The notes below the pieces were generated by a model, which was given only the letters and a program-made list of their open reading frames with translations, was not told the origin of the DNA and did no database searches. Both the position numbers and the translations under genes were made by a program. Positions 1 through 64,000 of a stretch of 64,000 bases of DNA are shown piece by piece. Numbering within the stretch: the first letter of the stretch is position 1; every line of letters starts with the position of its first letter. Origin of the DNA: Actinomycetota bacterium (lineage in GTDB: Bacteria; Actinomycetota; Actinomycetes; Mycobacteriales; Micromonosporaceae); assembly GCA_005885555.1 (NCBI GenBank), contig VAWN01000029.1, positions 91,538-155,537 on the forward strand. The letters are read 5' to 3'.

Positions 1-111
1 GAGAACAAGGACGACGAGGTGGTCGGCACGACCGACCCGGTGCTGCTCGGCCCCGCGTCGCGGCTGTTCGAGGAGGACGAGCTGCCCAGCCACCCGTTCC
101 CGCAGTTGTGA
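1..111 (+). CDS. C-terminal end of an unidentified protein (truncated by window start)
   Basis: An open frame runs from the first base to a TGA at 109-111 and encodes 36 residues ending in the acidic and proline-rich tail ELPSHPFPQL. Codon use is like the neighbours, so it is likely the true end of a gene that starts outside the window. Too little is present to assign a family. The following 112-333 holds no gene that I can support; it carries only the ribosome binding site of the next gene. Confidence 0.55.
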   Translation, partial: ENKDDEVVGTTDPVLLGPASRLFEEDELPSHPFPQL

Positions 112-333
112 GACATCGAGCCTGTTCACTTCTTCTTCACCTGCTCCGCCGGGCGGAGACCGCGCGGGCCGGCGGGCGTACCGACCCGCTCGGCTTCGGC
201 GTCGCCGGCCTGTCGTGCCGCGGTTCCACTGACGGCGATCCTGGTTCTGATTCCGTCAGGCGGAGTGCCGTTCCCCCGGGTGCGCGCCACTGTGGGTAGG
301 TTGTGCCTCGCTGTCAGGTGACGGGGAGGTTGG

Positions 334-1353
334 ATGTCCAGCATGCGAGCCGCTCAGGTCGGCGCGGCGGGTGGACCGTTCGAGATCGTCAAGCAGGAGC
401 TGCCCGAGCCCGGGCCGGGGCAGGTGCGGGTACTGGTCGAGGCCTGCGGCATCTGCCACACCGACGCGGTACTCGTCGACGGGTACCTTCCGGGGGCGGC
501 GTTCCCGCTGGTACCCGGACACGAGGTGGCCGGGCGGGTGGACGCGGTCGGTGCCGGGGTGGACGGCTGGCCGGTCGGCACCCGGGTCGGCGTGGGCTGG
601 TTCGGCGGCTGCTGCCAGCGGTGCCCGTCCTGCCGGGCCGGCGACTTCATCAACTGCGCACAGCTGCAGGTACCGGGACTGGCATACCCGGGCGGCTTCG
701 CCGACGCCATGCTGGTACCCGCGAACGCCCTCGCGGCGATCCCGGACGGCCTGTCGGCGGTGGACGCGGCGCCGCTGATGTGCGCGGGCGCGACCACCTT
801 CAACGCGCTGCGCGCCAGTGGCGTGCAGCCGGGGGAGCTGGTCGCGGTGCAGGGGCTGGGCGGCGTCGGGCACATGGGCGTGCAGTACGCCGCCCGGATG
901 GGTTTCGAGACGGTGGCCATCGCCCGGGGTACCGCCAAGGAGCAGGCGGCCCGCGACCTCGGTGCCCGGCACTACATCGACAGCACGGCCGAGGACGTCG
1001 CGGCCCGGCTGCGTGAGCTGGGCGGTGCCCGGGTGGTACTGGCCACCGGAACCGAGTCCCCGGCGATCAGCGCCTGTGTCGACGGGCTGGCCCCGCGCGG
1101 CCACCTCGTCGTGATCGGTGCCTCGGCGCAACCGTTGTCAATCAACCCGTTGCAGCTCATCTTCGGCAGTCACACCGTCGTCGGGCACGCCTCCGGCACC
1201 GCGCGGCAGTCCGAGCAGACGCTCGCCTTCAGCGCGCAGGCCGGCATCCGGCCGGTCGTGGAGACCGCATCGCTGGAGGACGTCGAGTCGGCGTTCGCGC
1301 GGATGCGCAGCGGGGAGGCCCGCTTCCGCATGGTGCTGACCACCGGCAACTGA
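334..1353 (+). CDS. Zinc-dependent alcohol dehydrogenase (MDR superfamily)
   Basis: A 339-residue medium-chain dehydrogenase that would oxidise an alcohol or reduce an aldehyde with NAD(P). Catalytic zinc ligands are Cys41 (in CGICHTD) and His63-Glu64 (GHE). The structural zinc site is the four-cysteine lobe Cys94, Cys97, Cys100 and Cys108. The Rossmann nucleotide loop GLGGVG is at 174-179. Length and motif order are those of AdhA/AdhP-type cytosolic enzymes. The ATG at 334 follows a GGGGAGG site with good spacing. It ends 4 bp before the stop of the convergent gene at 1358. Substrate cannot be told from sequence. Confidence 0.9.
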   Translation: MSSMRAAQVGAAGGPFEIVKQELPEPGPGQVRVLVEACGICHTDAVLVDGYLPGAAFPLVPGHEVAGRVDAVGAGVDGWPVGTRVGVGWFGGCCQRCPSCRAGDFINCAQLQVPGLAYPGGFADAMLVPANALAAIPDGLSAVDAAPLMCAGATTFNALRASGVQPGELVAVQGLGGVGHMGVQYAARMGFETVAIARGTAKEQAARDLGARHYIDSTAEDVAARLRELGGARVVLATGTESPAISACVDGLAPRGHLVVIGASAQPLSINPLQLIFGSHTVVGHASGTARQSEQTLAFSAQAGIRPVVETASLEDVESAFARMRSGEARFRMVLTTGN

Positions 1354-1357
1354 CCGG

Positions 1358-2182
1358 TCAGGTATCGGCCAACGGCAGGCGCGGCTGTTCCACGGTCGGC
1401 GCGTCGGACCCGTCGTCGACGCCGGCCGCGCGCCGGCCCTGGTAGAACAGCCAGCCGATGACGAGCACGCCGCCGAGCACCAGCGCCCCGCCGCCGACCA
1501 TCGCCCAGGCCGTCCAGTTCGAGGCCGGCGTCGGGATCCGGTCGGGGACCGGAGGAGCCGCGACCGCCGCCGACTGGTCGGTGGTGGGCGGTACGGCCAG
1601 CGTGTCGTCGCTCGACTCGGTGGGCGTCGGCTCGGCGCGGGTACGACTCGGCTTCGGGGAGGCGGTCGGGCTGGGCTTCACCGAGGGGCTGCGGTCCGCG
1701 CTGGGACTGGCCGTGAGGTCGATGCGGTAACTGGTCGAGGCGGCGACCCCGGTACCCGCAACCGCCGTGACCGTGTGCAGGCCGGGCGCCCGGTCGAGGC
1801 CGGGCGGCGGGAACGACAGCGCGTACAGGCACAGCCGCTCGACGCCGCCGCCGTTGACCGTGCCGACCGGCAGGCCGTCCCACCGGAAGCTCGCCGGCGG
1901 GCAGTGGCCCTGCAGTCCGGGCGTGCGGTAGGTGGCGTTCACGGAGGCGGTGGCGGGCCCGTGCGTGGGACTGACGGTGAGACCGGACACCGGGTCGGCA
2001 GCCGCGGCCGGCGCGTCGGTGAGCAGGAGCGCGCCGAACAAGGGTGCGCCGAACAGGGGTGCGCTGAGCAGGAGTGCGCGGAGCGCCGCGAGGATCCCCG
2101 CGGCGACAGCGACCCGTCCGGTACCCGACCGCACCGTGCCATCCTGCCGCACCGCGAAGGTACCCGCCCGCACCGCCGTCAT
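1358..2182 (-). CDS. Cell-surface protein: signal peptide, Ser/Thr/Pro stalk, C-terminal membrane anchor
   Basis: A 274-residue protein of unknown function. After a long basic N-region comes a hydrophobic signal segment ending in APAAAADP, then about 100 residues of probable folded domain with two cysteines, a Ser/Thr/Pro-rich stalk (roughly 145-220), one strong transmembrane helix (AWAMVGGGALVLGGVLVIGW) and a short cytoplasmic tail of mixed charge. It should sit in the membrane with the domain outside. The start is chosen because its ATG overlaps the TGA of the upstream CoA ligase (ATGA at 2179-2182), which predicts translational coupling. A near-repeated unit in the signal region (SAPLFGAPLFGALLL) comes from short direct repeats at about 2030-2080. 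No sortase motif seen. Confidence 0.7.
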   Translation of the reverse strand: MTAVRAGTFAVRQDGTVRSGTGRVAVAAGILAALRALLLSAPLFGAPLFGALLLTDAPAAAADPVSGLTVSPTHGPATASVNATYRTPGLQGHCPPASFRWDGLPVGTVNGGGVERLCLYALSFPPPGLDRAPGLHTVTAVAGTGVAASTSYRIDLTASPSADRSPSVKPSPTASPKPSRTRAEPTPTESSDDTLAVPPTTDQSAAVAAPPVPDRIPTPASNWTAWAMVGGGALVLGGVLVIGWLFYQGRRAAGVDDGSDAPTVEQPRLPLADT

Positions 2183-3501
2183 TCCCTGGGCCGGTTGTCC
2201 ACGATGCGGCGCATTTTTCCCATCGACCGCTCGACGCCGTCCGGCTCGATCACCTCGACCGTGACGCTGACCCCGATCGTGTTCTTGACCTGCTCGGCGA
2301 GTGCCGCGCCGGCCGCGGCCGCCGACGCCGGACCGGCTTCGGCGCGGCGTTCCACCCGGACGGTCAGCGCGTCCAGCCGCCCCTCCCGGCGCAGCACGCA
2401 CTGGAAATGCGCGGACAGCTCCGGCGTACCCAGGATCAGCTCTTCGATCTGCGTCGGGAACAGGTTCACCCCGCGCAGGATGATCATGTCGTCGGTACGG
2501 CCGGTGATCTTCTCCATCCGGCGCATCGGCCGGGCGGTGCCGGGCAGCAGCCGGGTCAGGTCGCGGGTGCGGTACCGGACCACCGGCATCGCCTGCTTGG
2601 TCAGCGTGGTGAAGACCAGTTCGCCCGGCTCCCCGTCGGGCAGCACCTCGCCGGTCAGCGGGTCGATGATCTCCGGGTAGAAATGGTCCTCCCAGACGTG
2701 CAGCCCGTCCTTGGTCTCCACGCACTCGTTGGCCACCCCGGGTCCGATCACCTCGGACAGCCCGTAGATGTCCACGGCGTGGATGTCCAGCCGCTGCTCG
2801 ATCTCCTGCCGCATGCGCTCGGTCCACGGCTCGGCGCCGAAGATGCCGACCCGTAGCGAGGTGCTCCGCGGGTCGATGCCCTGCCGCTGCATCTCGTCGA
2901 CGATGGCCAGCATGTAGCTGGGCGTGACCATGATGACGTCCGGTTCGAGATCGCGGATCAGCAGCACCTGGCGCTCGGTCATGCCGCCGGAGACCGGGAT
3001 GACCGTGCAGCCCAGCTCCTCGGCGCCGTAGTGCGCGCCGAGCCCGCCGGTGAACAGCCCGTACCCGTACGCCACGTGTACCCGGTCGCCGGGCCGGCCA
3101 CCGGAGGCGCGGATCGAGCGCGCCATCAGCCGCGCCCACGTCCGCACGTCCTCGCGGGTGTACCCGACCACGGTCGGCCGCCCCGTGGTACCCGACGACG
3201 CGTGCAGCCGGGCGATCCGCTCGCGGGGTACCGCGAACATGCCGTACGGATAGCTGTCCCGCAGGTCCGCCTTGCTGGTCAGCGGGAACCGGGCCAGGTC
3301 CGCCAGGTCGCGCAGGTCGTCCGGATGCACCCCGGCACGATCGAACGTCGCGCGGTAGTGCGGCACGTTGTCGTACGCGTGGCGCAGCGACCACCGCAGC
3401 CGGTCCAGCTGCAGCGCGCGCAGCTCGTCGACGGAGGCCCGCTCGACGGGTTCGAGGTCCTCGGGCCGGGGACGCAGATCCTGTGCCGTGCTGCTCGTCA
3501 C
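2179..3501 (-). CDS. paaK: Phenylacetate-CoA ligase family enzyme
   Basis: A 440-residue adenylate-forming enzyme that would join an aryl or acyl acid to coenzyme A with ATP. The phosphate loop SSGTTGRPT is near residue 101. YGLSEVIGPGVANE is the PaaK-type adenine motif, and the C-terminal GRTDDMIILRGVNLFP is the hinge typical of phenylacetate-CoA ligases. Length matches PaaK (about 430-440). No other phenylacetate genes (paaABCDE) are nearby, so the substrate may differ from phenylacetate. Its stop codon overlaps the start of the surface-protein gene downstream. The PaaK family call is firm; the exact substrate is inference. Confidence 0.88.
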   Translation of the reverse strand: MTSSTAQDLRPRPEDLEPVERASVDELRALQLDRLRWSLRHAYDNVPHYRATFDRAGVHPDDLRDLADLARFPLTSKADLRDSYPYGMFAVPRERIARLHASSGTTGRPTVVGYTREDVRTWARLMARSIRASGGRPGDRVHVAYGYGLFTGGLGAHYGAEELGCTVIPVSGGMTERQVLLIRDLEPDVIMVTPSYMLAIVDEMQRQGIDPRSTSLRVGIFGAEPWTERMRQEIEQRLDIHAVDIYGLSEVIGPGVANECVETKDGLHVWEDHFYPEIIDPLTGEVLPDGEPGELVFTTLTKQAMPVVRYRTRDLTRLLPGTARPMRRMEKITGRTDDMIILRGVNLFPTQIEELILGTPELSAHFQCVLRREGRLDALTVRVERRAEAGPASAAAAGAALAEQVKNTIGVSVTVEVIEPDGVERSMGKMRRIVDNRPRE

Positions 3502-3610
3502 CTTGTCAACTTAGCCCCGGCAAAGTTCGTCGACATCCACAGCGGGTTCGTGCGGCTAGGCCTTCTGCCTGATCAGCGGGCCCAGCCGTCCACGTGGGAG
3601 AGTGGGCGGC

Positions 3611-5038
3611 GTGGGCGATCCGCTGACCGAGAAGGACGAGACCCGCACCGCGCTGCGGCAGGTGGTCGACGCCGCCGGGCCGTACCTGGACAGCCTGGCC
3701 GACCGGCCGGTCTACGACCGCGCCGCCGAACCGTTGCTGGCCGAGCTTGCCGGGCCGCTGCCGGAGGACGGCCACGGCACCGGTACCGCGGTGGAGACCC
3801 TGCTGCGCGTGGGTACCGCGACGGCCACCGCCTCGGCCGGCCCGCGCTTCTACCACTTCGTGATCGGCGGTTCGACACCGGCCGCGCTGGCCGCCGACTG
3901 GGTGGTGTCACTGCTGGACCAGAACGCGTTCGTGCGCGCCTCGTCGCGCTTCGCCGACGCGGTGGAGACCGTCGTGCTGGACTGGCTGCGACAGCTCGTC
4001 GGCCTGCCGGCCGGTTGGGGCGGCGCGCTGACCGCCAGCGCCACCTTCGCCAACCTCAGCGGCCTGGCGCTGGCCACGCACTGGTGGGCGCAACGGCACG
4101 GGGTCGACGTGACCTCCGCGGGGCTGGCCGGCCTGCCGCGGATGCCGGTGCTGTGCGGCGGGTACGTGCATCCCAGCGCCCGCAAGGCGTTGCAGCTTCT
4201 CGGGCACGGCCGGGACAGCGCCGAGGTGTTCGCCCGGGACCGGACCGGCCGGGTGGACCTGGCCGCGATCCGGCGGCGGCTGCGCGAGCTGGACGGCGCT
4301 CCCGCGGTACTGGCGGCCACCGCCGGCGAGCCCGACGCGGGCGACTTCGACCCGCTGGCCGACCTCGCCGACCTGGCCGGGGAGTACCGCGCCTGGCTGC
4401 ACGTCGACGGCGCGTTCGGGCTGTTCGCCACGCTGTCCCCGCGCACCGCCCACCTGTCCGCCGGGATCGAGCGCGCCGACAGCATCGCGGCCGACGCGCA
4501 CAAGTGGCTCAACGTGCCGTACGAGAGCGGGTTCGTGCTCGTGCGCGAACCTGACCGGCTGGGACCCGCGTTCGGCATGCCGGGCGCCCCGTACCTGCCC
4601 GGGCCGGACGATCCCCGTGGCGGCTACGGCCTGCTCGGTCCGGAGTCGTCGCGCCGGGCGCGGGCGCTGCCGATCTGGGCCACGCTCGCCGCGTACGGCC
4701 GCACCGGGTACCGCGAGCTGGTGGAGCGGCACTGCGACCTCGCCCGGTACCTCGCCGCGACCGTTGACGCGGCACCGGACCTGCAGCGGCTGGCCGAGGT
4801 ACCGCTGAACGTGGTCTGCTTCCGGTACCGGCCGGACGGGCGCTCCGAGGCCGAGCTCGACGACATCAACCGGCGGCTGGGCGAGGCGCTGCTCGACGAC
4901 GGCCGGGTGTTCGCCGGTACAACTGTCTACAATGGACACGTCGGGCTGCGCCCGGCGATCAGCAACTGGCGCACCACAGCGGCGGATCTCGACGTGTTCG
5001 TCGACGTGGTACGGGAGCTAGGCGCGAGCCTCAGTTGA
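3611..5038 (+). CDS. PLP-dependent group II decarboxylase / aminotransferase-like protein
   Basis: About 475 residues related to aromatic-L-amino-acid and glutamate decarboxylases (fold type I). The cofactor lysine is in ADAHKWLNVPYESG, codon 4502-4504 (Lys298 from this start). Upstream are the family signatures FYHFVIGGSTPAALAADW and the HVDGAFG aspartate that contacts the pyridine nitrogen. GTG at 3611 is preferred because GGGAG at 3596-3600 lies about 10 bp before it; another in-frame GTG at 3602 is too close. The end overlaps the convergent CGNR gene by 8 bp. Whether it decarboxylates, and what, is not shown by sequence. Confidence 0.85.
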   Translation: MGDPLTEKDETRTALRQVVDAAGPYLDSLADRPVYDRAAEPLLAELAGPLPEDGHGTGTAVETLLRVGTATATASAGPRFYHFVIGGSTPAALAADWVVSLLDQNAFVRASSRFADAVETVVLDWLRQLVGLPAGWGGALTASATFANLSGLALATHWWAQRHGVDVTSAGLAGLPRMPVLCGGYVHPSARKALQLLGHGRDSAEVFARDRTGRVDLAAIRRRLRELDGAPAVLAATAGEPDAGDFDPLADLADLAGEYRAWLHVDGAFGLFATLSPRTAHLSAGIERADSIAADAHKWLNVPYESGFVLVREPDRLGPAFGMPGAPYLPGPDDPRGGYGLLGPESSRRARALPIWATLAAYGRTGYRELVERHCDLARYLAATVDAAPDLQRLAEVPLNVVCFRYRPDGRSEAELDDINRRLGEALLDDGRVFAGTTVYNGHVGLRPAISNWRTTAADLDVFVDVVRELGASLS

Positions 5039-5567
5039 CCCGCCGCCGCTGGCGGTACGCGGCGGCCGCGGTCCGGTCGTTGCACAGCTGGCAGCAGAAG
5101 CGCTGCCGGCCGGCCCGGGTCCGGTCGACGTACCCGCACCGGCACGGGTGCCCGGCGCAGGTACCGAACCGGCCCGGCCCGCCGACCGCCATCGCGCGCG
5201 CCAGCGCGTCCGCGCACAGCGCGCCGAGCCGCCGTACCGGGTCGGCGTCGGCGGCGACGGCGGCCAGCCGGCCGTCGCGCATGCGGGCGCGGGCGTCCAC
5301 GTGCGCCAGCACGTCGTCGAGCGCGGCCAGCTTGCCGTCGTCGGTGTCCGCCGCGAAGACCCCGTAGAGCCGGTCGCGCACCGCGCGCAGCGCGTCGAGG
5401 TCGGCGTGCCGCAGCGGGGCGGCGAGGTCCGGCTGCCCGAACCGGTCGGCCAGCCGCCCGGCCCGCTCCGCGGTGAGGTAGTCGGGCGGGTCCTCGAGCA
5501 GGTCGTAGGTGTTGACGAAGGCGACGGCGAGGTGCAGCGCCGGATCGTCCGGCGGGACCGAACTCAC
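5031..5567 (-). CDS. CGNR zinc-finger (ABATE domain) putative transcription regulator
   Basis: A 178-residue protein. The N-terminal helical ABATE domain spans about 1-125, and a C-terminal zinc knuckle has the cysteines of CAGHPCRCGYVDRTRAG and FCCQLCNDR. The family normally ends in CGNR; here the motif reads CNDR, a variant. Members are thought to be stress-linked DNA-binding regulators, but few have been studied. The gene is divergent from the secreted hydrolase at 5726, and a long inverted repeat (5684-5715) lies between them, so it may control that gene. ATG at 5567. Function beyond the family is inference. Confidence 0.8.
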   Translation of the reverse strand: MSSVPPDDPALHLAVAFVNTYDLLEDPPDYLTAERAGRLADRFGQPDLAAPLRHADLDALRAVRDRLYGVFAADTDDGKLAALDDVLAHVDARARMRDGRLAAVAADADPVRRLGALCADALARAMAVGGPGRFGTCAGHPCRCGYVDRTRAGRQRFCCQLCNDRTAAAAYRQRRRVN

Positions 5568-5683
5568 GCCGGCTCCCCGCCTTCGGCGCGGAGCCGCCGC
5601 TCGCGTCGACTGCTGTGCCCATGGTTCGGTCGCTGACGCTCCCTCACGCCACCTCCTTGACGGCCGGTACCGGTCCAGCCTAG

Positions 5684-5715
5684 CGTCAGTGGCTAATTCA
5701 ACTTAGCGACTGACG
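5684..5715. promoter_or_regulatory. Inverted repeat, probable operator in divergent promoter region
   Basis: Two 13-base arms, CGTCAGTGGCTAA and TTAGCGACTGACG, face each other across 6 bases with one mismatch. The repeat ends one base before the GAGGAG ribosome site of the hydrolase gene. It could be a regulator site or a stem-loop in the mRNA leader. The sequence is AT-richer than its surroundings, as actinobacterial operators often are. Confidence 0.5.
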
Positions 5716-5725
5716 AGGAGAGACG

Positions 5726-6577
5726 ATGAAAGTCAAGATCCTCGCGGCGCTGGCCGGTGTGCTGGCGCTGGGCCTGGGTGGCGCGACCGCGGCCACCGCC
5801 GGCGATCCCGATGCCGGCGCGGTCTCGCCGGTGGCCGGGCCGGTGGTGGTGCAGGACGTGCAGATCGCGGGACCCGGACAGCAGCCGACCCGGGCATACC
5901 TGGTCCGGCCGGCCCGCCCCGCCCGCGACCGCAGCCTCGCCGCGATCCTGTACCTGCACTGGCTGGAGCCGCCCGACGTCACGCAGAACCGCACCGAGTT
6001 CCTCGACGAGGCGATCCAGGCCGCCCAGCGGGGCGCGGTCGCGCTGCTGCCGGACCTGACGTTCCCGTGGAACTTCAACGTGGTCGGTGACCAGCGCGAC
6101 GCGGACTCGGTACGGGCGCAGTTGGCCGCCGTCGTCAAGGCGTACCACGTCCTGGTCGACCAGCCCGGCGTGGACCCGCGCCGGACCGCGGTCGTCGGCC
6201 ACGACTACGGCGCGATGTACGGCGCCGTCCTGGCCCAGCACGAGCCGCGCATCCACAGCGAGGTCTTCATGGCCGGCGACGCGACGTGGTCCAACTGGTT
6301 CGTCACCTACTTCGTCGACGTACCCGACCCGGTGGCGTACAACGCTTTCTTCGCCGGTCTCGACCCGGTCGACAACGTCAGCCGGCTCGGTGCCCACCTG
6401 TACTTCCAGTGGGCCGGCCAGGACCAGTTCGTACCCGCGGCGGTGCGCGACCGGTTCGCCGCCGCCGCCGACCGGGCCGGCAGGGTGAGCCTGTACCCCA
6501 ACGCCCACCACAACCTCGACCAGCACGCCAAGGACGACCGGGTGCCGTGGCTGTACGGCGAACTGGGCCTGGCGTAG
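5726..6577 (+). CDS. Secreted alpha/beta hydrolase (dienelactone-hydrolase-like)
   Basis: A 283-residue exported protein. A signal peptide (MKVKILAALAGVLALGLGGATAATA) is followed by an alpha/beta-hydrolase core. The nucleophile elbow reads VGHDYGAMYG, so the usual Ser is replaced by Asp160, as in haloalkane dehalogenases and epoxide hydrolases rather than esterases. The likely catalytic histidine is His261 or His262 in NAHHNLD. AAILYLHW is the oxyanion-hole strand. The start has a clear GAGGAGAG site. A stem-loop terminator follows at 6597. It may answer to the divergent CGNR regulator. Reaction and substrate are unknown. Confidence 0.75.
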   Translation: MKVKILAALAGVLALGLGGATAATAGDPDAGAVSPVAGPVVVQDVQIAGPGQQPTRAYLVRPARPARDRSLAAILYLHWLEPPDVTQNRTEFLDEAIQAAQRGAVALLPDLTFPWNFNVVGDQRDADSVRAQLAAVVKAYHVLVDQPGVDPRRTAVVGHDYGAMYGAVLAQHEPRIHSEVFMAGDATWSNWFVTYFVDVPDPVAYNAFFAGLDPVDNVSRLGAHLYFQWAGQDQFVPAAVRDRFAAAADRAGRVSLYPNAHHNLDQHAKDDRVPWLYGELGLA

Positions 6578-6596
6578 CGGGCGGAAACCGTTGGCA

Positions 6597-6617
6597 GGGG
6601 CGGCGAGTAGCCGCCCC
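6597..6617 (+). terminator. Intrinsic-type hairpin after the secreted hydrolase
   Basis: A perfect 8-bp stem, GGGGCGGC and GCCGCCCC, closes a 5-base loop 20 bp after the stop codon at 6577. No T-run follows, as is usual for actinobacterial terminators. Confidence 0.6.
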
Positions 6618-6732
6618 ACCACCGGCGGTGAATTCATTCCGTTGGATTGAATCCGTCCGATGTGTCGTGTTGATTGCGGCGGATCGATCACCCTAAGGTG
6701 AGGGCTTCCCAACCCCCACACCCGGAGTCTTC

Positions 6733-8607
6733 ATGGCGCAGTCCGCTCGACTGGTGCGCTGGCTCATCGCCGGTGCGGCCGGAGCGGCGGTCGTGGCCGC
6801 GTCGGTCGCGGCCGTGCTCCCCACCCTCGCGGCGATGAGCCCGCACGCCACCCACGTGGTCAGCTCGATCTCGGCGCTGCAGAGCGCACTGGGCAGCGCC
6901 ATGCCGGGCGACGCCATCCAGCTCGCCGACGGTACCTACACCGCGGGCGGCCCGATCAGCATCAGCCGCGCCGGGACGGCGAGCGCGCCGATCACGGTAC
7001 AGGCGCAGCACCCCGGCGGGGCCACGATCACCGGCAGCGGCGGGTTCAGCATCGGCGGCAGCGCGTCCTACGTGGTGCTGTCCGGCTTCCGGCTCACCGG
7101 TGCCCGCGGGCTGTCCGTGCCGGTCGGCGCCACCCACGTGCAGGTCACCCGCAACACCTTCCAGATGGCCGGCAGCGTGCAGTACTGGCTGACGGTGGCC
7201 GGCGACGACGCGCAGATCGACCACAACACGTTCCAGCACAAGGCCACCATCGGCAACTTCATCGAGGTGGTCGGACCGGGTGGCAGCGGGATGGCGCAGC
7301 GCACCTGGATCCACCACAACTACTTCCTCGACCAGTCGTTCCAGGGCAGCAACGGTGGCGAGTCGATCCGGGTGGGCCTGTCCGGCCGGCAGCACAGCTC
7401 GGCCAAGGCGATCGTCGAGTACAACCTGTTCGAGCAGTGCGACGGCGACCTCGAAGTCATCTCCGTCAAGTCGACCGACGACACCATCCGGTACAACACG
7501 CTGCGCAACAGCAAAGGGACGATCACCCTGCGGCACGGGTGGAACAACCGGGTCGAGGGCAACTACCTGATCGGCAACGCCACCGGCATCCGGATGTTCG
7601 GCAACAACCATGTCGTGATCAACAACGTCGTGGAGAACAGCACCGGGCTGGCGCTGCAGGTGGGCGGCGGCGAGGTGCGCGACGACGCGACCAGCGGCCG
7701 GGACCACGAGGCGGTCGACCACGCGCTGGTCGCGTTCAACACCTTCGTCAACGACCACGCGACGCCGGTCCAGGTCGGCGATGGCGGCATGCGGTTCCAG
7801 CCGAGCGACGTGACGATCGCGAACAACATCGTCAGCGGTACCGGTGCCGCGGTCGGTGTCACCAAGGGCTCGACCGGCATCAGCTTCCAGGGCAACATGC
7901 TCAGCGGCGTGTCCGGCGGCGCGATGTCGGCCAGCGGGTTCCACAGCGCCAACCCGAAGCTGGTGCTCGACCCCGGCGGCGTGTACCGGCTGGCCCCCGG
8001 CAGCCCGGCGATCGGCGCGGCGGTCGGCGCGTACCCGCAGGTGACCCTCGACATGGACACCCAGGCCCGCGGCACACCGTCCGACGTGGGCGCCGACCAG
8101 TTCACCGGCAGCGGTGCGCCACGCGAGCCACTAACCACCGCCGACGTCGGGCCGGCAGCGGGCGGCGGCAACCCCGGCCCGTCGCCGTCCTCTTCGCCGT
8201 CGCCGTCGCCGGGCGGGTCCGCGCGGCCGGTGCGGTACGAGGCGGAGAAGGCCACCCTCGTCCACGCCGCGGTCGCCGGTAACCACAGCGGTTTCTCCGG
8301 TACCGGGTTCGTCGACTACGGCACCGGGCCGGGCGGCTCCGTCGAGTGGACGGTCACCGCGGATTCGGCGTGTTCGGCGACGCTGACGGTCCGGTACGCC
8401 AACGGGGGTACTGTGTCGCGACCGCTGGACATCTCGGTCAACGGCAAGGTGGTCGCGGCCGGTAAGGCGTTCCCGCCGACCGGCGGCTGGGACACGTGGG
8501 GGACCGTCACGCTGACCGTGGCGCTGGGCACGGGTACCAACATCGTGCGGGCGACCGCGGGCGGCAGCGGCGGCGGACCGAACCTCGACTACGTCGAGGT
8601 GTCCTGA
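6733..8607 (+). CDS. Secreted polysaccharide lyase family 6 (alginate/chondroitinase B type) with C-terminal CBM
   Basis: A 624-residue exported protein. A signal segment (about 1-35) leads into a right-handed beta-helix with many N-x-F / N-x-V rungs typical of PL6. The catalytic pair is Lys246 (ISVKS) and Arg267 (LRHGW), with the same 21-residue spacing as the Lys250/Arg271 pair of chondroitinase B. The helix ends near 470; a Pro/Ser linker (PSPSSSPSPSPGG) joins a CBM6/CBM35-like module (RYEAEKATL to the end). It should cleave an acidic polysaccharide, most likely alginate or dermatan-type, by beta-elimination outside the cell. No transporter for the products lies beside it. Confidence 0.85.
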   Translation: MAQSARLVRWLIAGAAGAAVVAASVAAVLPTLAAMSPHATHVVSSISALQSALGSAMPGDAIQLADGTYTAGGPISISRAGTASAPITVQAQHPGGATITGSGGFSIGGSASYVVLSGFRLTGARGLSVPVGATHVQVTRNTFQMAGSVQYWLTVAGDDAQIDHNTFQHKATIGNFIEVVGPGGSGMAQRTWIHHNYFLDQSFQGSNGGESIRVGLSGRQHSSAKAIVEYNLFEQCDGDLEVISVKSTDDTIRYNTLRNSKGTITLRHGWNNRVEGNYLIGNATGIRMFGNNHVVINNVVENSTGLALQVGGGEVRDDATSGRDHEAVDHALVAFNTFVNDHATPVQVGDGGMRFQPSDVTIANNIVSGTGAAVGVTKGSTGISFQGNMLSGVSGGAMSASGFHSANPKLVLDPGGVYRLAPGSPAIGAAVGAYPQVTLDMDTQARGTPSDVGADQFTGSGAPREPLTTADVGPAAGGGNPGPSPSSSPSPSPGGSARPVRYEAEKATLVHAAVAGNHSGFSGTGFVDYGTGPGGSVEWTVTADSACSATLTVRYANGGTVSRPLDISVNGKVVAAGKAFPPTGGWDTWGTVTLTVALGTGTNIVRATAGGSGGGPNLDYVEVS

Positions 8608-8624
8608 CCCACGTGCCGACGAGA

Positions 8625-8672
8625 GATCTTGGACGCGGGTACCCCTTGCACGGGGTGCAGGCGTCCAAGATC
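8625..8672. repeat. Interspersed 48-bp palindrome, copy 1 (family A)
   Basis: Perfect outer arms GATCTTGGACGC and GCGTCCAAGATC enclose an imperfect inner stem with GTACCCC and GGGGTGC. Two close relatives occur at 28217 and 52746. This copy lies between two genes on the same strand. Confidence 0.85.
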
Positions 8673-8698
8673 CCGTTGCCCGTCGGTACCTTCGGCAG

Positions 8699-9100
8699 AT
8701 GGGCTATGCCAAGGATCCGCGGGTCGACTCCTACATCGACGCGCTGCCCGACTGGCAGCGTGACATCTGCCGGCAGGTACGCGACCTGGTGCACGCCGCC
8801 GACCCGGAGGTCGAGGAGACCATCAAGCGCACCCGGCAGCCGTACTTCGTGCTACAGGGCAACGTCTGCGCGCTGCTGGCCGCCAAGGACCACGTCAACG
8901 TGTTCCTTTACGACGGCGCGATCGTGCCCGATCCCGAGGGCATCATCACCGGCGGGCACGACAACAAGACCGCCCGGACGATGGCCGTCGGCAAGGGGGA
9001 GACCATCAACGCGCCGGCGCTGACCGCGATGCTCCGCGCCATCATCGCGAACAACCGCGCGGGCGGCTGGCGGAAGCTGAAGGGCGGTGGCGGAAGCTGA
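8699..9100 (+). CDS. DUF1801 (YdhG-like) small protein
   Basis: A 133-residue cytosolic protein of the DUF1801/YdhG group: N-terminal DPRVDSYIDALPDWQ, central ETIKRTRQPYFVLQGN, then VNVFLYDGA. The family adopts an iron-chaperone-like (frataxin-related) fold, but its role is poorly known. The last residues (KLKGGGGS) come from a 20-bp tandem duplication that shifts the frame and supplies the stop codon. Preceded by repeat A copy 1. Family call is good, function unknown. Confidence 0.78.
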   Translation: MGYAKDPRVDSYIDALPDWQRDICRQVRDLVHAADPEVEETIKRTRQPYFVLQGNVCALLAAKDHVNVFLYDGAIVPDPEGIITGGHDNKTARTMAVGKGETINAPALTAMLRAIIANNRAGGWRKLKGGGGS

Positions 9101-9108
9101 AGGGCGGT
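9069..9108. repeat. 20-bp tandem duplication at the end of the DUF1801 gene
   Basis: The unit TGGCGGAAGCTGAAGGGCGG occurs twice head to tail and a third copy begins (TGGCG). Because 20 is not a multiple of three, the second copy is read in another frame and gives AGC TGA, ending the protein. Confidence 0.85.
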
Positions 9109-9114
9109 GGCGCG

Positions 9115-11076
9115 TCAGGGCACCCGGGCCGGGACGTGCAGCGGGTGCGCGGCCAGCCAGGCGGTGACCTCCGGTCCGGGGATCGGCCGGGACAGGTGGT
9201 ACCCCTGGGCCATGTCGCAGCCCATGTCGCTGAGCGCGGTCTCGGTGCTCCCGTCCTCCACGCCCTCGGCGACGACCTCCAGACCGAGCGCGTGGGCCAG
9301 TTCCAGGACCGCCCGCACGATCGCCTGGTTGCCGTGCGAGGACTGCAGTGTGGTGATGAAGCAGCGGTCGATCTTCAGCTCGTCCAGCGGGATGCGCTGC
9401 AGGTAGGCCATTGACGCGTAGCCGGTACCGAAGTCGTCGATCGACAGCCGCACGCCGAGTTGGCGCAGTGTCGCCAGTACCGCGGCGGCCCGGTCCGGGT
9501 CGGCGATCAGCGCGCTCTCGGTGATCTCCAGGGTGAGGTGTCCGGGCTCGGCGCGGTGCCGGGCCAGTGCCGCCGCGACCCGGTCGGCGAACGTGTCGGC
9601 CAGCAGGCACTGGGTAGCCACGTTGACCGCGAGCGGGAGTACCACGCCCTCGTCGCGCCACCGGTCGTGCTGGTCCAGCGCGGCTTCGAGGACGTAGTCG
9701 GTGAGCGGGTGGATCAGCTCGCTGTCCTCGGCGAGCGGGATGAACTCGCCCGGCCCGAGCAGCCCGCGCTGCGGGTGCTGCCAGCGCACCAGCGCCTCCA
9801 CCCCGCAGGTGTACCCGCTGCCGGTGTACACCTTCGGCTGGTAGTGCAGCACCAGCTCGTGCTCGTCCAGCGCCCGGCGCAGCTCGCCGAGCACGCTGAG
9901 CTGCCGCAGGTCCCGCTGGGCGGTCTCCATGTCGTATACGGCGACGCCGAGGTGCCCGCGCTTGGCCGCGTACATCGCGATGTCGGCGTGCTGCAGCAGT
10001 TCGGTGCTGTTGCGGCTGTCCAGCGGGTACACCGCTACGCCGATGCTGCCGCTGACGTCCACCGCGGTACCGTCCAGGTCGGCCGGGCACTGCAGCACGG
10101 CCAGCAGCCGCTCGGCCACCTCCCGCGCCTCGGCCGTGGAGCCGATGTCCGGCAGTACCACCGCGAACTCGTCGCCGCCGAGGCGCGCCACGGTGTCCGA
10201 GTCGCGCAGGGCACCGGACAGCCGGCTGGCGACCTCCTGCAGCAGCAGGTCGCCGCAGTGGTGCCCGAGGGTGTCGTTGATCTCCTTGAAGCGGTTGAGG
10301 TCCAGCAGGAGCAGCGCCACCGTCTCGGCGTTGCGCTCGGCGAGCCGCAATGCGCCCTCCACCCGGTCGCCCAGCAGGACCCGGTTGCCGATCCCGGTCA
10401 GCGAGTCGTGCAGCGCGCGGTGCCGGCTCTCCACCGCCTGGCGCTCCACCCGGCGCTGGTGCGACAGCAGGATGATCGCGCAGAGGACGAGCAGCAGGAA
10501 GTCCACGGTCAGCGCGACCGTGGACGCGACCTGCAGCCGGTGGTTGGCCTGGTCGACCTCGGCCAGGTAGTCGGACAGCTCCAGCTGGTGCCGGGAGATC
10601 GTCGCGTCGACCTGCTTGCGCAGCGATGCGGCGCCCAGGCCGACCTCCTGGGCCAGCGCGGACACCTGCCCACTGTCCCCGGCGTTGCCGGCGGCGATCA
10701 GCTGCCGCAGCGTGTCGGTGTACGCGCCGTAGGTGTCGCGGAACGTGGCCAGCTCGTCGGCGTCGCCCGCGTCGCCGTGCGCGGCCAGCCACTCCAGGTG
10801 CGGCCCGGCGGAGCTGAGGGCCGAGGTCAGCGGCGAGCGGCCCTCGGCGCTACCGGCGCGCAGGTAGTCATTGAGCGCCTCGTTCTCCACCCCGAGGTCG
10901 AGGAAGACCTGGCCCCAGGTCGCGGTGACCTCGCCGAGCGCCCGTACCCGGGCGGTTGTCTGCGCGGTGCTCCGGGTACTCCAGAGGGCCAGTCCGGCGA
11001 GGGTGGCGAGGCCCACGGTCAGCAGGAACACGGCGCAGCGCGCCATGCCCTTGCTGCGCAGGGCGTTCGTCAGCAC
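9115..11076 (-). CDS. Membrane-bound GGDEF-EAL cyclic-di-GMP enzyme
   Basis: About 653 residues that would make and/or break cyclic di-GMP at the membrane. A first helix (CAVFLLTVGLATLAGLALW), an extracytoplasmic helical sensor of about 150 residues, a second helix (VALTVDFLLLVLCAIILL), then GGDEF and EAL domains. The cyclase motif RLGGDEFAVV is intact with the allosteric I-site RDSD five residues before it. The EAL domain keeps GVEALVRW, EITES, DDFGTGY and KID. GTG at 11076 is chosen because GAGAGAAGG lies just upstream and the longer frame overlaps the divergent gene. Whether cyclase or phosphodiesterase dominates is open. A PAS version of the same architecture lies at 43070. Confidence 0.88.
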   Translation of the reverse strand: MLTNALRSKGMARCAVFLLTVGLATLAGLALWSTRSTAQTTARVRALGEVTATWGQVFLDLGVENEALNDYLRAGSAEGRSPLTSALSSAGPHLEWLAAHGDAGDADELATFRDTYGAYTDTLRQLIAAGNAGDSGQVSALAQEVGLGAASLRKQVDATISRHQLELSDYLAEVDQANHRLQVASTVALTVDFLLLVLCAIILLSHQRRVERQAVESRHRALHDSLTGIGNRVLLGDRVEGALRLAERNAETVALLLLDLNRFKEINDTLGHHCGDLLLQEVASRLSGALRDSDTVARLGGDEFAVVLPDIGSTAEAREVAERLLAVLQCPADLDGTAVDVSGSIGVAVYPLDSRNSTELLQHADIAMYAAKRGHLGVAVYDMETAQRDLRQLSVLGELRRALDEHELVLHYQPKVYTGSGYTCGVEALVRWQHPQRGLLGPGEFIPLAEDSELIHPLTDYVLEAALDQHDRWRDEGVVLPLAVNVATQCLLADTFADRVAAALARHRAEPGHLTLEITESALIADPDRAAAVLATLRQLGVRLSIDDFGTGYASMAYLQRIPLDELKIDRCFITTLQSSHGNQAIVRAVLELAHALGLEVVAEGVEDGSTETALSDMGCDMAQGYHLSRPIPGPEVTAWLAAHPLHVPARVP

Positions 11077-11181
11077 AGGCGTCGCCCTTCTCTCGGCGCG
11101 GTCCTCACGGGGGTAATCGACCCGGCCGGGGGCGCCTTGAGGGATAGCCCGATCGGCAAACCGCTGCGCGGCAGGTAGCGG

Positions 11182-12249
11182 ATGGGCCATTGTGTAGGGA
11201 TGCGATGTGATAACCGCCGAGTTGCCCGGTTAGCCGCTTGTCTGGTGGTCGGACTGGTGGCCGGGTGCGGCCATCACCCGGCGTCGTCGGGTACCCCCAC
11301 CGTCTCGTTCGTGGTCGCCAACAACCAGCTGAACTTCGCGGTGGAGATGATGGACGGCTTCCACAGCGGGGTCGGCCAGGTCGGCGGGGTCAAGGACATG
11401 GTGGTCGGCCCGCCGACCGTGGACGGTCCGAAGGAGGTCCAGCTTTTCAAGTCGGTACCCAAGAGCAGCCGCGACGGTGTCGCCGTGTTCACCCTGTCGC
11501 CGGAGCTGTTCGCCGCGCCGCTGTCCAGTGCGGTGCAGGCCGGCGTGCCGATCATCGCGGTGGACAACCCGCCCGGCCCCGGCATGCACGTGTCGCTGTT
11601 CGTCGGCAACGACAACTACCAGCTCGGGCAGATGCTCGCCGACGAGACGATCAAGCGGCTCCCCGCGGACGCCACCGGTAAGATCATCATCGGTACGTCC
11701 ACGCCCGGGGTACCGGTGCTGGACCTGCGCGCCAAGGGGATGCGCGACGAGTTCCACGCGAAGCTGCCCAAGGTGACCGTCGTCGGCCCGTTCGACACCA
11801 AACAGGACGTGGTGGCCAACGAGGCGTCCTGGCGGGTACTGGTGCAGTCCAACCCGACCGCGCTGGCCTTCCTGGGTACCGGCGACGCCGACGGCTGGAA
11901 CCTCGCCGCGATCCGCAAGAGCACGCACGGCACCTGGATCGCCGGTGCCTACGACCTCGATCCCCGCTCGTTGCAGGCGGTCAAGGACGGCAACCTGCTG
12001 ATCGTGTCACCCGAGCATTTCCTCAAAGGCGCCATCGCCGGGCGACTGCAGGCCGAGCACGCGAAGAACGGCACCGCGCTGCCGAAGGGCTGGATCCTCA
12101 CCCCGGGCCTGGCGGTGACCTCCGCCAACATCGACGCCATCCTGGCCCGGCAGGCGTCGGTCGAGGCGCGGCAGAAGTGGTTCGCGGCGCAGATCGACGA
12201 CATTCTCACCCACACCCAGGACCACCTACGGCCGCTGCCGGCGGTCTAG
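11182..12249 (+). CDS. Substrate-binding lipoprotein of sugar ABC-transporter type (orphan)
   Basis: A 355-residue periplasmic-binding-protein type I (ribose/galactose-binding-like) lipoprotein. The signal ends in the lipobox LVAG-Cys29. Core features are FVVANNQLNFAVEMMDGF, IIAVDNPPG and FLGTGDADGWNLAAI, which line a sugar-type ligand cleft. No permease or ATPase gene is beside it, so it either serves a distant transporter or senses a ligand; the divergent GGDEF-EAL gene is a possible partner. An alternative start is the ATG at 11200, which gives a tighter signal peptide. Confidence 0.82.
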   Translation: MGHCVGMRCDNRRVARLAACLVVGLVAGCGHHPASSGTPTVSFVVANNQLNFAVEMMDGFHSGVGQVGGVKDMVVGPPTVDGPKEVQLFKSVPKSSRDGVAVFTLSPELFAAPLSSAVQAGVPIIAVDNPPGPGMHVSLFVGNDNYQLGQMLADETIKRLPADATGKIIIGTSTPGVPVLDLRAKGMRDEFHAKLPKVTVVGPFDTKQDVVANEASWRVLVQSNPTALAFLGTGDADGWNLAAIRKSTHGTWIAGAYDLDPRSLQAVKDGNLLIVSPEHFLKGAIAGRLQAEHAKNGTALPKGWILTPGLAVTSANIDAILARQASVEARQKWFAAQIDDILTHTQDHLRPLPAV

Positions 12250-12282
12250 GATTAGACCGTGGTCGATGGGGAGGAGACCGGG

Positions 12283-13023
12283 ATGAACACGACACTGCGC
12301 CTGGCTGCCGGCGGACTGGCCGCAACGCTGGCAGCCGGCGGACTGCTGCTGGCCGGGGGTACCGGATCGGCGGCGGCCGCACCGCCGCCGAGGTCGACGC
12401 ACGGGCCGTGCCGGTACACAGAGACGCCGGACGAGCCGGCCGCCCGGCCGGTACCGTTGCCGCCCGACCCGCGGCACACCCCGCACCACGGCACCGTCGA
12501 GGTCGTGCTGCGCACCAACCTCGGCCCGATCCCGCTGACCCTGGACCGGGCGCAGGCGCCGTGCACCGTGCAGAACTTCCTGCACCTGGTCCGGCACCGG
12601 TTCTACGACCGCACCATCTGCCACCGGCTGACCGCGTACCCGACGCTGAAGGTGCTCCAGTGCGGCGACCCGACCGGCACCGGCGAGGGCGGCCCCGGGT
12701 ACCAGTTCAAGGACGAGCTGCCCACCGACCTGCCGCCGGCCCCCAACGACCCGACCGGCGCGCACCGGGTCTACGCCCGCGCGACGGTGGCCATGGCCAA
12801 CGCCGGCCCGGACACCAACGGCAGCCAGTTCTTCCTGGTGTACGCCGACTCGTTCCTGCGGCCGCTGTACAGCATCTTCGGCCGGGTCGACGCCCCCGGG
12901 CTGGGTACCCTGGACCGGATCGCGGCCGGCGGCATCGCGCCCACCCCGGACGACCCGACGGGCGTCGACGGCCCGCCGGCGCTGACGACGCGGATCATCA
13001 CCGCCCGCATCGACGACGACTAG
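12283..13023 (+). CDS. Secreted cyclophilin-type peptidyl-prolyl cis-trans isomerase
   Basis: About 246 residues. A signal peptide (MNTTLRLAAGGLAATLAAGGLLLAGG) precedes a Pro-rich segment and a bacterial cyclophilin domain: VLRTNLGPIPLTLD, QNFLHLVRHRFYD, QCGDPTGTG, and the core motif MANAGPDTNGSQFFLV. It would speed proline isomerisation of exported proteins. ATG at 12283 is taken because GGGGAGGAG sits 8 bp before it; an earlier GTG at 12259 lacks a site. Its TAG is read on both strands: the CTAG at 13020-13023 is also the stop of the convergent synthetase. Confidence 0.88.
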   Translation: MNTTLRLAAGGLAATLAAGGLLLAGGTGSAAAAPPPRSTHGPCRYTETPDEPAARPVPLPPDPRHTPHHGTVEVVLRTNLGPIPLTLDRAQAPCTVQNFLHLVRHRFYDRTICHRLTAYPTLKVLQCGDPTGTGEGGPGYQFKDELPTDLPPAPNDPTGAHRVYARATVAMANAGPDTNGSQFFLVYADSFLRPLYSIFGRVDAPGLGTLDRIAAGGIAPTPDDPTGVDGPPALTTRIITARIDDD

Positions 13024-14897
13024 CTCTTCAGGATCGGGCGCAGCGCGTCGAGGGTGCCGGGGTCGTCGATGGTGGACGGCACCGGCTCCTCGCGCCCGGC
13101 CGCGATGCCCCGCATGGTCTTGCGCAGGATCTTGCCGGAGCGGGTCTTCGGCAGCGCCGGCACGACGGCCACGTCACGGAACGAGGCGACCGCGCCGATC
13201 TGGTCGCGGACCAGCGCGACCAGCTCCGCGCGCAGCGTCTGCGGGTCGGTCGCGGCGCCGGCCTTGAGCACCACGAAGCCGCGGGGCACCTCGCCCTTGA
13301 GGTCGTCGGGTACGCCGATCACCGCGCACTCGGCGACCGCGGGGTGGCTCGCCAGCACCTGTTCGATGGCGCCGGTGGACAGCCGGTGCCCGGCCACGTT
13401 GATCACGTCGTCGATCCGGCCCATCACGTACAGGTACCCGTCGGCATCGCGGTAGCCGCCGTCGCCGGTCGTGTAGAAGCCGGGATGGCGGCTCAGGTAC
13501 GACTCGACGTACCGCTCGTCGTCGCCCCACAGCGTGGGCAGGCAGCCGGGCGGCAGCGGCAGCCGCACCGCGATCTCGCCGTCCTGCCCGTCCGGTGCCT
13601 CGTCCCCGGCCGCGTCGAGGACCCGCACGTCGTAACCGGGCACCGGTACCGTCGGCGAGCCCGGCTTGACCGGCATGGGTTCCAGGCCGCGCAGGTTGGC
13701 CGCGATCGGCCAGCCGGTCTCGGTCTGCCACCAGTGGTCGATCACCGGAATGCCCAGCTGGTCGGCCGCCCAGTGGTAGGTCTCCGGGTCCAGCCGCTCG
13801 CCGGCCAGGAACAGGTACCGCAGCCCGGACAGGTCGTACCGGCGGATGTGCTCGCCCGCCGGGTCCTCCCGGCGGATCGCGCGGAACGCCGTCGGCGCGG
13901 TGAACAGCGCCTTCACCCCGTGCTCGGCGACCACCCGCCAGAACGCGCCGGCATCCGGGGTACCCACCGGCTTGCCCTCGTACAGCACCGTCGTGCAGCC
14001 GGCGAGCAGCGGCGCGTACACGATGTAGGAGTGCCCGACGACCCAGCCGACGTCGGAGGCCGCCCAGAACACCTCGCCCGGCCCGGTGTCGTAGATGTTG
14101 GCCATGCTCCAGCGCAGTGCGACCGCGTGCCCGCCGTTGTCGCGCACCACGCCCTTGGGCCGGGCGGTGGTGCCGGAGGTGTACAGGATGTAGAGCGGGT
14201 CGGTCGCCGCCAGCGGCACGCAGTCGGCCGGCTTGGCCGCCGCCACCGCCGGTGCCCACTCCACGTCACGCCCGGCGACCAGGTCCGCGGCCACCTGCGG
14301 GCGTTGCAGGATCACGCAGTGCTGCGGCCGGTGGTTGGCCAGCCCGATCGCCCGGTCCAGCATCGGCTTGTACGGCAGTACCCGGTTGACCTCGATGCCG
14401 CAGGACGCCGACACGATCACCTTCGGCGCGGCGTCGTCGATGCGCAGCGCCAGCTCGTTGGCGGCGAACCCGCCGAACACGACCGAGTGCACCGCACCGA
14501 TCCGGGCGCAGGCGAGCATCGCGATGACCGCCTCGGGCACCATCGGCAGGTAGATCACCACCCGGTCGCCGGCACCGACGCCCAGCTCACGCAGTAGCCC
14601 GGCGAAGTGGGCCACCTCGTCGAGCAGCTCGGCGTAGGTGAACGTGCGCGAGGTACCGGTGACCGGGCTGTCGTAGACCAGGGCCGGCTGCCCGCCCCGG
14701 CCGGCCGCCACGTGCCGGTCCAGCGCGTTGAAGCAGGTGTTGACCACCCCGTCGGGGAACCAGCGGTATATCGGCGGGTTCGACCGGTCGAGCACGGCGG
14801 TCGGGCGCTGGTACCAGTCGATCGCCGCGGCGGCCTCGCCCCAGAACCCGTCCGGATCGGTGATGCTGCGCGCGAACGCGTCGGCGTAGCGGCTCAT
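13020..14897 (-). CDS. prpE: Propionyl/acetyl-CoA synthetase (AMP-forming)
   Basis: About 625 residues converting propionate or acetate, ATP and CoA to the acyl-CoA. The P-loop YTSGTTARPKG, the WWQTETGWP adenine motif, YTTGDGGY and the C-terminal acetylation-site motif PKTRSGKILRK are all present. SVVFGGFAANELALRIDDA is typical of the acetyl/propionyl-CoA synthetase clan. Length and N-terminus (MSRYADAFARSITDPDGFW) fit PrpE better than Acs. ATG at 14897 is taken as the start; a longer frame lacks family similarity. The catalytic lysine is probably regulated by acetylation, as in the family. Acetate versus propionate cannot be settled. Confidence 0.88.
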   Translation of the reverse strand: MSRYADAFARSITDPDGFWGEAAAAIDWYQRPTAVLDRSNPPIYRWFPDGVVNTCFNALDRHVAAGRGGQPALVYDSPVTGTSRTFTYAELLDEVAHFAGLLRELGVGAGDRVVIYLPMVPEAVIAMLACARIGAVHSVVFGGFAANELALRIDDAAPKVIVSASCGIEVNRVLPYKPMLDRAIGLANHRPQHCVILQRPQVAADLVAGRDVEWAPAVAAAKPADCVPLAATDPLYILYTSGTTARPKGVVRDNGGHAVALRWSMANIYDTGPGEVFWAASDVGWVVGHSYIVYAPLLAGCTTVLYEGKPVGTPDAGAFWRVVAEHGVKALFTAPTAFRAIRREDPAGEHIRRYDLSGLRYLFLAGERLDPETYHWAADQLGIPVIDHWWQTETGWPIAANLRGLEPMPVKPGSPTVPVPGYDVRVLDAAGDEAPDGQDGEIAVRLPLPPGCLPTLWGDDERYVESYLSRHPGFYTTGDGGYRDADGYLYVMGRIDDVINVAGHRLSTGAIEQVLASHPAVAECAVIGVPDDLKGEVPRGFVVLKAGAATDPQTLRAELVALVRDQIGAVASFRDVAVVPALPKTRSGKILRKTMRGIAAGREEPVPSTIDDPGTLDALRPILKS

Positions 14898-14967
14898 CGT
14901 CCCAACGTACCCAGCCCGCGGTTTTCCGGGGACGGGCCGGGGTACCCGAATATCGGAGGTGAGCACG

Positions 14968-15120
14968 ATGCCTGGAAAGAAGTCGCCCGGCCCCTCGGTG
15001 AAGAAGCCGGACACCTACGAGGCGCTGAAGGACAAGGGCATGTCCAAGGAGCGTGCCGCGAAGATCTCCAACGCGCAGGCCAGCAAGCAGAAGTCGAAGA
15101 AGAAGAACAACAAGAGCTGA
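14968..15120 (+). CDS. Small basic DUF7218-like protein (50 aa)
   Basis: A 50-residue lysine-rich protein: MPGKKSPGPSVKKPD, then a helix-hairpin core KGMSKERAAKISNAQ and a poly-Lys tail. This pattern matches a small actinobacterial family (DUF7218) of unknown function, perhaps nucleic-acid binding. A near-perfect Shine-Dalgarno GGAGGTGA stands 5 bp before the ATG, strong evidence that it is real. It is divergent from the CoA synthetase and convergent with the TPR gene at 15134. Confidence 0.8.
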   Translation: MPGKKSPGPSVKKPDTYEALKDKGMSKERAAKISNAQASKQKSKKKNNKS

Positions 15121-15133
15121 CCGGAGCCGTTGC

Positions 15134-17032
15134 TCACGCCGGCCAGTACGCGCAGCGGGTACCGGTGCGGACGGTCTGCGCCAGGTGCCCGCCGATGACC
15201 GCGTCGGCGTCGGCGACGTGCGCGACGGCCCGCCGGATCGCTTTGCCCACGGCGATCCGTGCCCGTTCCCGGCTGGTCGGGAACGCCCGGCTGCGACCGC
15301 CGAGTCCGGTCGCGGCCGCGAGCTCGGCGGCCAGCCAGTCGCGTTCGTCACGGGCCCGTGCGGCGCGCTCCGACCGGTCGCCGGCGTCCAGCTCCTGGCG
15401 CAACTGGGCCAGGCGGTCCTGGTACCCCCGGATCGCGACCCGGTCCAGCACCGGCTGGTCGGTACCCGCGTCGAGCGCGGACAGCCCGGCGGCCAGCTCC
15501 ACGGCGTCGACCTCCTGCCCGGGGTTGGCGATGAGCACCGCGAGGTGCAGCATGCCGATCCGGTGCCCGACCTGGACGCTGCGGTGCCCGAGGGTGACCT
15601 GCCAGTGGCGACCCGTCCGGACGCAGCGCGCCGGGGTGCGGGTACCCCCGGGTGCGCCGGCCACGGCGGCGATCTCGCGCTCGGCCGCGGCGGCGTCCGG
15701 CGGCCCGCCGCGCCGGGTGTAGGCCTCGGCCAGCCGCCGCCGCGCGGCGCCGACCGCCGGCCAGTGCGCCAGCGCCAGGTTCTGCCGGACCGCTGCCTGC
15801 AGGTGTTCGACGGCCCGGTCCAGGTCGCCCGCGGTCAGCGCGGCGACGCCGAGCGCGTGGTGTACCGAGCCGAAGCAGGCGATGCCGAGGCTGCCCACCA
15901 TCGGCCGGTCGGCGTACGGGCTCAGCAGCTCGTACGCCCGGTTGCTGAGCGGCACGTCGCCGAGCAGGTGCGCGGCCTCCACGACGCCGCCCAGGGTGGC
16001 CAGCCAGCTGCTCGACCGCGGCAGGTCGGCAAGGTCGCGACCGGACAGCGTGGCCAGCGCGCTCGCCGCGGCGGGCCGGTCGCCGGCGAGGGCCGCGGCG
16101 ACCGCGAGCGCCGCCCGGCCCGAGTTGTCCGTGGCGCTCAGCGTCGGCGAGTCGACCAGTTCAGTGAGCATCGGCAGCGCCTCCACCAGGCGGCCCTGGT
16201 ACCAGCGGATGGCGACGAGCTGGGCGCCGTACCACCCGGTGGCGTCGATGTCGCCGGCCAGCCGGCCGCGTTCGGCGCAGGCCCAGGCGAGGATCTCCGC
16301 GCGGTCCAGGTCGCCGGACCGGATGGTGAGCATCACCTCGATCGCGTCGACCACGTACCCGATCGCCAGGTGGTCGCCCTGGGCCAGCGACTCGCGCAGT
16401 TCGGTCAGGCGCCGCCCGGCGTGCGGGTCGCCGTCCAGGAACACGTCCACGGTCTGCCAGAGCAGCCCCATCAGCAGGTCGCTGCGCCGGGAGGTACGGA
16501 AGCTCAAGCCGACCAGGTCGACGGCCAGCGTCCGGCGCAGCGTGCGGTGTTCCGGGCTGAGCAGGCAGTGGTGCGCGAGGCTGAGCGCCTCGGCGAGCGC
16601 CACCGGGTCGCCGACGGCGCGCGCCTCGTCGAGTACCGCGAGGATCGCGCCCGGGTCGCCGGCACGGTAGCTGTCCTCGCCGGCGATCCGGGCGCGCAGC
16701 CGCAACCCGGTCGGCGACGCCGGGTCGACGAGCGACAGCGCCCGGCGCAGCCGCTCGTCCAGCAGCGTGGCACCGGCGACGGTGCGGTGCTCGTGCACCC
16801 ACAGGCCGCCCATGCCGATCGCGGCCACGGCCATCGCCTCGGCGTCGCCGAGCCGCTCGGCCTCCCGGTAGGCCGCGTCGAACTGGCGGCGACCCTCGTG
16901 CAGGTCGCCGTCGCACGCCAGCGCGTAGGCACCGTCGGCCAGCAACGACCCGATGTGGTCGACGGTCCCGGAGTCAGCCACAATCCTGGTGCACGTGCGG
17001 CGCCCGGGGGCGGGTTCGGCGGTGTAAACCAT
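15134..17032 (-). CDS. TPR-rich protein resembling the C-terminal part of LuxR/AfsR-type regulators
   Basis: A 632-residue mainly helical protein built of tetratricopeptide-like repeats (about 20-470; for example GDLDRAVEHLQAAVRQN) with no ATPase P-loop. Near 490-540 is a winged-helix-like segment (WQVTLGHRSVQVGHRIGMLHLAVLIANPG) of the kind found at the end of actinobacterial ATPase regulators, then a helical tail. It probably senses or scaffolds a partner and may act with the SARP regulator encoded divergently 100 bp away. Function is inferred from architecture only. Confidence 0.7.
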   Translation of the reverse strand: MVYTAEPAPGRRTCTRIVADSGTVDHIGSLLADGAYALACDGDLHEGRRQFDAAYREAERLGDAEAMAVAAIGMGGLWVHEHRTVAGATLLDERLRRALSLVDPASPTGLRLRARIAGEDSYRAGDPGAILAVLDEARAVGDPVALAEALSLAHHCLLSPEHRTLRRTLAVDLVGLSFRTSRRSDLLMGLLWQTVDVFLDGDPHAGRRLTELRESLAQGDHLAIGYVVDAIEVMLTIRSGDLDRAEILAWACAERGRLAGDIDATGWYGAQLVAIRWYQGRLVEALPMLTELVDSPTLSATDNSGRAALAVAAALAGDRPAAASALATLSGRDLADLPRSSSWLATLGGVVEAAHLLGDVPLSNRAYELLSPYADRPMVGSLGIACFGSVHHALGVAALTAGDLDRAVEHLQAAVRQNLALAHWPAVGAARRRLAEAYTRRGGPPDAAAAEREIAAVAGAPGGTRTPARCVRTGRHWQVTLGHRSVQVGHRIGMLHLAVLIANPGQEVDAVELAAGLSALDAGTDQPVLDRVAIRGYQDRLAQLRQELDAGDRSERAARARDERDWLAAELAAATGLGGRSRAFPTSRERARIAVGKAIRRAVAHVADADAVIGGHLAQTVRTGTRCAYWPA

Positions 17033-17131
17033 GTGACACGTCCTCGCTCGTTACGCGGTACGCGGCGCAGTCTGGTCCGGGTGCCTGAAGCGGGACTGAC
17101 GTGGCGATGAAACCGGCTGCTGGGGGGCGCG

Positions 17132-19954
17132 GTGCAGATCAGGCTTCTCGGGCCGGTCGAGATCGTGCGCGACGGCGCGGCCCGACCGGTACCGGGACTG
17201 CGCCGGCGGGCGATCCTCGCGGTACTGGCGCTGCGCCGCGGCGAGGTGGTCAGCACCGACCGGCTGATCGGGACGGTGTGGGGCGACGCGGCACCGGCGA
17301 CCGTCGCCAACACGTTGCAGCAGCACGTGTCCCAGCTGCGCCAGCTGCTCGGCGACCGGTCGGCGATCCGGGCCCGGGCGCCCGGGTACGTGCTCGCCGC
17401 CGGGGACGAACCCACCGACGTCGCGGCCGCGGAACGGCTGATCCGGCAGGGTACCGGGGAGGCCGAGCCGGCGCTGCGGGTACGGCACCTGCGCGCGGCG
17501 CTGGCCCTGTGGCGCGGCCCGTCGCTGGCTGACGTGGCCGACCTGCCCTGGCTGGACGAGCAGGCCGAGCGGCTGGACCTGCTGCGGCTGCAGGCCCGGC
17601 GCGCGCTCGTCGAGGCCGGGCTCGCGGCCGGCGGGCACGCCGCCCTGTTGCCCGAGCTGGAGCGGCTGGCCGATGCCAATCCGTTCGAGGAGCAGCTGCA
17701 CGGGCAGCTGATGCTCGCGCTGTACCGGGCCGGCCGGCAGGCCGACGCGCTCGCCGCGTACCGCCGGCTGCGCGACCGGCTGCGCGACGAGCTGGGCATC
17801 GAACCGACCCCGGCACTGCGCGAGCTGGAGACCGCACTCCTGCGGCAGGACCCGGGCCTGGCACCGGCCGCGGATGCACCTCCGGCGCCGGCTGTGGCGC
17901 CTGTACCGGCTGTGGCGCCTGCGGTGCACATGCCGGCGCAGCTGCCCGCCGCGGTACCCGCGTTCGCCGGCCGCGACGCGGAACTGGCCCGGCTGGACGA
18001 GGCACTCGACCGGGGCGGGATCGTGGCGGTGTCCGGCAGCGCCGGGGTCGGCAAGACCACGCTCGCGGTGCACTGGGCGCACCGGGTCGCCGGCCGGTAC
18101 CCGGACGGGCAGCTCTACGTGAACCTGCGCGGTTTCGGGCCGGAGGCGACGGTGCTGGATCCGGCCGAGGCGGTGCGCGGGTTCCTGGACGCCTTCGGGG
18201 TACCCCGGCCGCGGATCCCGGTCGGGCTCGATGCCCAGGCCGCGCTGTACCGCAGCCAGCTGGCCGGCAAGCGGGTACTCGTGCTGCTGGACAATGCCCG
18301 AGATGTGGCGCAGGTCCGGCCGCTGCTGCCCGGTACCCCCGGCTGCCTGGTGCTGGTGACCAGCCGCAACCAGCTCACCCCGCTGGTGGCCGCGGAGGGG
18401 GCCCGGCCCCTCGGCCTGGACCTGCTCACCCCGGCGGAGGCCGGCGACCTGCTGGCCCGGCGGCTCGGCGCGGCCCGGGTGGCGGCGGAGCCGGCCGCGG
18501 TCGAGGAGATCGTCGCGCGCTGCGCCCGGCTGCCCCTGGCGCTGGGCATCGCCGCCGCGCAGGCGGCGATCCGGCCCGGCTTCCCGCTCGCCGCCCTGGC
18601 CGCGCAGCTGCGTGACGCGGCCGGCGGGCTCGACGCGTTCGACGGCGGCGACCCGGGCAGCGACCTGCGGGTGGTGCTGTCCTGGTCGTACCGGACCCTG
18701 TCCGGCCCGGCCGCCCGGCTGTTCCGGCTGCTGGGCCTGCATCCCGGCCCGGACCTCGCGGTACCCGCGGCGGCCAGCCTCGCCGGCGTGCCCCGGCCCG
18801 AGGCCCGGGTGCTGCTGGCCGAGCTGACCCGGGCGAACCTGCTCACCGAGCAGCGGCCCGGCCGGTACGCCGGGCACGACCTGCTGCGCGCCTACGCCGC
18901 GGAGCTGGTCGCGACCGGGGACACCGACGGTGACCGGGTCGCCGCCCAGTGCCGGATGCTCGACCACTACCTGCACACCGCGCAGAAGGCGGTGCGGGTG
19001 GGGTACGGGTCGTGGAGCAGCCTGCCGCTGGAGCCGGTGGGACCCGGCGTGGTACCCGAGGAGCCGGCCGATCCCGCCGCGGCCAACGCCTGGTTCATAG
19101 CCGAGCTGCCGGTGCTGCAGGCGATGATCCCGGTGGCGGCCACGACCGGGTTCCCGGGGCACTCGTGGAAGCTCGCCTCGACGCTGTCGTTCGTGTTCGA
19201 GGCGCGCGGCCGGTGGCGGGAATGGGCCGCGGCCGCGCAGATCGCGCTGGATGCGGCGCAACGGGCCGGCGACGCGACCGGGCAGGCGCACGCGCACCAC
19301 GGGCTCGGTCGCGCGTACTCCTGGCTGGGCCGTGACGACGAGGCGTTCGACCACCTGTCCGAGGCGCTGGACCGGCACGGCGCGCGGGGCGATCGGGTGG
19401 CGCAGGGCAACGTGCGGCTCGGCCTGGGGTTCGTCTACGACCGCAAGGGCGACCTGGCGCAGGCGCTGCACCAGGCGCAGGAGGCGCTCGCGCTGTTCCG
19501 CGCGGCCGGGTTCCGCAGCGGGCAGGCCGTCGCGCTGAACAACATCGGCTGGTCGCTCACCCAGCTCGGCGAGTACCCGGACGCGTTGCGGTACTGCCAG
19601 GAGTCCCTCGCCCTGCACCAGGAGCTGGGTGAGTTGCAGGGGCTGGCCGCCTCCTGGGACAGCCTCGGCTACGTGTACCACCATCTCGGCCACGACGGCC
19701 GGGCGGTCACCTGCTACCGCGCCGCCCTTGAGCTGTACCGCCAGCTGGACGACCGGTACAACCAGGCGGCCACGCTGGTCCGGTTCGGCGACGCGCACGA
19801 GGCCGGTGGTGCGCTGCCGGCCGCGCGGGACGCCTGGCGGCAGGCGCTGGCCATCCTCGACGAGCTGGCCCATCCGGAGGCCGAACAGCTGCGCTTCCGG
19901 CTCCAGCACGGCTTTTCGGCGGAATCAACCGAGCGGACCGGGCTGCGCGGTTAG
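17132..19954 (+). CDS. SARP/AfsR-family regulator: winged helix, BTAD, NB-ARC, TPR
   Basis: A 940-residue transcription activator with the order of AfsR. An OmpR-like winged helix (1-95; LLGPVEIVRDG, VANTLQQHVSQLR), BTAD (about 95-240), a Pro/Ala linker, an NB-ARC ATPase with Walker A SGSAGVGKTT at about 299-308 and VLVLLDNARD, and C-terminal TPRs (about 640-930). Such proteins bind direct repeats near the -35 element and switch on secondary metabolism or development. No biosynthetic cluster is beside it, so it may be pleiotropic like AfsR. Start GTG at 17132 with GGGGGG just upstream. It faces the TPR gene at 15134. Confidence 0.88.
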   Translation: MQIRLLGPVEIVRDGAARPVPGLRRRAILAVLALRRGEVVSTDRLIGTVWGDAAPATVANTLQQHVSQLRQLLGDRSAIRARAPGYVLAAGDEPTDVAAAERLIRQGTGEAEPALRVRHLRAALALWRGPSLADVADLPWLDEQAERLDLLRLQARRALVEAGLAAGGHAALLPELERLADANPFEEQLHGQLMLALYRAGRQADALAAYRRLRDRLRDELGIEPTPALRELETALLRQDPGLAPAADAPPAPAVAPVPAVAPAVHMPAQLPAAVPAFAGRDAELARLDEALDRGGIVAVSGSAGVGKTTLAVHWAHRVAGRYPDGQLYVNLRGFGPEATVLDPAEAVRGFLDAFGVPRPRIPVGLDAQAALYRSQLAGKRVLVLLDNARDVAQVRPLLPGTPGCLVLVTSRNQLTPLVAAEGARPLGLDLLTPAEAGDLLARRLGAARVAAEPAAVEEIVARCARLPLALGIAAAQAAIRPGFPLAALAAQLRDAAGGLDAFDGGDPGSDLRVVLSWSYRTLSGPAARLFRLLGLHPGPDLAVPAAASLAGVPRPEARVLLAELTRANLLTEQRPGRYAGHDLLRAYAAELVATGDTDGDRVAAQCRMLDHYLHTAQKAVRVGYGSWSSLPLEPVGPGVVPEEPADPAAANAWFIAELPVLQAMIPVAATTGFPGHSWKLASTLSFVFEARGRWREWAAAAQIALDAAQRAGDATGQAHAHHGLGRAYSWLGRDDEAFDHLSEALDRHGARGDRVAQGNVRLGLGFVYDRKGDLAQALHQAQEALALFRAAGFRSGQAVALNNIGWSLTQLGEYPDALRYCQESLALHQELGELQGLAASWDSLGYVYHHLGHDGRAVTCYRAALELYRQLDDRYNQAATLVRFGDAHEAGGALPAARDAWRQALAILDELAHPEAEQLRFRLQHGFSAESTERTGLRG

Positions 19955-19981
19955 ATTCCAGATGTACCGATCGTCACGGGG

Positions 19982-20791
19982 GTGGAGCCAGTGCGAGCAA
20001 CGCGTGGACTGCTGCTGGCCGGGGTACTGACCACGGCGAGCCTGATGACATCGACAGCGGCCTATGCGGCCGACCCGGTCGCGGTGGTGCGTACCGCCGG
20101 CGGAGCGCTCAGCGTGCGCACCGGTCCGGGTACCACGTTCGACCGGGTCGGCACGCTCGCTCCCGGTACCCGGCTGATCATCGCCTGCCAGGCGCCCGGG
20201 CAGCGGATCCGCGGCCGGGTCAGCACCAGCTCCGGCTGGGACCTGCTGGCCGCCGGCGGGTACGTGTCGCACGCCTACGTCGCCGGGGCGCCGTCGCTGC
20301 CCGCCTGCGCGACGGCCGCGCCGCAGGACCGGGCCGGGTACCTCGCCGCGGTCGCGCCGCTGGCCCGTACCTGGACCCGGCTGTCCGGGATACCGGCGTC
20401 GGTGACCGTCGCGCAGGCCGTCCTCGAATCCGGCTGGGGCCGCAGCGACCTGGGCCGGATCGGCAACAACGAGTTCGGCATCAAGTGCTTCGGCGGCCCC
20501 GGGCCGGTCGCGGTGGGCTGCCGCACCTACGGCACCAGCGAGTGCGGCAACGGCACCTGCGCGGGTACCGCCGCCGGGTTCCGGGTGTACGCGAACCTGG
20601 CCGACTCGTTCCGCGACCACGACCGGTTCCTGCGCGCGAACAGCCGCTACGCGCCGGCGTTGCAGGTACGGGCCGATCCGGACGCGTTCGCGACCCAGTT
20701 GCAGCTGGCCGGGTACGCCACCGATCCGGCCTACGCGGCCAAGCTCATCGGCTTGATGGCGGAGTTCAATCTGTACCAGTTCGACCACTGA
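19982..20791 (+). CDS. Secreted SH3-domain glucosaminidase (peptidoglycan hydrolase)
   Basis: A 269-residue exported enzyme. A signal peptide ends in STAAYAAD. A bacterial SH3 domain (about 35-105, ALSVRTGPGTTFDRVG) should bind the wall. The glucosaminidase (FlgJ/LytG-like) domain has the catalytic Glu in AQAVLESGWGRSDLG and NNEFGIKCFGG. It would cut N-acetylglucosaminyl bonds in peptidoglycan, for growth or remodelling. GTG at 19991 is an alternative start that gives a shorter, more typical signal peptide (MRATRGLLLAG). It follows the SARP gene by 27 bp. Confidence 0.85.
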   Translation: MEPVRATRGLLLAGVLTTASLMTSTAAYAADPVAVVRTAGGALSVRTGPGTTFDRVGTLAPGTRLIIACQAPGQRIRGRVSTSSGWDLLAAGGYVSHAYVAGAPSLPACATAAPQDRAGYLAAVAPLARTWTRLSGIPASVTVAQAVLESGWGRSDLGRIGNNEFGIKCFGGPGPVAVGCRTYGTSECGNGTCAGTAAGFRVYANLADSFRDHDRFLRANSRYAPALQVRADPDAFATQLQLAGYATDPAYAAKLIGLMAEFNLYQFDH

Positions 20792-20813
20792 CGGCCGGCG
20801 GCTGGTGCGCGGG

Positions 20814-21140
20814 TCAGCCGGTCCGCGCACCGTTGCTGGCCCGGCGCAGGTCCTCCAGCGCCCGGCCGCAGGCGGCCGCGTCGGTGAAGATGGCCGGCGA
20901 CTCGGCCAGCCGTTCGCCGTCCGGGCCGCTGATCGCCCATTGCCAGTGCCCGTCGGACCGCTGCACGATCAGCATCGCCTCGCCGCTGGCCCGGCCGACC
21001 AGTCCCGCGGCGTCCTGGCAGGAGCGCTCGTCGGGGTACCCCCGCACGCCGCGAGCGAGCACGTCCGCGCCGTGCGGCGTACGGCGGACCAACCGCCAGC
21101 GGTAATGTCCGTTGCTGTCCCGGTCGATCAGGATGCGCAT
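20814..21140 (-). CDS. YegP/DUF1508-like two-repeat small protein
   Basis: A 108-residue protein with two similar halves, DSNGHYRWRLVRR and SDGHWQWAISGP, each followed by a helix with alanines and a glycine. This is the DUF1508/YegP layout, a beta-alpha unit of unknown role. ATG at 21140 is used because GAGGGGG lies about 10 bp upstream; a GTG three codons earlier is too close to it. Convergent with the glucosaminidase gene. Confidence 0.7.
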   Translation of the reverse strand: MRILIDRDSNGHYRWRLVRRTPHGADVLARGVRGYPDERSCQDAAGLVGRASGEAMLIVQRSDGHWQWAISGPDGERLAESPAIFTDAAACGRALEDLRRASNGARTG

Positions 21141-21255
21141 GCTACCCACACCCCCTCACGGCAATCCTGGCATAGCAGGCCGTGTCGCGGGTCCGGTACG
21201 ACGGATGGCCGACCGGGCGATAATGCGTACCGATGGATTCGCTTGGAGGACGACG

Positions 21256-21786
21256 ATGAGCCTGGACCGTCCTGTCGCACCCGATCCGTACCAACTTCTC
21301 CCTGCTGTCGGCTCCTTCACGGTGACCAGCCAGGACGTGACCGACGGCGAGCAGATCGACAAGATGTTCATCCACCCCGGGATAGGCGGACAGAACGTCT
21401 CGCCGCAGCTGTCCTGGTCCGGGTTCCCCGCGCAGACCCGTAGCTTCGCGGTGAGCTGCTTCGACGCAGACGCGCCCACGCCGTCGGGCTTCTGGCACTG
21501 GCTGGCGGTCAACCTCCCGGTCTCGGTCACCGAGCTGGCCCAGGGCGCCGGCGGCGGGCCGCTGCCCGGGGGCGCCTTCGCGCTGCGCAACGACTACAGC
21601 GAGGTCGGCTACGGCGGCCCGTGGCCGCCGGACGGCGACCGGCCGCATCGGTACTACATCGTGGTGCACGCGGTCGATGTCGAGGCGCTGGACCTGGCCC
21701 CTGAGGCGTCGGCCGCCTGGGCGAGCTTCAACCTCACCTTCCATACGCTGGCCCGCGCCATCCTCACGCCGACGTACAAGATCTGA
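21256..21786 (+). CDS. PEBP family protein (YbhB/YbcL, Raf-kinase-inhibitor-like)
   Basis: A 176-residue phosphatidylethanolamine-binding-protein fold. Ligand-pocket motifs are DADAPTPSGFWHWL and YGGPWPPDGDRPHRYY. NVSPQLSWSGFP is also conserved. Bacterial members have no settled function; binding of a phosphate-bearing small molecule is likely. No signal peptide with this start. ATG at 21256 follows GGAGG by 6 bp; upstream in-frame codons lack similarity. Confidence 0.85.
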   Translation: MSLDRPVAPDPYQLLPAVGSFTVTSQDVTDGEQIDKMFIHPGIGGQNVSPQLSWSGFPAQTRSFAVSCFDADAPTPSGFWHWLAVNLPVSVTELAQGAGGGPLPGGAFALRNDYSEVGYGGPWPPDGDRPHRYYIVVHAVDVEALDLAPEASAAWASFNLTFHTLARAILTPTYKI

Positions 21787-21841
21787 CGACCGGGTCCGGT
21801 GACCGCCGAGCGGCTACGCCGCCGATCGGGCGCCCGGCGGT

Positions 21842-24610
21842 TCAGGCCGGCGCCGGCATCACGAAGTCGGCACCGAGGCAGACGAAGCCGGCCGCGGCGG
21901 CCATGGCGGCCGGCCCGGTACCCGCGATCTCCCGCTGTGCGGCCGCCAGCGCTGCCGTCGCCGGGGTACCCGTGACGAGCCGCCGGTGCAGGGCGACCAT
22001 CAACGGCGCGGTCTGCGCGTCGGGTACCGGTACCACGGACGCGACGATCAGCTGTGCGCCGCGGGCGAGCAGTGTCGCGGCGAGCCCGAGCAGCTCGTCA
22101 CCGGCCGGCACGGCGTGGTGCCCGCTGTCGCACGCCGCGAGGATGACCAGGCCGGGCGCCGGATCCAGCCGTTCCAGGTCGTACCCGGTCAGCGGCCCGT
22201 CGGCGAGGCGCAGCGCGGAGAACAGCGGATGGTCGGGGTGCACCGATCCGTGCGCGGCCAGATGCGCCAGGCCCGCACCGGTGAGCGCGGCCAGCGTCGC
22301 GGCCACGGTCGCGTCCGGTCCGGCCAGCACGCCGGTACCGTGGATCGCCGCCACCGCCTCCGCCTCCGCGCGTGCCCCGGGCAGCCCTGGACCGGCCACC
22401 ACAGCCGCGTGGCTTGTCGGAGCGGCTGCCAGCCGGCGATCGTCAGCCACCGGCCCGCCCGGCCGCCCCGCATGCGACAGTCCGGCATGCAACAGCCCGG
22501 CATGCAACAGTCCGGCATGCAACAGCCCTGCGTGCCGCAGTGCCGCGTGCCACAGCGCCGCGGACGGCGCGACGGCGACCGGCCGCCCGGCGCACGACGG
22601 CAGCACCGACCACGGCAGCGACTGCAGCGGCCCGGTCGGCACGAGCACCAGCGGCCGGTCGGCGACGTCGAGCGGCCCGAGCAGGATGGCGTCCAACTCC
22701 GTACCCGTGCGGTGCAGCAGCGCGCCGGCCGCGCCGTGGCTGTCCGCGGTCGGGCCGCGCCGGGCCAGCCGGTGCAGCGCGAACGGTACCCGCTCCAGCA
22801 GCCGCCGTACCGGTGCCAGCGGCCCCAGCGGATGCAGCCGCACCCGGCCGTCGAGCACGGTGACCGCGCTCAGCTCCTCGTCGTGCACCACGTACTCGAC
22901 CAGCAGCCGCGGGCCGAGGGCGGCCGCCAGCTCCCGTACCGGCACCGGACGGGCGGCGCCGACGGTACCCGGCCGGCGGCGGGTGTGGTCGCGGATCCGC
23001 CGTTCCAGGGCGACCTGACGCTGGTCGAGCCGTACCGTGCTGCCACCGGCCCGGCGCACCTCCTCCGCTTCGGCGACGGTGGCACGCAGCGAGGCGAGGT
23101 CGTCGGCGAGCACCGGATCGTCCGGCGGCCGCACCGGCCGCAGCAGCAGATGGCTGGCCCGGCCCTGCTCGGCCGCGGCGAGTACCCGCTCCGCCCGGCC
23201 GTCGGCCAGCGCGATCCGCAACCCGAGCCCGGCCAGCTCCACCCGGTACCCGGCGGCGTGCGCGCGCAGGTCGGTGGCGCCGAACGTGGCCCGGTGCTCG
23301 TCGAGTACCCGCAGCCCGGCCCGTACCGCCGCCGACGCCCCGGCCCGGTCACCGGCGGCGAGCCGGTCCAGCGCCTCGGCGTGCCAGGCCCGCGCCCGTA
23401 CGGTGGCCGGGCCGCGGCGGCGCCACCGCGCCGCTCCGGCGAGCGAACGCCGGCCCCGTGCCGTGGCGCCCCGGTCCAGCGCGAGGCGTCCGGCCAGCAA
23501 CCGGGCATCGAGCGCGACCTCCGGCCACCCCGCGTCGTCGAGCTGGTCGGCGATCCGCTCGACCCGGGCCACCGGTACCGTCGAAGGATCCGCGGCCAGC
23601 ACGGTGTAGCGCGCCAGCGCCGCCCAACCGGTGCGGCGCTGGCGGTCGAACCCGCGGACCGCGCGCCGCCCCTGCGCCAGCGCGCCGGCCGGGTCGCCAC
23701 CGAGCATCGCGGCGCGGGCCAGCAGCAGCCGCACCTCGGGCAGCGCGATCACCCGGCGCTCGCGTTCGAACGCGGCGACCGCCTCCTGCGCGGCCTGCCG
23801 CGCCTCGGTGACCAGGCCGACCGACAGCAGCAGCTCGCTGCGGTCGCGCAGCACCCAGCCCAGCTGCGCGTGCAGCGCGCGCAGCCGCTGCTCGGCCTCG
23901 TCGAGGTAGGCAAGGGCGCGGGGCACGTCGCCGCGGCGGCCGCTGACCCAGCCCAGGTTCTGCTGGATGAACGCCAGCGTCAGACCCTGGTCGAGCTTGC
24001 GGCACAGCGCCTCGGCCTCGGTCAGGTCGGCCTGCGCGGCGGCGAACTCGTGGCGCTGGCCGTGCAGGACGCCGCGGTTGGACAGTACCCGTTTGATCCA
24101 CACGTCGTCGCCGGCCCGGCGCAGCGCCGGCAGGGCCAGGCGGTAGCTCGCCAGCGCCTCGTCGAACCGGCCGAGCTGGTGCAGGATCGCGCCGCGCTGG
24201 GCCTGTGCCTGGGCCCGCTCGACTGCCTGGGCCCGCTCGACTGCCTGGGCCCGCTCGACGCCGTCCAGCTCCGCCAGTACCGTGTCGATCTCGCGCAGCG
24301 CCTGCCGGGGGCGGCCGCGCACGTTGAGCGCGAAGGCCAGCCGCATGTGCGCTGCGGCCGCGAGCCGGGGCGAGCCGGCCCGCCGGGCCAGCATGACCGC
24401 GGTACGCAGGTGCCGCATCGCCGCGTCCGGGTCCTTGAGGTGCAGCGCGGCCAGGCCCAGCGCGCGTTCGGCGACCGAGGCACTGGCCAGGTCGCCACCG
24501 GCGCGCGCCTCGCGGGCCAGCGCCGTGGCGACCGGGACCGACCGGCCGGGGTCCGCCTCGGCCAGTCGCAGCACATCGCGCACCCGATCGCTGATGGAGG
24601 TACCGGTCAC
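21842..24610 (-). CDS. TPR-CHAT caspase-like protease
   Basis: About 922 residues. The first two thirds are TPR-like helical repeats (for example LGRFDEALASYRLALPALRR). The C-terminal 280 residues form a CHAT domain of the caspase/separase clan with the His-Cys pair: His787 in LAAHGSVHPDHPLF and Cys827 in LAACDSGHH, 40 apart as expected. It should be a cytosolic cysteine protease controlled by its TPR sensor. It is divergent from the subtilase-sigma operon at 24665 with only 54 bp between, which implies joint control. Two in-frame tandem repeats alter length: (HAGLL)n at 22471-22560 and (AQAVER)n at 24209-24262. The GTG start at 24610 has a weak ribosome site. Confidence 0.82.
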   Translation of the reverse strand: MTGTSISDRVRDVLRLAEADPGRSVPVATALAREARAGGDLASASVAERALGLAALHLKDPDAAMRHLRTAVMLARRAGSPRLAAAAHMRLAFALNVRGRPRQALREIDTVLAELDGVERAQAVERAQAVERAQAQAQRGAILHQLGRFDEALASYRLALPALRRAGDDVWIKRVLSNRGVLHGQRHEFAAAQADLTEAEALCRKLDQGLTLAFIQQNLGWVSGRRGDVPRALAYLDEAEQRLRALHAQLGWVLRDRSELLLSVGLVTEARQAAQEAVAAFERERRVIALPEVRLLLARAAMLGGDPAGALAQGRRAVRGFDRQRRTGWAALARYTVLAADPSTVPVARVERIADQLDDAGWPEVALDARLLAGRLALDRGATARGRRSLAGAARWRRRGPATVRARAWHAEALDRLAAGDRAGASAAVRAGLRVLDEHRATFGATDLRAHAAGYRVELAGLGLRIALADGRAERVLAAAEQGRASHLLLRPVRPPDDPVLADDLASLRATVAEAEEVRRAGGSTVRLDQRQVALERRIRDHTRRRPGTVGAARPVPVRELAAALGPRLLVEYVVHDEELSAVTVLDGRVRLHPLGPLAPVRRLLERVPFALHRLARRGPTADSHGAAGALLHRTGTELDAILLGPLDVADRPLVLVPTGPLQSLPWSVLPSCAGRPVAVAPSAALWHAALRHAGLLHAGLLHAGLLHAGLSHAGRPGGPVADDRRLAAAPTSHAAVVAGPGLPGARAEAEAVAAIHGTGVLAGPDATVAATLAALTGAGLAHLAAHGSVHPDHPLFSALRLADGPLTGYDLERLDPAPGLVILAACDSGHHAVPAGDELLGLAATLLARGAQLIVASVVPVPDAQTAPLMVALHRRLVTGTPATAALAAAQREIAGTGPAAMAAAAGFVCLGADFVMPAPA
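22471..22560. repeat. 15-bp tandem repeat inside the CHAT gene
   Basis: Six units of 15 bp, four well conserved (CATGCAACAGYCCGG), encode (HAGLL)n on the minus strand. The period keeps the reading frame. The repeat lies between the last CHAT strand-forming regions, so copy-number change would lengthen a loop. Confidence 0.9.
24209..24262. repeat. 18-bp tandem repeat inside the CHAT gene
   Basis: Three near-identical units GCCTGGGCCCGCTCGACT encode AQAVER repeats on the minus strand, within the TPR region. In frame, so it lengthens a helix without breaking the protein. Confidence 0.9.
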
Positions 24611-24613
24611 CGA

Positions 24614-24628
24614 AGCCCACAATGGGCT
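24614..24628. promoter_or_regulatory. Inverted repeat in the CHAT/subtilase divergent gap
   Basis: Arms AGCCCA and TGGGCT flank CAA in the 54-bp gap, 4 bp from the CHAT start codon. It is a candidate shared operator or a stem that limits CHAT translation. Confidence 0.4.
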
Positions 24629-24664
24629 AACCCCGTCATCCGCGGCAAGACAAGGGGTACCTGA

Positions 24665-25921
24665 ATGGGCATCGTGGAACGGTACGGCGAGTCGTACCGC
24701 GACGACCAGCTCGCGGTCGAACTGCGCGACACCGCCCTGGTCATGCGGGAACTGCTGGCCATGAACGTGGTACTGGCCAACCCCGGCCCGCCACCGGCCA
24801 GCGCCGACCTGGGGCTGGCGCTGATCGACCTGAGCAACCTCGCAGCCGGCGTCCGGCCGCTGCGCGACGATCCGGACCTCGTGGCCGCGGCGGCCACCGC
24901 GCGGGCGGCACCGTACCGGCGCGACGACCCGCTGCCCGACATCGACCTGCTGCTGTTCGCGCTGCGGCAACGGTTCCGGGCGCGGTACGACGGCTGGGTA
25001 CCGACGATCGGCAAGAACCGGCCGCTGGCGCAGATCGAAGGGTGGCCGTACATCAAGGGCGCGTCGGGGGTGCTGAACCCGGTCAGCGGCCCGCGGATCC
25101 CGGCCCGCGACGGTACCCCGGGTCCCCGGGTCGGCATCCTGGACACCCGGATCTTCGCGCACCCCGACCTGGTCGGCCGGTTCACCGGCGACACGGTCGC
25201 CACGCTGCACCCGCCGGTACCGTCGACGCTCGGCCACGCCACGTTCGTCGCGGGGCTGATCCTGCGCCGGGCGCCGGGCGCCGACCTGGTGGTCCGGGCG
25301 GTACTGGACGACGAGGGCGGCAACGACGACTCGTGGGACGTGGCGACGAAGATCGTGGCGTTCCGCGGCGCCGGGGTACCGGTACTGAACCTCTCCTTCG
25401 GCTGCGCCACCGTGGACCGCGAGGCGCCCCTGGTGCTGCGCCGCGCGATCGACCGGCTCGGCCCCGACGTGGTGGTGGTCGCCGCGGCCGGCAACCACGG
25501 CGAGCTCGGCCGCGACCCGGACCCGGACACCGGCCTGACCGGGCGCACGCCGATCTGGCCGGCGGCCCTCGACGGGGTGGTCGCGGTCGGCGCGCACGAC
25601 GGCCACGACCCGGCCCACGCGAAGGCCGGGTTCAGCCCGCACCGGGCACCGTGGGTCGACCTGCTCGCGCCCGGCGTCGACGAGGAGAGCACGTTCCTGA
25701 CCGGCGACGTGAGCGTCCTGGTACGGCAGGAGGGCAAGCTCGTCGTCGAGGACACGGTGGACTTCGCGGCCGGGTATGCGACGTGGCGGGGCACCTCCTT
25801 CGCGGCGGCCAACGTCAGCGGGCAGCTCGCCGCGCTGATGACCGGCGGGCGCACCGCACGGGAAGCGCTGGCGTCGCTGCCCGGCGGCGACATCGTCGCG
25901 GCGACGGACGAGGAGCGGTAG
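24665..25921 (+). CDS. Cytoplasmic S8 (subtilisin-like) serine protease
   Basis: A 418-residue subtilase with the full triad: Asp160 (GILDTRI), His191 (GHATFVAG) and Ser378 (RGTSFAAANVSG). AAGNHG holds the oxyanion Asn. There is no signal peptide or pro-peptide; instead a 130-residue helical N-terminal domain (ELRDTALVMRELLAMN) precedes the catalytic core, so it should act inside the cell. It is the first gene of an operon with an ECF sigma factor (3-bp gap) and a small protein, and faces the TPR-CHAT protease. It may process that CHAT protein, the sigma factor or its partner; this is inference. Confidence 0.85.
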   Translation: MGIVERYGESYRDDQLAVELRDTALVMRELLAMNVVLANPGPPPASADLGLALIDLSNLAAGVRPLRDDPDLVAAAATARAAPYRRDDPLPDIDLLLFALRQRFRARYDGWVPTIGKNRPLAQIEGWPYIKGASGVLNPVSGPRIPARDGTPGPRVGILDTRIFAHPDLVGRFTGDTVATLHPPVPSTLGHATFVAGLILRRAPGADLVVRAVLDDEGGNDDSWDVATKIVAFRGAGVPVLNLSFGCATVDREAPLVLRRAIDRLGPDVVVVAAAGNHGELGRDPDPDTGLTGRTPIWPAALDGVVAVGAHDGHDPAHAKAGFSPHRAPWVDLLAPGVDEESTFLTGDVSVLVRQEGKLVVEDTVDFAAGYATWRGTSFAAANVSGQLAALMTGGRTAREALASLPGGDIVAATDEER

Positions 25922-25924
25922 CCG

Positions 25925-26503
25925 GTGCGCGACGACCCGACCGTCATCGCGCTGGTTCAGCGCGCCAACGACGGCGACGCGGCCGCGTGGGACGAGCTGG
26001 TGGAGAGGTACGCGCCGCTGGTGTGGTCGATCTGCCGGCGGTACCGGCTGGACCGGCCGGACGCCGACGACGTCGGGCAGGGGGTGTGGCTGCGGCTGGT
26101 GGAGCAGCTGCCGTTGCTGCGCGACCCGGCGGCCCTGCCCGGCTGGCTCGCCACCACCACCGCACGGGAGTGCCTGCGGGTACGGCGCACCGGCCAGCGC
26201 CGGCAGGTACACGAGAAGCCGCTGGACGAGACCGTCGCAAGTGGACAGTCGCCGGTACTGGAACAGGAGCTGCTCGCCGCCGAGCGGGACGCCGCGCTGC
26301 GTACCGCGTTCGCCGCGCTGCCCGAACAGTGCCGGCGGCTGCTCTCGCTGCTGATCGCCGACCCGCCGGTACCGTATGCGGACATCAGCGCGAGCCTCGG
26401 CATGGCGGTCGGCAGCATCGGACCCAGCCGGGCCCGGTGCCTCGACGCGCTGCGCCGCTCGCCGCAGCTTTCCGCGCTGTCCGACCGGGGAGGCGTGCGA
26501 TGA
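25925..26503 (+). CDS. ECF-type RNA polymerase sigma factor
   Basis: A 192-residue sigma-70 family protein. Region 2 is at about 8-75 (WDELVERYAPLVWSICRRY, DADDVGQGVWLRL) and region 4 at about 130-180 (ALPEQCRRLLSLLIA, YADISASLGMAVGSIGPSRA, a helix-turn-helix). It would direct RNA polymerase to a small regulon. GTG at 25925 follows GAGGAGCGG. It starts 3 bp after the subtilase and its TGA overlaps the next ATG, so these three are co-translated. No classical zinc anti-sigma gene is adjacent; the following gene is the best candidate partner. Confidence 0.88.
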   Translation: MRDDPTVIALVQRANDGDAAAWDELVERYAPLVWSICRRYRLDRPDADDVGQGVWLRLVEQLPLLRDPAALPGWLATTTARECLRVRRTGQRRQVHEKPLDETVASGQSPVLEQELLAAERDAALRTAFAALPEQCRRLLSLLIADPPVPYADISASLGMAVGSIGPSRARCLDALRRSPQLSALSDRGGVR

Positions 26504-26940
26504 GTGACGACGACCGGCTGCTGGCCGACCTCGGCGCGGCGGTCCGCAGGGCGCAGGAGGTGCCACCGGAGTTCCTCGCCACGGCCCGCGCCTCCTACGC
26601 CTGGCGCACCGTCGACGCCGACCTGGCCGCGCTGACCTACGACTCGGCGGCCCAGCCCGCCACCACCCGCGCCCCGGCGGCCGGGCCGCGCGCGCTGACC
26701 TTCGCCTCGGCCGACCTCGTCGTCGAGCTGGAGGTCGGTCCGGACGGGTGCCAGGGCCAGCTGGTACCGCCCGGTCCCGGCCGGATCGAGGTGCACACCG
26801 CCGGCGGCGAGGTGAGCGTGGTCGAGGTCGACGACGTCGGGTACTTCGCGATCCGACCGGTACCGGCCGGCTGGTTCCGGCTGCGCTGCCGGCCGGCCGG
26901 TGGGGGAACGGAGGTGGTCACCAGCTGGGTTGTCGGTTGA
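26500..26940 (+). CDS. Small sigma-operon protein; candidate anti-sigma or protease substrate
   Basis: A 146-residue protein. The N-terminal helices (DRLLADLGAAVRRAQEVPPEF, then FLATARASYAWRTVDADLAAL) are followed by a linker and a beta-rich C-terminal domain (LVVELEVGPDG, GQLVPPGPGRIEV, GWFRLRC). No HxxxCxxC zinc anti-sigma motif and no membrane segment. It overlaps the sigma gene (ATGA at 26500-26503). I recall this family beside CHAT/subtilase/sigma genes in other actinobacteria, but it has no assigned function. Role as anti-sigma or cleavage target is inference from position. Confidence 0.72.
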   Translation: MSDDDRLLADLGAAVRRAQEVPPEFLATARASYAWRTVDADLAALTYDSAAQPATTRAPAAGPRALTFASADLVVELEVGPDGCQGQLVPPGPGRIEVHTAGGEVSVVEVDDVGYFAIRPVPAGWFRLRCRPAGGGTEVVTSWVVG

Positions 26941-27007
26941 CCGACACCATCAGAACGGCCGGTCCCTGCTCCGACTGCGTAAAGGCACCACACGCAGAGA
27001 GGAAACC

Positions 27008-27151
27008 ATGGACGACAACGACCGCACGGTGGAACCGGTCGGCGGCGCGGGACTGTTCGACGTCGACCCGGACCAGACCGGGGTGAGCCAGGATCCGGCA
27101 CAGCCGGCGAGCGGAGACGTCGCCGCGCTACCCGACGAGCAGGAGCTGTGA
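27008..27151 (+). CDS. Short acidic protein (47 aa) coupled to the lysin-like gene
   Basis: A 47-residue acidic, disordered-looking protein (MDDNDRTVEPVGGAGLFDVD, ending LPDEQEL) with no membrane segment. It has a good site (GAGAGGAAACC) before the ATG, and its TGA lies one base before the next ATG, so translation of the two is coupled. Not recognised. Lies 67 bp after the sigma operon; that gap shows nothing clear. Confidence 0.6.
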   Translation: MDDNDRTVEPVGGAGLFDVDPDQTGVSQDPAQPASGDVAALPDEQEL

Positions 27152-27152
27152 C

Positions 27153-28151
27153 ATGGGTACCGCCGCCGGCATGATCGAGCAGGCCCGCCTGCTCCTCGGG
27201 CTCGGCGAGGAACCGCCGGGCTCCAACCACAACCGGGTCACGAAGTGGTACGGCATCGACGCGCCCTGGTGCAACATGGCGATCAGCTTCGAGGCGGGCC
27301 ACTCCGCCAACCTCGACGCGATCGGCGGCAAGTTCGCCTGGACCGTGGCGCACGCCCGGTCGTTCCAGAAGCGCGGCCGCTGGCACTACGGCCTCGGTGG
27401 GATCCGGGCCGGCGACGTGGTGTTCATCGACTGGTCCGGTACCCGGGTCATCGAGAACATCGACCACGTCGGGCTGGTCGAGGCGGTGCACTCCGACGGC
27501 AGCGTCACGACGCTGGAGGGCAACACGTCCGACCGGTTCCTGCGGCGGCGCCGTACCGGCAGCTGCGTCGTCGGGTACGGCCGGCCGTCCTACGACGACG
27601 CGGCCGCGCTGCCGGCCGGCGACGGGATGCTGCGCCGCGGCTCGACGGGTACCCGGGTGCGCACCCTGCAGGAGAACCTCAACCGGGTGATCGGCGCCGG
27701 ACTGGACGTCGACGGCGACTTCGGCCCGCGCACCGAGGCCGCGCTGCGTACCTTCCAGGAGCGGTTGCACGTCGACGTGGACGGCGAGTTCGGCCCGCAG
27801 TCCGCGGCCGCGATGCGGGCGGCGCTGGCCGGCCGCAGTGCGCCGATCCGGCCGGTACCGCGGCTGGCGGTCGTCGGGATGCTGGCCGTGGACGGCGAGT
27901 TCGGCCCGGCCACCTGCACGGCGATGCAGGCGGCGCTGAACCGGCAAGGCGCCGGCATCGTCGTGGACGGTTCGCTCGGCACGCAGACCGCGAAGGCGTT
28001 GCAGAAGCACCTCGGCGTCACGCCGGACGGTGTCGTCGGGCCGGACACGGTACGGGCGCTGCAACGCCGGGTGGGCGGGTCCGTCGACGGCGAATGGGGT
28101 GCGGACACCACCCGGCACCTGCAGACCGCCCTCAACGCCGGCACGTTCTGA
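27153..28151 (+). CDS. Amidase/CHAP-like enzyme with peptidoglycan-binding repeats, no signal peptide
   Basis: A 332-residue lysin-like protein. The N-terminal NlpC/CHAP-like domain has Cys in IDAPWCNMAISF, His in NIDHVGLVE and a closing EGNTSD. Three or more PG_binding_1 repeats follow (about 160-330; RRGSTGTRVRTLQENLN, DGDFGPRTEAALRTFQ, DGEFGPATCTAMQAAL, VDGEWGADTTRHLQTAL). Such proteins cut peptide bonds in peptidoglycan. There is no signal peptide and no holin, so export is unexplained. A strong terminator stem follows at 28164. Confidence 0.82.
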   Translation: MGTAAGMIEQARLLLGLGEEPPGSNHNRVTKWYGIDAPWCNMAISFEAGHSANLDAIGGKFAWTVAHARSFQKRGRWHYGLGGIRAGDVVFIDWSGTRVIENIDHVGLVEAVHSDGSVTTLEGNTSDRFLRRRRTGSCVVGYGRPSYDDAAALPAGDGMLRRGSTGTRVRTLQENLNRVIGAGLDVDGDFGPRTEAALRTFQERLHVDVDGEFGPQSAAAMRAALAGRSAPIRPVPRLAVVGMLAVDGEFGPATCTAMQAALNRQGAGIVVDGSLGTQTAKALQKHLGVTPDGVVGPDTVRALQRRVGGSVDGEWGADTTRHLQTALNAGTF

Positions 28152-28163
28152 CGCCGGCGCCCC

Positions 28164-28201
28164 GCCGCGGGCTTCTCCCACCGCTCCCGGAAGCCCGCGG
28201 C
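28164..28201. terminator. Strong hairpin between convergent genes
   Basis: A perfect 12-bp stem, GCCGCGGGCTTC and GAAGCCCGCGGC, closes a 14-base loop. It lies between the lysin-like gene and the convergent secreted protein and can serve both directions. Confidence 0.75.
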
Positions 28202-28216
28202 GTGCGGCGGTTGTGG

Positions 28217-28264
28217 GATCTTGGACGCCGGTACCCCCGTCAAGGGGTGCCGGCGTCCAAGATT
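28217..28264. repeat. Interspersed 48-bp palindrome, copy 2 (family A)
   Basis: Arms ATCTTGGACGCCGG and CCGGCGTCCAAGAT with a GTACCCCC/GGGGTG inner stem. It touches the stop codon of the minus-strand gene at 28264 and sits next to a separate terminator stem, so it is not needed as the terminator. Confidence 0.85.
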
Positions 28265-29490
28265 CACGCGCCGACCTGCGGGATCGGGTTGCGCTCGTGC
28301 AGCAGCTTCGCGCAGCCGAGCAGGTCGAAGGAGGAGCGCAGCCGCTGCAGGAGGAACGCGTACAGGTTCGGCGCCGCGGCCGGGTCCGGTGACGGTGCGG
28401 CGCGCAACAGCTGGCGGTCCAGGAGCAGCCGCGGCGGCGCGATGTCCACGAGGTTGCGGCAGTAGGCGCGGCCGGTGTCCGACCCGGCGGCGAGCGCCGG
28501 CTGGTTCACCCCGGCACGGTACAGGTTGGTCTTGCTCACGCTGGTCCGGCCGCCGACCTGGGTCATCGGGTCGTTGGTGGGTACCAGCGCGACCGGCTGC
28601 CCGGTCCACGCCGCGGCGGCCAGTTCGTTCAGCGCCACCGAGGACACCATGGTGCCCGGGTCGGTCAGGTCGGGCGCCGTCCACGGGGTGCAGCCCAGCG
28701 CCGGCGCGACGAACTTGTCGACCAGCCCGTTGTCGCTGCCGTTGGTGAGCAGCGTCGCCCGGCCGCCCAGCCGGTTGCGGTTGTCGGCGGTGTTCGGGGC
28801 GGTCTGGCCGTTGGGCAGGACCAGGTACGAGCTGATGACGTTGTCGCTCTGGTCCTGGTCGACCACGGCGAAGTCACGCACCGTCGGGCAGGGCTTGCCG
28901 TCCCGGCCGGTCTGCGCCGCGGGTACCGTCAGCTTCTTCGCGGTGATGGCCGCGTTCGCGGCCTGGAAGAAGGCGGCGGCGTTGCAGTAGGCGAACTGGC
29001 CGAACGGCGAGCCGTTGGCCCCGTTGACGCAGGCGCGGCCGGCGCCGCGCAGGGTGAGGGTGTCACCGTTGTACCCGAACCAGATGCCCACCACGGCGCC
29101 AGCGGGCAGGGTCGGGGTGGTCGGGGTGATCGCCGGGCGCCGGCCGGCGTCGACGACGAGCGGGTGGTACACGCTGACCGCGCCGGTCGCCGGGTCGAGC
29201 ACGGTGGCCTCGACGAACGCGGCCTGGTCCGGGTTGGCCTCGTGGCAGGCGCCCTTGGCCCGGTCGGTCGCGACGAGCTGGTACGGCGTGGCCAGGCCCT
29301 TGGCGCTGAGCGGATCGGCGGGTACCACGAGACTGCAGTTCGGGTTGGGCGCAGCGGGCGGTTGGCTCGCCGCGAGCACGATGCCGGCGCCGCCGACCAC
29401 GACGAGCGGGACGGCCAACGCGGCGACGAGGAGGGCGGTCCGGCGTGGCCGGCCGATGGGAGGGGACGGTTTGTGACTCCGGGGCATCAT
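28264..29490 (-). CDS. Secreted or membrane-anchored conserved protein of unknown function
   Basis: A 408-residue protein with a basic N-region (PRSHKPSPPIGRPRR) and one hydrophobic segment (TALLVAALAVPLVVVGGAGIVL), which is either a signal peptide or an anchor. The exported part has eight or so cysteines (for example NCSLVVPADPLSAKGLATPY, GRACVNG, GKPCPTV, LGCTPW, CRNLVDIAPP), suggesting disulfide bonds. I know of similar unnamed actinobacterial proteins but no function. A 16-bp palindrome lies 127 bp upstream. Confidence 0.75.
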   Translation of the reverse strand: MMPRSHKPSPPIGRPRRTALLVAALAVPLVVVGGAGIVLAASQPPAAPNPNCSLVVPADPLSAKGLATPYQLVATDRAKGACHEANPDQAAFVEATVLDPATGAVSVYHPLVVDAGRRPAITPTTPTLPAGAVVGIWFGYNGDTLTLRGAGRACVNGANGSPFGQFAYCNAAAFFQAANAAITAKKLTVPAAQTGRDGKPCPTVRDFAVVDQDQSDNVISSYLVLPNGQTAPNTADNRNRLGGRATLLTNGSDNGLVDKFVAPALGCTPWTAPDLTDPGTMVSSVALNELAAAAWTGQPVALVPTNDPMTQVGGRTSVSKTNLYRAGVNQPALAAGSDTGRAYCRNLVDIAPPRLLLDRQLLRAAPSPDPAAAPNLYAFLLQRLRSSFDLLGCAKLLHERNPIPQVGA

Positions 29491-29616
29491 TGCCTCACCT
29501 GGGGACGGGGGAGTAGGTCAGGTGCCGAAGTGCGGGTTAGTCACGGAACTGTAACGGCGTCACATTGATTAACTCCAGACAACAAATCCGGACGTAGCGG
29601 AAGACATCAAAGCTGA

Positions 29617-29632
29617 TCACGACATGTCGTGA
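29617..29632. promoter_or_regulatory. Perfect 16-bp palindrome, probable operator
   Basis: TCACGACATGTCGTGA is fully symmetric. It lies in the 169-bp AT-richer gap upstream of the secreted protein gene (start 29490) and 27 bp beyond the stop of the reductase gene. I cannot match it to a known actinobacterial regulator. The rest of 29491-29659 shows no gene. Confidence 0.5.
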
Positions 29633-29659
29633 ACTAAGCGATACAGCGCGCAGTCATGG

Positions 29660-30910
29660 CTACGCGGAGTAGGAGTACTCGCCGGTGGCGTAGTCGACGG
29701 CGCGCTGGTGGATGACGTCGTGCGGGACATCCTGCAGGAGCGCGCGGGTACTGCTGGTGAACGCGTGCGGCGCGTTCACCGCGACCAGCCCGTTCATCAC
29801 GCCGTCGCGGTAGAACGTGGCCAGCAGGCCGGACCGGGCGGCGTCCCGGCGGCCCGGCCGCAGCCGGGTCAGTGCGACGTCCGCGCGCGGGTCGATGACT
29901 CCGCACGCCTGGATGCGCAGGTCGGCCTGCTGCGACCAGAACCGCGGCAGCAGCGTCACCGGCGGCACCGGCCGGTCGTCGGCCAGCAGCGAGCCGGCCG
30001 CCGCCCGGCCCTGTTCCAGCGCGGCGATCCACTGGCCGCAACGGGTCTCCCTGGTGCTGAAGCGCAGGTTCGGCCAGCGGGCCACCACGCCGGCGGCGAC
30101 GACGTCGCGCGTGCCGTACACGCGCAGGTTCTCGTCGCAGCGGATCCCGTCGCGGATGTCCACCCCGGCCTCGGCGAGCCAGTCGGTGTACGGCCGCTCG
30201 CCCGCGGTGACCAGTACCAGGTCGGCGGCGATGTACTCGCCGTCGTCCAGGGTCAGCCGCCACCGGTTGCGGCAGCGGTCCACCTCGGCCACCCGCCGGC
30301 CGAGCCGGGTCTCGATCCCGTAGGCCCGGTGCGCCTCGGTGACGAGCGCGCCGACCGTCTCGCCGAGCGCGCGATACATGAGGGTGGGCTTGGAGTCGAT
30401 GATGATGGCGCGGCGGGCCAGTCCCCGTACCGCACAGGCCGCCTCGCAGCCGGTCAGCCCGCCGCCGACGATGGCGACCCGGTCGGCGTGGTACAGCTCC
30501 TGGCGCACCGCCCAGGCGTCGTCAAGCGTGTGCAGGGTGTGCAGGCCGGGCTCGCCGATCGGCCAGCCGGCCGGTACCACCGGGGCCGCGCCGGTCGCGA
30601 TGACCAGGCCGTCGTACTGGAACGCCTCGTCGTTGTCGGTGATCACGACCTGGTTCTGCGGGTCCAGGTGCACCGCGCGCCGGCCCAGCCGCAGGTCCAT
30701 CGGCGCCTCGGAGGCGGGTAGCCGGACGTCGCTCGGCTTCTGGTGCCCGGACAGCACGCCCTTGGAGCAGGCCGGCCGGTCGTAGGGCGCCTCGTCGCCC
30801 AGTACCGTCAGCTCGCCGGTGAAGCCGAGGCGGCGCAGCTCGTCGGCCGCGGCCATGCCGGCCGGCCCGGTGCCCACCACGACGATGCGGTCCCGCCAGC
30901 CCAGCGTCAT
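29660..30910 (-). CDS. FAD-dependent ferredoxin reductase-like oxidoreductase
   Basis: A 416-residue NAD(P)H/FAD oxidoreductase. Two dinucleotide folds are seen: VVVGTGPAGMAAADELRR at about 10-27 for FAD and VAIVGGGLTGCEAACAV for NAD(P)H. YDRPACSKGVL and the second FAD motif TRDVVAAGVVARWPN fit the rubredoxin/ferredoxin-reductase class. It would pass electrons from NAD(P)H to a ferredoxin; the obvious partner is the ferredoxin domain of the upstream gene at 31008. Together they look like an electron supply for a P450 or another oxygenase, or for a membrane carrier. Confidence 0.85.
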   Translation of the reverse strand: MTLGWRDRIVVVGTGPAGMAAADELRRLGFTGELTVLGDEAPYDRPACSKGVLSGHQKPSDVRLPASEAPMDLRLGRRAVHLDPQNQVVITDNDEAFQYDGLVIATGAAPVVPAGWPIGEPGLHTLHTLDDAWAVRQELYHADRVAIVGGGLTGCEAACAVRGLARRAIIIDSKPTLMYRALGETVGALVTEAHRAYGIETRLGRRVAEVDRCRNRWRLTLDDGEYIAADLVLVTAGERPYTDWLAEAGVDIRDGIRCDENLRVYGTRDVVAAGVVARWPNLRFSTRETRCGQWIAALEQGRAAAGSLLADDRPVPPVTLLPRFWSQQADLRIQACGVIDPRADVALTRLRPGRRDAARSGLLATFYRDGVMNGLVAVNAPHAFTSSTRALLQDVPHDVIHQRAVDYATGEYSYSA

Positions 30911-30948
30911 GAGCGTGCCTGCCTGGTCGCTCCGTGCGGCGCTCTGGT

Positions 30949-30997
30949 GCGCCGCCTTCCCTCGTCGCTGCGCTCCTCAGTCCAGGCGCCGCCGCGC
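30949..30997. repeat. Interspersed 49-bp element (family B), copy 1
   Basis: 47 of 49 bases match the reverse complement of 45829-45877. The core includes CTCGTCGCTGCGCTCCTCAG. It lies in the 97-bp gap between the two redox genes. Confidence 0.8.
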
Positions 30998-31007
30998 CGC
31001 ACTGCGC

Positions 31008-31814
31008 TCATGAGCGCTCCCCGGTCATCACCATCGTGGTGGCCGCGCGGCTGAGCACGATCGCCCGCGCCGGGCAGACCCGGGCCGCCTGGATCACCTG
31101 TTCCACCTGGCCGTTGGGTACCGCGGGCCGGTAGGTGAGCCGGCCGTCGCCGCGCAGCTGGAAGATCTCCGGTGCCTCGTGCTCGCAGAAGCCGAACCGC
31201 ACGCACCGGCTCGGGTCGACGTTGACCATCACCTGCCGGCCGCGTACCCGGGCGCCGACCCGTTCGGCCAGCCGTCGGGGTACCGAGGCGGCCTGCTGCG
31301 TGGTGGCGATCCGCAGCAGGATCACCGACAGCCAGGACGCCACGATCGGTACCCGCACCGCGATCGACCTCGTGTCCGAGCCGGAGATCAGCAGGTGCGC
31401 GCAGAGCAGCGTGAAGGCGAGGTAGGCGGTGATGTGCAGCATCCGCCAGCGGTGGTACCCGAGGCGGCGCTGGATCAGCACCGACGCCGCCAGCGCGATC
31501 AGCAGCTCCAGCGCGATCACGCCGAGGCCGATGCCGAACGGGTCGCGGCCGTTGCTGAACGGCAGCACCTCGTCGATCAGGTGCACCGGCCCGCCGGGTA
31601 CCGCGAGCTGGGCCAGCGCGTGCACCATGCCCAGGGTCAGCCCGACCAGCGTGACGGTCTGGTGCACGCCGTAGAGGGTCTGGTGCCGTACCCGGGTCAG
31701 GCCCCAGCCGACACGCAGCAGGGTTCCCCAGAGCACCGTGGACCACAGGAGGAGGAAGGACAGGAATCCGACGCTGGCGGCGACCAGATGCACACTGTGT
31801 TGCGCAGTCGTCAT
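31008..31814 (-). CDS. Membrane domain fused to a 3-cysteine ferredoxin
   Basis: A 268-residue fusion. Residues 1-180 hold about five hydrophobic helices with histidines placed as in ferric-reductase/cytochrome b-type domains (VHQTVTLVGLTLGMVHAL, YHRWRMLHITAYLAF, LLCAHLLISG), which could bind heme. Residues 195-268 are a small ferredoxin: DPSRCVRFGFC and ARVCPARAI give Cys-x5-Cys and Cys-Pro, the three-cysteine set of [3Fe-4S] ferredoxins that serve P450s. The pair with the ferredoxin reductase suggests NAD(P)H to Fe-S to heme across the membrane. The fusion is unusual. Confidence 0.75.
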   Translation of the reverse strand: MTTAQHSVHLVAASVGFLSFLLLWSTVLWGTLLRVGWGLTRVRHQTLYGVHQTVTLVGLTLGMVHALAQLAVPGGPVHLIDEVLPFSNGRDPFGIGLGVIALELLIALAASVLIQRRLGYHRWRMLHITAYLAFTLLCAHLLISGSDTRSIAVRVPIVASWLSVILLRIATTQQAASVPRRLAERVGARVRGRQVMVNVDPSRCVRFGFCEHEAPEIFQLRGDGRLTYRPAVPNGQVEQVIQAARVCPARAIVLSRAATTMVMTGERS

Positions 31815-32092
31815 TACAGACGTGTTCCCCTGAGGTCGGTCCCCGCTGACCGCGAGCCTTGGTGGGCCGCTGCCGGCGAGGATTGATCTACCACGATGCA
31901 GCGCTGAGTCACTCTTTCAGAGCGCGGTCTGATGTTTCAAGTCGGTCACAAGATCTCTTTGTCGGCGTGTCCGCCCTGCTACTCGGTGCTACCCGCGAGT
32001 AGTCAGGCGGTGGGGGTACGCGTGCCGCGGCCGGGTTGAATGCGGTGCGTGAGCAATGCGCGGTTCCGTTGCGGTACCTGGAAAATTGGTCC

Positions 32093-32361
32093 ATGACGGC
32101 GACCGAGATCGTGCAGGCGTGGTTCGAGATGTGCCGGACCGGCGACGAGGCCCGGCTGGCTGGCCTCGCGACCGACGACTTCACACGGTCCGGTCCACGT
32201 ACCGTGGCGGCTACCTCGACCTGCCCGCTGACGGCCAGCCGGTGCGGGAGACCGGAATCCTCATCCTGCGGATCGTGGACGGCAGGGTGGCCGAGTCCTG
32301 GTTCGAGGGCAACGACCTGGAGGTGGCGCAGCAGCTCGGCGGTCGCATCAGTCCTCGATGA
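32093..32361 (+). pseudogene. Remnant of a SnoaL-like (NTF2-fold) gene
   Basis: The ATG at 32093 opens MTATEIVQAWFEMCRTGDEA, the start of a SnoaL-like domain, but the end of the domain (RGGYLDLPADGQPVRETG, ILRIVDGRVAESWFEGNDLE) is read in another frame and stops at 32361. The whole is 269 bp, against about 400 bp for the family. An internal deletion of roughly 40-50 codons with a frame change near 32185-32215 explains it. The end overlaps the convergent regulator gene by 14 bp. The region 31815-32092 before it holds no other gene that I can support. Confidence 0.65.
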
Positions 32362-32968
32362 CGTACCAGATGCCGACGGCGGGCTCGGTGGTGTCGTTGC
32401 GGTACCGGTGCGGGGTGGTCGAGTCGAACGACACCGCGTCGCCGGGGTGCAGCGTCAGCTCCTCGAAGCCCAGCGTCAGCACCAGGTCGCCGGAGAGCAG
32501 GAAGCCGAACTCCGATCCCGGGTGGCGCATCAGGTCGCCGGTGCTCGACGAGGTACCCCCGGGCGCGTAGGTGACCCGCAGGAAGTCGATCCGGCGGCCG
32601 GGCAGCGTGCCCAACCGTTCCCAGGTGACGCCGGAGTCGAGGGTGAGGACCTGCCGCTGCGCCGGCCGGACGAGCGGGCCCAGCCGCAGGCCGCGCACGG
32701 AAAGGACGGTGGTCGGCCGCGGCACGACAGCCGGACCGGCGTCGTCGTCTGCCGGGGCGGTCTCGAAGACGTCCTGGATGGACATGCCGAGGATCGAGGT
32801 GATCGCGTACAGGGTGCTCACCGACGGCTGCGCCTTGCCGGTCTCGATTTGCGAGATCATGCTCGCCGACACCCCGACCTCGCGGGCCAGCGCGCGCAGG
32901 CTGAGGTCGCGGCGCAGCCGTTCGGCGCGGATCCGCTGGCCCAGCGGCGGCACGTCCGAGGCGGGCAT
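32348..32968 (-). CDS. XRE-family regulator with C-terminal cupin sensor
   Basis: A 206-residue regulator. An N-terminal helix-turn-helix (about 10-65; LSLRALAREVGVSASMISQIE) and a C-terminal cupin (about 130-206; HPGSEFGFLLSGDLVL, HPGDAVSFDSTTPHRY) that should bind a small ligand. This layout is seen in PuuR-like catabolic repressors. ATG at 32968 follows GGAGGGCGCCGG. It is divergent from the seven-gene catabolic operon and most likely represses it through the nested inverted repeats at 32985-33025. Confidence 0.87.
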   Translation of the reverse strand: MPASDVPPLGQRIRAERLRRDLSLRALAREVGVSASMISQIETGKAQPSVSTLYAITSILGMSIQDVFETAPADDDAGPAVVPRPTTVLSVRGLRLGPLVRPAQRQVLTLDSGVTWERLGTLPGRRIDFLRVTYAPGGTSSSTGDLMRHPGSEFGFLLSGDLVLTLGFEELTLHPGDAVSFDSTTPHRYRNDTTEPAVGIWYVIED

Positions 32969-32984
32969 CCGGCGCCCTCCGATC

Positions 32985-33025
32985 GTCAAGTGGACCTTAA
33001 CCATAACTGTTAAGTAATACTTGAC
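32985..33025. promoter_or_regulatory. Nested inverted repeats, operator of the catabolic operon
   Basis: Three symmetric elements overlap in an AT-rich stretch: GTCAAGT (32985-32991) with ACTTGAC (33019-33025); CTTAAC (32996-33001) with GTTAAG (33009-33014); and the 11-base palindrome AAGTAATACTT (33012-33022). They lie between the XRE-cupin gene and the operon and overlap its likely -35 box. Confidence 0.65.
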
Positions 33026-33050
33026 GGCTTCCTTCGAGCAGGCTTACGTT
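33021..33050 (+). promoter_or_regulatory. Likely sigma-70-type promoter of the catabolic operon
   Basis: TTGACG (33021-33026) and TACGTT (33045-33050) are 18 bp apart, about 45 bp before the first start codon. The -35 box lies in the operator palindrome, so a bound repressor would block it. Confidence 0.5.
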
Positions 33051-33096
33051 GGCGACACGCGGTCCCCGGCGCTGACGCCGATCGAGGTGGTCCGAC

Positions 33097-34425
33097 ATGG
33101 CGATCCGAACCTACGGCCCGAACGCGGTCGACTGGGAGGAGCGGGTGGACCTCGACCGGCTCCGCGAACAGCGGCTGGCCCGGCTCAAGGAGACCCTCGA
33201 CGCGTCCCCGCTCGGCGCGCTGCTCACCTTCGACTTCGCGAACATCCGGTACATGACCTCGACGCACATCGGTACCTGGGCGATGGACAAGCTGATCCGG
33301 TTCGCCCTGCTGCCGCGCGGCGGCGAACCGGTCGTGTGGGACTTCGGCTCGGCCGCGCGCCACCACCAGCTGTACAACCCGTGGCTGGACGGCGCGGCGC
33401 GGGCGCGTGCCGGCATCTCCACGCTGCGCGGCGCGTTCCACCCCGACGCCCGCATCGCCGACGAGGTGGCCCGCAAGATCGCCGACGAGCTGGCGAGGCA
33501 CGGGCTGCAGCGCGAGCCGGTCGGCGTCGACCTGGTGGAGCTGCCGGTACTGTTCGCCCTCCAGGCCGCCGGACTGACCATTGTGGACGGTCAGCAGGCG
33601 TTCCTCGCGGCGCGGCGCATCAAGACGCCCGACGAGATCGCGCTGCTGGCCCAGGCCTGCGCGATGGTCGACGCCGCGTACGACGAGCTGTACGGCTTCC
33701 TCCGCCCCGGAGTCCGCGAGAACGAGTGCGTGGGCCTGGTCAGCAAGGTGCTCTACGACCTCGGCAGCGAGTACGTCGAAGGGGTCAACGCCATCTCCGG
33801 GGAGCGCTGCGCGCCGCACCCGCACGTGTACTCCGACCGCCTGCTGCGGCCGGGCGACCCGGCGTTCTTCGACATCCTGCACAGCCATCTCGGGTACCGC
33901 ACCTGTTACTACCGCTGCTTCGCGGTGGGCAGCGCGTCCCGGGCGCAGCGCGACGCGTACACCCGCTGCCGCGAGTACATGGACCAGGCCATCGCGCTGG
34001 TCCGTCCGGGTACCACGACGGCGGAGATCGTCTCGGTGTGGCCGCGCGCCGAGGAGTTCGGCTTCCCCGACGAGGAGGCCGCGTTCGCGTTGCAGTACGG
34101 GCACGGCGTGGGCCTGTCCATCTGGGAGAAGCCCATCTTCAGCCGGCTGGTCTCGCTGGCGCACCCGGAGACCCTCGAAGAAGGCATGGTCTTCGCCCTC
34201 GAAACGTACTGGCCGGCCGCTGACGGCTGGTCCGCCGCGCGCATCGAGGAGGAGGTCGTGGTGACCGCGAACGGGTGCGAGGTCATCACCAAGTTCCCGG
34301 CCGAGGAGCTGCTCGTCGCCGGCCGCAAGTACTGGACCGCCGGCGGGCAGCTGAACACGGTACGGGAGGCACAGTCGCACCTGAACACCGGGAAGGCTGA
34401 ACTTGACGAAGGCGGCCCTCGATGA
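33097..34425 (+). CDS. M24-family metallohydrolase (creatinase/prolidase/DddP-like)
   Basis: A 442-residue pita-bread-fold protein. The N-terminal domain (1-170) is creatinase-like and the C-terminal domain carries metal-ligand motifs: FFDILHSHLGYRTC, QYGHGVGLSIWEKP, EEGMVFALETYWP and RIEEEVVVT. The family includes Xaa-Pro peptidases, creatinase and the DMSP lyase DddP, so this may not be a peptidase. It heads an operon whose other enzymes act on small molecules, which favours a creatinase- or DddP-like role. Stop overlaps the next ATG (34422-34425). Substrate unknown. Confidence 0.8.
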   Translation: MAIRTYGPNAVDWEERVDLDRLREQRLARLKETLDASPLGALLTFDFANIRYMTSTHIGTWAMDKLIRFALLPRGGEPVVWDFGSAARHHQLYNPWLDGAARARAGISTLRGAFHPDARIADEVARKIADELARHGLQREPVGVDLVELPVLFALQAAGLTIVDGQQAFLAARRIKTPDEIALLAQACAMVDAAYDELYGFLRPGVRENECVGLVSKVLYDLGSEYVEGVNAISGERCAPHPHVYSDRLLRPGDPAFFDILHSHLGYRTCYYRCFAVGSASRAQRDAYTRCREYMDQAIALVRPGTTTAEIVSVWPRAEEFGFPDEEAAFALQYGHGVGLSIWEKPIFSRLVSLAHPETLEEGMVFALETYWPAADGWSAARIEEEVVVTANGCEVITKFPAEELLVAGRKYWTAGGQLNTVREAQSHLNTGKAELDEGGPR

Positions 34426-35426
34426 CGGCGCCGGCTGACCAGCTGACCGGTGCGGCCACCGAGCTGCTCGGCTGGTACGAGCAGATGGCGGTCATCCGGG
34501 GTACCGAGAAGGCCGCGCAGGACCTGTTCCTCGCCGGCCTGGTCAAGGGAACCACCCACCTGGCCGCCGGGCAGGAGGCGGTCGCGGTGGGCGTGTCGGC
34601 GGCCCTGCGCGCCGACGACTACGTCTTCGCCACGTACCGCGGCCACCACCACGCGATCGCCCGTGGCGCCTCGCCCGAGGCGTGCCTGGCCGAGCTGATG
34701 AGCCGGGCGACCGGGCTGTGCAAGGCCAAGGGCGGCTCGATGCACCTCACCAAGGCCGACGCGGGGATGCTCGGTTCCTACGCGATCGTCGGCTCGCACC
34801 TGCCGATGGCGGTCGGTGCCGCGTGGTCTGCCACGCTGCGCGGCACCGACCAGGTGGCGGTCGCGTTCTTCGGTGACGGTGCGACGAACATCGGCGCCTT
34901 CCACGAGGCGCTCAACCTCGCCGCGGTGTGGCGGCTGCCGGTGGTGTTCGTGTGCGAGAACAACCTCTACATGGAGTACACCCCGATCGCTTCGGTGACC
35001 GCGGTGCCGAACCCGGCCGCGGACCGGGCGCCGGCGTACCGGCTGCCCGCCGAGCTCATCGACGGCAACGACGTCGTGGTGGTACGCGACGCGGCCGCGC
35101 GGGCGGTGGACCGCGCCCGTACCGGCGGCGGCCCGACCGTCGTGGAGGCGCGCACCTACCGGCACTTCGGCCACAGCCGCACCGACCCGGGCACCTACCG
35201 GCCGGCCGAGGAGGTACGCGAGTGGCTGGCCCGCGATCCGCTGGCGGTGGCCCGGGACCGGCTGTCCCGCCTCGGGGTACCCGACGATGTGGTGTCCACT
35301 GTGGACGGACGGGTGGCGGAGCTGGTCGCCGCCGCGGTGTCGGCGGCCAAGGCGGCCCCGCCGGCCGACCCCGCCGAGGCCCTCACCGACGTCTGGGCCG
35401 ACGGTGGTGCGCAATGGCGGACGTGA
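34422..35426 (+). CDS. Thiamine-diphosphate 2-oxoacid/acetoin dehydrogenase E1 alpha
   Basis: A 334-residue E1 alpha subunit (PdhA/AcoA type). The ThDP motif begins GDGATNIGAFHEALNLA and ends VVFVCENN. TYRGHHHAIARGA and GGSMHLTKADAGMLGSYAIV are typical of acetoin or branched-chain/pyruvate dehydrogenase alpha chains. It works with the beta subunit directly downstream. The E2 and E3 genes are absent, so it must borrow those from elsewhere or act as a ThDP lyase/oxidoreductase alone. Confidence 0.87.
   Translation: MTAPADQLTGAATELLGWYEQMAVIRGTEKAAQDLFLAGLVKGTTHLAAGQEAVAVGVSAALRADDYVFATYRGHHHAIARGASPEACLAELMSRATGLCKAKGGSMHLTKADAGMLGSYAIVGSHLPMAVGAAWSATLRGTDQVAVAFFGDGATNIGAFHEALNLAAVWRLPVVFVCENNLYMEYTPIASVTAVPNPAADRAPAYRLPAELIDGNDVVVVRDAAARAVDRARTGGGPTVVEARTYRHFGHSRTDPGTYRPAEEVREWLARDPLAVARDRLSRLGVPDDVVSTVDGRVAELVAAAVSAAKAAPPADPAEALTDVWADGGAQWRT
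35294..35306. repeat. 13-bp palindrome GTCCACTGTGGAC, site 1
   Basis: Exact symmetric word inside the E1 alpha gene, where it encodes Ser-Thr-Val-Asp. One of four exact copies (with A or T in the centre) in this window. Confidence 0.7.
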
Positions 35427-36412
35427 CCGCAACCGGCGGCACCATCACGTATCGCGAAGCGGTCGCCGAGGGGATCGCCCGGGAGATGCGCCGCGACCCG
35501 ACGGTCGTGTGTCTCGGCGAGGACATCGGCGCCGCGGAGGGCGTGTTCAAGACGACCGTCGGGCTGTTCAAGGAGTTCGGCCCGCGGCGGGTCTGGGACA
35601 CGCCCATCTCCGAACAGGCGATCGTCGGCGCCGCGATGGGCGCGGCGATGACCGGCATCCGGCCGGTCGCCGAAATCATGTTCTCCGACTTCCTCGCCTG
35701 CTGCTGGGACTACCTCGCCAACGAGATACCGAAGGTGCGGTACATGACCGGCGGGCAGGTGACGGTACCGCTGGTGGTGCGCACCGCCAACGGCGGCGGC
35801 CTCGGGTTCGGCGCGCAGCACTCGCAGGCCGTGGAGAACTGGGCGCTGGCGGTACCCGGGCTCAAGGTGGTCGCCCCGTCGACGCCCGCCGACGTCATCG
35901 GGCTGATGGCCGCGTCGATCCGCAGCGACGACCCGGTCGTCTTCTTCGAACACAAGGGCCTGTTCGCCAGCAAGGGCCCGGCCGCACCGGAGGGTCACGT
36001 GGTGCCGCTCGGCGCGGCCGCGGTGGTCCGGCCGGGCGCCGACGTCACGCTGGTCGCGCTCGCCTCGACGGTACCGGTGGCACTGCGCGCGGCCGAAACG
36101 GTTGCCGCGGAAGGGATCGACGCGGAGGTCGTCGACCTGCGCTGCCTCGTCCCGCTGGACATGCACACCGTCCTCGACTCGGTCGGGCGCACCTCCCGGC
36201 TCGTCATCGTCGAGGAGAACCCGTACCAGGGCGGCTGGGGCGCCACCGTCGCATCGATCGTGGCCGACGAGGGCTTCGAGTCGCTCGACGCACCGGTCCG
36301 CCGGGTCGCCGCGGCGTGCGTGCCGCTCCCGTTCGCCGACAGTCTCGAACAGGTCGTCCTCCCCACCGCCGACAAGGTGGCCGCCGAGGTACGCCGCCTC
36401 GCCGCCTACTAG
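35414..36412 (+). CDS. 2-oxoacid/acetoin dehydrogenase E1 beta
   Basis: A 332-residue E1 beta subunit. TITYREAVAEGIAREMRRD, VVCLGEDIG, DTPISEQAIVGAAMGAAMTG and the C-terminal domain (DAEVVDLRCLVPLD, VIVEENPYQGGWG) fit transketolase-like beta chains. It overlaps the alpha gene by 13 bp. With alpha it makes the alpha2-beta2 E1 enzyme. Within this operon it probably handles a 2-oxo acid or similar fragment released by the upstream hydrolase; that is inference. Confidence 0.88.
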   Translation: MADVTATGGTITYREAVAEGIAREMRRDPTVVCLGEDIGAAEGVFKTTVGLFKEFGPRRVWDTPISEQAIVGAAMGAAMTGIRPVAEIMFSDFLACCWDYLANEIPKVRYMTGGQVTVPLVVRTANGGGLGFGAQHSQAVENWALAVPGLKVVAPSTPADVIGLMAASIRSDDPVVFFEHKGLFASKGPAAPEGHVVPLGAAAVVRPGADVTLVALASTVPVALRAAETVAAEGIDAEVVDLRCLVPLDMHTVLDSVGRTSRLVIVEENPYQGGWGATVASIVADEGFESLDAPVRRVAAACVPLPFADSLEQVVLPTADKVAAEVRRLAAY

Positions 36413-36433
36413 CACCCCCCGTGAGGATTCGCC

Positions 36434-37783
36434 ATGAGTGACAAGCTCCTGATCCGTGGCGGCACCGTGCTGTCCATGGACCGCGCGATCGGCGACCTGC
36501 CGCGCGCCGACGTCCTGATCGACGGCGACACCATCGCCGCGGTGCAGACCGACATCAGCGCCGACGCGCAGGCCGTCGACGCGACCGGGTTCATCGTGAT
36601 GCCCGGGTTCGTCGACACCCACCGGCACACCTGGGAAGCGGCGATCCGCGGGTCGGCCCCCGACGCCACCCTCGACGACTACTTCGTCGAGATCCTGGAC
36701 ACCTTCGCACCGCTGTACCGGCCGCAGGACGTGTACGCCAGCAACCTCGCCGGTGCGCTGGAGTGCCTCAACGCCGGCATCACCACGCTGGTGGACTGGT
36801 CGCACATCAACAACAGCCCGGAGCACCCGGACGCGGCGATCCGCGCCTTGCAGGAGACCGGGATCCGGGCGCAGTACGCGTACGGCAGCGCGAACACCTC
36901 GCTCGCGGACTACTGGTACGAGAGCAAGATAGCGATCCCGCCGGACGACGTGCGGCGCATCCGCGACACCTACTTCGCCGGTGACGGCGGGCTGCTGACG
37001 ATGGCGCTGGCGACCCGCGGTACCGGCTTCTGCCAGGACGACGTGGTACGCGCGGAGTGGACGCTGGCGCGGGAGCTGGGCATCCCGATCACCGTGCACG
37101 TCGCGATGGGGCGCCTCGCCGGCCGGTTCGCGATGGTCAAGCACCTGAACGACATGAACCTGCTGGGCCCGGACACCACCTACATCCACTGCTGCTACCT
37201 CAGCGACGAGGAGTGGCGGCTGGTCGCCGACACCGGCGGTACCGTGTCGATCGCCGCTCAGGTGGAAACCCAGATGGGGCACGGCTGGCCGCCGGTGGCC
37301 AAGGCGCTGGAGTTCGGGCTGCGGCCGAGCCTGTCGATCGACGTGGTGACCACGGTACCGGGAGACATGTTCACCCAGATCCGGGCCGCCTTCGGTGCCG
37401 ACCGCGCGCGCAACAACGCGATCTGGTGGCAGCGCAACGAACCGGCCGAGGGCAACCTGACCGCCCGGCAGCTGCTGGAGATCGCCACGGTCAACGGGGC
37501 GCACGTGGCCGGCGTCGAGCACCGCACCGGGTCGCTGACGCCGGGCAAGCGGGCCGACGTGATCCTCATCGACGCGCGCCAGCTCAACGTCGCGCCGGTC
37601 ATCGATCCCGTCGCCGCGGTGGCCCTGTGCGCCGATGTATCCAATGTGGACACTGTGGTGGTGGACGGCGTGGTACGCAAGCGCAACGGCCGGCTGCTCG
37701 CCGACGTCGACCGGGCCCGCCGGCTGGTCGAGGAGTCCAGCGGGTACCTCGTCGCCGAGGCGGCCCGCCGGAAGAAGCCATGA
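36434..37783 (+). CDS. Amidohydrolase-superfamily enzyme (ATZ/TRZ, deaminase type)
   Basis: A 449-residue TIM-barrel metal hydrolase. The metal site has His63 and His65 (DTHRHTW), a third His in ITVHVAMG, and an Asp in LSIDVVTTVPGD. The small beta domain is made by residues 1-55 and the C-terminus (LTPGKRADVILID). This is the subgroup of chlorohydrolases and S-adenosylhomocysteine/8-oxoguanine deaminases. It should remove an amino or similar group from a heterocycle or guanidine-like compound. A GTGAGG site precedes the ATG and its TGA overlaps the next ATG. Confidence 0.85.
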   Translation: MSDKLLIRGGTVLSMDRAIGDLPRADVLIDGDTIAAVQTDISADAQAVDATGFIVMPGFVDTHRHTWEAAIRGSAPDATLDDYFVEILDTFAPLYRPQDVYASNLAGALECLNAGITTLVDWSHINNSPEHPDAAIRALQETGIRAQYAYGSANTSLADYWYESKIAIPPDDVRRIRDTYFAGDGGLLTMALATRGTGFCQDDVVRAEWTLARELGIPITVHVAMGRLAGRFAMVKHLNDMNLLGPDTTYIHCCYLSDEEWRLVADTGGTVSIAAQVETQMGHGWPPVAKALEFGLRPSLSIDVVTTVPGDMFTQIRAAFGADRARNNAIWWQRNEPAEGNLTARQLLEIATVNGAHVAGVEHRTGSLTPGKRADVILIDARQLNVAPVIDPVAAVALCADVSNVDTVVVDGVVRKRNGRLLADVDRARRLVEESSGYLVAEAARRKKP

Positions 37784-38661
37784 GCGGACGGCACGTCGTC
37801 AAGCGGGCGGCGGACGCGGACTTCGCGCCCGGTGCGGGCGTCGGCTTCACGCGGTGGGCGATGCTGGACGAGAACACTCCCGCGGTGCACACCGGGTTCG
37901 GGGTCTGCGCCCTCGAACCCGGTGGCGCGGTACCGGCGCACGTGCACTCCTACGAGGAGTCGTTCTTCGTCCTCGACGGGCCGGTGGTGCTGCGTACCGC
38001 GGACGGGCCGCACCTGTTGCGGGCCGGCGACTACGGCGTCCTGCCGGTCGGCGTGGTACACGCGTGGGCGGCGGCCGGCGACGGCACCGCCCGGTGGGCC
38101 GACCTGCTCGCGCCGCAGCCGCGCGCCCGGTTCGCGATGGACACCTACGCGGTACCGCTGCCGCCCGACGACCGCCCGCCGGTACCCGTCGACGTGCGCG
38201 ACCCGCGCAACCGGCGCTTCGGCCACGTCGAACCGTCCAACATGGACGTCGACAAGCAGACCCAGGACATGCTCGCGGTGTCCGCCAGCATGCGTACCGC
38301 GCTGCTGGTCTACAGCGGCATCACGGTCAAGATGATGGTCGACTCCGACCTGGGCGCGACGCTGGCCACCATGTTCATGGTCAGCTACGACCTGGGCGGC
38401 GTCGCCGGCCCGCACGACCACCCGTTCGAGGAGACGTACCTGTTCCTCGACGGCGAGTGCGAGGGCACCTTCGACGGCGAGCGGTACCGGTTGCGCCCGG
38501 GTGACGTCGCGTTCGCCGGGGTCGGTTGCGTGCACGCGTTCCGCAACACCGGTACCGGTCCGCTGCGCTGGCTGGAGACCCAGGCACCGCAGCCACCCGG
38601 CCGCCACTCGTACCGGTTCGTGCGCGACTGGCAGTACCTGGGGGAGCAGAGCCATGGCTGA
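37780..38661 (+). CDS. Bicupin protein
   Basis: A 293-residue protein with two cupin barrels. The first has HVHSYEESFFVLDG and LPVGVVHAW; the second PHDHPFEETYLFLDGE and AGVGCVHAF. Both keep metal-binding His/Glu positions. Bicupins of this size include ureidoglycine aminohydrolase and several dioxygenases/isomerases. Given the amidohydrolase before it, a step on a nitrogen compound is possible, but no specific activity can be read from sequence. ATGA overlap with the amidohydrolase gene. Confidence 0.78.
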   Translation: MSGRHVVKRAADADFAPGAGVGFTRWAMLDENTPAVHTGFGVCALEPGGAVPAHVHSYEESFFVLDGPVVLRTADGPHLLRAGDYGVLPVGVVHAWAAAGDGTARWADLLAPQPRARFAMDTYAVPLPPDDRPPVPVDVRDPRNRRFGHVEPSNMDVDKQTQDMLAVSASMRTALLVYSGITVKMMVDSDLGATLATMFMVSYDLGGVAGPHDHPFEETYLFLDGECEGTFDGERYRLRPGDVAFAGVGCVHAFRNTGTGPLRWLETQAPQPPGRHSYRFVRDWQYLGEQSHG

Positions 38662-39358
38662 CACCGGTTGCGTGGTCGTGGTCGGCGGTACCTCCGGCCT
38701 CGGCCTGGAGATCGCGCGGCACTACGCCGGCCGCGGGCGCGACGTCGTGGTCACCGGCCGCGATCCCGACCACGCCGCGAAGGTGGCGGCGGAGTTGGGT
38801 CCGGTGACCAAAGGCATCGGGTTCGACCTGACCCGCCCGGCCGGCATCGCGGCCGCGCTGGCCGAGATCGGGCCGGTCGACCATCTGGTACTGGCCGCGA
38901 TCGCGCGGGACGAGAACACCGTCGCCGGGTACGACGTCGCCGCCTCGCTGCACCTGGTGACGCTCAAGCTCGTCGGGTACCTGGAGGTGGTGCACGCGTT
39001 GCTCGGCCGGCTGTCCCGCGACGGTTCGATCGTGGTGTTCGGCGGGCTGGCCAAGGACCGGCCGTACCCGGGCTCGGTGACGGTGTCCACCGTGAACGGT
39101 GGCGTGCTTGGGATGATCAACGTGCTCGCCACGGAACTGGCCCCGATCCGGGTCAACGCGATCCATCCCGGCATCGTCGGCGACAGCCCCTACTGGGCGG
39201 CCAAGCCGCCGGTGGTGCTCGACGCGGTCCGCGCCCGTACCCCGACCGGCCGCCTGGTCACCATGGCCGACATCGTCCACGCGGTGGTGTTCCTTCTGGA
39301 GAACCGGTCGGTCAACGCGGCGAACCTGGCCGTGGACGGAGGTACCCTGCTGCGATGA
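38654..39358 (+). CDS. SDR-fold protein lacking the usual catalytic Tyr/Lys
   Basis: A 234-residue Rossmann protein of the short-chain dehydrogenase type. The nucleotide motif VGGTSGLGLEIA is intact and NAIHPGIVGDS is the usual post-catalytic segment. However the YxxxK active site is missing: the aligned segment reads VTVSTVNGGVLGM, and the catalytic Ser position reads VVFGGLA. It may bind NAD(P) without normal SDR chemistry, or use other residues. It overlaps the bicupin gene by 8 bp and the next gene by 4. Confidence 0.78.
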   Translation: MADTGCVVVVGGTSGLGLEIARHYAGRGRDVVVTGRDPDHAAKVAAELGPVTKGIGFDLTRPAGIAAALAEIGPVDHLVLAAIARDENTVAGYDVAASLHLVTLKLVGYLEVVHALLGRLSRDGSIVVFGGLAKDRPYPGSVTVSTVNGGVLGMINVLATELAPIRVNAIHPGIVGDSPYWAAKPPVVLDAVRARTPTGRLVTMADIVHAVVFLLENRSVNAANLAVDGGTLLR

Positions 39359-40209
39359 CGGTCGCGGTCGTGGGTACCGGCCGGATGGGCGCGGCCATGG
39401 TCGGCCGGCTCACCGGTGCCGGCCACCAGGTCGTCGCGTACAACCGCAGCCGGGCGCGCGCCGAGAAGCTGGGCGTGGCGGTCGCGGACACCCCCCGCGA
39501 GGCGGTCGCGGGCGCCGACGCGATCGTCGTGTCGCTCGCCGACGACGCCGCCGTCGGGTCGGTGTACCGCGCCGCCGACGGCCTCGCCGCCGGACTGTCC
39601 GAGGGCGCCGTCGTGCTGGAGACCAGCACCGTGCACCCGGACACCGTGCGCGCGCTCGCCCCGCTGGTGACGCGGCGCGGCGCGACGCTGCTCGACACGC
39701 CCGTGTCCGGCAGCGTGTCGGTCGTCGAGCGGGGCGAGCTGACCGTCATGGCCGGCGGGGACGCGGCGGCGCTGGAGCGGGTACGCCCGGTGCTGGACGC
39801 GTTCGCCGCCCGGGTGTTCCACCTCGGCGCGCTGGGCAACGGCGCGGTGATGAAGCTCGTGGTGAACTCCGTCGTGCACGCGCTCAACCAGGCGCTGTCC
39901 GAGGCGCTGGTCCTCGCCGAGAAGGCCGGCCTGCCCCGGGAAGCCGCCTACGAGGTGCTCGCCGCGAGCGCGGTCGCGGCGCCGTTCGTGCAGTACAAGC
40001 GGGCCGCCTTCGAGCATCCCGACGACACGCCGGTGGCGTTCATGCTCGACCTGGTGGCCAAGGACCTGGCGCTGATCGACGACCTGGCCGGGGGCGTGGG
40101 CGCCCGGATGGACCAGCTCGCCGCCAACCGCGCGGTGGTCGCCGCCGCGATCGAGGCCGGCTACGGTACCCGCGACCTGAGCGCGATCGCCGAGTACCTG
40201 CGCCGCTGA
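39355..40209 (+). CDS. Beta-hydroxyacid dehydrogenase (3-hydroxyisobutyrate/tartronate-semialdehyde reductase type)
   Basis: A 284-residue NAD(P)-dependent enzyme. The N-terminal VAVVGTGRMGAAMVGRL is the cofactor fold. DTPVSGSVSVVERGELTVMAGG is the substrate loop and NGAVMKLVVNSVV holds the catalytic lysine of the GxxxK motif. VAKDLALIDDLA is the C-terminal signature. It would interconvert a 3-hydroxy acid and its semialdehyde as the last step of the operon. Starts by ATGA overlap (39355). Confidence 0.87.
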   Translation: MTVAVVGTGRMGAAMVGRLTGAGHQVVAYNRSRARAEKLGVAVADTPREAVAGADAIVVSLADDAAVGSVYRAADGLAAGLSEGAVVLETSTVHPDTVRALAPLVTRRGATLLDTPVSGSVSVVERGELTVMAGGDAAALERVRPVLDAFAARVFHLGALGNGAVMKLVVNSVVHALNQALSEALVLAEKAGLPREAAYEVLAASAVAAPFVQYKRAAFEHPDDTPVAFMLDLVAKDLALIDDLAGGVGARMDQLAANRAVVAAAIEAGYGTRDLSAIAEYLRR

Positions 40210-40214
40210 CCGCG

Positions 40215-41249
40215 TCACGCGCCGGCGGCGCCGCCGTCCGTAGGTGGCCGGCAGCGGATCGCGGTCACGTCGCCGCGCAGTTCCCCGGCCCCGGCGCCGT
40301 AGGGCACCACGACCGTCGCGCCGGCCGCGACGCCCAGGGTCTCCCCGGCGTAGGTGAGCGAGCCGGCCCCGGTCACCACGATGACGACGCAGAACCCGGG
40401 ATCCAGCACGCTGACCGGGTCGGGGCGCAGCCGCTCGGCGGCGAAGAACTCGTCGGCGGCGGCCGGGAACAGCCGGTCCACGCCCGGCCGGATGCCGCGC
40501 GCCGACCCGCGTTCCCGGGTCAGGTCGGCCAGCCGCGATGGCGACCAGGCGCGTCGGTCCACACAGGACAGTGCGAGGTCCCGGTCCAGTTCCAGGAACG
40601 CGGCGGACTCGGGTACCGGGAAGCCTTCCCGTTCCAGCAGCACCGAGAAGTCGGTCGGCTCCTGCGCCTCGACGAGGAAGATGCCCGGCCCGATCGCGTG
40701 CGGCAGCCCGGCCGGTACCAGGACGGCGTCGCCGGGCCGGACCGGTACCCGGTTGGTCGCGGAAAGCATCGCCGCCACCTGACCGTCGCGCACCCACCCC
40801 GCGAGCTCGTCCGGCGCGACGTCGCGCCGGAAGCCCAGGTGCACCGACGCGTCGGGTACCGCGTCGACGATCACCCACGCCTCGGTCTTGCCGTACGGCG
40901 ACGCGAGGTGCGCGGTGGCGAAGCGCCGGTCGGGGTGCACGTGCAGCGGCAGCCGCTGTCCGGCGTCGAGCAGCTTGACCAGCAGGGCCGGATCGGCGCC
41001 GTACCGCTGCACGTGCGCGGCGCCGAGCCAGGCTTCGGGTTCATCGGCGATGGCGGCGGCCAGGTCCCGCCCGTCCGGCAGCGTGGTCAGCCCGAGGGGT
41101 GCCGAACCGAAGCGGGCGGTGGTCGAGGCGATCCAGTCCTCGGGGTGGTACTCGTCGGCCGGTGCCGGCAGCCCGCGGAAGCGGTGGATCCGGCCGGTAC
41201 CCCGGTAGAACGAGCGCGGCGTGTTGGCCGTGAGCACGACGGGTCGCAT
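40215..41249 (-). CDS. manA: Mannose-6-phosphate isomerase class I-like protein
   Basis: A 344-residue double-cupin sugar-phosphate isomerase. Zinc-site and active-site segments are LPLHVHPDRRF, YGKTEAWVI and PHAIGPGIFLVEAQEPTD. PGDAVLVPAGLPHAIG is conserved in ManA. It would interconvert mannose-6-P and fructose-6-P. Convergent with the catabolic operon, 5 bp apart, so not part of it. The name is by family; it is rather short and could act on another sugar phosphate. Confidence 0.78.
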   Translation of the reverse strand: MRPVVLTANTPRSFYRGTGRIHRFRGLPAPADEYHPEDWIASTTARFGSAPLGLTTLPDGRDLAAAIADEPEAWLGAAHVQRYGADPALLVKLLDAGQRLPLHVHPDRRFATAHLASPYGKTEAWVIVDAVPDASVHLGFRRDVAPDELAGWVRDGQVAAMLSATNRVPVRPGDAVLVPAGLPHAIGPGIFLVEAQEPTDFSVLLEREGFPVPESAAFLELDRDLALSCVDRRAWSPSRLADLTRERGSARGIRPGVDRLFPAAADEFFAAERLRPDPVSVLDPGFCVVIVVTGAGSLTYAGETLGVAAGATVVVPYGAGAGELRGDVTAIRCRPPTDGGAAGA

Positions 41250-41257
41250 GTCTCCAG

Positions 41258-41285
41258 AATGCCCCGGACCTACCGGGTCAGCATT
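41258..41285. terminator. Weak hairpin between the ketosynthase and ManA genes
   Basis: AATGC and GCATT form an outer stem and CCCGG and CCGGG an inner one, with a small bulge. It lies downstream of the ManA start region, so it is more likely a leader stem than a true terminator. Confidence 0.25.
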
Positions 41286-41291
41286 AGCTCG

Positions 41292-42452
41292 TCACGCCGG
41301 CGGCCCCAGCACCAGTACCGAGTTGTGCCCGCCCATGCCCAGCGAGGACTTGACGGTCAGCCCGCCGGTCATCGGGGTCAGCCCGTCCAGCAGCTGCGGA
41401 TGGGCCGGTGCGACGACCGGCGACGCCGGAATCACGCCGTGCTCGTAGCTGAGCGCCGCCGCGGCCACCTCCACCGCCGACGCGGCCCCCTGGCAGTGAC
41501 CGACCAGCGGCTTGACCGAGTACACCCGCGCCTGCGCCGGGAACATAGACTCCAGCACCGCCGCCTCCGCGGTGTCGCACTGCCGGGTACCCGGCCCGTG
41601 CGCGTTGAGGTACCGCACCTGCGACGGGACCACCCCGGCGTTCGCGAGCGCCTCGCGGAAGCAGCGCCGCACCTCGGCCAGGTCGGGATCGATGGACGTC
41701 ACGTGGTACCCGTCGTGCGTCATCGCCCCGCCCAGTACCCGCGCATACGGCTGGCCGGCCCGCGCCGACAGCACGAACGACGCGGACGCCTCGCCCATCA
41801 CGAAGCCGCGGCTGCCCTCCTGGAACGGGCGGCACGCGTCCAGCGGCTCGGCGTCGGTGACCGCCACCCCGAGCCGCTCGAACTGGTACACGTTGTCCGG
41901 GGTCAGCGACAGGTCGGTGGCCACGAACACGACGTCGTCGACGATCCCGGCCTCCAGCCACGCCTTGGCGGTCAGCAGCCCGGCGTTGCCCGAAGCGCAC
42001 ATCGCCGACACGTTCATCGCCGGACCGTGGAACCCGAACTCCTGCATCAGCGTGGACATCGGCGTCGAGGGCATCATCGCCAGGTACTCGCGCAGCAGCC
42101 GCGGACCGCGCTCGCTGCGGTAGAACTCGCGCCACAGGTCCACCTCGCCGAGCACCACGGCGTGCAGCAGCCCGACCCGCCCGCCCGGCTGCCAGCCCCG
42201 CGCCCGCGCGTCGGTGACGGCTTCCCGTGCGGCGAACCGCATCGCGCGGGCGAAGCGGCTGCGCCCGTCGGCCGGGTCGCCGCCGTCGGGTACCCGGGCG
42301 ACCCAGGCGAAGCCGTCCCGGTCCGGCCCGTAGCCGGGGGTCAGCGTGGCGGCCGGCTTGGCGGCGACGAGCCCGTCCCAGAACGCCGCGGTACCCCAGC
42401 CGTAGCCGGTCACCGCACCCACCCCGCAGATTCCGATCCCCCGCGCGACCAT
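41292..42452 (-). CDS. Stand-alone beta-ketoacyl synthase (KAS II/FabF type)
   Basis: A 386-residue thiolase-fold condensing enzyme. The active-site Cys is in SAMCASGNAGL, the first His in NAHGPGTRQCDTAEA, and the Lys/His pair in VKPLVGHCQGAASAVE. All three catalytic residues are present, but the usual NAHGTGT reads NAHGPGT, and the Cys context is unusual. It lacks fused domains and an acyl carrier protein gene. It probably makes a specialised fatty acid or polyketide step. GGGAAGGGCGGG precedes the start. Confidence 0.82.
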   Translation of the reverse strand: MVARGIGICGVGAVTGYGWGTAAFWDGLVAAKPAATLTPGYGPDRDGFAWVARVPDGGDPADGRSRFARAMRFAAREAVTDARARGWQPGGRVGLLHAVVLGEVDLWREFYRSERGPRLLREYLAMMPSTPMSTLMQEFGFHGPAMNVSAMCASGNAGLLTAKAWLEAGIVDDVVFVATDLSLTPDNVYQFERLGVAVTDAEPLDACRPFQEGSRGFVMGEASASFVLSARAGQPYARVLGGAMTHDGYHVTSIDPDLAEVRRCFREALANAGVVPSQVRYLNAHGPGTRQCDTAEAAVLESMFPAQARVYSVKPLVGHCQGAASAVEVAAAALSYEHGVIPASPVVAPAHPQLLDGLTPMTGGLTVKSSLGMGGHNSVLVLGPPA

Positions 42453-42500
42453 CGCCCGCCCTTCCCTTGTCCACCAACGTCCTGCGGGCCAGATCGTCAG

Positions 42501-42959
42501 TCACGGCGGTCGAACTGACCGCGGCGCCCCGGCGTCCGGGGGTGGACTCGTGTTGCGCACCGCGGCAGCGGCCGCCACGAGCTGCTGGCGCAGCCGCGGG
42601 TCGGGCCGGCGGAACGCGCGCAGCCAGTCCCGCACCGTCGCCTCGGGCAGGCGCATCCGCAGCGCTGTCCGGCGGTACCCGATGCCGCGCGCCCGCGCCG
42701 CGAGCACCGCGCGGATGACCGCGGCGGCATGGGCCCGGCGGCCGAGCATCCAGCCCGGCAGCAGCACGTGGGTACCGCGGCAGGCCGCGCACCGCGCCCG
42801 CCGCGGGCGTACCGCGCGGCGCGCCGTGGCACCGAGCCGGACCACCCGCAGCCGCGCCCGCCCCCACGGCCGCAGCGCACCGCCGCAGCGCGGACAGGGC
42901 AGCGCGCCGGCCCGCAGCGCCACCTCGACCGCCGGCCCGGTATCGCCGACTACCCGCAC
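42501..42959 (-). CDS. Zinc-ribbon and helix-turn-helix protein (DUF6431-like)
   Basis: A 152-residue very Arg-rich protein. A zinc ribbon of four cysteines (PCPRCGG and RCAACRG) is followed by a helical DNA-binding part (RGIGYRRTALRMRLPEATVRDWLRAF). This is the layout of DUF6431 proteins and of the N-terminal part of some transposases, so it may be a domesticated or left-over element gene. No transposase core or terminal repeats were seen. Start GTG at 42959 is uncertain. Confidence 0.6.
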   Translation of the reverse strand: MRVVGDTGPAVEVALRAGALPCPRCGGALRPWGRARLRVVRLGATARRAVRPRRARCAACRGTHVLLPGWMLGRRAHAAAVIRAVLAARARGIGYRRTALRMRLPEATVRDWLRAFRRPDPRLRQQLVAAAAAVRNTSPPPDAGAPRSVRPP

Positions 42960-43069
42960 GGCGTCCCCGGTGTCCGGTTCGGGGTCGCCCGATCGTGCCT
43001 CAGCATCACCGTGCCCACGCCGATGATGTAACCGGACCCGGACCGGGCACGAAGGCGGATCGGACGTAC

Positions 43070-45811
43070 GTGAGAACTGACCTCGAGGACCTCGACTGGC
43101 TCACCGGCAGCGGTGGCCAGGAGCACATCGTCGAGCTGGCGCTGTCGGCGAGCTCCATGGTGATGTGGCGGTTCGCGCTGTCCGACGGCTCGCTGACCTG
43201 GACGCCCGGCCTCGCCGACGTGCTCGGCCTGCCCGGCGCCGCCGACCCGGTCGTCGGTGACCGGCTGCGCGCGCTGGTCGCGCCGATGGCCACGGCCGCG
43301 CACACCGCGACGGTCTGGCAGGACTTCGAGCTGGAGCAACGGTCGACCGGGCCGGACGGCGGCACGCGGTGGATCCAGTTCCGCGCGCGGATCCTGGGCG
43401 ACGCGGGGCAGCGGGCGCTGATCGGCATCGCCACCGACGTCACCGACCGGCACGAGTCCCGGCAGGCGCTGGCCGACCTCGCCGAACGGTACCGGTTGCT
43501 GGTGGAGCTGAGCCCCGACGCGGTCGGGGTACACCAGGACGGGCTGGTGGTGTACGTGAACCCGGCCGCGGTCCGGTCGCTCGGCGCCTCCTGCGCGGCG
43601 GACCTGGTCGGCCGGCCGATCACCGACTTCGTGCACCCCGACTCGGTACCGGAGATGCAGCGCCGGCTGGTGACCCTGGACGGGCCCGGTGCCGCATCGG
43701 TTCCCGCCGAGGCGCGGATGATCCGGTTCGACGGCAGCACCTTCCCGGTCGAGTCGGTGTCGGTGCACACGATGTGGGAGGGCCGGCCGGCCTTCCAGGT
43801 GATCCTGCGCGACATCACCGTGCAGAAGGAGGCGCAGGCGAGCCTGCGGTACCAGGCGGCGCTCGTCTCGCACGTCAGCGACGCGATCGTCGCGGTGGCC
43901 GGCGACGGTACCGTGACCAGTTGGAACCCGGCCGCCGAGGCGGTGTACGGGCGACCGGCCGGCCAGGCCACCGGCCGCCCGGTCGAGGAGCTGGTGGGTG
44001 CGCCGCTGGACCCGGCGGCGATCCTGCGCGCCGGCGGCGTCGTGCGCACCACCCACCACCGCGCGGACGGCGCGGCGCTGCACGTGCGGGTGTCCGCCGC
44101 CGAGATGGCCGGCGGGTACGTGCTGCTGTGCGCCGACGAGACCGCCCGGCGCCGCGCCGAGCAGCACTACACCACCGTGGTCGCCTCGCTGGAGGAGGGC
44201 GTGGTGGTGGTCGGCTCGACCGGGCTCGTCGAGTCGGTCAACCCGGCCGCGCAGCGCATCCTCGACAGGTCCGCCACGGACCTCGTCGGTACCGACGGCG
44301 CCGGCTTCACCCTCCTCGACGAGGCCGGCCGCCCCATCCGGCCGGCCGACCAGCCCACCGCGCAGACCCGCCGTACCGGCCGCTCGCAGAACGGCCGCGT
44401 CATGTGTGTCCGGCGACCGGACGGCCAGCGGGTCTGGATCTCGCTGAGCTGCCATCCGCTGCACGCGGACTCCGGGGCGCCGTACGCGACCGTCGCCTCG
44501 TTCACCGACATCACCGAGCGGCGCGCCATCGGCGAGCGGCTGGCCTACGAGGCCACCCACGACCCGCTGACGGGCCTGGCCAACCGGGCGCTGGTCATCC
44601 AGCGGATCACCGCCGCCCTGGGTACCGGCGCCACCGCGGTGCTGTTCGTCGACCTCGACAAGTTCAAGGTGATCAACGACTCGCTCGGTCACGGTACCGG
44701 CGACCGGGTGCTGAAGGTGGTCGGCGAGCGGCTGCGCCGCGTGGTCCGCGGTAGCGACCTGGTCGGCCGGCTCGGCGGCGACGAGTTCGCCGTCGTGGCG
44801 GTCGACGTGTCCGGCGCGCGGCAGGTCCGGGTACTGGCCGAGCGGCTCTGCGCGGCGCTGGCCGACCCGGTCGCGGTGGACGGGCGGCAATTGCACGTCG
44901 ACGCGAGCATCGGCATCGTCGTCGCGCCGGCCGGCGACCCGCGTACCGCCGAGGAGCTGCTCCGCGACGCCGACCTCGCCATGTACCAGGCCAAGACGCA
45001 GGGCCGCGGCCGGTACGACTTCTTCGACGTGGCGCTGCGCGAGCGGATGCAGCGGCGCCTGCAGCTGGAGGAGGATCTGCGCGCGGCGACCGCCAACCGC
45101 GAGCTGTGGGTCGCCTACCAGCCCGTCGTGGACCTGCCGGCCGGCCGCATGGTGGGCGTGGAGGCGCTGCTGCGGTGGACCCATCCGGTGCAAGGCGCCA
45201 TCTCGCCGGCCGAGTTCATCCCGCTGGCCGAGGACAGCGGCTCGATCGACGAGCTCGGCGCGCACACGCTCGCCGAGGCGACCCGCGAGGTCGCGCGTCG
45301 CCGGGCGACCAGCCATCCGGGGGTACACGTCGCGGTGAACCTGTCCGCCGCCCAGCTGGACGATGCCCACCTGACCGCGAAGGTGCGCCGCGCGCTGTCC
45401 CGCAGCGGGCTGCCGGCCAGCGCGCTCTGCCTGGAGATCACCGAGAGCATGCTGATGCGCGACCAGACCGCCGCCACCGTCCGGCTGCACGCCCTGCGCC
45501 AGCTCGGCGTCCGCCTGGCCATCGACGACTTCGGTACCGGTTACTCGTCGCTCGCCCAGCTGCAGCGGCTGCCGCTGGACACGCTGAAGATCGACCGGTC
45601 GTTCGTCGCCGGCCTCGGCGGGTGCCGCGACGCGGAGGCGATCGTCACGAGCATCATCGCCATGGCGCACGCGGTCGACCTGACCGTCATCGCCGAGGGC
45701 GTGGAGAACGAACGGCAGCTGGAAGTGTTGCAGCGCCTGGGTTGTGACCAGGCACAGGGCTTCTGGTTCGGCCGCCCGACGGAGGCGCCCGGCCGGTTCC
45801 CGCCGGTCTGA
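43070..45811 (+). CDS. PAS-rich GGDEF-EAL cyclic-di-GMP enzyme
   Basis: About 913 soluble residues. Four PAS-like domains fill 1-480 (for example LVELSPDAVGVHQDGLVVYV, IVAVAGDGTVTSWNPAAEAV, VVGSTGLVESVNPAAQRIL, FTDITERRA). Then GGDEF with RLGGDEFAVV and I-site RGSD five residues before it, then EAL with GVEALLRW, EITESML, DDFGTGY and KID. Both catalytic sites look intact. It would sense light, oxygen, redox or a ligand through PAS and set c-di-GMP, which controls development in actinobacteria. GTG at 43070 is chosen for AAGGCGGATC 8 bp upstream; a GTG at 42995 is an alternative. Confidence 0.87.
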   Translation: MRTDLEDLDWLTGSGGQEHIVELALSASSMVMWRFALSDGSLTWTPGLADVLGLPGAADPVVGDRLRALVAPMATAAHTATVWQDFELEQRSTGPDGGTRWIQFRARILGDAGQRALIGIATDVTDRHESRQALADLAERYRLLVELSPDAVGVHQDGLVVYVNPAAVRSLGASCAADLVGRPITDFVHPDSVPEMQRRLVTLDGPGAASVPAEARMIRFDGSTFPVESVSVHTMWEGRPAFQVILRDITVQKEAQASLRYQAALVSHVSDAIVAVAGDGTVTSWNPAAEAVYGRPAGQATGRPVEELVGAPLDPAAILRAGGVVRTTHHRADGAALHVRVSAAEMAGGYVLLCADETARRRAEQHYTTVVASLEEGVVVVGSTGLVESVNPAAQRILDRSATDLVGTDGAGFTLLDEAGRPIRPADQPTAQTRRTGRSQNGRVMCVRRPDGQRVWISLSCHPLHADSGAPYATVASFTDITERRAIGERLAYEATHDPLTGLANRALVIQRITAALGTGATAVLFVDLDKFKVINDSLGHGTGDRVLKVVGERLRRVVRGSDLVGRLGGDEFAVVAVDVSGARQVRVLAERLCAALADPVAVDGRQLHVDASIGIVVAPAGDPRTAEELLRDADLAMYQAKTQGRGRYDFFDVALRERMQRRLQLEEDLRAATANRELWVAYQPVVDLPAGRMVGVEALLRWTHPVQGAISPAEFIPLAEDSGSIDELGAHTLAEATREVARRRATSHPGVHVAVNLSAAQLDDAHLTAKVRRALSRSGLPASALCLEITESMLMRDQTAATVRLHALRQLGVRLAIDDFGTGYSSLAQLQRLPLDTLKIDRSFVAGLGGCRDAEAIVTSIIAMAHAVDLTVIAEGVENERQLEVLQRLGCDQAQGFWFGRPTEAPGRFPPV

Positions 45812-45828
45812 GGGAGCGAGCGGGAGCG

Positions 45829-45877
45829 GCGCGGCGGCGTCTGGACTGAGGAGCGCAGCGACGAGGGAAGACGGCGC
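45829..45877. repeat. Interspersed 49-bp element (family B), copy 2
   Basis: 47 of 49 bases match the reverse complement of 30949-30997. It fills the gap after the PAS-GGDEF-EAL gene and is followed at once by a family C element. Confidence 0.8.
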
Positions 45878-45883
45878 TTAACA

Positions 45884-45908
45884 GCGCCGCGAAGCGAGCG
45901 GACGGGGC
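45884..45908. repeat. 25-bp element (family C), copy 1
   Basis: GCGCCGCGAAGCGAGCGGAC and the next 5 bases match the reverse complement of 47980-48004 with one difference. Lies between convergent genes. Confidence 0.7.
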
Positions 45909-45911
45909 AGC

Positions 45912-47065
45912 TCAGTCCACCCGCAGGATGAGCCCGGACAGCTCGTAGGACTCGATCTGCCTTCGGAACCGCACCACCGGCTCGCGCTCCATCCGGACGC
46001 CCGGCAGCGCGAACAGCTTGGTCAGGAAGATCTCGGTCTCCTGGATCGCGATGTACGCGCCGGGGCAGCGGTGCGGCCCGTCGCCGAACGACAGCACCGA
46101 GCCGGCCACGCCGTCGGGCAGCGACCGGGCCGGGCAGACCTCGGCCGGCTGCTCGCCGACCGTGGCCGGGTCCACGTTCGCGTGCCCGATCGCGATGTCG
46201 ACCCGGGCGCCGGCCGGGATGCGTACCGGGCCGGCCTCGTCGGGTACCTCGACGTCGGCGGTCGTCCACCGGGCCAGGTTGGCCACCACCGGTTCCAGCC
46301 GCAGGATCTCGTGCAGGATCGCCACGCGGGTGGCCTCGTCGCCGGCGACGTAGGCGGTGCGCAGGTTGTCGTCGGTGAACAGGTGCCACGCGGCGACGGT
46401 GATGAACTCCCGCGTGGTGATCATTCCGGCGGCGCCGAACGTGACGCACTCGCCGAGTATCTCGGGGTTGGTGCAGCCCTCGTCGAGCAGGTGGGAGATG
46501 AGGTCGTCGCGGCGCTCGCGGCGGCGGCGCCGGATGGCCGGGCGCACGTCGAACGCCAGACCGCGGCCGGGCTGCGCAGGCCCGGCTGCACCTTGCTCTC
46601 GGTGAAGAACCGGGCCAGCCGGTCGGGGGTACCGCGCCGGGCCGGGGTCAGGCCGATCACGTCACCGGCCACCGCGACGGCCAGCGCGAAGGACAGCACG
46701 GACAGGTCCGCCCGGCCCTTGCGCCGCAGCTTGGCCAGCTGCTCGTCGGCGTACCGGTGCATCAGCTCGCGGTACTTCTCGTGTACCCGTCGCGGCGTGA
46801 AGTACTTCGCCGTCTGGCGCCGGTGTTCGCGGTGCTCGACACCGTCGCGGTACACCACCGGCCGGCGCATCTTGCGCATCGCCTTCCGGGCCCGGTCGGC
46901 GCCGAACCCGGCCTGGCGGGTCTCGGTGCTGCGGAGCACCGACCGCGCGGCGAGATAGCTTTCCACGTGCCAGACACCGGCGTCGTCGACGTGCACGGGG
47001 CAGGTCGACGACGTCTGTTCGGGGCGGGTCTTGCGGCCGGAACGGTCGTGCGTCTCCACGTGCAT
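45912..47065 (-). pseudogene. Cytochrome P450 broken by a frameshift
   Basis: The N-terminal half starts at ATG 47065 (MHVETHDRSGRKTRPEQ) and runs through VLSFALAVAVAGDVIGLTPA and FFTESKVQPGLRSPAAVW. From near 46550-46570 the family continues in another frame: FDVRPAIRRRRRERRDDLIS, the I-helix GAAGMITTREF, the ExxR motif EILRLEP and the heme loop LSFGDGPHRCPGAYIA. The two parts give about 384 residues, slightly short of a normal P450, so a small deletion caused the shift. Neither half could work alone. It is either a recent pseudogene or a sequencing error. An ATG at 47092 could add nine residues. Confidence 0.75.
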
Positions 47066-47161
47066 AGGCCAGATGCTACCTTGATGCCTCATTGACACAG
47101 GTATCTTCCCGGAACCCTCGTCCAACAGCGGAGCTCGTCCAACAGCGGAGGAGGCCGTGCC

Positions 47162-47968
47162 ATGCCGAGCGCCACGTTCGACCGGACCGCCACCCTCGCG
47201 GCTCTCGACCGGGTCGCCGACCGGCTGGTCGCGATGGTGACCGCGGCACCGGACCCGACCGTCCGGGTACCCGCGACTCCACAGTGGACGGTCGCGGAGG
47301 CGTTCGCGCACGTGGCCACGGTGGCGCCGCGGTACCTGCAGGGTGCCCGGCAGGAGGGGGAGTGGGTACGCGACGTCGACGACCTCGCCGACCTCAATGC
47401 GCGCCAGCTCGCCGCGCTGCCCAGCACCGAGGTACCGGCCCTCGCCGACCGGCTGCGCACCGCGCTCGCCGACCTGACCCGGGTGATCAACGGCTTCGGC
47501 GACCGGCAGCCGGTGTTCACCTTCCACGGCGGGCAGCGCATCGGCGCCGACGTCGCGCTCGGCGTCCTGCTGGGCGAACTGGTGGTGCACGGGCACGACA
47601 TCGCCGGCGCGCTGCGGCGGCCCTGGCCGATCGACCCGGCGCACGTCGAGCTGATCCTGCAGGGGGTCACCCCGATCCTGCCCGGGTGGCTGGACGCCGA
47701 CCGGGCCCGCGGGCACACCGGCCGGTACGAGCTGCGGCTGCGCGGGCAGGGGGTACACCGGTTCGCCTTCGACGCCGGCCGGCTCACCATGGACCCGCCC
47801 GGCCCGTGGCGGCCCGACGCGGTCATCTCCGCGCAGCCGGCGGCGTTCCTGCTCGTCACGTACCAGCGGATCAGCCAGTGGCCGGCGATCGCCACCGGCA
47901 AGCTGGTCGCCTGGGGACGCCGGCCGTGGCTGGCCCTGAGCTTCGCGAGCCGCTTCCACCGGCCGTGA
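47162..47968 (+). CDS. MDMPI/DinB-like maleylpyruvate isomerase N-terminal domain protein
   Basis: A 268-residue protein. The N-terminal four-helix domain (1-150) has the metal-binding histidine pattern FAHVATVAPRYL and LVVHGHDIA of mycothiol-dependent maleylpyruvate isomerases, and the C-terminal part (170-268) is sterol-carrier-like. Such proteins may be mycothiol-linked transferases or isomerases. Divergent from the broken P450, with only 96 bp between. A direct repeat (TCGTCCAACAGCGGAG twice, about 47117-47149) carries the ribosome site GGAGGAGG. Confidence 0.75.
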   Translation: MPSATFDRTATLAALDRVADRLVAMVTAAPDPTVRVPATPQWTVAEAFAHVATVAPRYLQGARQEGEWVRDVDDLADLNARQLAALPSTEVPALADRLRTALADLTRVINGFGDRQPVFTFHGGQRIGADVALGVLLGELVVHGHDIAGALRRPWPIDPAHVELILQGVTPILPGWLDADRARGHTGRYELRLRGQGVHRFAFDAGRLTMDPPGPWRPDAVISAQPAAFLLVTYQRISQWPAIATGKLVAWGRRPWLALSFASRFHRP

Positions 47969-47979
47969 GTTGACTGGGT

Positions 47980-48004
47980 GCCCCGTCCGCTCGCTTCACG
48001 GCGC
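47980..48004. repeat. 25-bp element (family C), copy 2
   Basis: Reverse complement of 45884-45908 with one difference, lying just after the MDMPI gene and before the TetR operator. Confidence 0.7.
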
Positions 48005-48038
48005 TCAGACGCGCCATTCCCGCTCGCTTCCTCAGTTG

Positions 48039-48060
48039 ACTGAGTGAGCACTCGCTCAGT
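48039..48060. promoter_or_regulatory. TetR operator at the start of the efflux operon
   Basis: A 22-bp imperfect palindrome with arms ACTGAGTGAG and CTCGCTCAGT. It ends 3 bp before the first possible GTG of the TetR gene. This pattern (TGAGTGAG...CTCACTCA) is common for actinobacterial TetR repressors, so the operon is probably self-repressed, with a leaderless or very short leader transcript. Confidence 0.7.
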
Positions 48061-48063
48061 ACA

Positions 48064-48717
48064 GTGGCGGGCGTGTCCGAGCCCGCCAAGCGCCGCCGGG
48101 TGCCCGCGATGGCGCCCGAGGAGCGCCGCGCCGCGCTGATCGCGGTGACGGTACCGCTGCTGCGCGAGCACGGCCTGGCGGTGACCACGCGGCAGATCGC
48201 CGACGCCGCCGGGGTCGCCGAGGGCACCATCTTCGGCGTCTTCCCGGACAAGAACACGCTGCTGCGTGCCGCGGTGCTCCACGCCTTCGACCCCGAGCCG
48301 CTGGTCGACTCGCTACGTGGCGTGGCCGGCGGCGGCGACCTGCGGTCCCGCCTGGTCGCGGTGGTCGACCTGCTGCGCTGGCGGCTGTCGGCCAACGAGC
48401 CGCTGGTCGCGGCGATCCGCAAGATGGCCGGCGACCCGGCGGCGGGCCAGGAGTTCCTCGAGCGCATGCAGGAGACGCGCCGGGCCATGCTGGCCGGGAT
48501 CGCCGCCGTGATCGAACCCGACGCCGCGCTGCTGCGCCGCGACCCGCGCAGCGCCGCCCGGCTGCTGCTGATGATGGTGATGGCCAGCGTGCACAACGGG
48601 TTCGGCGACCGCACCGCGCTCGGCGGCCTGAGCAGTGCCGAGGTCGTGTCCCTGGTACTAGACGGGCTGCTGGTGCGCACGCCCGACGAGACCGCACCGA
48701 CGGGAGGCTCCCGCTGA
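48064..48717 (+). CDS. TetR-family repressor of the ABC exporter operon
   Basis: A 217-residue regulator. The helix-turn-helix is at about 35-65 ([24 protein letters not shown]), and the C-terminal ligand domain spans 75-210. It lies directly downstream of a 22-bp palindrome and its TGA overlaps the ATG of the first transporter gene by one base (TGATG). It should repress the exporter until its ligand, perhaps the exported compound, binds. GTG at 48064 or 48073 can be the start; both are inside or next to the operator region. Confidence 0.87.
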
Positions 48718-50453
48718 TGCTGCTGCGACTGCTGCGTACCCACCTGTCGCCGTACCGGCAGGCGATCGGGCTGGTGGTGCTGTTCCAGTTCGTGCAGACC
48801 CTGGCGACGCTGTACCTGCCGACGCTCAACGCCGACATCATCGACAACGGCGTGGTGAAGGGCGACACCGCCTACATCATGCGCACCGGCGGCCTCATGC
48901 TCGCCGTCACGCTGGCCCAGATCGCCTGCTCGATCGTTGCCGTGTACTTCGGTGCCCGTACCGCGATGGCGCTGGGCCGCGACGTCCGGGCCGCGGTCTT
49001 CCACCGGGTGCAGGACTTCTCCACGCAGGAGCTGGGCCAGTTCGGCGCGCCGTCACTGATCACCCGGACCACCAACGACGTGCAGCAGGTGCAGATGCTG
49101 GTGCTGCTGAGCTTCACGCTGATGGTGTCCGCGCCGATCATGTGCGTCGGCGGCATCGTGATGGCGCTGCGCCAGGACATCCCGCTGTCCGGCCTGCTGC
49201 TGGTGATCGTGCCCGTGCTCGTCGGCATCGTCGGGATGATCATCGTCCGGATGCGGCCGCTGTTCCGGACGATGCAGGTGCGCATCGACCGGATCAACCG
49301 GGTGGTGCGCGAGCAGATCACCGGCATCCGGGTGATCCGCGCGTTCGTCCGCGACGAGCACGAGCGGCAGCGCTTCGAGGTGGCCAACACCGAGCTGATG
49401 GACGTGTCGCTGCGCGTCGGCCGGCTGATGGCGCTGATGTTCCCGTCGGTCATGCTGGTCATCAACCTGTCCAGCGTCGCGGTGCTGTGGTTCGGCGGGC
49501 ACCGCATCGCCGACGGCGGCATGCAGGTCGGCGCGCTCACCGCGTTCATCGCCTACCTGCTGCAGATCCTCATGTCCGTGATGATGGCGACGTTCATGTT
49601 CGTGATGATCCCGCGCGCCGAGGTCTGCGCCGACCGCATCCACGAGGTCCTCGACACCGAGCCGACGCTGGCCCCGCCGCCGGCCCCGGTCACCCCGCTG
49701 CACCGGCACGGCGAGCTGGAGCTGCGCGCGGTGGACTTCCGGTACCCCGGAGCGGACGAGCCGGTGCTGTGCGGGGTCGACCTGGTCGCCCGGCCGGGCC
49801 GGACCACCGCCGTCATCGGCAGCACCGGCAGCGGGAAGACCACGCTGCTCAACCTGGTACCCCGGCTGTTCGACGTGACCGGCGGTGCGGTACTCGTCGA
49901 CGGGGTGGACGTCCGCGACCTCGACCCCGCCGCCCTCGCCGAGACCGTCGCGCTGGTACCGCAGAAGCCGTACCTGTTCTCCGGCACCGTCGCCTCCAAC
50001 CTGCGCTACGGCCGGCCCGACGCCACCGACGAGGAACTGTTGCGGGCGCTGGAGGTCGCCCAGGCGCGCGAGTTCGTCGTAGCGATGCCGGGCGGGCTGG
50101 AGGCGCCGATCGCGCAGGGCGGCTCGAACGTGTCCGGCGGGCAGCGGCAGCGCCTGGCGATGGCCCGGGCGCTGGTCCGGCGGCCCGAGATCTACCTGTT
50201 CGACGACTCGTTCTCGGCGCTGGACTACGCGACCGACGCACGCCTGCGCGCGGCGCTGGCCGAGGAGATCGCCGACGCGACCATCGTGATCGTCGCCCAG
50301 CGGGTCAACACGATCCGCGACGCCGACCGGATCGTCGTGCTGGACGCCGGCCGGGTGGTCGGCACCGGTACCCACGCCGACCTGATGGCCACCTGCCCGA
50401 CCTACCGCGAGATCGTGCTCTCCCAGCTCACCGAACAGGAGGCGGCCGCGTGA
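48717..50453 (+). CDS. ABC exporter half-transporter 1 (degenerate catalytic site)
   Basis: A 578-residue type I exporter subunit: six membrane helices (1-320), then an ATPase domain. Walker A is GSTGSGKTT, signature [14 protein letters not shown], and Walker [13 protein letters not shown], in which the catalytic Glu is replaced by Asp. That marks the degenerate half of heterodimeric exporters (BmrC/TM287-like). It pairs with the next gene, overlapped by GTGA. Role is export of a drug-like or self-made compound under TetR control. Confidence 0.9.
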
Positions 50454-52414
50454 CCACGACGACTGCTCCGCCGCGGCGGCCGCCGGGGCCGACATTCGGG
50501 CCGGGCCGGATGATGGCCATGGGGATGCCGGCCGAGAAAGCCCTGGACTTCAAGCGTTCCAGCCGCCGGCTGCTCGGCCTGCTGCGGCCGGACCGGATGC
50601 TGCTGGCCGTGGTACTGGCGCTGGGGGCGGCGAGCGTCGCGCTGACGGTGACCGGTCCGCGGGTGCTCGGCCACGCCACCGACATCATCTTCTCCGGGGT
50701 GATCGGCTCCCGCATCCCCGCCGGTACCACCAAGGCACAGGCGGTCGCCGCACTGCGGGCCCGCGGCCAGGACCGGCTGGCCGACATGCTCAGCGCCATG
50801 CACGTGGTACCCGGACAGGGGATCGACTTCACCGCGCTGGCCCACGTGCTGGTGTGGGTACTGGTCATCTACCTGCTCGCCGCGGGCCTGGGCATCCTGC
50901 AGTTCCGGCTGACCACCACCATCGTGCAGCGGGCGGTGTACCGGCTGCGTGAGCAGGTCGAGGCGAAGCTGTCCCGGCTGCCGCTGAAGTACTTCGACGG
51001 CCAGCCCCGCGGCGAGGTGCTCAGCCGCGCGACGAACGACGCCGACAACATCGCGCAGACCCTCCAGCAGACGCTGAGCCAGCTGGTCACGTCGCTGCTG
51101 ACGATCCTCGGGGTACTGGCGGCGATGTTCTGGATCTCGCCGCTGCTCGCCGTCATCGCGCTGGTGACGGTACCGCTGTCGGTTCTGGTGACCGCGGCCA
51201 TCGGCAAGCGGTCGCAGCCGCAGTTCGTCAAGCAGTGGGCCACCACCGGCCGCCTCAACGGCCACATCGAGGAGATGTACACCGGGCACACGCTGGTGAA
51301 GGTGTTCGGCCGGCAGCACGAGGCGGAGCAGACGTTCACCGCGCACAACGACGCGCTGTTCGCCTCCAGCTTCCGGGCGCAGTTCATCTCCGGCATCATC
51401 CAGCCGGCGATGATGTTCATCGGCAACCTGAACTACGTGCTCGTCGCCGTCGTCGGCGGGCTCCGCGTGGCGTCCGGCGCGCTGTCGCTGGGCGACGTGC
51501 AGGCGTTCATCCAGTACTCCCGGCAGTTCAGCCAGCCGCTGACCCAGGTGGCCAGCATGGCGAACCTGCTGCAGTCCGGCGTCGCGTCCGCGGAGCGGGT
51601 CTTCCAGTTGCTCGACGCCGACGAGCAGTCGCCCGACCCGGACCCGCCGGCCCGGCCGGACCGGGTGCGCGGCCGGGTCGCATTCGAGGACGTGTCGTTC
51701 CGGTACGCGCCGGACCGGCCGCTGATCGACCACCTGTCGCTGACCGCCGAGCCGGGCCAGACCATCGCGATCGTCGGCCCGACCGGTGCCGGCAAGACGA
51801 CCCTGGTCAACCTGCTGATGCGGTTCTACGACGTGACCGGCGGCCGGATCACCCTCGACGGGGTGGACATCGCCCGGATGTCGCGCGAGGAGCTGCGCGC
51901 CAACATCGGCATGGTGCTGCAGGACACCTGGCTGTTCGGCGGGACGATCGCGGAGAACATCGCCTACGGCGCGGACGCGCCGACCCGCGCGGAGATCGTC
52001 GCGGCGGCCGAGGCGGCGCACGTGGACCGGTTCTGCCGTACCCTGCCCGACGGGTACGACACGGTCATCGACGAGGAGGGCTCGTCGGTCAGCGCGGGGG
52101 AGAAGCAACTCATCACGATCGCGCGGGCGTTCCTGGCGCAGCCGGCGATCCTGATCCTGGACGAGGCGACCAGCTCCGTGGACACCCGCACCGAGGTGCT
52201 GATCCAGCGGGCGATGCACACCCTGCGCGCCGGCCGCACCAGCTTCGTCATCGCGCACCGGCTGTCCACCATCCGCGACGCCGACCTGATCCTGGTGATG
52301 GAGGACGGCGCGATCGTGGAGCAGGGTACCCACGAGTCGCTGCTCGCGGCCGACGGCGCCTACGCCCGGCTGTACTCCGCCCAGTTCGCTCAGGCGGTCG
52401 CCGAGGTCGACTGA
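50450..52414 (+). CDS. ABC exporter half-transporter 2 (canonical catalytic Glu)
   Basis: A 654-residue type I exporter subunit. An N-terminal Pro-rich cytosolic tail (1-45), six helices with a roughly 50-residue extracellular insertion after the first ([20 protein letters not shown]), and an ATPase domain with Walker [10 protein letters not shown], Walker [12 protein letters not shown] with catalytic Glu, and a changed signature SVSAGEKQL (normally SGGQ). Thus the functional ATP site uses this Walker motif and the partner's SGGQ. Start is the GTG at 50450, overlapping the partner's stop. Tail overlaps the convergent DUF6907 gene by 25 bp. Confidence 0.9.
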
Positions 52415-52701
52415 CCCAGCGCCCGCCGTACCGCGGCGTCGACCTCCTCCGCGACCAGCACCGCCTGCGCCCCGGCGCGCACCTCGTTGCGGGACAGGTC
52501 GACCTGCAGCCGGATCTCCAGCCGGCCGCGGCCGGCGCGGTTCTGCACCCGGGTGCAGACCAGGACGCCGTAGCCGGTGCGCACGGTGATCGGGTGTGAC
52601 CGGTGCTCGCCGCCCGGGTACCCGTACTGGGCGGTGCACAGGTGGCCGCCGGCGCACCAGGCGGGGCAGTCGCGCGGCGGGCGCTGCCGGATCACCCTCA
52701 C
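52390..52701 (-). CDS. DUF6907-like small protein
   Basis: A 103-residue protein with [12 protein letters not shown] near the N-terminus, a pattern of actinobacterial DUF6907 proteins, followed by a beta-rich part ([18 protein letters not shown]). The Cys/His cluster may bind metal. Function unknown. It overlaps the exporter gene at its 3' end, and its upstream side faces repeat A copy 3 and the beta-glucosidase gene. Confidence 0.65.
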
Positions 52702-52745
52702 ACTCTACGGCGCCGCGGGCCGCACAGCGGCGGTGCCGGCGACGG

Positions 52746-52793
52746 GATCTTGGACGCCTGTGCCCCTTGCCGGGGGTACCGGCGTCCAAGATT
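52746..52793. repeat. Interspersed 48-bp palindrome, copy 3 (family A)
   Basis: Arms ATCTTGGACGCC and GGCGTCCAAGAT around a partly mismatched inner stem (GTGCCCC and GGGGGTACC). Here it lies between divergent genes, so it cannot be a simple terminator. Confidence 0.85.
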
Positions 52794-52860
52794 CGGACTG
52801 GGCGGCCGGTCCAGCGGGCACTAAGGTGCGAACCATTCACGTTTACCGAAGGGTGCGTCG

Positions 52861-54222
52861 ATGACCGAGCCGATACCGCAGTTCCCGGCCGGGTTCCGCT
52901 GGGGCGTGGCCACCGCGGCGTACCAGATCGAGGGCGCCACGGCCGAGGACGGCCGCGGACCGTCCATCTGGGACACGTTCAGTCACCAGCCCGACCGGAT
53001 CAGCGACGGCAGCACCGGCGACGTCGCGTGCGACCACTACCACCGGTACGCGCAGGACGTGGCGCTGATGGCCGACCTCGGCGTCGGGGTGTACCGCTTC
53101 TCCGTGGCCTGGCCGCGCATCCAGCCCACCGGCACCGGGCCGGCCAACCCGAAGGGGATCGCGTTCTACGACCGGCTGGTCGACGCGCTGCTGGAACGCG
53201 GCATCGCGCCGGCCGTCACGCTGTTCCACTGGGACCTGCCGCAGGCGGTGCAGGACGACGGCGGCTGGGCCAACCGGGACACCGCGGCCCGGTTCGGCGA
53301 GTACGCCGAGGCCGTCTCCGACGCGCTCGGCGACCGGGTGGCGGTGTGGCTGACGCTGAACGAGCCGTACGTCCACCTCGCGCTCGGGTACGTGCTGGGC
53401 ATGCACGCGCCGGGCCTCGCGGGTACCCGCGACCTGCTCCCGGTCGTGCACCACCAGCTGCTCGGGCACGGACTGGCGGCCGCCGCGGTACGCCGGCATC
53501 CCGGTGCCCGGGTCGGCATCGCGAACAACTACACGCCGGTGTGGGCGGTCGGCCCGGACGGCACCCGGGGCAGCGCCACCGACGACGACGAGGTCGCCGC
53601 CTTCGTCTACGACGTCCTGCACAACCGGGTGTTCACCGACCCGCTGCTGCTCGGCCGGTACCCGGACGGGATCGAGATGCTGTCGGCCGGCGACGCGGAC
53701 GCCACGGTGCTCGACGGCGACCTCGCGGTCATCGCCGCGCCGCTGGACGTGCTGGGCGTCAACTACTACAACCCGACCGGGATCGGCGCGCCGCCGTCCG
53801 GGGTGGGCGTCGGCGGGCTGCCGTTCGAGCTGCGGCAGCTCACCGGGTACCCGGTCACCGGGTACGGCTGGCCGGTGGTACCCGACGGGCTGCGCGAGCT
53901 GCTGGTCCTGCTGCACGAGCGGTACGCCGGCGTGCTGCCGCCGATCTGGATCACCGAGAACGGTTGCGCGTACGGCGGGTCCACTGTGGACGATGACCGG
54001 ATCGCCTTCCTCGACGGGCACCTGCGCGCGCTGCGCTCGGCCATGGACGCCGGGGTCGACGTGCAGGCCTACTGCTACTGGTCGTTGCTGGACAACTGGG
54101 AATGGGCCGACGGGTTCAGCCAGCGCTTCGGTCTGGTACACGTCGACTACGCCACCCAGGCGCGGACGCCACGCGCGTCCTTCGCCTGGTACCGCGACCT
54201 GATCGCGCGGTCCCCGCGGTGA
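52861..54222 (+). CDS. GH1 beta-glucosidase
   Basis: A 453-residue glycoside hydrolase family 1 enzyme. The acid/base is Glu168 in LTLNEPYV and the nucleophile Glu366 in WITENGCAY. N-terminal FRWGVATAAYQIEGA and C-terminal WSLLDNWEWADGF complete the sugar pocket. No signal peptide, so it cleaves cellobiose or other beta-glucosides inside the cell. It overlaps the sugar carrier gene (GTGA), which would bring in the substrate. A GAAGGG site precedes the ATG. Confidence 0.92.
   Translation: MTEPIPQFPAGFRWGVATAAYQIEGATAEDGRGPSIWDTFSHQPDRISDGSTGDVACDHYHRYAQDVALMADLGVGVYRFSVAWPRIQPTGTGPANPKGIAFYDRLVDALLERGIAPAVTLFHWDLPQAVQDDGGWANRDTAARFGEYAEAVSDALGDRVAVWLTLNEPYVHLALGYVLGMHAPGLAGTRDLLPVVHHQLLGHGLAAAAVRRHPGARVGIANNYTPVWAVGPDGTRGSATDDDEVAAFVYDVLHNRVFTDPLLLGRYPDGIEMLSAGDADATVLDGDLAVIAAPLDVLGVNYYNPTGIGAPPSGVGVGGLPFELRQLTGYPVTGYGWPVVPDGLRELLVLLHERYAGVLPPIWITENGCAYGGSTVDDDRIAFLDGHLRALRSAMDAGVDVQAYCYWSLLDNWEWADGFSQRFGLVHVDYATQARTPRASFAWYRDLIARSPR
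53979..53991. repeat. 13-bp palindrome GTCCACTGTGGAC, site 2
   Basis: Exact copy inside the beta-glucosidase gene (Ser-Thr-Val-Asp). Confidence 0.7.
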
Positions 54223-55481
54223 GCGCCGCGGAGCGCGCTGCGGCGACACCGACCACCACGGTGCCGGCGGCTCTCGCGGAGCCGACCGAACCGGTGCGCG
54301 GCCGCTGGGTCGCGCTGCTGGTGCTGGCCAACCTCGGCGTGTGGATGGCCTTCTTCACGCCGATCCAGGTGCTGCTGCCGGTGCAGATCAAGGCGATCGA
54401 CCCGGCCCACAAGGAGAGCATGCTGGGCGTGGTGACCGGGATCGGCGCAGCCGCCGCGGTGGTGGTCAACCCGCTCGCGGGTGCGCTGTCCGACCGCACG
54501 GCATGGCGGTTCGGCCGGCGGCACTTGTGGACGCTGGGCGGTGCGGTGTTCGGCGCGCTGGCCCTGCTCGTCCTCGCCCGGCAGCACACGGTCGCCGGGG
54601 TCGCGCTGGGGTGGGTGGCCGCGCAGGCCGGGTTCAACGCGATGCTCGCGTCGCTCACCGCCGCGGTGCCGGACCGGGTGCCGGTCGTCCAGCGCGGCGC
54701 GGTGTCCGGCTGGGTGGGCATCCCGCAGGTGCTCGGGCTGGTGCTCGGAGTGGTACTGGTGACCGCGCTGGTCACCGGCAACGCGGCCGGGTACGCGGCG
54801 GTGGCCGTCGCCGTGGTCCTGCTCGCCCTGCCGTTCACGCTGGCCACCCCGGACGATCGGCTGCCGCGGGGGTGGCGCGCCGGTCGGCTGCTGGCCGGGA
54901 TGTGGGTCAGCCCGAGACGGTACCCGGACTTCGCGTGGGCCTGGATCACCCGGTTCCTCATGCAGCTCGGCAATGCCCTCGCCACCCTGTACCTGCTGTA
55001 CTTCCTCGCCGACCGGGTGCACTACCCCGACCCGCAGGGCGGGCTGCTGGTCCTGATCCTCATCTACACGGCCGCGCTGACGGCCACGACCGTGTTCGCC
55101 GGCCGCCGCTCCGACCGCAGCGGGCGGCGCAAGGTGTTCGTGGTCTGGTCCGGCCTGGTGATCGCCGCGGCCGCGGTGCTGCTCGCCGCCTGGCCGACCT
55201 GGCCGATGGCGATCGTGGCGGCGGTGGTGCTCGGCGCCGGGTACGGGATCTACGTCGCCGTCGACGCCGCGCTCGTCACGCAGGTGCTGCCCAAAGCGAC
55301 CGACCGGGCCAAAGACCTCGGGGTGGTCAACATCGCGAACTCGGCGCCGCAGGTGCTGGGACCGGCGCTGTCCGCGCCGATCGTGGTGCACCTCGGCGGG
55401 TACCCGACGCTGTACGCGGCCACTGCGGTGGTGACCGTCCTCGGCAGCGTGCTGGTGCTGAAGATCCGCTCGGTACCGTAG
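54219..55481 (+). CDS. MFS sugar transporter (SLC45/GPH-like)
   Basis: A 420-residue carrier with about 12 hydrophobic helices. Loop motifs are LAGALSDRTAWRFGRRHLW after helix 2 and GRRSDRSGRRKVF after helix 8, as in MFS. PIQVLLPVQIKAIDP and the inner repeats place it near sucrose/maltose-type symporters. It starts inside the stop of the beta-glucosidase gene, so the two are one operon for uptake and hydrolysis of a beta-glucoside. A terminator stem follows at 55484. Confidence 0.87.
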   Translation: MSAAERAAATPTTTVPAALAEPTEPVRGRWVALLVLANLGVWMAFFTPIQVLLPVQIKAIDPAHKESMLGVVTGIGAAAAVVVNPLAGALSDRTAWRFGRRHLWTLGGAVFGALALLVLARQHTVAGVALGWVAAQAGFNAMLASLTAAVPDRVPVVQRGAVSGWVGIPQVLGLVLGVVLVTALVTGNAAGYAAVAVAVVLLALPFTLATPDDRLPRGWRAGRLLAGMWVSPRRYPDFAWAWITRFLMQLGNALATLYLLYFLADRVHYPDPQGGLLVLILIYTAALTATTVFAGRRSDRSGRRKVFVVWSGLVIAAAAVLLAAWPTWPMAIVAAVVLGAGYGIYVAVDAALVTQVLPKATDRAKDLGVVNIANSAPQVLGPALSAPIVVHLGGYPTLYAATAVVTVLGSVLVLKIRSVP

Positions 55482-55483
55482 CC

Positions 55484-55503
55484 CGCCCCGGGGAGATGGG
55501 GCG
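55484..55503 (+). terminator. Hairpin after the beta-glucoside operon
   Basis: CGCCCC and GGGGCG form a 6-bp stem with an 8-base loop (GGGGAGAT) 3 bp after the stop codon of the carrier gene. The rest of the gap up to 55599 shows no gene; the AT-richer stretch near 55530-55560 may hold the next promoter. Confidence 0.5.
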
Positions 55504-55599
55504 CGGTGCCCTCTGGAAACGCGAGTAACTCTCGGGTAACCTTCTGAATCACATATCGATGGTCGTCGTTCGGCGGCCTAGTGCTGCCGTGCGCCTACC

Positions 55600-55614
55600 T
55601 CCTCCGAAGGAGGA
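55600..55614 (+). promoter_or_regulatory. Stem-loop enclosing the ribosome binding site of the acylase gene
   Basis: TCCTCC and GGAGGA form a 6-bp stem around GAA. The right arm is the Shine-Dalgarno sequence (AAGGAGG) 8 bp before the ATG at 55622, so folding would hide it and lower translation. Confidence 0.45.
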
Positions 55615-55621
55615 CCGACCC

Positions 55622-58315
55622 ATGCATCGACGCGTCATCACCGGAGTCGTCGCGGCGGTCCTCGCCGCGGGCGCTGTCCTCGGGCTGCCGGGCAGCGCCG
55701 GCGCGGTCGGCCCCGGTACCGACTTCTGCCAGGGCCAGTGCAACGACATCCTGCCGCCGGGGGAGAACGGCAACGCCACCCTCGCCGACATCCTCGCGCA
55801 CAAGGTGTTCGGTACCCGGCCGGCGCACTCGGCCGACCAGCTGCCCAAGTACGCCAACCTCGTCAACTCCTACGCCGGGCTGACCGACAGCCAGCTCGGC
55901 AGCTTCTACAACGACTCCTCGTTCGGGGTACCGCTGAGCCAGGTCGAGCGGATCGACAAGCCCCGCTCCGACGTGATGATCGTGCGGGACCGGCCGACCG
56001 GGGTACCGCACGTCTTCGGTACCACCCGCGCCGGCACCATGTTCGGGGCCGGCTACGCCGGGGCGCAGGACAAGCTGTTCCTGATGGACCTCATGCGCCA
56101 CCTCGGCCGCGGGCAGCTGTCCTCCTTCGCCGGCGGGGCCCCCGGCAACCGGGCGCTGGAGCAGAGCGTGTGGCGCAACTCGCCGTACCACGAGGCCGAC
56201 CTGCAGGCGCAGGTGGACCGGTTGCGCGCGCGCAGCGCCCAGCTCTGGTCCGACCTGCAGAACTACCTCGCCGGGGTGAACGCCTACATCGGCGCGTGCA
56301 TGGCCGGCCGGTACTGCCCGGGCGAGTACGTGCTGACCGGGCACCTCGACGCGGTCACCAACGCGGGCGGGCCGCAGCCGTTCGTACCCGCCGACGTCGT
56401 GGCGATCGCCGGCGTGGTCGGCGGGCTGTTCGGCGGTGGCGGGGGCGGCGAGCTCCAGTCGGCGCTGGTGCGGCTGGCCGCGCGGGCGAAGTTCGGTCAG
56501 GCGCTGGGCGACCAGGTGTGGGCCGGGCTGCGCGAGCAGAACGACCCGGAGACGGTACTCACCCTCCACAATGGACAGACGTTCCCCTACGGTACCGTGC
56601 CGGCCAGCGACGCGAGCGTGGCGCTGCCCGATCCCGGTACCGTGGTCCCCGAGCCGCTGGTGCACGACCCGACCGGATCGGGCAGCGCGGCGGTCGCGGC
56701 GGCGCGCAGCCACGGCATGTCCAACGCCGCCGTCATCTCCGGTGCGAAGACCGCCAGCGGCCACCCGGTCGCCGTGTTCGGCCCGCAGACCGGGTACTTC
56801 TCCCCGCAGCTGCTGATGCTGGAGGAGCTTGAGGGACCGGGCCTGTCGGTGCGCGGCGTGTCCTTCGCCGGGCTGAACCTGTACGTGCAGATCGGCCGCG
56901 GGCCGGACTACGCGTGGAGCGCCACGTCGGCGGAGCAGGACATCACCGACACGTTCGCGGTGCCACTGTGCACAGTGGACGGTAGCCGGCCGACGCTGTC
57001 CGCCACGCACTACCTGTACCACGGGCAGTGCCTGCCGATGGAGGTGCTGGAGCAGGACGACGCGTGGACGCCGACGACGGCGGACAGCACGCCGGCCGGT
57101 TCCTACAAGCTCATCACGCTGCGGACGAAGTACGGTCTGGTCTCCGCGCGGGCGATGCTGGGCGGCGCGCCGGTGGCGTACACCAGCCTGCGCTCGACGT
57201 ACCGGCACGAGGCCGACTCCGCGTTCGGCTTCGCGATGTTCGACGACCCGGCGCAGATGGCCACCGCGGCCGGGTTCCAGCAGGCGGCCGCGAACGTCGG
57301 GTACGCCTTCAACTGGTTCTACGTCAACTCCACCGACGCGGCGTACTTCAACTCCGGCCTCAACCCGGTGCGCGCCGCCGGTGCCGACCCGAACCTGCCG
57401 GTGCGCGCCGACCCGGCGTTCGAATGGCAGGGCTGGAACCCGGACACCAACACCGCCAACTACACCCCGCCCGCGCAGCATCCCAACAGCGTCAACCAGG
57501 ACTACTACGTCAGCTGGAACAACAAGCAGGCCAAGGGGTACAGCGCGGCGGACGGCAACTTCGCGTTCGGCGCGGTGTTCCGGGCCGACCTGCTCGACCG
57601 GCCGGTCGGCGCGGCCGTCCACAGTGGACAGAAGCTGGACCGGGCCGGCCTGGTGCGCCTCGTCGAGGACGCGGCAACCACCGACCTGCGCGCGATCCGC
57701 GAGCTGCCCAACCTGATCCGGGTGCTGACCAGCCAGCCGGTCACCGACCCGAAGCTGTCCGCGGCGATCGGCCAGCTCCAGGCGTGGTACCAGGCCGGCG
57801 CCCGGCGCAAGGAGACCAGCCCCGGCTCGCACGTGTACCAGTTCGCCGACGCCATCCGCATCTTCGACGCCTGGTGGCCGCTGCTGGTGGCGGCGCAGTT
57901 CCAGGGCACCATGGGGCCGGCGCTGTTCGGCACGCTGGCCGCCACGCTCACCGTCGACGAGTCGCCCTCGGGCGTGCAGCACCACGGCTCGGCGTACCAG
58001 AACGGCTGGTGGGGTTACGTCGACAAGGACCTGCGGGCGGTCCTCGGCGACCCGGTCGCGGGGCCCCTGGGCCGCGTGTTCTGCGGTGGCGGCAACCTCG
58101 CGGCGTGCCGCCAGGCGCTGCTCGGCGCGCTCGGGCAGGCCGCCGGCGCGACGGCCGCCACGGTGTACCCCGGCGACTCGTTCTGCGCCGCCGGTAACCA
58201 GTGGTGCGCCGACGCGATCGTTCAGCTTCCGCTCGGCGGCATCACCGACCCGCCGATCACCTGGCAGAACCGGCCGACCTACCAGCAGGTGGTGTCGTTC
58301 CCGGCGCATCGTTAA
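55622..58315 (+). CDS. Secreted penicillin-acylase family Ntn hydrolase
   Basis: An 897-residue exported precursor. A signal peptide (HRRVITGVVAAVLAAGAVLG) is followed by the alpha chain, a spacer, and a beta chain that should begin at Ser367 (GMSNAAVISGAK), where the family cuts itself and exposes the N-terminal nucleophile. The neighbourhood (SGAKTASGHPVAVFGPQTG) matches the family, although Trp of the usual SNAW is Ala here. It would hydrolyse an amide such as an acyl-homoserine lactone, an acylated amine or a beta-lactam side chain outside the cell. A leader stem masks its ribosome site. Substrate unknown. Confidence 0.85.
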   Translation: MHRRVITGVVAAVLAAGAVLGLPGSAGAVGPGTDFCQGQCNDILPPGENGNATLADILAHKVFGTRPAHSADQLPKYANLVNSYAGLTDSQLGSFYNDSSFGVPLSQVERIDKPRSDVMIVRDRPTGVPHVFGTTRAGTMFGAGYAGAQDKLFLMDLMRHLGRGQLSSFAGGAPGNRALEQSVWRNSPYHEADLQAQVDRLRARSAQLWSDLQNYLAGVNAYIGACMAGRYCPGEYVLTGHLDAVTNAGGPQPFVPADVVAIAGVVGGLFGGGGGGELQSALVRLAARAKFGQALGDQVWAGLREQNDPETVLTLHNGQTFPYGTVPASDASVALPDPGTVVPEPLVHDPTGSGSAAVAAARSHGMSNAAVISGAKTASGHPVAVFGPQTGYFSPQLLMLEELEGPGLSVRGVSFAGLNLYVQIGRGPDYAWSATSAEQDITDTFAVPLCTVDGSRPTLSATHYLYHGQCLPMEVLEQDDAWTPTTADSTPAGSYKLITLRTKYGLVSARAMLGGAPVAYTSLRSTYRHEADSAFGFAMFDDPAQMATAAGFQQAAANVGYAFNWFYVNSTDAAYFNSGLNPVRAAGADPNLPVRADPAFEWQGWNPDTNTANYTPPAQHPNSVNQDYYVSWNNKQAKGYSAADGNFAFGAVFRADLLDRPVGAAVHSGQKLDRAGLVRLVEDAATTDLRAIRELPNLIRVLTSQPVTDPKLSAAIGQLQAWYQAGARRKETSPGSHVYQFADAIRIFDAWWPLLVAAQFQGTMGPALFGTLAATLTVDESPSGVQHHGSAYQNGWWGYVDKDLRAVLGDPVAGPLGRVFCGGGNLAACRQALLGALGQAAGATAATVYPGDSFCAAGNQWCADAIVQLPLGGITDPPITWQNRPTYQQVVSFPAHR
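57617..57629. repeat. 13-bp palindrome GTCCACAGTGGAC, site 3
   Basis: Exact copy inside the acylase gene, here read in a different frame (Val-His-Ser-Gly-Gln). A one-mismatch copy lies at 56968-56980 in the same gene. Confidence 0.7.
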
Positions 58316-58323
58316 ATCAAAGG

Positions 58324-59484
58324 GTGCACCTCACTCATCTGGACTGCCCCGGCTGCGGGGCGACGTACGACGCGGGCCGGCTGCGCAACCTGTGCCGGTG
58401 CGGCTCACCGCTGCTGGCCCGCTACGACCTGACCGCCGTGGGGCGCGCGGTCACCCCGGCCGCACTGGCCGCGCGTCCCGCCACCCTCTGGCGGTACCGG
58501 GAGCTGTTGCCCGTCGCCGACGACCGCTACGTCACCACGCTGGGGGAGGGCTGGACCCCGCTGGTACCGGTGCCCCGGTACGGCGCGCACATCGGCCTTC
58601 CCCGGTTGCTCGTCAAGGACGAGGGGCTGATCCCGACCGGCTCGTTCAAGGCACGCGGCGCCGCCGTCGGGGTGTCCCGGGCGGCCGAGCTGGGTGCCCG
58701 GCACATCGCCATGCCCACCAACGGAAACGCGGGCGCGGCGTGGGCCACCTACGCCGCCCGGGCCGGGCTGCGCGCCACCATCGCGATGCCGGCCGGCGCG
58801 CCGGTCGTGACCCGCGAGGAGTGCCGGATCGCCGGCGCCGACCTGCACGTGGTCGACGGGCTGATCGGCGACGCGGCCCGGGCGCTGGCGCCGGTGCTGG
58901 CCGATCCGGCCGTGTTCGACGTGTCCACGCTCAAGGAGCCGTACCGCGTCGAAGGCAAGAAGACGATGGGCTACGAGATCGTCGAGCAGCTCGGCTGGCG
59001 GGTACCGGACGCGATCCTGTACCCGACCGGCGGCGGGGTCGGGCTGATCGGCATCGCCAAGGCGCTGGCGGAGCTGCGCGAACTCGGCTGGCTCGGTGAC
59101 CGGCAACCGCGCCTGGTCGCCGTGCAGTCGACCGGCTGCGCGCCGATCGTGCGCGCGTTCCAGGCGGGCGCCCGGCGCGCGGATCCGTGGCCGGACGCGC
59201 ACACGATCGCGTTCGGCATCACGGTACCGGCGCCGCTGGGCGACGAGCTGATCCTCGACGCATTGCGCGCCACCGGGGGTACCGCGATCGCCGTCGACGA
59301 TGCGGAAATCCTCGCCGACCTGCGTGCCTTCGGTACCCGCGAGGGTCTGCTGCTGTGCCCGGAGGGCGCCGCGTGCCTGAGCGCCGCGCGGCGGCTGCGC
59401 GCCGACGGCTGGCTCGACGACGGCGCGCAGGTGGTGGTGCTGAACACGGGATCCGGCCTGAAGTACGTTGACGCGCTGCAGTAG
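58324..59484 (+). CDS. thrC: Threonine synthase
   Basis: A 386-residue PLP enzyme converting O-phosphohomoserine to threonine. The N-terminus has a zinc ribbon (Cys8, Cys11, Cys24, Cys26), the cofactor lysine is Lys109 in PTGSFKARG, and the phosphate loop is PTGGGVGLIG. GTG at 58324 is chosen because the N-terminal sequence VHLTHLDCPGCG aligns with other family members. It begins 8 bp after the secreted acylase gene, so it may be co-transcribed, but the two have no clear shared role. A second, main thrC is likely elsewhere. Confidence 0.82.
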   Translation: MHLTHLDCPGCGATYDAGRLRNLCRCGSPLLARYDLTAVGRAVTPAALAARPATLWRYRELLPVADDRYVTTLGEGWTPLVPVPRYGAHIGLPRLLVKDEGLIPTGSFKARGAAVGVSRAAELGARHIAMPTNGNAGAAWATYAARAGLRATIAMPAGAPVVTREECRIAGADLHVVDGLIGDAARALAPVLADPAVFDVSTLKEPYRVEGKKTMGYEIVEQLGWRVPDAILYPTGGGVGLIGIAKALAELRELGWLGDRQPRLVAVQSTGCAPIVRAFQAGARRADPWPDAHTIAFGITVPAPLGDELILDALRATGGTAIAVDDAEILADLRAFGTREGLLLCPEGAACLSAARRLRADGWLDDGAQVVVLNTGSGLKYVDALQ

Positions 59485-59485
59485 C

Positions 59486-61102
59486 GTGCCCTGGGTGCAG
59501 GGCCTGGCGAAGTGGCACACGTGCGCGGAGGAGTCGTGCCCGGGCGTCCAGGTACCCGACGCCGACCGGTGCCTGGCCCACCTCCCGGCGGCCGGGCTCG
59601 TCAGGTACCTCGCCGCGCTGTCCCCCGGTGCGCGCGTCGACGTGCGCGGCACGACGCTCGACGCCGGGCGGCTCGCCCGGCTCCTCGACGCGGTGCGGCT
59701 GGGTGACGGGCCGCCGACATTCGGCGAGTTCGCCGCCGACGAGGCGCAGTTCCCGGAGAAGGCCGACTTCCGCGGTGCCCGCTTCGCGGGCGACGCCTGG
59801 TTCCACAGCGCGCGGTTCCCGTTGTACGCGACCTTCGATGACTGTCACTTCGAGGAGAAGGCGGCGTTCCGGCACGCGCACCTGTCGACGGCCACGTTCG
59901 AGCGTGCCCGGTTCCGCGACGCGTGGTTCACCGGTGCCCGCTTCACCGACGACGCGCGCTTCACCCACGTCCACCTGCACGGTGACGCCGACTTCGGATA
60001 CGCGAAGTTCGGCGGCCTGGCGACGTTCGGCGACGCCCGGTTCGACGGCGACGCCGACTTCGGCCACGCCGACTTCGCCGGGACGGCGTACTTCGGGGGG
60101 ACCCGGTTCGCGGGATACGCGATCTTCGGCGGCGCGCACTTCGCGGGCGTGGCGCACTTCGACCGGGTGTACTGCGACAAGAGCGCCTTGTTCGAGCGGG
60201 CGCGGTTCGACGCGGCACCGGAGCTGGGTCCGCTGGAGGCCGGCGAGGTGATCCTCGACCGGGCGGTGTTCGAGCAGCGGGTCGAGGTCGCGGTCGAGGC
60301 CGGCCAGGTGTCCGCCGAGCGGGCCCGGTTCGCCTGCGGCGCGACGCTGCGGTTCGGCGACGCGCAGGTCAGCCTGGAACGTGCGGTGCTCGGCGGCCCG
60401 TCCACGGTGGCCGCCCTGGACGGGCAGCCGACGCTGACGTCGCTGCGGGAGGTCGACGTCGCCGGGCTGAGCGTGGTCGACGTGGACCTGCGGGAGTGCC
60501 GGTTCGACGGTGCCCGGCACCTCGACCAGTTGCGCATCGAGGGGCGCAGCGGCTTCGGGCAGCCGCCGCCGGGTGTCCACTTCGGACGGTCGTGGCCGCC
60601 GGTGTGGCGGTGGACCCGTCGCCGGGTACTGGCCGAGGAGCGGCCCTGGCGCGCCTGGAGCGATGACGAGATCGTGTCACCGGAACGGCTCGGCGTCATG
60701 TACCGGGCGCTGCGCAAGTCCCTCGAAGACAGCAAGAACGAGCCGGGGGCGGCCGACTTCTACTACGGCGAGATGGAGATGCGCCGGCACTGCGCCAAGG
60801 GTTCCGACCGGCTGGTGCTCTGGCTGTACTGGCTGCTGTCCGGGTACGGGCTGCGGGCGACCCGGGCACTGCTCGCGGCCGCGCTCGTGGTGGCCGCGAC
60901 GACCGCGGTACTCGTCGGGTGGGGGCTGCCGCACGCGAGCCTGGAACTGGCGCTGCGCACCACGGTCAGCGCGATGGCCTTCCGCGACCCGGGTCCGTCG
61001 TTGACCCCGGTCGGGGTGTGGACCGTGATGGCCGCCCGGCTCCTGGGCACGGTGTTGCTGGCGATGACGGTACTGGCGGTACGGGGAAGGGTGAAACGAT
61101 GA
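59486..61102 (+). CDS. Pentapeptide-repeat protein with C-terminal membrane helices
   Basis: About 538 residues. The N-terminus has Cys/His positions (WHTCAEESCPG, DRCLAHL). From about 85 to 260 pentapeptide repeats of the A-x-F type (FRGARFAGDAWFHSARF, FDGDADFGHADFAGTAYFGG) form a right-handed four-sided helix. Next is a helical part with DFYYGEMEMRR and two or three membrane helices (ALLAAALVVAATTAVLVGWG, AARLLGTVLLAMTVLAV). Similar proteins resemble ion-channel modules in other actinobacteria, but no function is known. Starts (GTG 59486 or 59495) lack a clear ribosome site. It follows thrC by 1 bp. Confidence 0.8.
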   Translation: MPWVQGLAKWHTCAEESCPGVQVPDADRCLAHLPAAGLVRYLAALSPGARVDVRGTTLDAGRLARLLDAVRLGDGPPTFGEFAADEAQFPEKADFRGARFAGDAWFHSARFPLYATFDDCHFEEKAAFRHAHLSTATFERARFRDAWFTGARFTDDARFTHVHLHGDADFGYAKFGGLATFGDARFDGDADFGHADFAGTAYFGGTRFAGYAIFGGAHFAGVAHFDRVYCDKSALFERARFDAAPELGPLEAGEVILDRAVFEQRVEVAVEAGQVSAERARFACGATLRFGDAQVSLERAVLGGPSTVAALDGQPTLTSLREVDVAGLSVVDVDLRECRFDGARHLDQLRIEGRSGFGQPPPGVHFGRSWPPVWRWTRRRVLAEERPWRAWSDDEIVSPERLGVMYRALRKSLEDSKNEPGAADFYYGEMEMRRHCAKGSDRLVLWLYWLLSGYGLRATRALLAAALVVAATTAVLVGWGLPHASLELALRTTVSAMAFRDPGPSLTPVGVWTVMAARLLGTVLLAMTVLAVRGRVKR

Positions 61103-61133
61103 CGGCACGGCCGCACGCCGGGCAGGATGTCGG

Positions 61134-64000
61134 CTACAAGGCACCCAGGCCGTTGGGCGTGCCGAGCCCGGTCGGCCCGTCGTACCCCTTGCCCGCGGTG
61201 CACAGGTAGTCCCCGCCGCAGTTCCAGTTGGCGTTGCTGCCCGACGTGACGTCGAACAGGCTCGACGCATGCGCATAGATGAATTTGGCGCTGGTCAGCG
61301 ACGACGAGTTGCCGGCCAGCGCGATCGCCGCCGCGATGATGGGCGACGAGGCGCTGGTGCCGCCGGCGATCGTCCATTCGCCCTGCACGAACACGGCGAC
61401 CCCGGTGGCCGGGTCGGCGACCGCGGAGATGTCCGACGCCATGCGCATCGGGCAGTGCGCGTCCTTCTGCCAGGCCGGTTTCGCGATGTACCCGGAGCAG
61501 CCCGACCCGGCGCCCTTCCACGCCGTCTCCGTCCAGCCGCGCGCGTTGGTGGACTTCTTCAGGCTGGTACCGCCGACCGCGATGACGCCCGCCAGCGACG
61601 CCGGCCAGCTCGCCTGGATGAACCCGGCGTCGCCGCTGGACGCGGTCACCGCGACCCCGGCGTGCGCGAAGTTCGCGTTGAACGCCTGCGCGTCGGTGTC
61701 CTCGTCGCTGCCCCAGCTGTTGGACACCGCGACCGCGCCGGAGCCGGTGGCCGCCTTCTCCGCGGTACCCATCGCGACGGTGGTCGCGTCGTCGGACTCG
61801 ACGAGCAGGATGTGGCACTGCGGGCAGACCGCGGACACCATGTCGATGTCCAGCGACACCTCGATGCTCCAGTCGTCCGCCGGGTCGAACTTCGGCAGCG
61901 GTGACGCCTTCCCGTTCTGGTTCACCTTGCGGAAGCAGCCGTTCTGGGTGGTGCACGGCGGCAGGCCGTAGGCCTTGCGGTACGCCGCGAGGTCGGCCTC
62001 GGCGGTGGGGTCGTCGTGCGCGTCGACGATCGCCACGGTGCGTCCGGCGCCGCCGGTCGCCGGGAACTTGTAGGCCGACAGCAGGTCCGCGCGGGCCAGG
62101 CCGTGGGGCAGTGCGGTGCGCGCCGCCGCCGCCACCGCCAGGCACCGGGCGTGCCCCGGCTGCGCGTCCCGGCACACCGGAGCCATCCCCGCCGGGACGG
62201 TACCGGGTGCCGCCGGTGAGGCCGGGATCGCGATTCCGTTCGGCGCGTTGACCAGCGCCGCGTGGTTGACCGTCTCGTCGAGCGTGCTGCCACCGGCGTC
62301 GGCCGCGTGCAACCGCACGGCGAGGTACCCGGGCTTCAGGCTCGCCGGCACCGTGAACGTCCCGTGCACGTGGTGGGTACCGGTCCGCGTGACGGTCATC
62401 GGCGCCCAGGTCTTGCCGTCGTCGTAGGACACGTCCGCCGACGCGCCGGTCACCGCCGGATCCGCCGCGCCGGGCTGGTGGGCGAGGTCCATGTCGAAGG
62501 TGGCCGCGCCCGGCCCGACCGACTCGTGCCCGTTGGCGGTGAACCAGGCGTTGGCGAACAGGATCGCCACCGGGGTGGACGTCGTCACGTGCTGGGAGTC
62601 GAAGCCCCACGCGATGCGGGTGTGCGTGGACAGCGCGCTCTGCGCCGTGTCGTGCGTGGAATCGATGCGGTACACGTAGCGGTGCTTGGCCGCGTCGAGC
62701 TTCTGGTCGAAGATGACGCCCAGCGTGTCTCCACTGTAGACGGTCCTGCCGTCCGCGGTGATCGTGGTCGGGCCGTCGCTCCACTGGCCGAAGTCGCCGG
62801 AGGCGTCGGTGTCCTCCGCGTCGACCCCGTGCAGCACGTCCTTGGCGTCCCGGCACAGGAAGCACGGCCCGTCCACAGTGGACGGAGCGGGGACGATGAG
62901 CCCGCCGCGCCACGTCATGAACCGGTGCTCGCCCGGCTTGAACCGCACGACGCGCTGCAGTTCACCGTCGACGAACGCGTTGGGTACCGGCAGCATCAGC
63001 CCGTCGTAGACCAGGTTCGCCGACGCGGAGACGAACCGCCGGTCGGCACCCGGCGAGCGCCCGTCGACCGCGGACAGGCTGGGCAGTGTCACGTCGGTGG
63101 GACCGTCGCTGGCGAGCAGGAAGTCGTCCCACAGCAGCAGGTCCTGCTTCGGCTGGTCGGTCACGTAGGTCGAGTCGATGGTGGCCAGCGAGGAGGCGGC
63201 GACGGTGTACGCCTGGTTGGCCGGGATGTGGTCGGCCTTCGGCAGCATCAGCACGTACTGGTACGGCGACGCGGCCGACGACGGCGACACCTGGCGGGCG
63301 GTCACCGAGTACTGCATCAGACCGACCTGCGCCTTGGCCGCCGCGCCCACATAGAACCGGGTACCCGGCAGCGTGCCGACGTCCAGCAGCGCCTTGTGCG
63401 CCGCGGTACCCCGGACCCACCCGACCACGGTGTCGACATTCGTGCTCGGCTGTGGGGTGGTGAACGTGACCGGGCCGGCGGTGCGGCCGTCGAGCATGAC
63501 CGTGGTCCCGGCCGCGGGTACCGTCACGTCGGTCACCGTCAGCATGTCGGTCTCGGTGGACCGGCCCTTGGCGTCGGTGTTGAAGATGGCCACCGCGACC
63601 GAGTAGTGCCCGGTGGGTACCTCGATCCGGGAGTCGCCGCCGGTCATCAGGCCGTCCCAGTGCGCCCGGGTCGGGTCGTCGGTGTTGATGACGACGACCT
63701 CGGCGACCGCGGCCGGGGTACCTTCGTGGTCGACCGCCTTGATGTGCAGCAGCGACATCGCGAACTGCGCCGTCACCGAGGGCGGCTCGACGGTCTCCAC
63801 CTGGAACCCGGCCAGCGACGACAGGTGGGCGAAGGCGGCCACGGGTACCACGGTCAGCTGGCCGTCGACGATCGACGTGACGGCCGCCGCGGCATGGCCC
63901 GGCGCGGGCAGCAGGCGGGCGCGCACGGCGGTGCCGGCGCCGGTGACCTGGACCCGGTCGCCGGTGGGCAGCGGGTAGACGCGCGGCCGGCTGGCCGCGG
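61134..64000 (-). CDS. Secreted sedolisin (S53) protease, N-terminus beyond the window
   Basis: At least 950 residues, open to the window edge (it reads back through VYPLPTGDRVQVTGAG). A long N-terminal region of beta-rich repeats is followed by the S53 core. Catalytic Glu and Asp are in WSIEVSLDIDMVSA, the Ser in GGTSASSPIIAAAIA, and SSGDAGF and GPTGLGTPNGLGAL (calcium site) complete the sedolisin set. SAYKFPATGGAG precedes the core, as in the pro-domain junction. It should be an acid-active exported endopeptidase. Convergent with the pentapeptide gene. Confidence 0.86.
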   Translation of the reverse strand, partial: AASRPRVYPLPTGDRVQVTGAGTAVRARLLPAPGHAAAAVTSIVDGQLTVVPVAAFAHLSSLAGFQVETVEPPSVTAQFAMSLLHIKAVDHEGTPAAVAEVVVINTDDPTRAHWDGLMTGGDSRIEVPTGHYSVAVAIFNTDAKGRSTETDMLTVTDVTVPAAGTTVMLDGRTAGPVTFTTPQPSTNVDTVVGWVRGTAAHKALLDVGTLPGTRFYVGAAAKAQVGLMQYSVTARQVSPSSAASPYQYVLMLPKADHIPANQAYTVAASSLATIDSTYVTDQPKQDLLLWDDFLLASDGPTDVTLPSLSAVDGRSPGADRRFVSASANLVYDGLMLPVPNAFVDGELQRVVRFKPGEHRFMTWRGGLIVPAPSTVDGPCFLCRDAKDVLHGVDAEDTDASGDFGQWSDGPTTITADGRTVYSGDTLGVIFDQKLDAAKHRYVYRIDSTHDTAQSALSTHTRIAWGFDSQHVTTSTPVAILFANAWFTANGHESVGPGAATFDMDLAHQPGAADPAVTGASADVSYDDGKTWAPMTVTRTGTHHVHGTFTVPASLKPGYLAVRLHAADAGGSTLDETVNHAALVNAPNGIAIPASPAAPGTVPAGMAPVCRDAQPGHARCLAVAAAARTALPHGLARADLLSAYKFPATGGAGRTVAIVDAHDDPTAEADLAAYRKAYGLPPCTTQNGCFRKVNQNGKASPLPKFDPADDWSIEVSLDIDMVSAVCPQCHILLVESDDATTVAMGTAEKAATGSGAVAVSNSWGSDEDTDAQAFNANFAHAGVAVTASSGDAGFIQASWPASLAGVIAVGGTSLKKSTNARGWTETAWKGAGSGCSGYIAKPAWQKDAHCPMRMASDISAVADPATGVAVFVQGEWTIAGGTSASSPIIAAAIALAGNSSSLTSAKFIYAHASSLFDVTSGSNANWNCGGDYLCTAGKGYDGPTGLGTPNGLGAL
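62871..62883. repeat. 13-bp palindrome GTCCACAGTGGAC, site 4
   Basis: Exact copy inside the sedolisin gene. Another one-mismatch copy lies at 47277-47289 in the MDMPI gene. Confidence 0.7.

Follow-up and report, generated by a model that had tools for sequence, protein, structure and literature searches.

When a ferredoxin of the type that serves cytochromes P450 is fused to a histidine-bearing membrane domain, and a ferredoxin reductase is encoded next door, where do the electrons go? This question is raised by a pair of genes in the window (the whole stretch of 64,000 nucleotides analyzed here), for which the initial annotation had proposed that electrons are carried from NAD(P)H to or across the membrane, unlike in P450 supply chains. 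Both open reading frames occupy exactly the interval it had given, on the minus strand, at 31008-31814 and 29660-30910 (Table 1).

The fused protein, its reductase and their occurrence

The longer of the two Pfam-defined regions in the fused protein matches Ferric_reduct (PF01794) with 35.3 bits against a gathering score of 28, and it is followed in the same frame by matches to Fer4_15 on residues 197-253 (35.2 bits; cut-off 22.4) and to Fer4_13 (30.4 bits; cut-off 24.5). Pfam detects only these ferric-reductase-type (FRD) and Fer4 domains, with neither a C-terminal FAD/NAD(P)H dehydrogenase domain nor PF00175, and the only NCBIfam matches are to MsrQ and MamZ, far under cut-off (21.5 bits against 130 for MsrQ). 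Both domains are present in 9/9 rows of our alignment of fusions (A1). The fusion of a membrane domain to a ferredoxin, as originally claimed, is confirmed to be real and not a product of chance, because the layout, four histidines and three cysteines are kept in 24 non-identical sequences. These 24 remained from 41 after removal of 17 that were identical over the core; they include the window protein and its two paralogues and are not independent, as three from Asanoa are close to each other and three Kineosporia-like ones are near-identical. The membrane part had been called a b-type-like domain, of which the histidine-bearing character stands, but the protein belongs with the FRD (NOX/MsrQ) superfamily and not with the classical respiratory cytochromes b.

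Table 1. Features of the fusion gene and the two genes downstream of it (window positions; protein residues as numbered in the fusion)
Feature	Position	Strand	Basis
FRD-ferredoxin fusion, 268 aa: five-helix ferric-reductase-type membrane domain with C-terminal single-cluster ferredoxin	31008..31814	-	Pfam, hydropathy, A1
Membrane (FRD) part, residues 1-172; PF01794 match at residues 16-138	31299..31814	-	Pfam, hydropathy
Ferredoxin domain, residues 197-253, CVRFGFC...CP (Cys204, Cys210, Cys247)	31056..31226	-	Pfam, solved relatives, conservation
His51, predicted inner-heme ligand, matching SpNOX H69 by spacing	31662..31664	-	Same histidine in all rows (24/24 fused, 44/44 unfused)
His65, predicted outer-heme ligand, matching SpNOX H83 by spacing	31620..31622	-	Conservation, SpNOX spacing
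His127, predicted inner-heme ligand, aligned with SpNOX H129	31434..31436	-	Conservation, profile alignment, SpNOX spacing
His140, predicted outer-heme ligand, aligned with SpNOX H142	31395..31397	-	Conservation, profile alignment, SpNOX spacing
FAD/NAD(P)H ferredoxin reductase, BphA4 type, 416 aa	29660..30910	-	Pyr_redox_2 and Reductase_C (Pfam)
"SecA" (label used here), putatively exported protein, 408 aa, 169 bases past the reductase	28264..29490	-	Export judged by eye from the N-terminus

The three cysteines of the ferredoxin domain are invariant in all 24 fusions, and the variable position of the CXX?XXC(X)nCP pattern (residue 207) is occupied by phenylalanine in 23/24 and by aspartate in 1/24, as in the P450-type pattern with a non-cysteine at that place. 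The top-scoring solved relative is the CYP51-ferredoxin fusion chain 6mcw (E 6.4e-07). Passages of PMC6237146 describe CxxFxxC(X)nCP as a P450-ferredoxin motif, found in Fdx6 of M. marinum, regard every residue at the variable position except phenylalanine as a possible cluster ligand, and report [3Fe-4S] clusters in the ferredoxins examined. The cluster of the fusion is thus most likely of the [3Fe-4S] kind. Potentials of related clusters in passages of the same source, among which Fdx6 does not figure, range from -340 to +230 mV (PMC6237146), so that the step from cluster to heme could be uphill. Another locus encodes, about 2 kb from its fusion, an additional stand-alone ferredoxin of the type seen in the fusion (L076 5710-5898, plus strand).

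The initial annotation had taken the adjoining gene for the likely reductase. It has the BphA4-type combination of Pyr_redox_2 and Reductase_C, its top-scoring solved relative is the biphenyl dioxygenase ferredoxin reductase 4h4p (E 5.6e-42), and it follows the fusion on the same strand after a gap of 97 bases. This arrangement is kept in 21/24 fused loci, two of which (L002 and L081) have the reductase split over two frames; elsewhere, the contigs of L003 and L042 break off 28 and 59 bases past the ferredoxin, and the 7,952 bases downstream of the L079 fusion contain no reductase. As contig C43 of the window's own genome, which carries L003, ends after the ferredoxin, and contig C44 of the same genome opens partway through a reductase gene, with a SecA homologue after it, C43 and C44 are probably genomic neighbors. 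In the second own copy (L045 10480-12015, plus strand, contig C31) the reductase shifts frame near residue 357-361, and the third own fusion (L046 7688-10406, plus strand, contig C43) lies just downstream of genes that by eye resemble the pntAB transhydrogenase genes. Scans for promoters and terminators over 28000-33200 of the window found nothing. Asp172 of the window reductase aligns with the glutamate that terminates the NAD-fold beta2 strand of BphA4; an acidic residue at this place favors NADH, which suggests that the enzyme prefers NADH.

The fusion is rare. The window genome has three copies (100, 83 and 80% identity), and a search of contigs returned 10 related loci, nine of them fused (three from Asanoa, two from Kineosporia and four from metagenome-assembled genomes) and one, L044, with the FRD only. 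The annotation's proposal to look for the same fusion across actinobacteria was fruitful within the GTDB family of the window, where 16/61 genomes and 9/44 genera have it (match over both domains, E <= 1e-70); Asanoa, as a member of Micromonosporaceae in the NCBI taxonomy, belongs to this sampled family. Farther out, an uninterrupted fusion was seen only in the window's own genome, both in a sample of the class (296 genomes, best 8 candidates per genome) and in one of the phylum (396 genomes, best 6 candidates per genome), these two samples sharing genomes.

A FastTree phylogeny of 161 FRD columns and 61 tips, rooted at the midpoint and with seven duplicate unfused rows left out, unites the fused FRDs in one clade (support 0.959), sister (joint support 0.996) to seven FRDs with separate neighboring ferredoxin and reductase genes. 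At one of these seven loci (L048 8399-9976, minus strand) a single TGA interrupts the shared frame of FRD and ferredoxin, and the reductase follows; this is plausibly a picture of the pre-fusion state. These relationships suggest that the fusion arose once, from a three-gene operon.

Paired histidines and the predicted path of electrons

The initial annotation had staked its reading on paired histidines throughout the family. Such pairs are present: H51, H65, H127 and H140 are invariant in 24/24 fused sequences and in 44/44 unfused FRD rows, which correspond to 37 distinct loci, still include seven duplicates and had been chosen for their resemblance to the window FRD. Helix 2 holds His51 and His65, and helix 4 holds His127 and His140, at spacings of 14 and 13; H9 (23/24 fusions) and H44 (21/24) are also conserved. 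A profile built from 12 FRDs aligns the His127-His140 stretch, weakly and in register (E 0.011), with chains 8qt6 and 8qq7, which we take to be SpNOX structures, and the 8qq7 histidines opposite His127 and His140 count to 129 and 142. In SpNOX, according to passages of PMC11564096, H69/H129 bind the inner heme and H83/H142 the outer heme, the spacing being that of the fusion. With all four histidines the fusion is unlike most of the short bacterial FRD forms: according to passages of PMC3591440, two or three of these residues are usual there, and few forms have the complete set.

Five long helices are indicated in agreement by hydropathy windows and by the helices of an AlphaFold model computed from the nine rows of A1. 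As the mean pLDDT of this model is 50.5, it was used for the helix pattern alone; of the structural check once envisaged for the histidine pairs, the five-helix pattern fits the hydropathy, but the confidence is poor. The loop ahead of helix 2 has a charge of +2, that joining helices 2 and 3 one of -2 and that joining helices 3 and 4 one of +4, and the segment after helix 5, ferredoxin included, has a charge of +7. Going by these loop charges alone, the protein should have its N-terminus outside and its ferredoxin domain in the cytosol, in agreement with the earlier placement of this domain at the cytosolic end of the membrane domain.

Our proposal is that these genes specify a relay that exports electrons across the membrane, running from NADH through FAD, the ferredoxin, an inner and an outer heme b to an extracytosolic acceptor, and we would give this reading a probability of about 0.7. 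The reductase would take hydride from NADH onto its FAD and hand single electrons on to the ferredoxin, which most likely carries a [3Fe-4S] cluster and is tethered to the cytosolic end of the five-helix FRD. From there an electron would pass to a predicted inner heme b held by His51/His127, then to an outer heme b held by His65/His140, and leave at the outer face of the membrane. The likeliest acceptor would be a co-encoded exported protein, or else a metal bound there as an ion or complex, the candidates being a membrane-anchored DUF4142 protein in most relatives and possibly the protein encoded at 28264-29490 in the window. The order of carriers follows from the ferredoxin motif and the alignment of Asp172 in the reductase. 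We infer the heme and cluster content, topology, direction of flow, NADH preference and acceptor of this relay from the domains, ligand residues, their spacing and conservation, the gene order and the clade, all of which can be read from the sequences. The histidine pairs, the predicted cytosolic position of the ferredoxin, the conserved reductase and the exported neighbors all favor a path of electrons from NAD(P)H across the membrane over one to a P450, a result in keeping with what the initial annotation had foreseen.

Exported neighbors and alternative destinations

SecA of the window has no match in Pfam or NCBIfam. Its homologues follow the reductase at L035 (67% identity) and on C44, and in this lineage (the window, L035 and C44) SecA replaces DUF4142 as the neighbor. 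In 16/24 fused loci a DUF4142 match is found 155-699 bases upstream of the FRD match, 11 times divergent and five times on the same strand, and Pfam's own model places 12 such neighbors above cut-off, in 11/16 fusion-bearing genomes. In one genome (G675) the sole DUF4142 gene adjoins the fusion. No DUF4142 is found beside the fusion in 8/24 loci, including those of the window, its two paralogues and L035; at three of these eight (L035, L065 and L081) the upstream sequence is shorter than 2 kb. The alignment of the DUF4142 proteins (A4, 14 rows) ends by eye in a hydrophobic segment in the five rows that reach the C-terminus, and its invariant residues include Glu81, His108, His161 and His194 (L037 numbering), which possibly form a metal site. 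The domain presumably belongs to the ferritin clan of Pfam.

The FRD-linked DUF4142 subfamily, defined as the A4 matches at E <1e-50 (the next ones being at about 1e-26), occurs in 13/16 fusion-bearing as against 20/45 fusion-lacking genomes of the family sample (Fisher p 0.018, with related genomes treated as independent). As it occurs in those 20/45 genomes, and is absent beside 8/24 fusions, we reject DUF4142 as an obligate partner. A second putatively secreted protein, SecB (alignment A3), is encoded within 3.8 kb of the fusion in 9/24 loci; it also lies near the DUF4142 gene in 4/12 fusion-lacking loci, one taken from each of 12 of the 20 genomes, and for this reason DUF4142 and SecB appear to be an envelope pair in their own right. 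One such pair without an FRD fusion sits beside a lipoprotein-like gene (L106 5986-7654, plus strand). The model of SecB (pLDDT 57.4) gave weak immunoglobulin-like matches, none at E <= 0.001, and a C...H...M motif considered as a cupredoxin site was dropped, as neither the model nor the structure matches spoke for it. Contig C141 of the window's own genome encodes an apparently exported protein of 509 aa in which two DUF4142 domains, both of the subfamily linked to FRDs, stand in tandem (L095 8025-9554, minus strand), 4.6 kb from a third SecA.

It is conceivable, as a tentative extension of the export relay, that the reductase, the tethered [3Fe-4S] ferredoxin and the di-heme FRD deliver electrons at the outer face of the membrane to a DUF4142 metalloprotein dedicated to this role, which would be exported, membrane-anchored and accompanied by a secreted partner. 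If this were true, DUF4142, a large family, would gain a redox role, and the system would be a so far undescribed kind of actinobacterial electron export. The gene arrangement offers a testable lead on what the FRD-linked DUF4142 proteins do.

The outer heme could also dispense with a protein partner, being exposed, and directly reduce extracellular Fe(III) or Cu(II) for the metal supply of the cell. The FRD superfamily includes such assimilatory ferric and cupric reductases, as stated in passages of PMC3591440, and an imelysin/Peptidase_M75 gene lies upstream of an unfused relative (L052). Against this, the conserved neighbors are exported proteins instead; no siderophore, VIT1 or metal-uptake gene was recognized by eye among the genes listed around 10/24 fused loci, and no iron-box-like match was found in the window, which is a weak test. 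We consider this reading unlikely.

Superoxide formation from O2 at the outer heme, with ferredoxin and reductase replacing the fused dehydrogenase of a NOX, would agree with the two-heme ligand set and spacing, which are the same as in SpNOX. Four residues after the outer ligand His65, however, the fusion has Gln69, invariant in the nine rows of A1, where the NOX-specific extra histidine would stand (His119 of NOX2, four residues past the outer TM3 ligand, in passages of PMC3591440). This argument is weakened by the unfused sister FRDs: among three of the seven, read by eye, some have histidine at the place of Gln69. The lack of a fused dehydrogenase domain, and the potential ranges in passages of PMC6237146, which suggest that many [3Fe-4S] ferredoxins are not of sufficiently low potential to favor superoxide, make an oxidase of this kind improbable.

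The ferredoxin and reductase are both of the kind that supplies P450s and oxygenases, so the membrane part might be a mere anchor in an ordinary P450 or desaturase supply chain. A P450 gene lies about 14 kb off in the window (45912-46900, minus strand), with FGDGPHRCPG in its C-terminal part and the apparent N-terminal part in another frame; this split marks either a pseudogene or a sequence error. By eye, a desaturase-like gene also lies beyond the reductase at the unfused L048. An anchor, however, would not need invariant heme-ligand histidines. Moreover, with flanks of varying length, the P450 heme motif appears at no fused locus other than that of the window, and otherwise only at the unfused L052, and the unfused sister operons retain the FRD with ferredoxin and reductase, so we regard such a supply chain as very improbable. 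That the FRD, by analogy with MsrQ, described as a quinone-binding subunit in passages of PMC8238504, might exchange electrons with the quinone pool, the relay running on quinol or in reverse and the ferredoxin accepting electrons or serving regulation, is hardly credible given the NAD(P)H reductase kept downstream in 21/24 loci and the presence of all four histidines, as against three in YedZ (passages of PMC3591440).

Comparison with known systems

Both its PF01794 score above the gathering threshold and its paired histidines 13-14 residues apart place the fusion in the FRD superfamily, where by analogy it would work like a NOX/MsrQ-type relay with the ferredoxin as electron port. With SpNOX and the long bacterial FRDs it shares the FRD core, two predicted hemes b at the same histidine spacing and, as we read it, electron flow from cytosolic NAD(P)H to the outside. 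It differs from them in having a single-cluster ferredoxin and a separate BphA4-type reductase in place of the fused FAD/NADPH dehydrogenase, so that the ferredoxin would occupy the place of the flavin beside the inner heme, and in its five predicted helices as against what are presumably six. We reject membership in NOX on account of the missing dehydrogenase domain and of Gln69 in place of the extra histidine. YedZ has reportedly been found fused to electron carriers (von Rozycki et al., 2004).

Like MsrQ/YedZ, the fusion is a short FRD protein with a separate reductase as its electron source; in MsrQ the donor is the flavin reductase Fre (passages of PMC5676040), whereas here it would be a ferredoxin tethered to the membrane protein itself. 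Membership in MsrQ/YedZ is likewise rejected, in that the first heme-spanning histidine is replaced by arginine there (passages of PMC3591440), whereas His51 is histidine in 24/24 fusions, all four histidines are present, and the MsrQ model scores far below its cut-off. The MsrQ-like flavinylated systems of Actinobacteria, as presented in passages of PMC8238504, resemble it in that a PF01794 protein sends electrons of cytosolic NAD(P)H outward, but the fusion has a ferredoxin port and is devoid of a C-terminal PF00175 domain. FMN_bind was not adjacent to the fusion in the 16 genomes searched, some fusion contigs being short, and the nearest lies 7.8 kb away (G685). Membership in these flavinylated systems finds no support in the domains and FMN_bind neighbors covered here.

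The CYP51-Fdx fusions (6mcw) likewise join a ferredoxin to its acceptor and still require a separate reductase (passages of PMC9868604); unlike these and other P450 systems with CxxFxxC ferredoxins, the acceptor here is a membrane domain with predicted heme-ligand histidines and not a P450. The bacterial FRD fusions in passages of Zhang et al. 2013 (PMC3591440) also combine an FRD with an electron-carrier domain, but the extra bacterial and eukaryotic domains named there (Fer2, Rieske, FMN, DOMON, MFS and others) do not include Fer4 or a [3Fe-4S] ferredoxin, and we found no description of an FRD-[3Fe-4S] fusion in titles, abstract openings and passages of the open-access literature. The architecture described here points to a fused ferredoxin that can drive, in place of a flavin domain, the FRD core otherwise familiar mainly from NADPH oxidases, and would link P450-style ferredoxins to transmembrane electron export.
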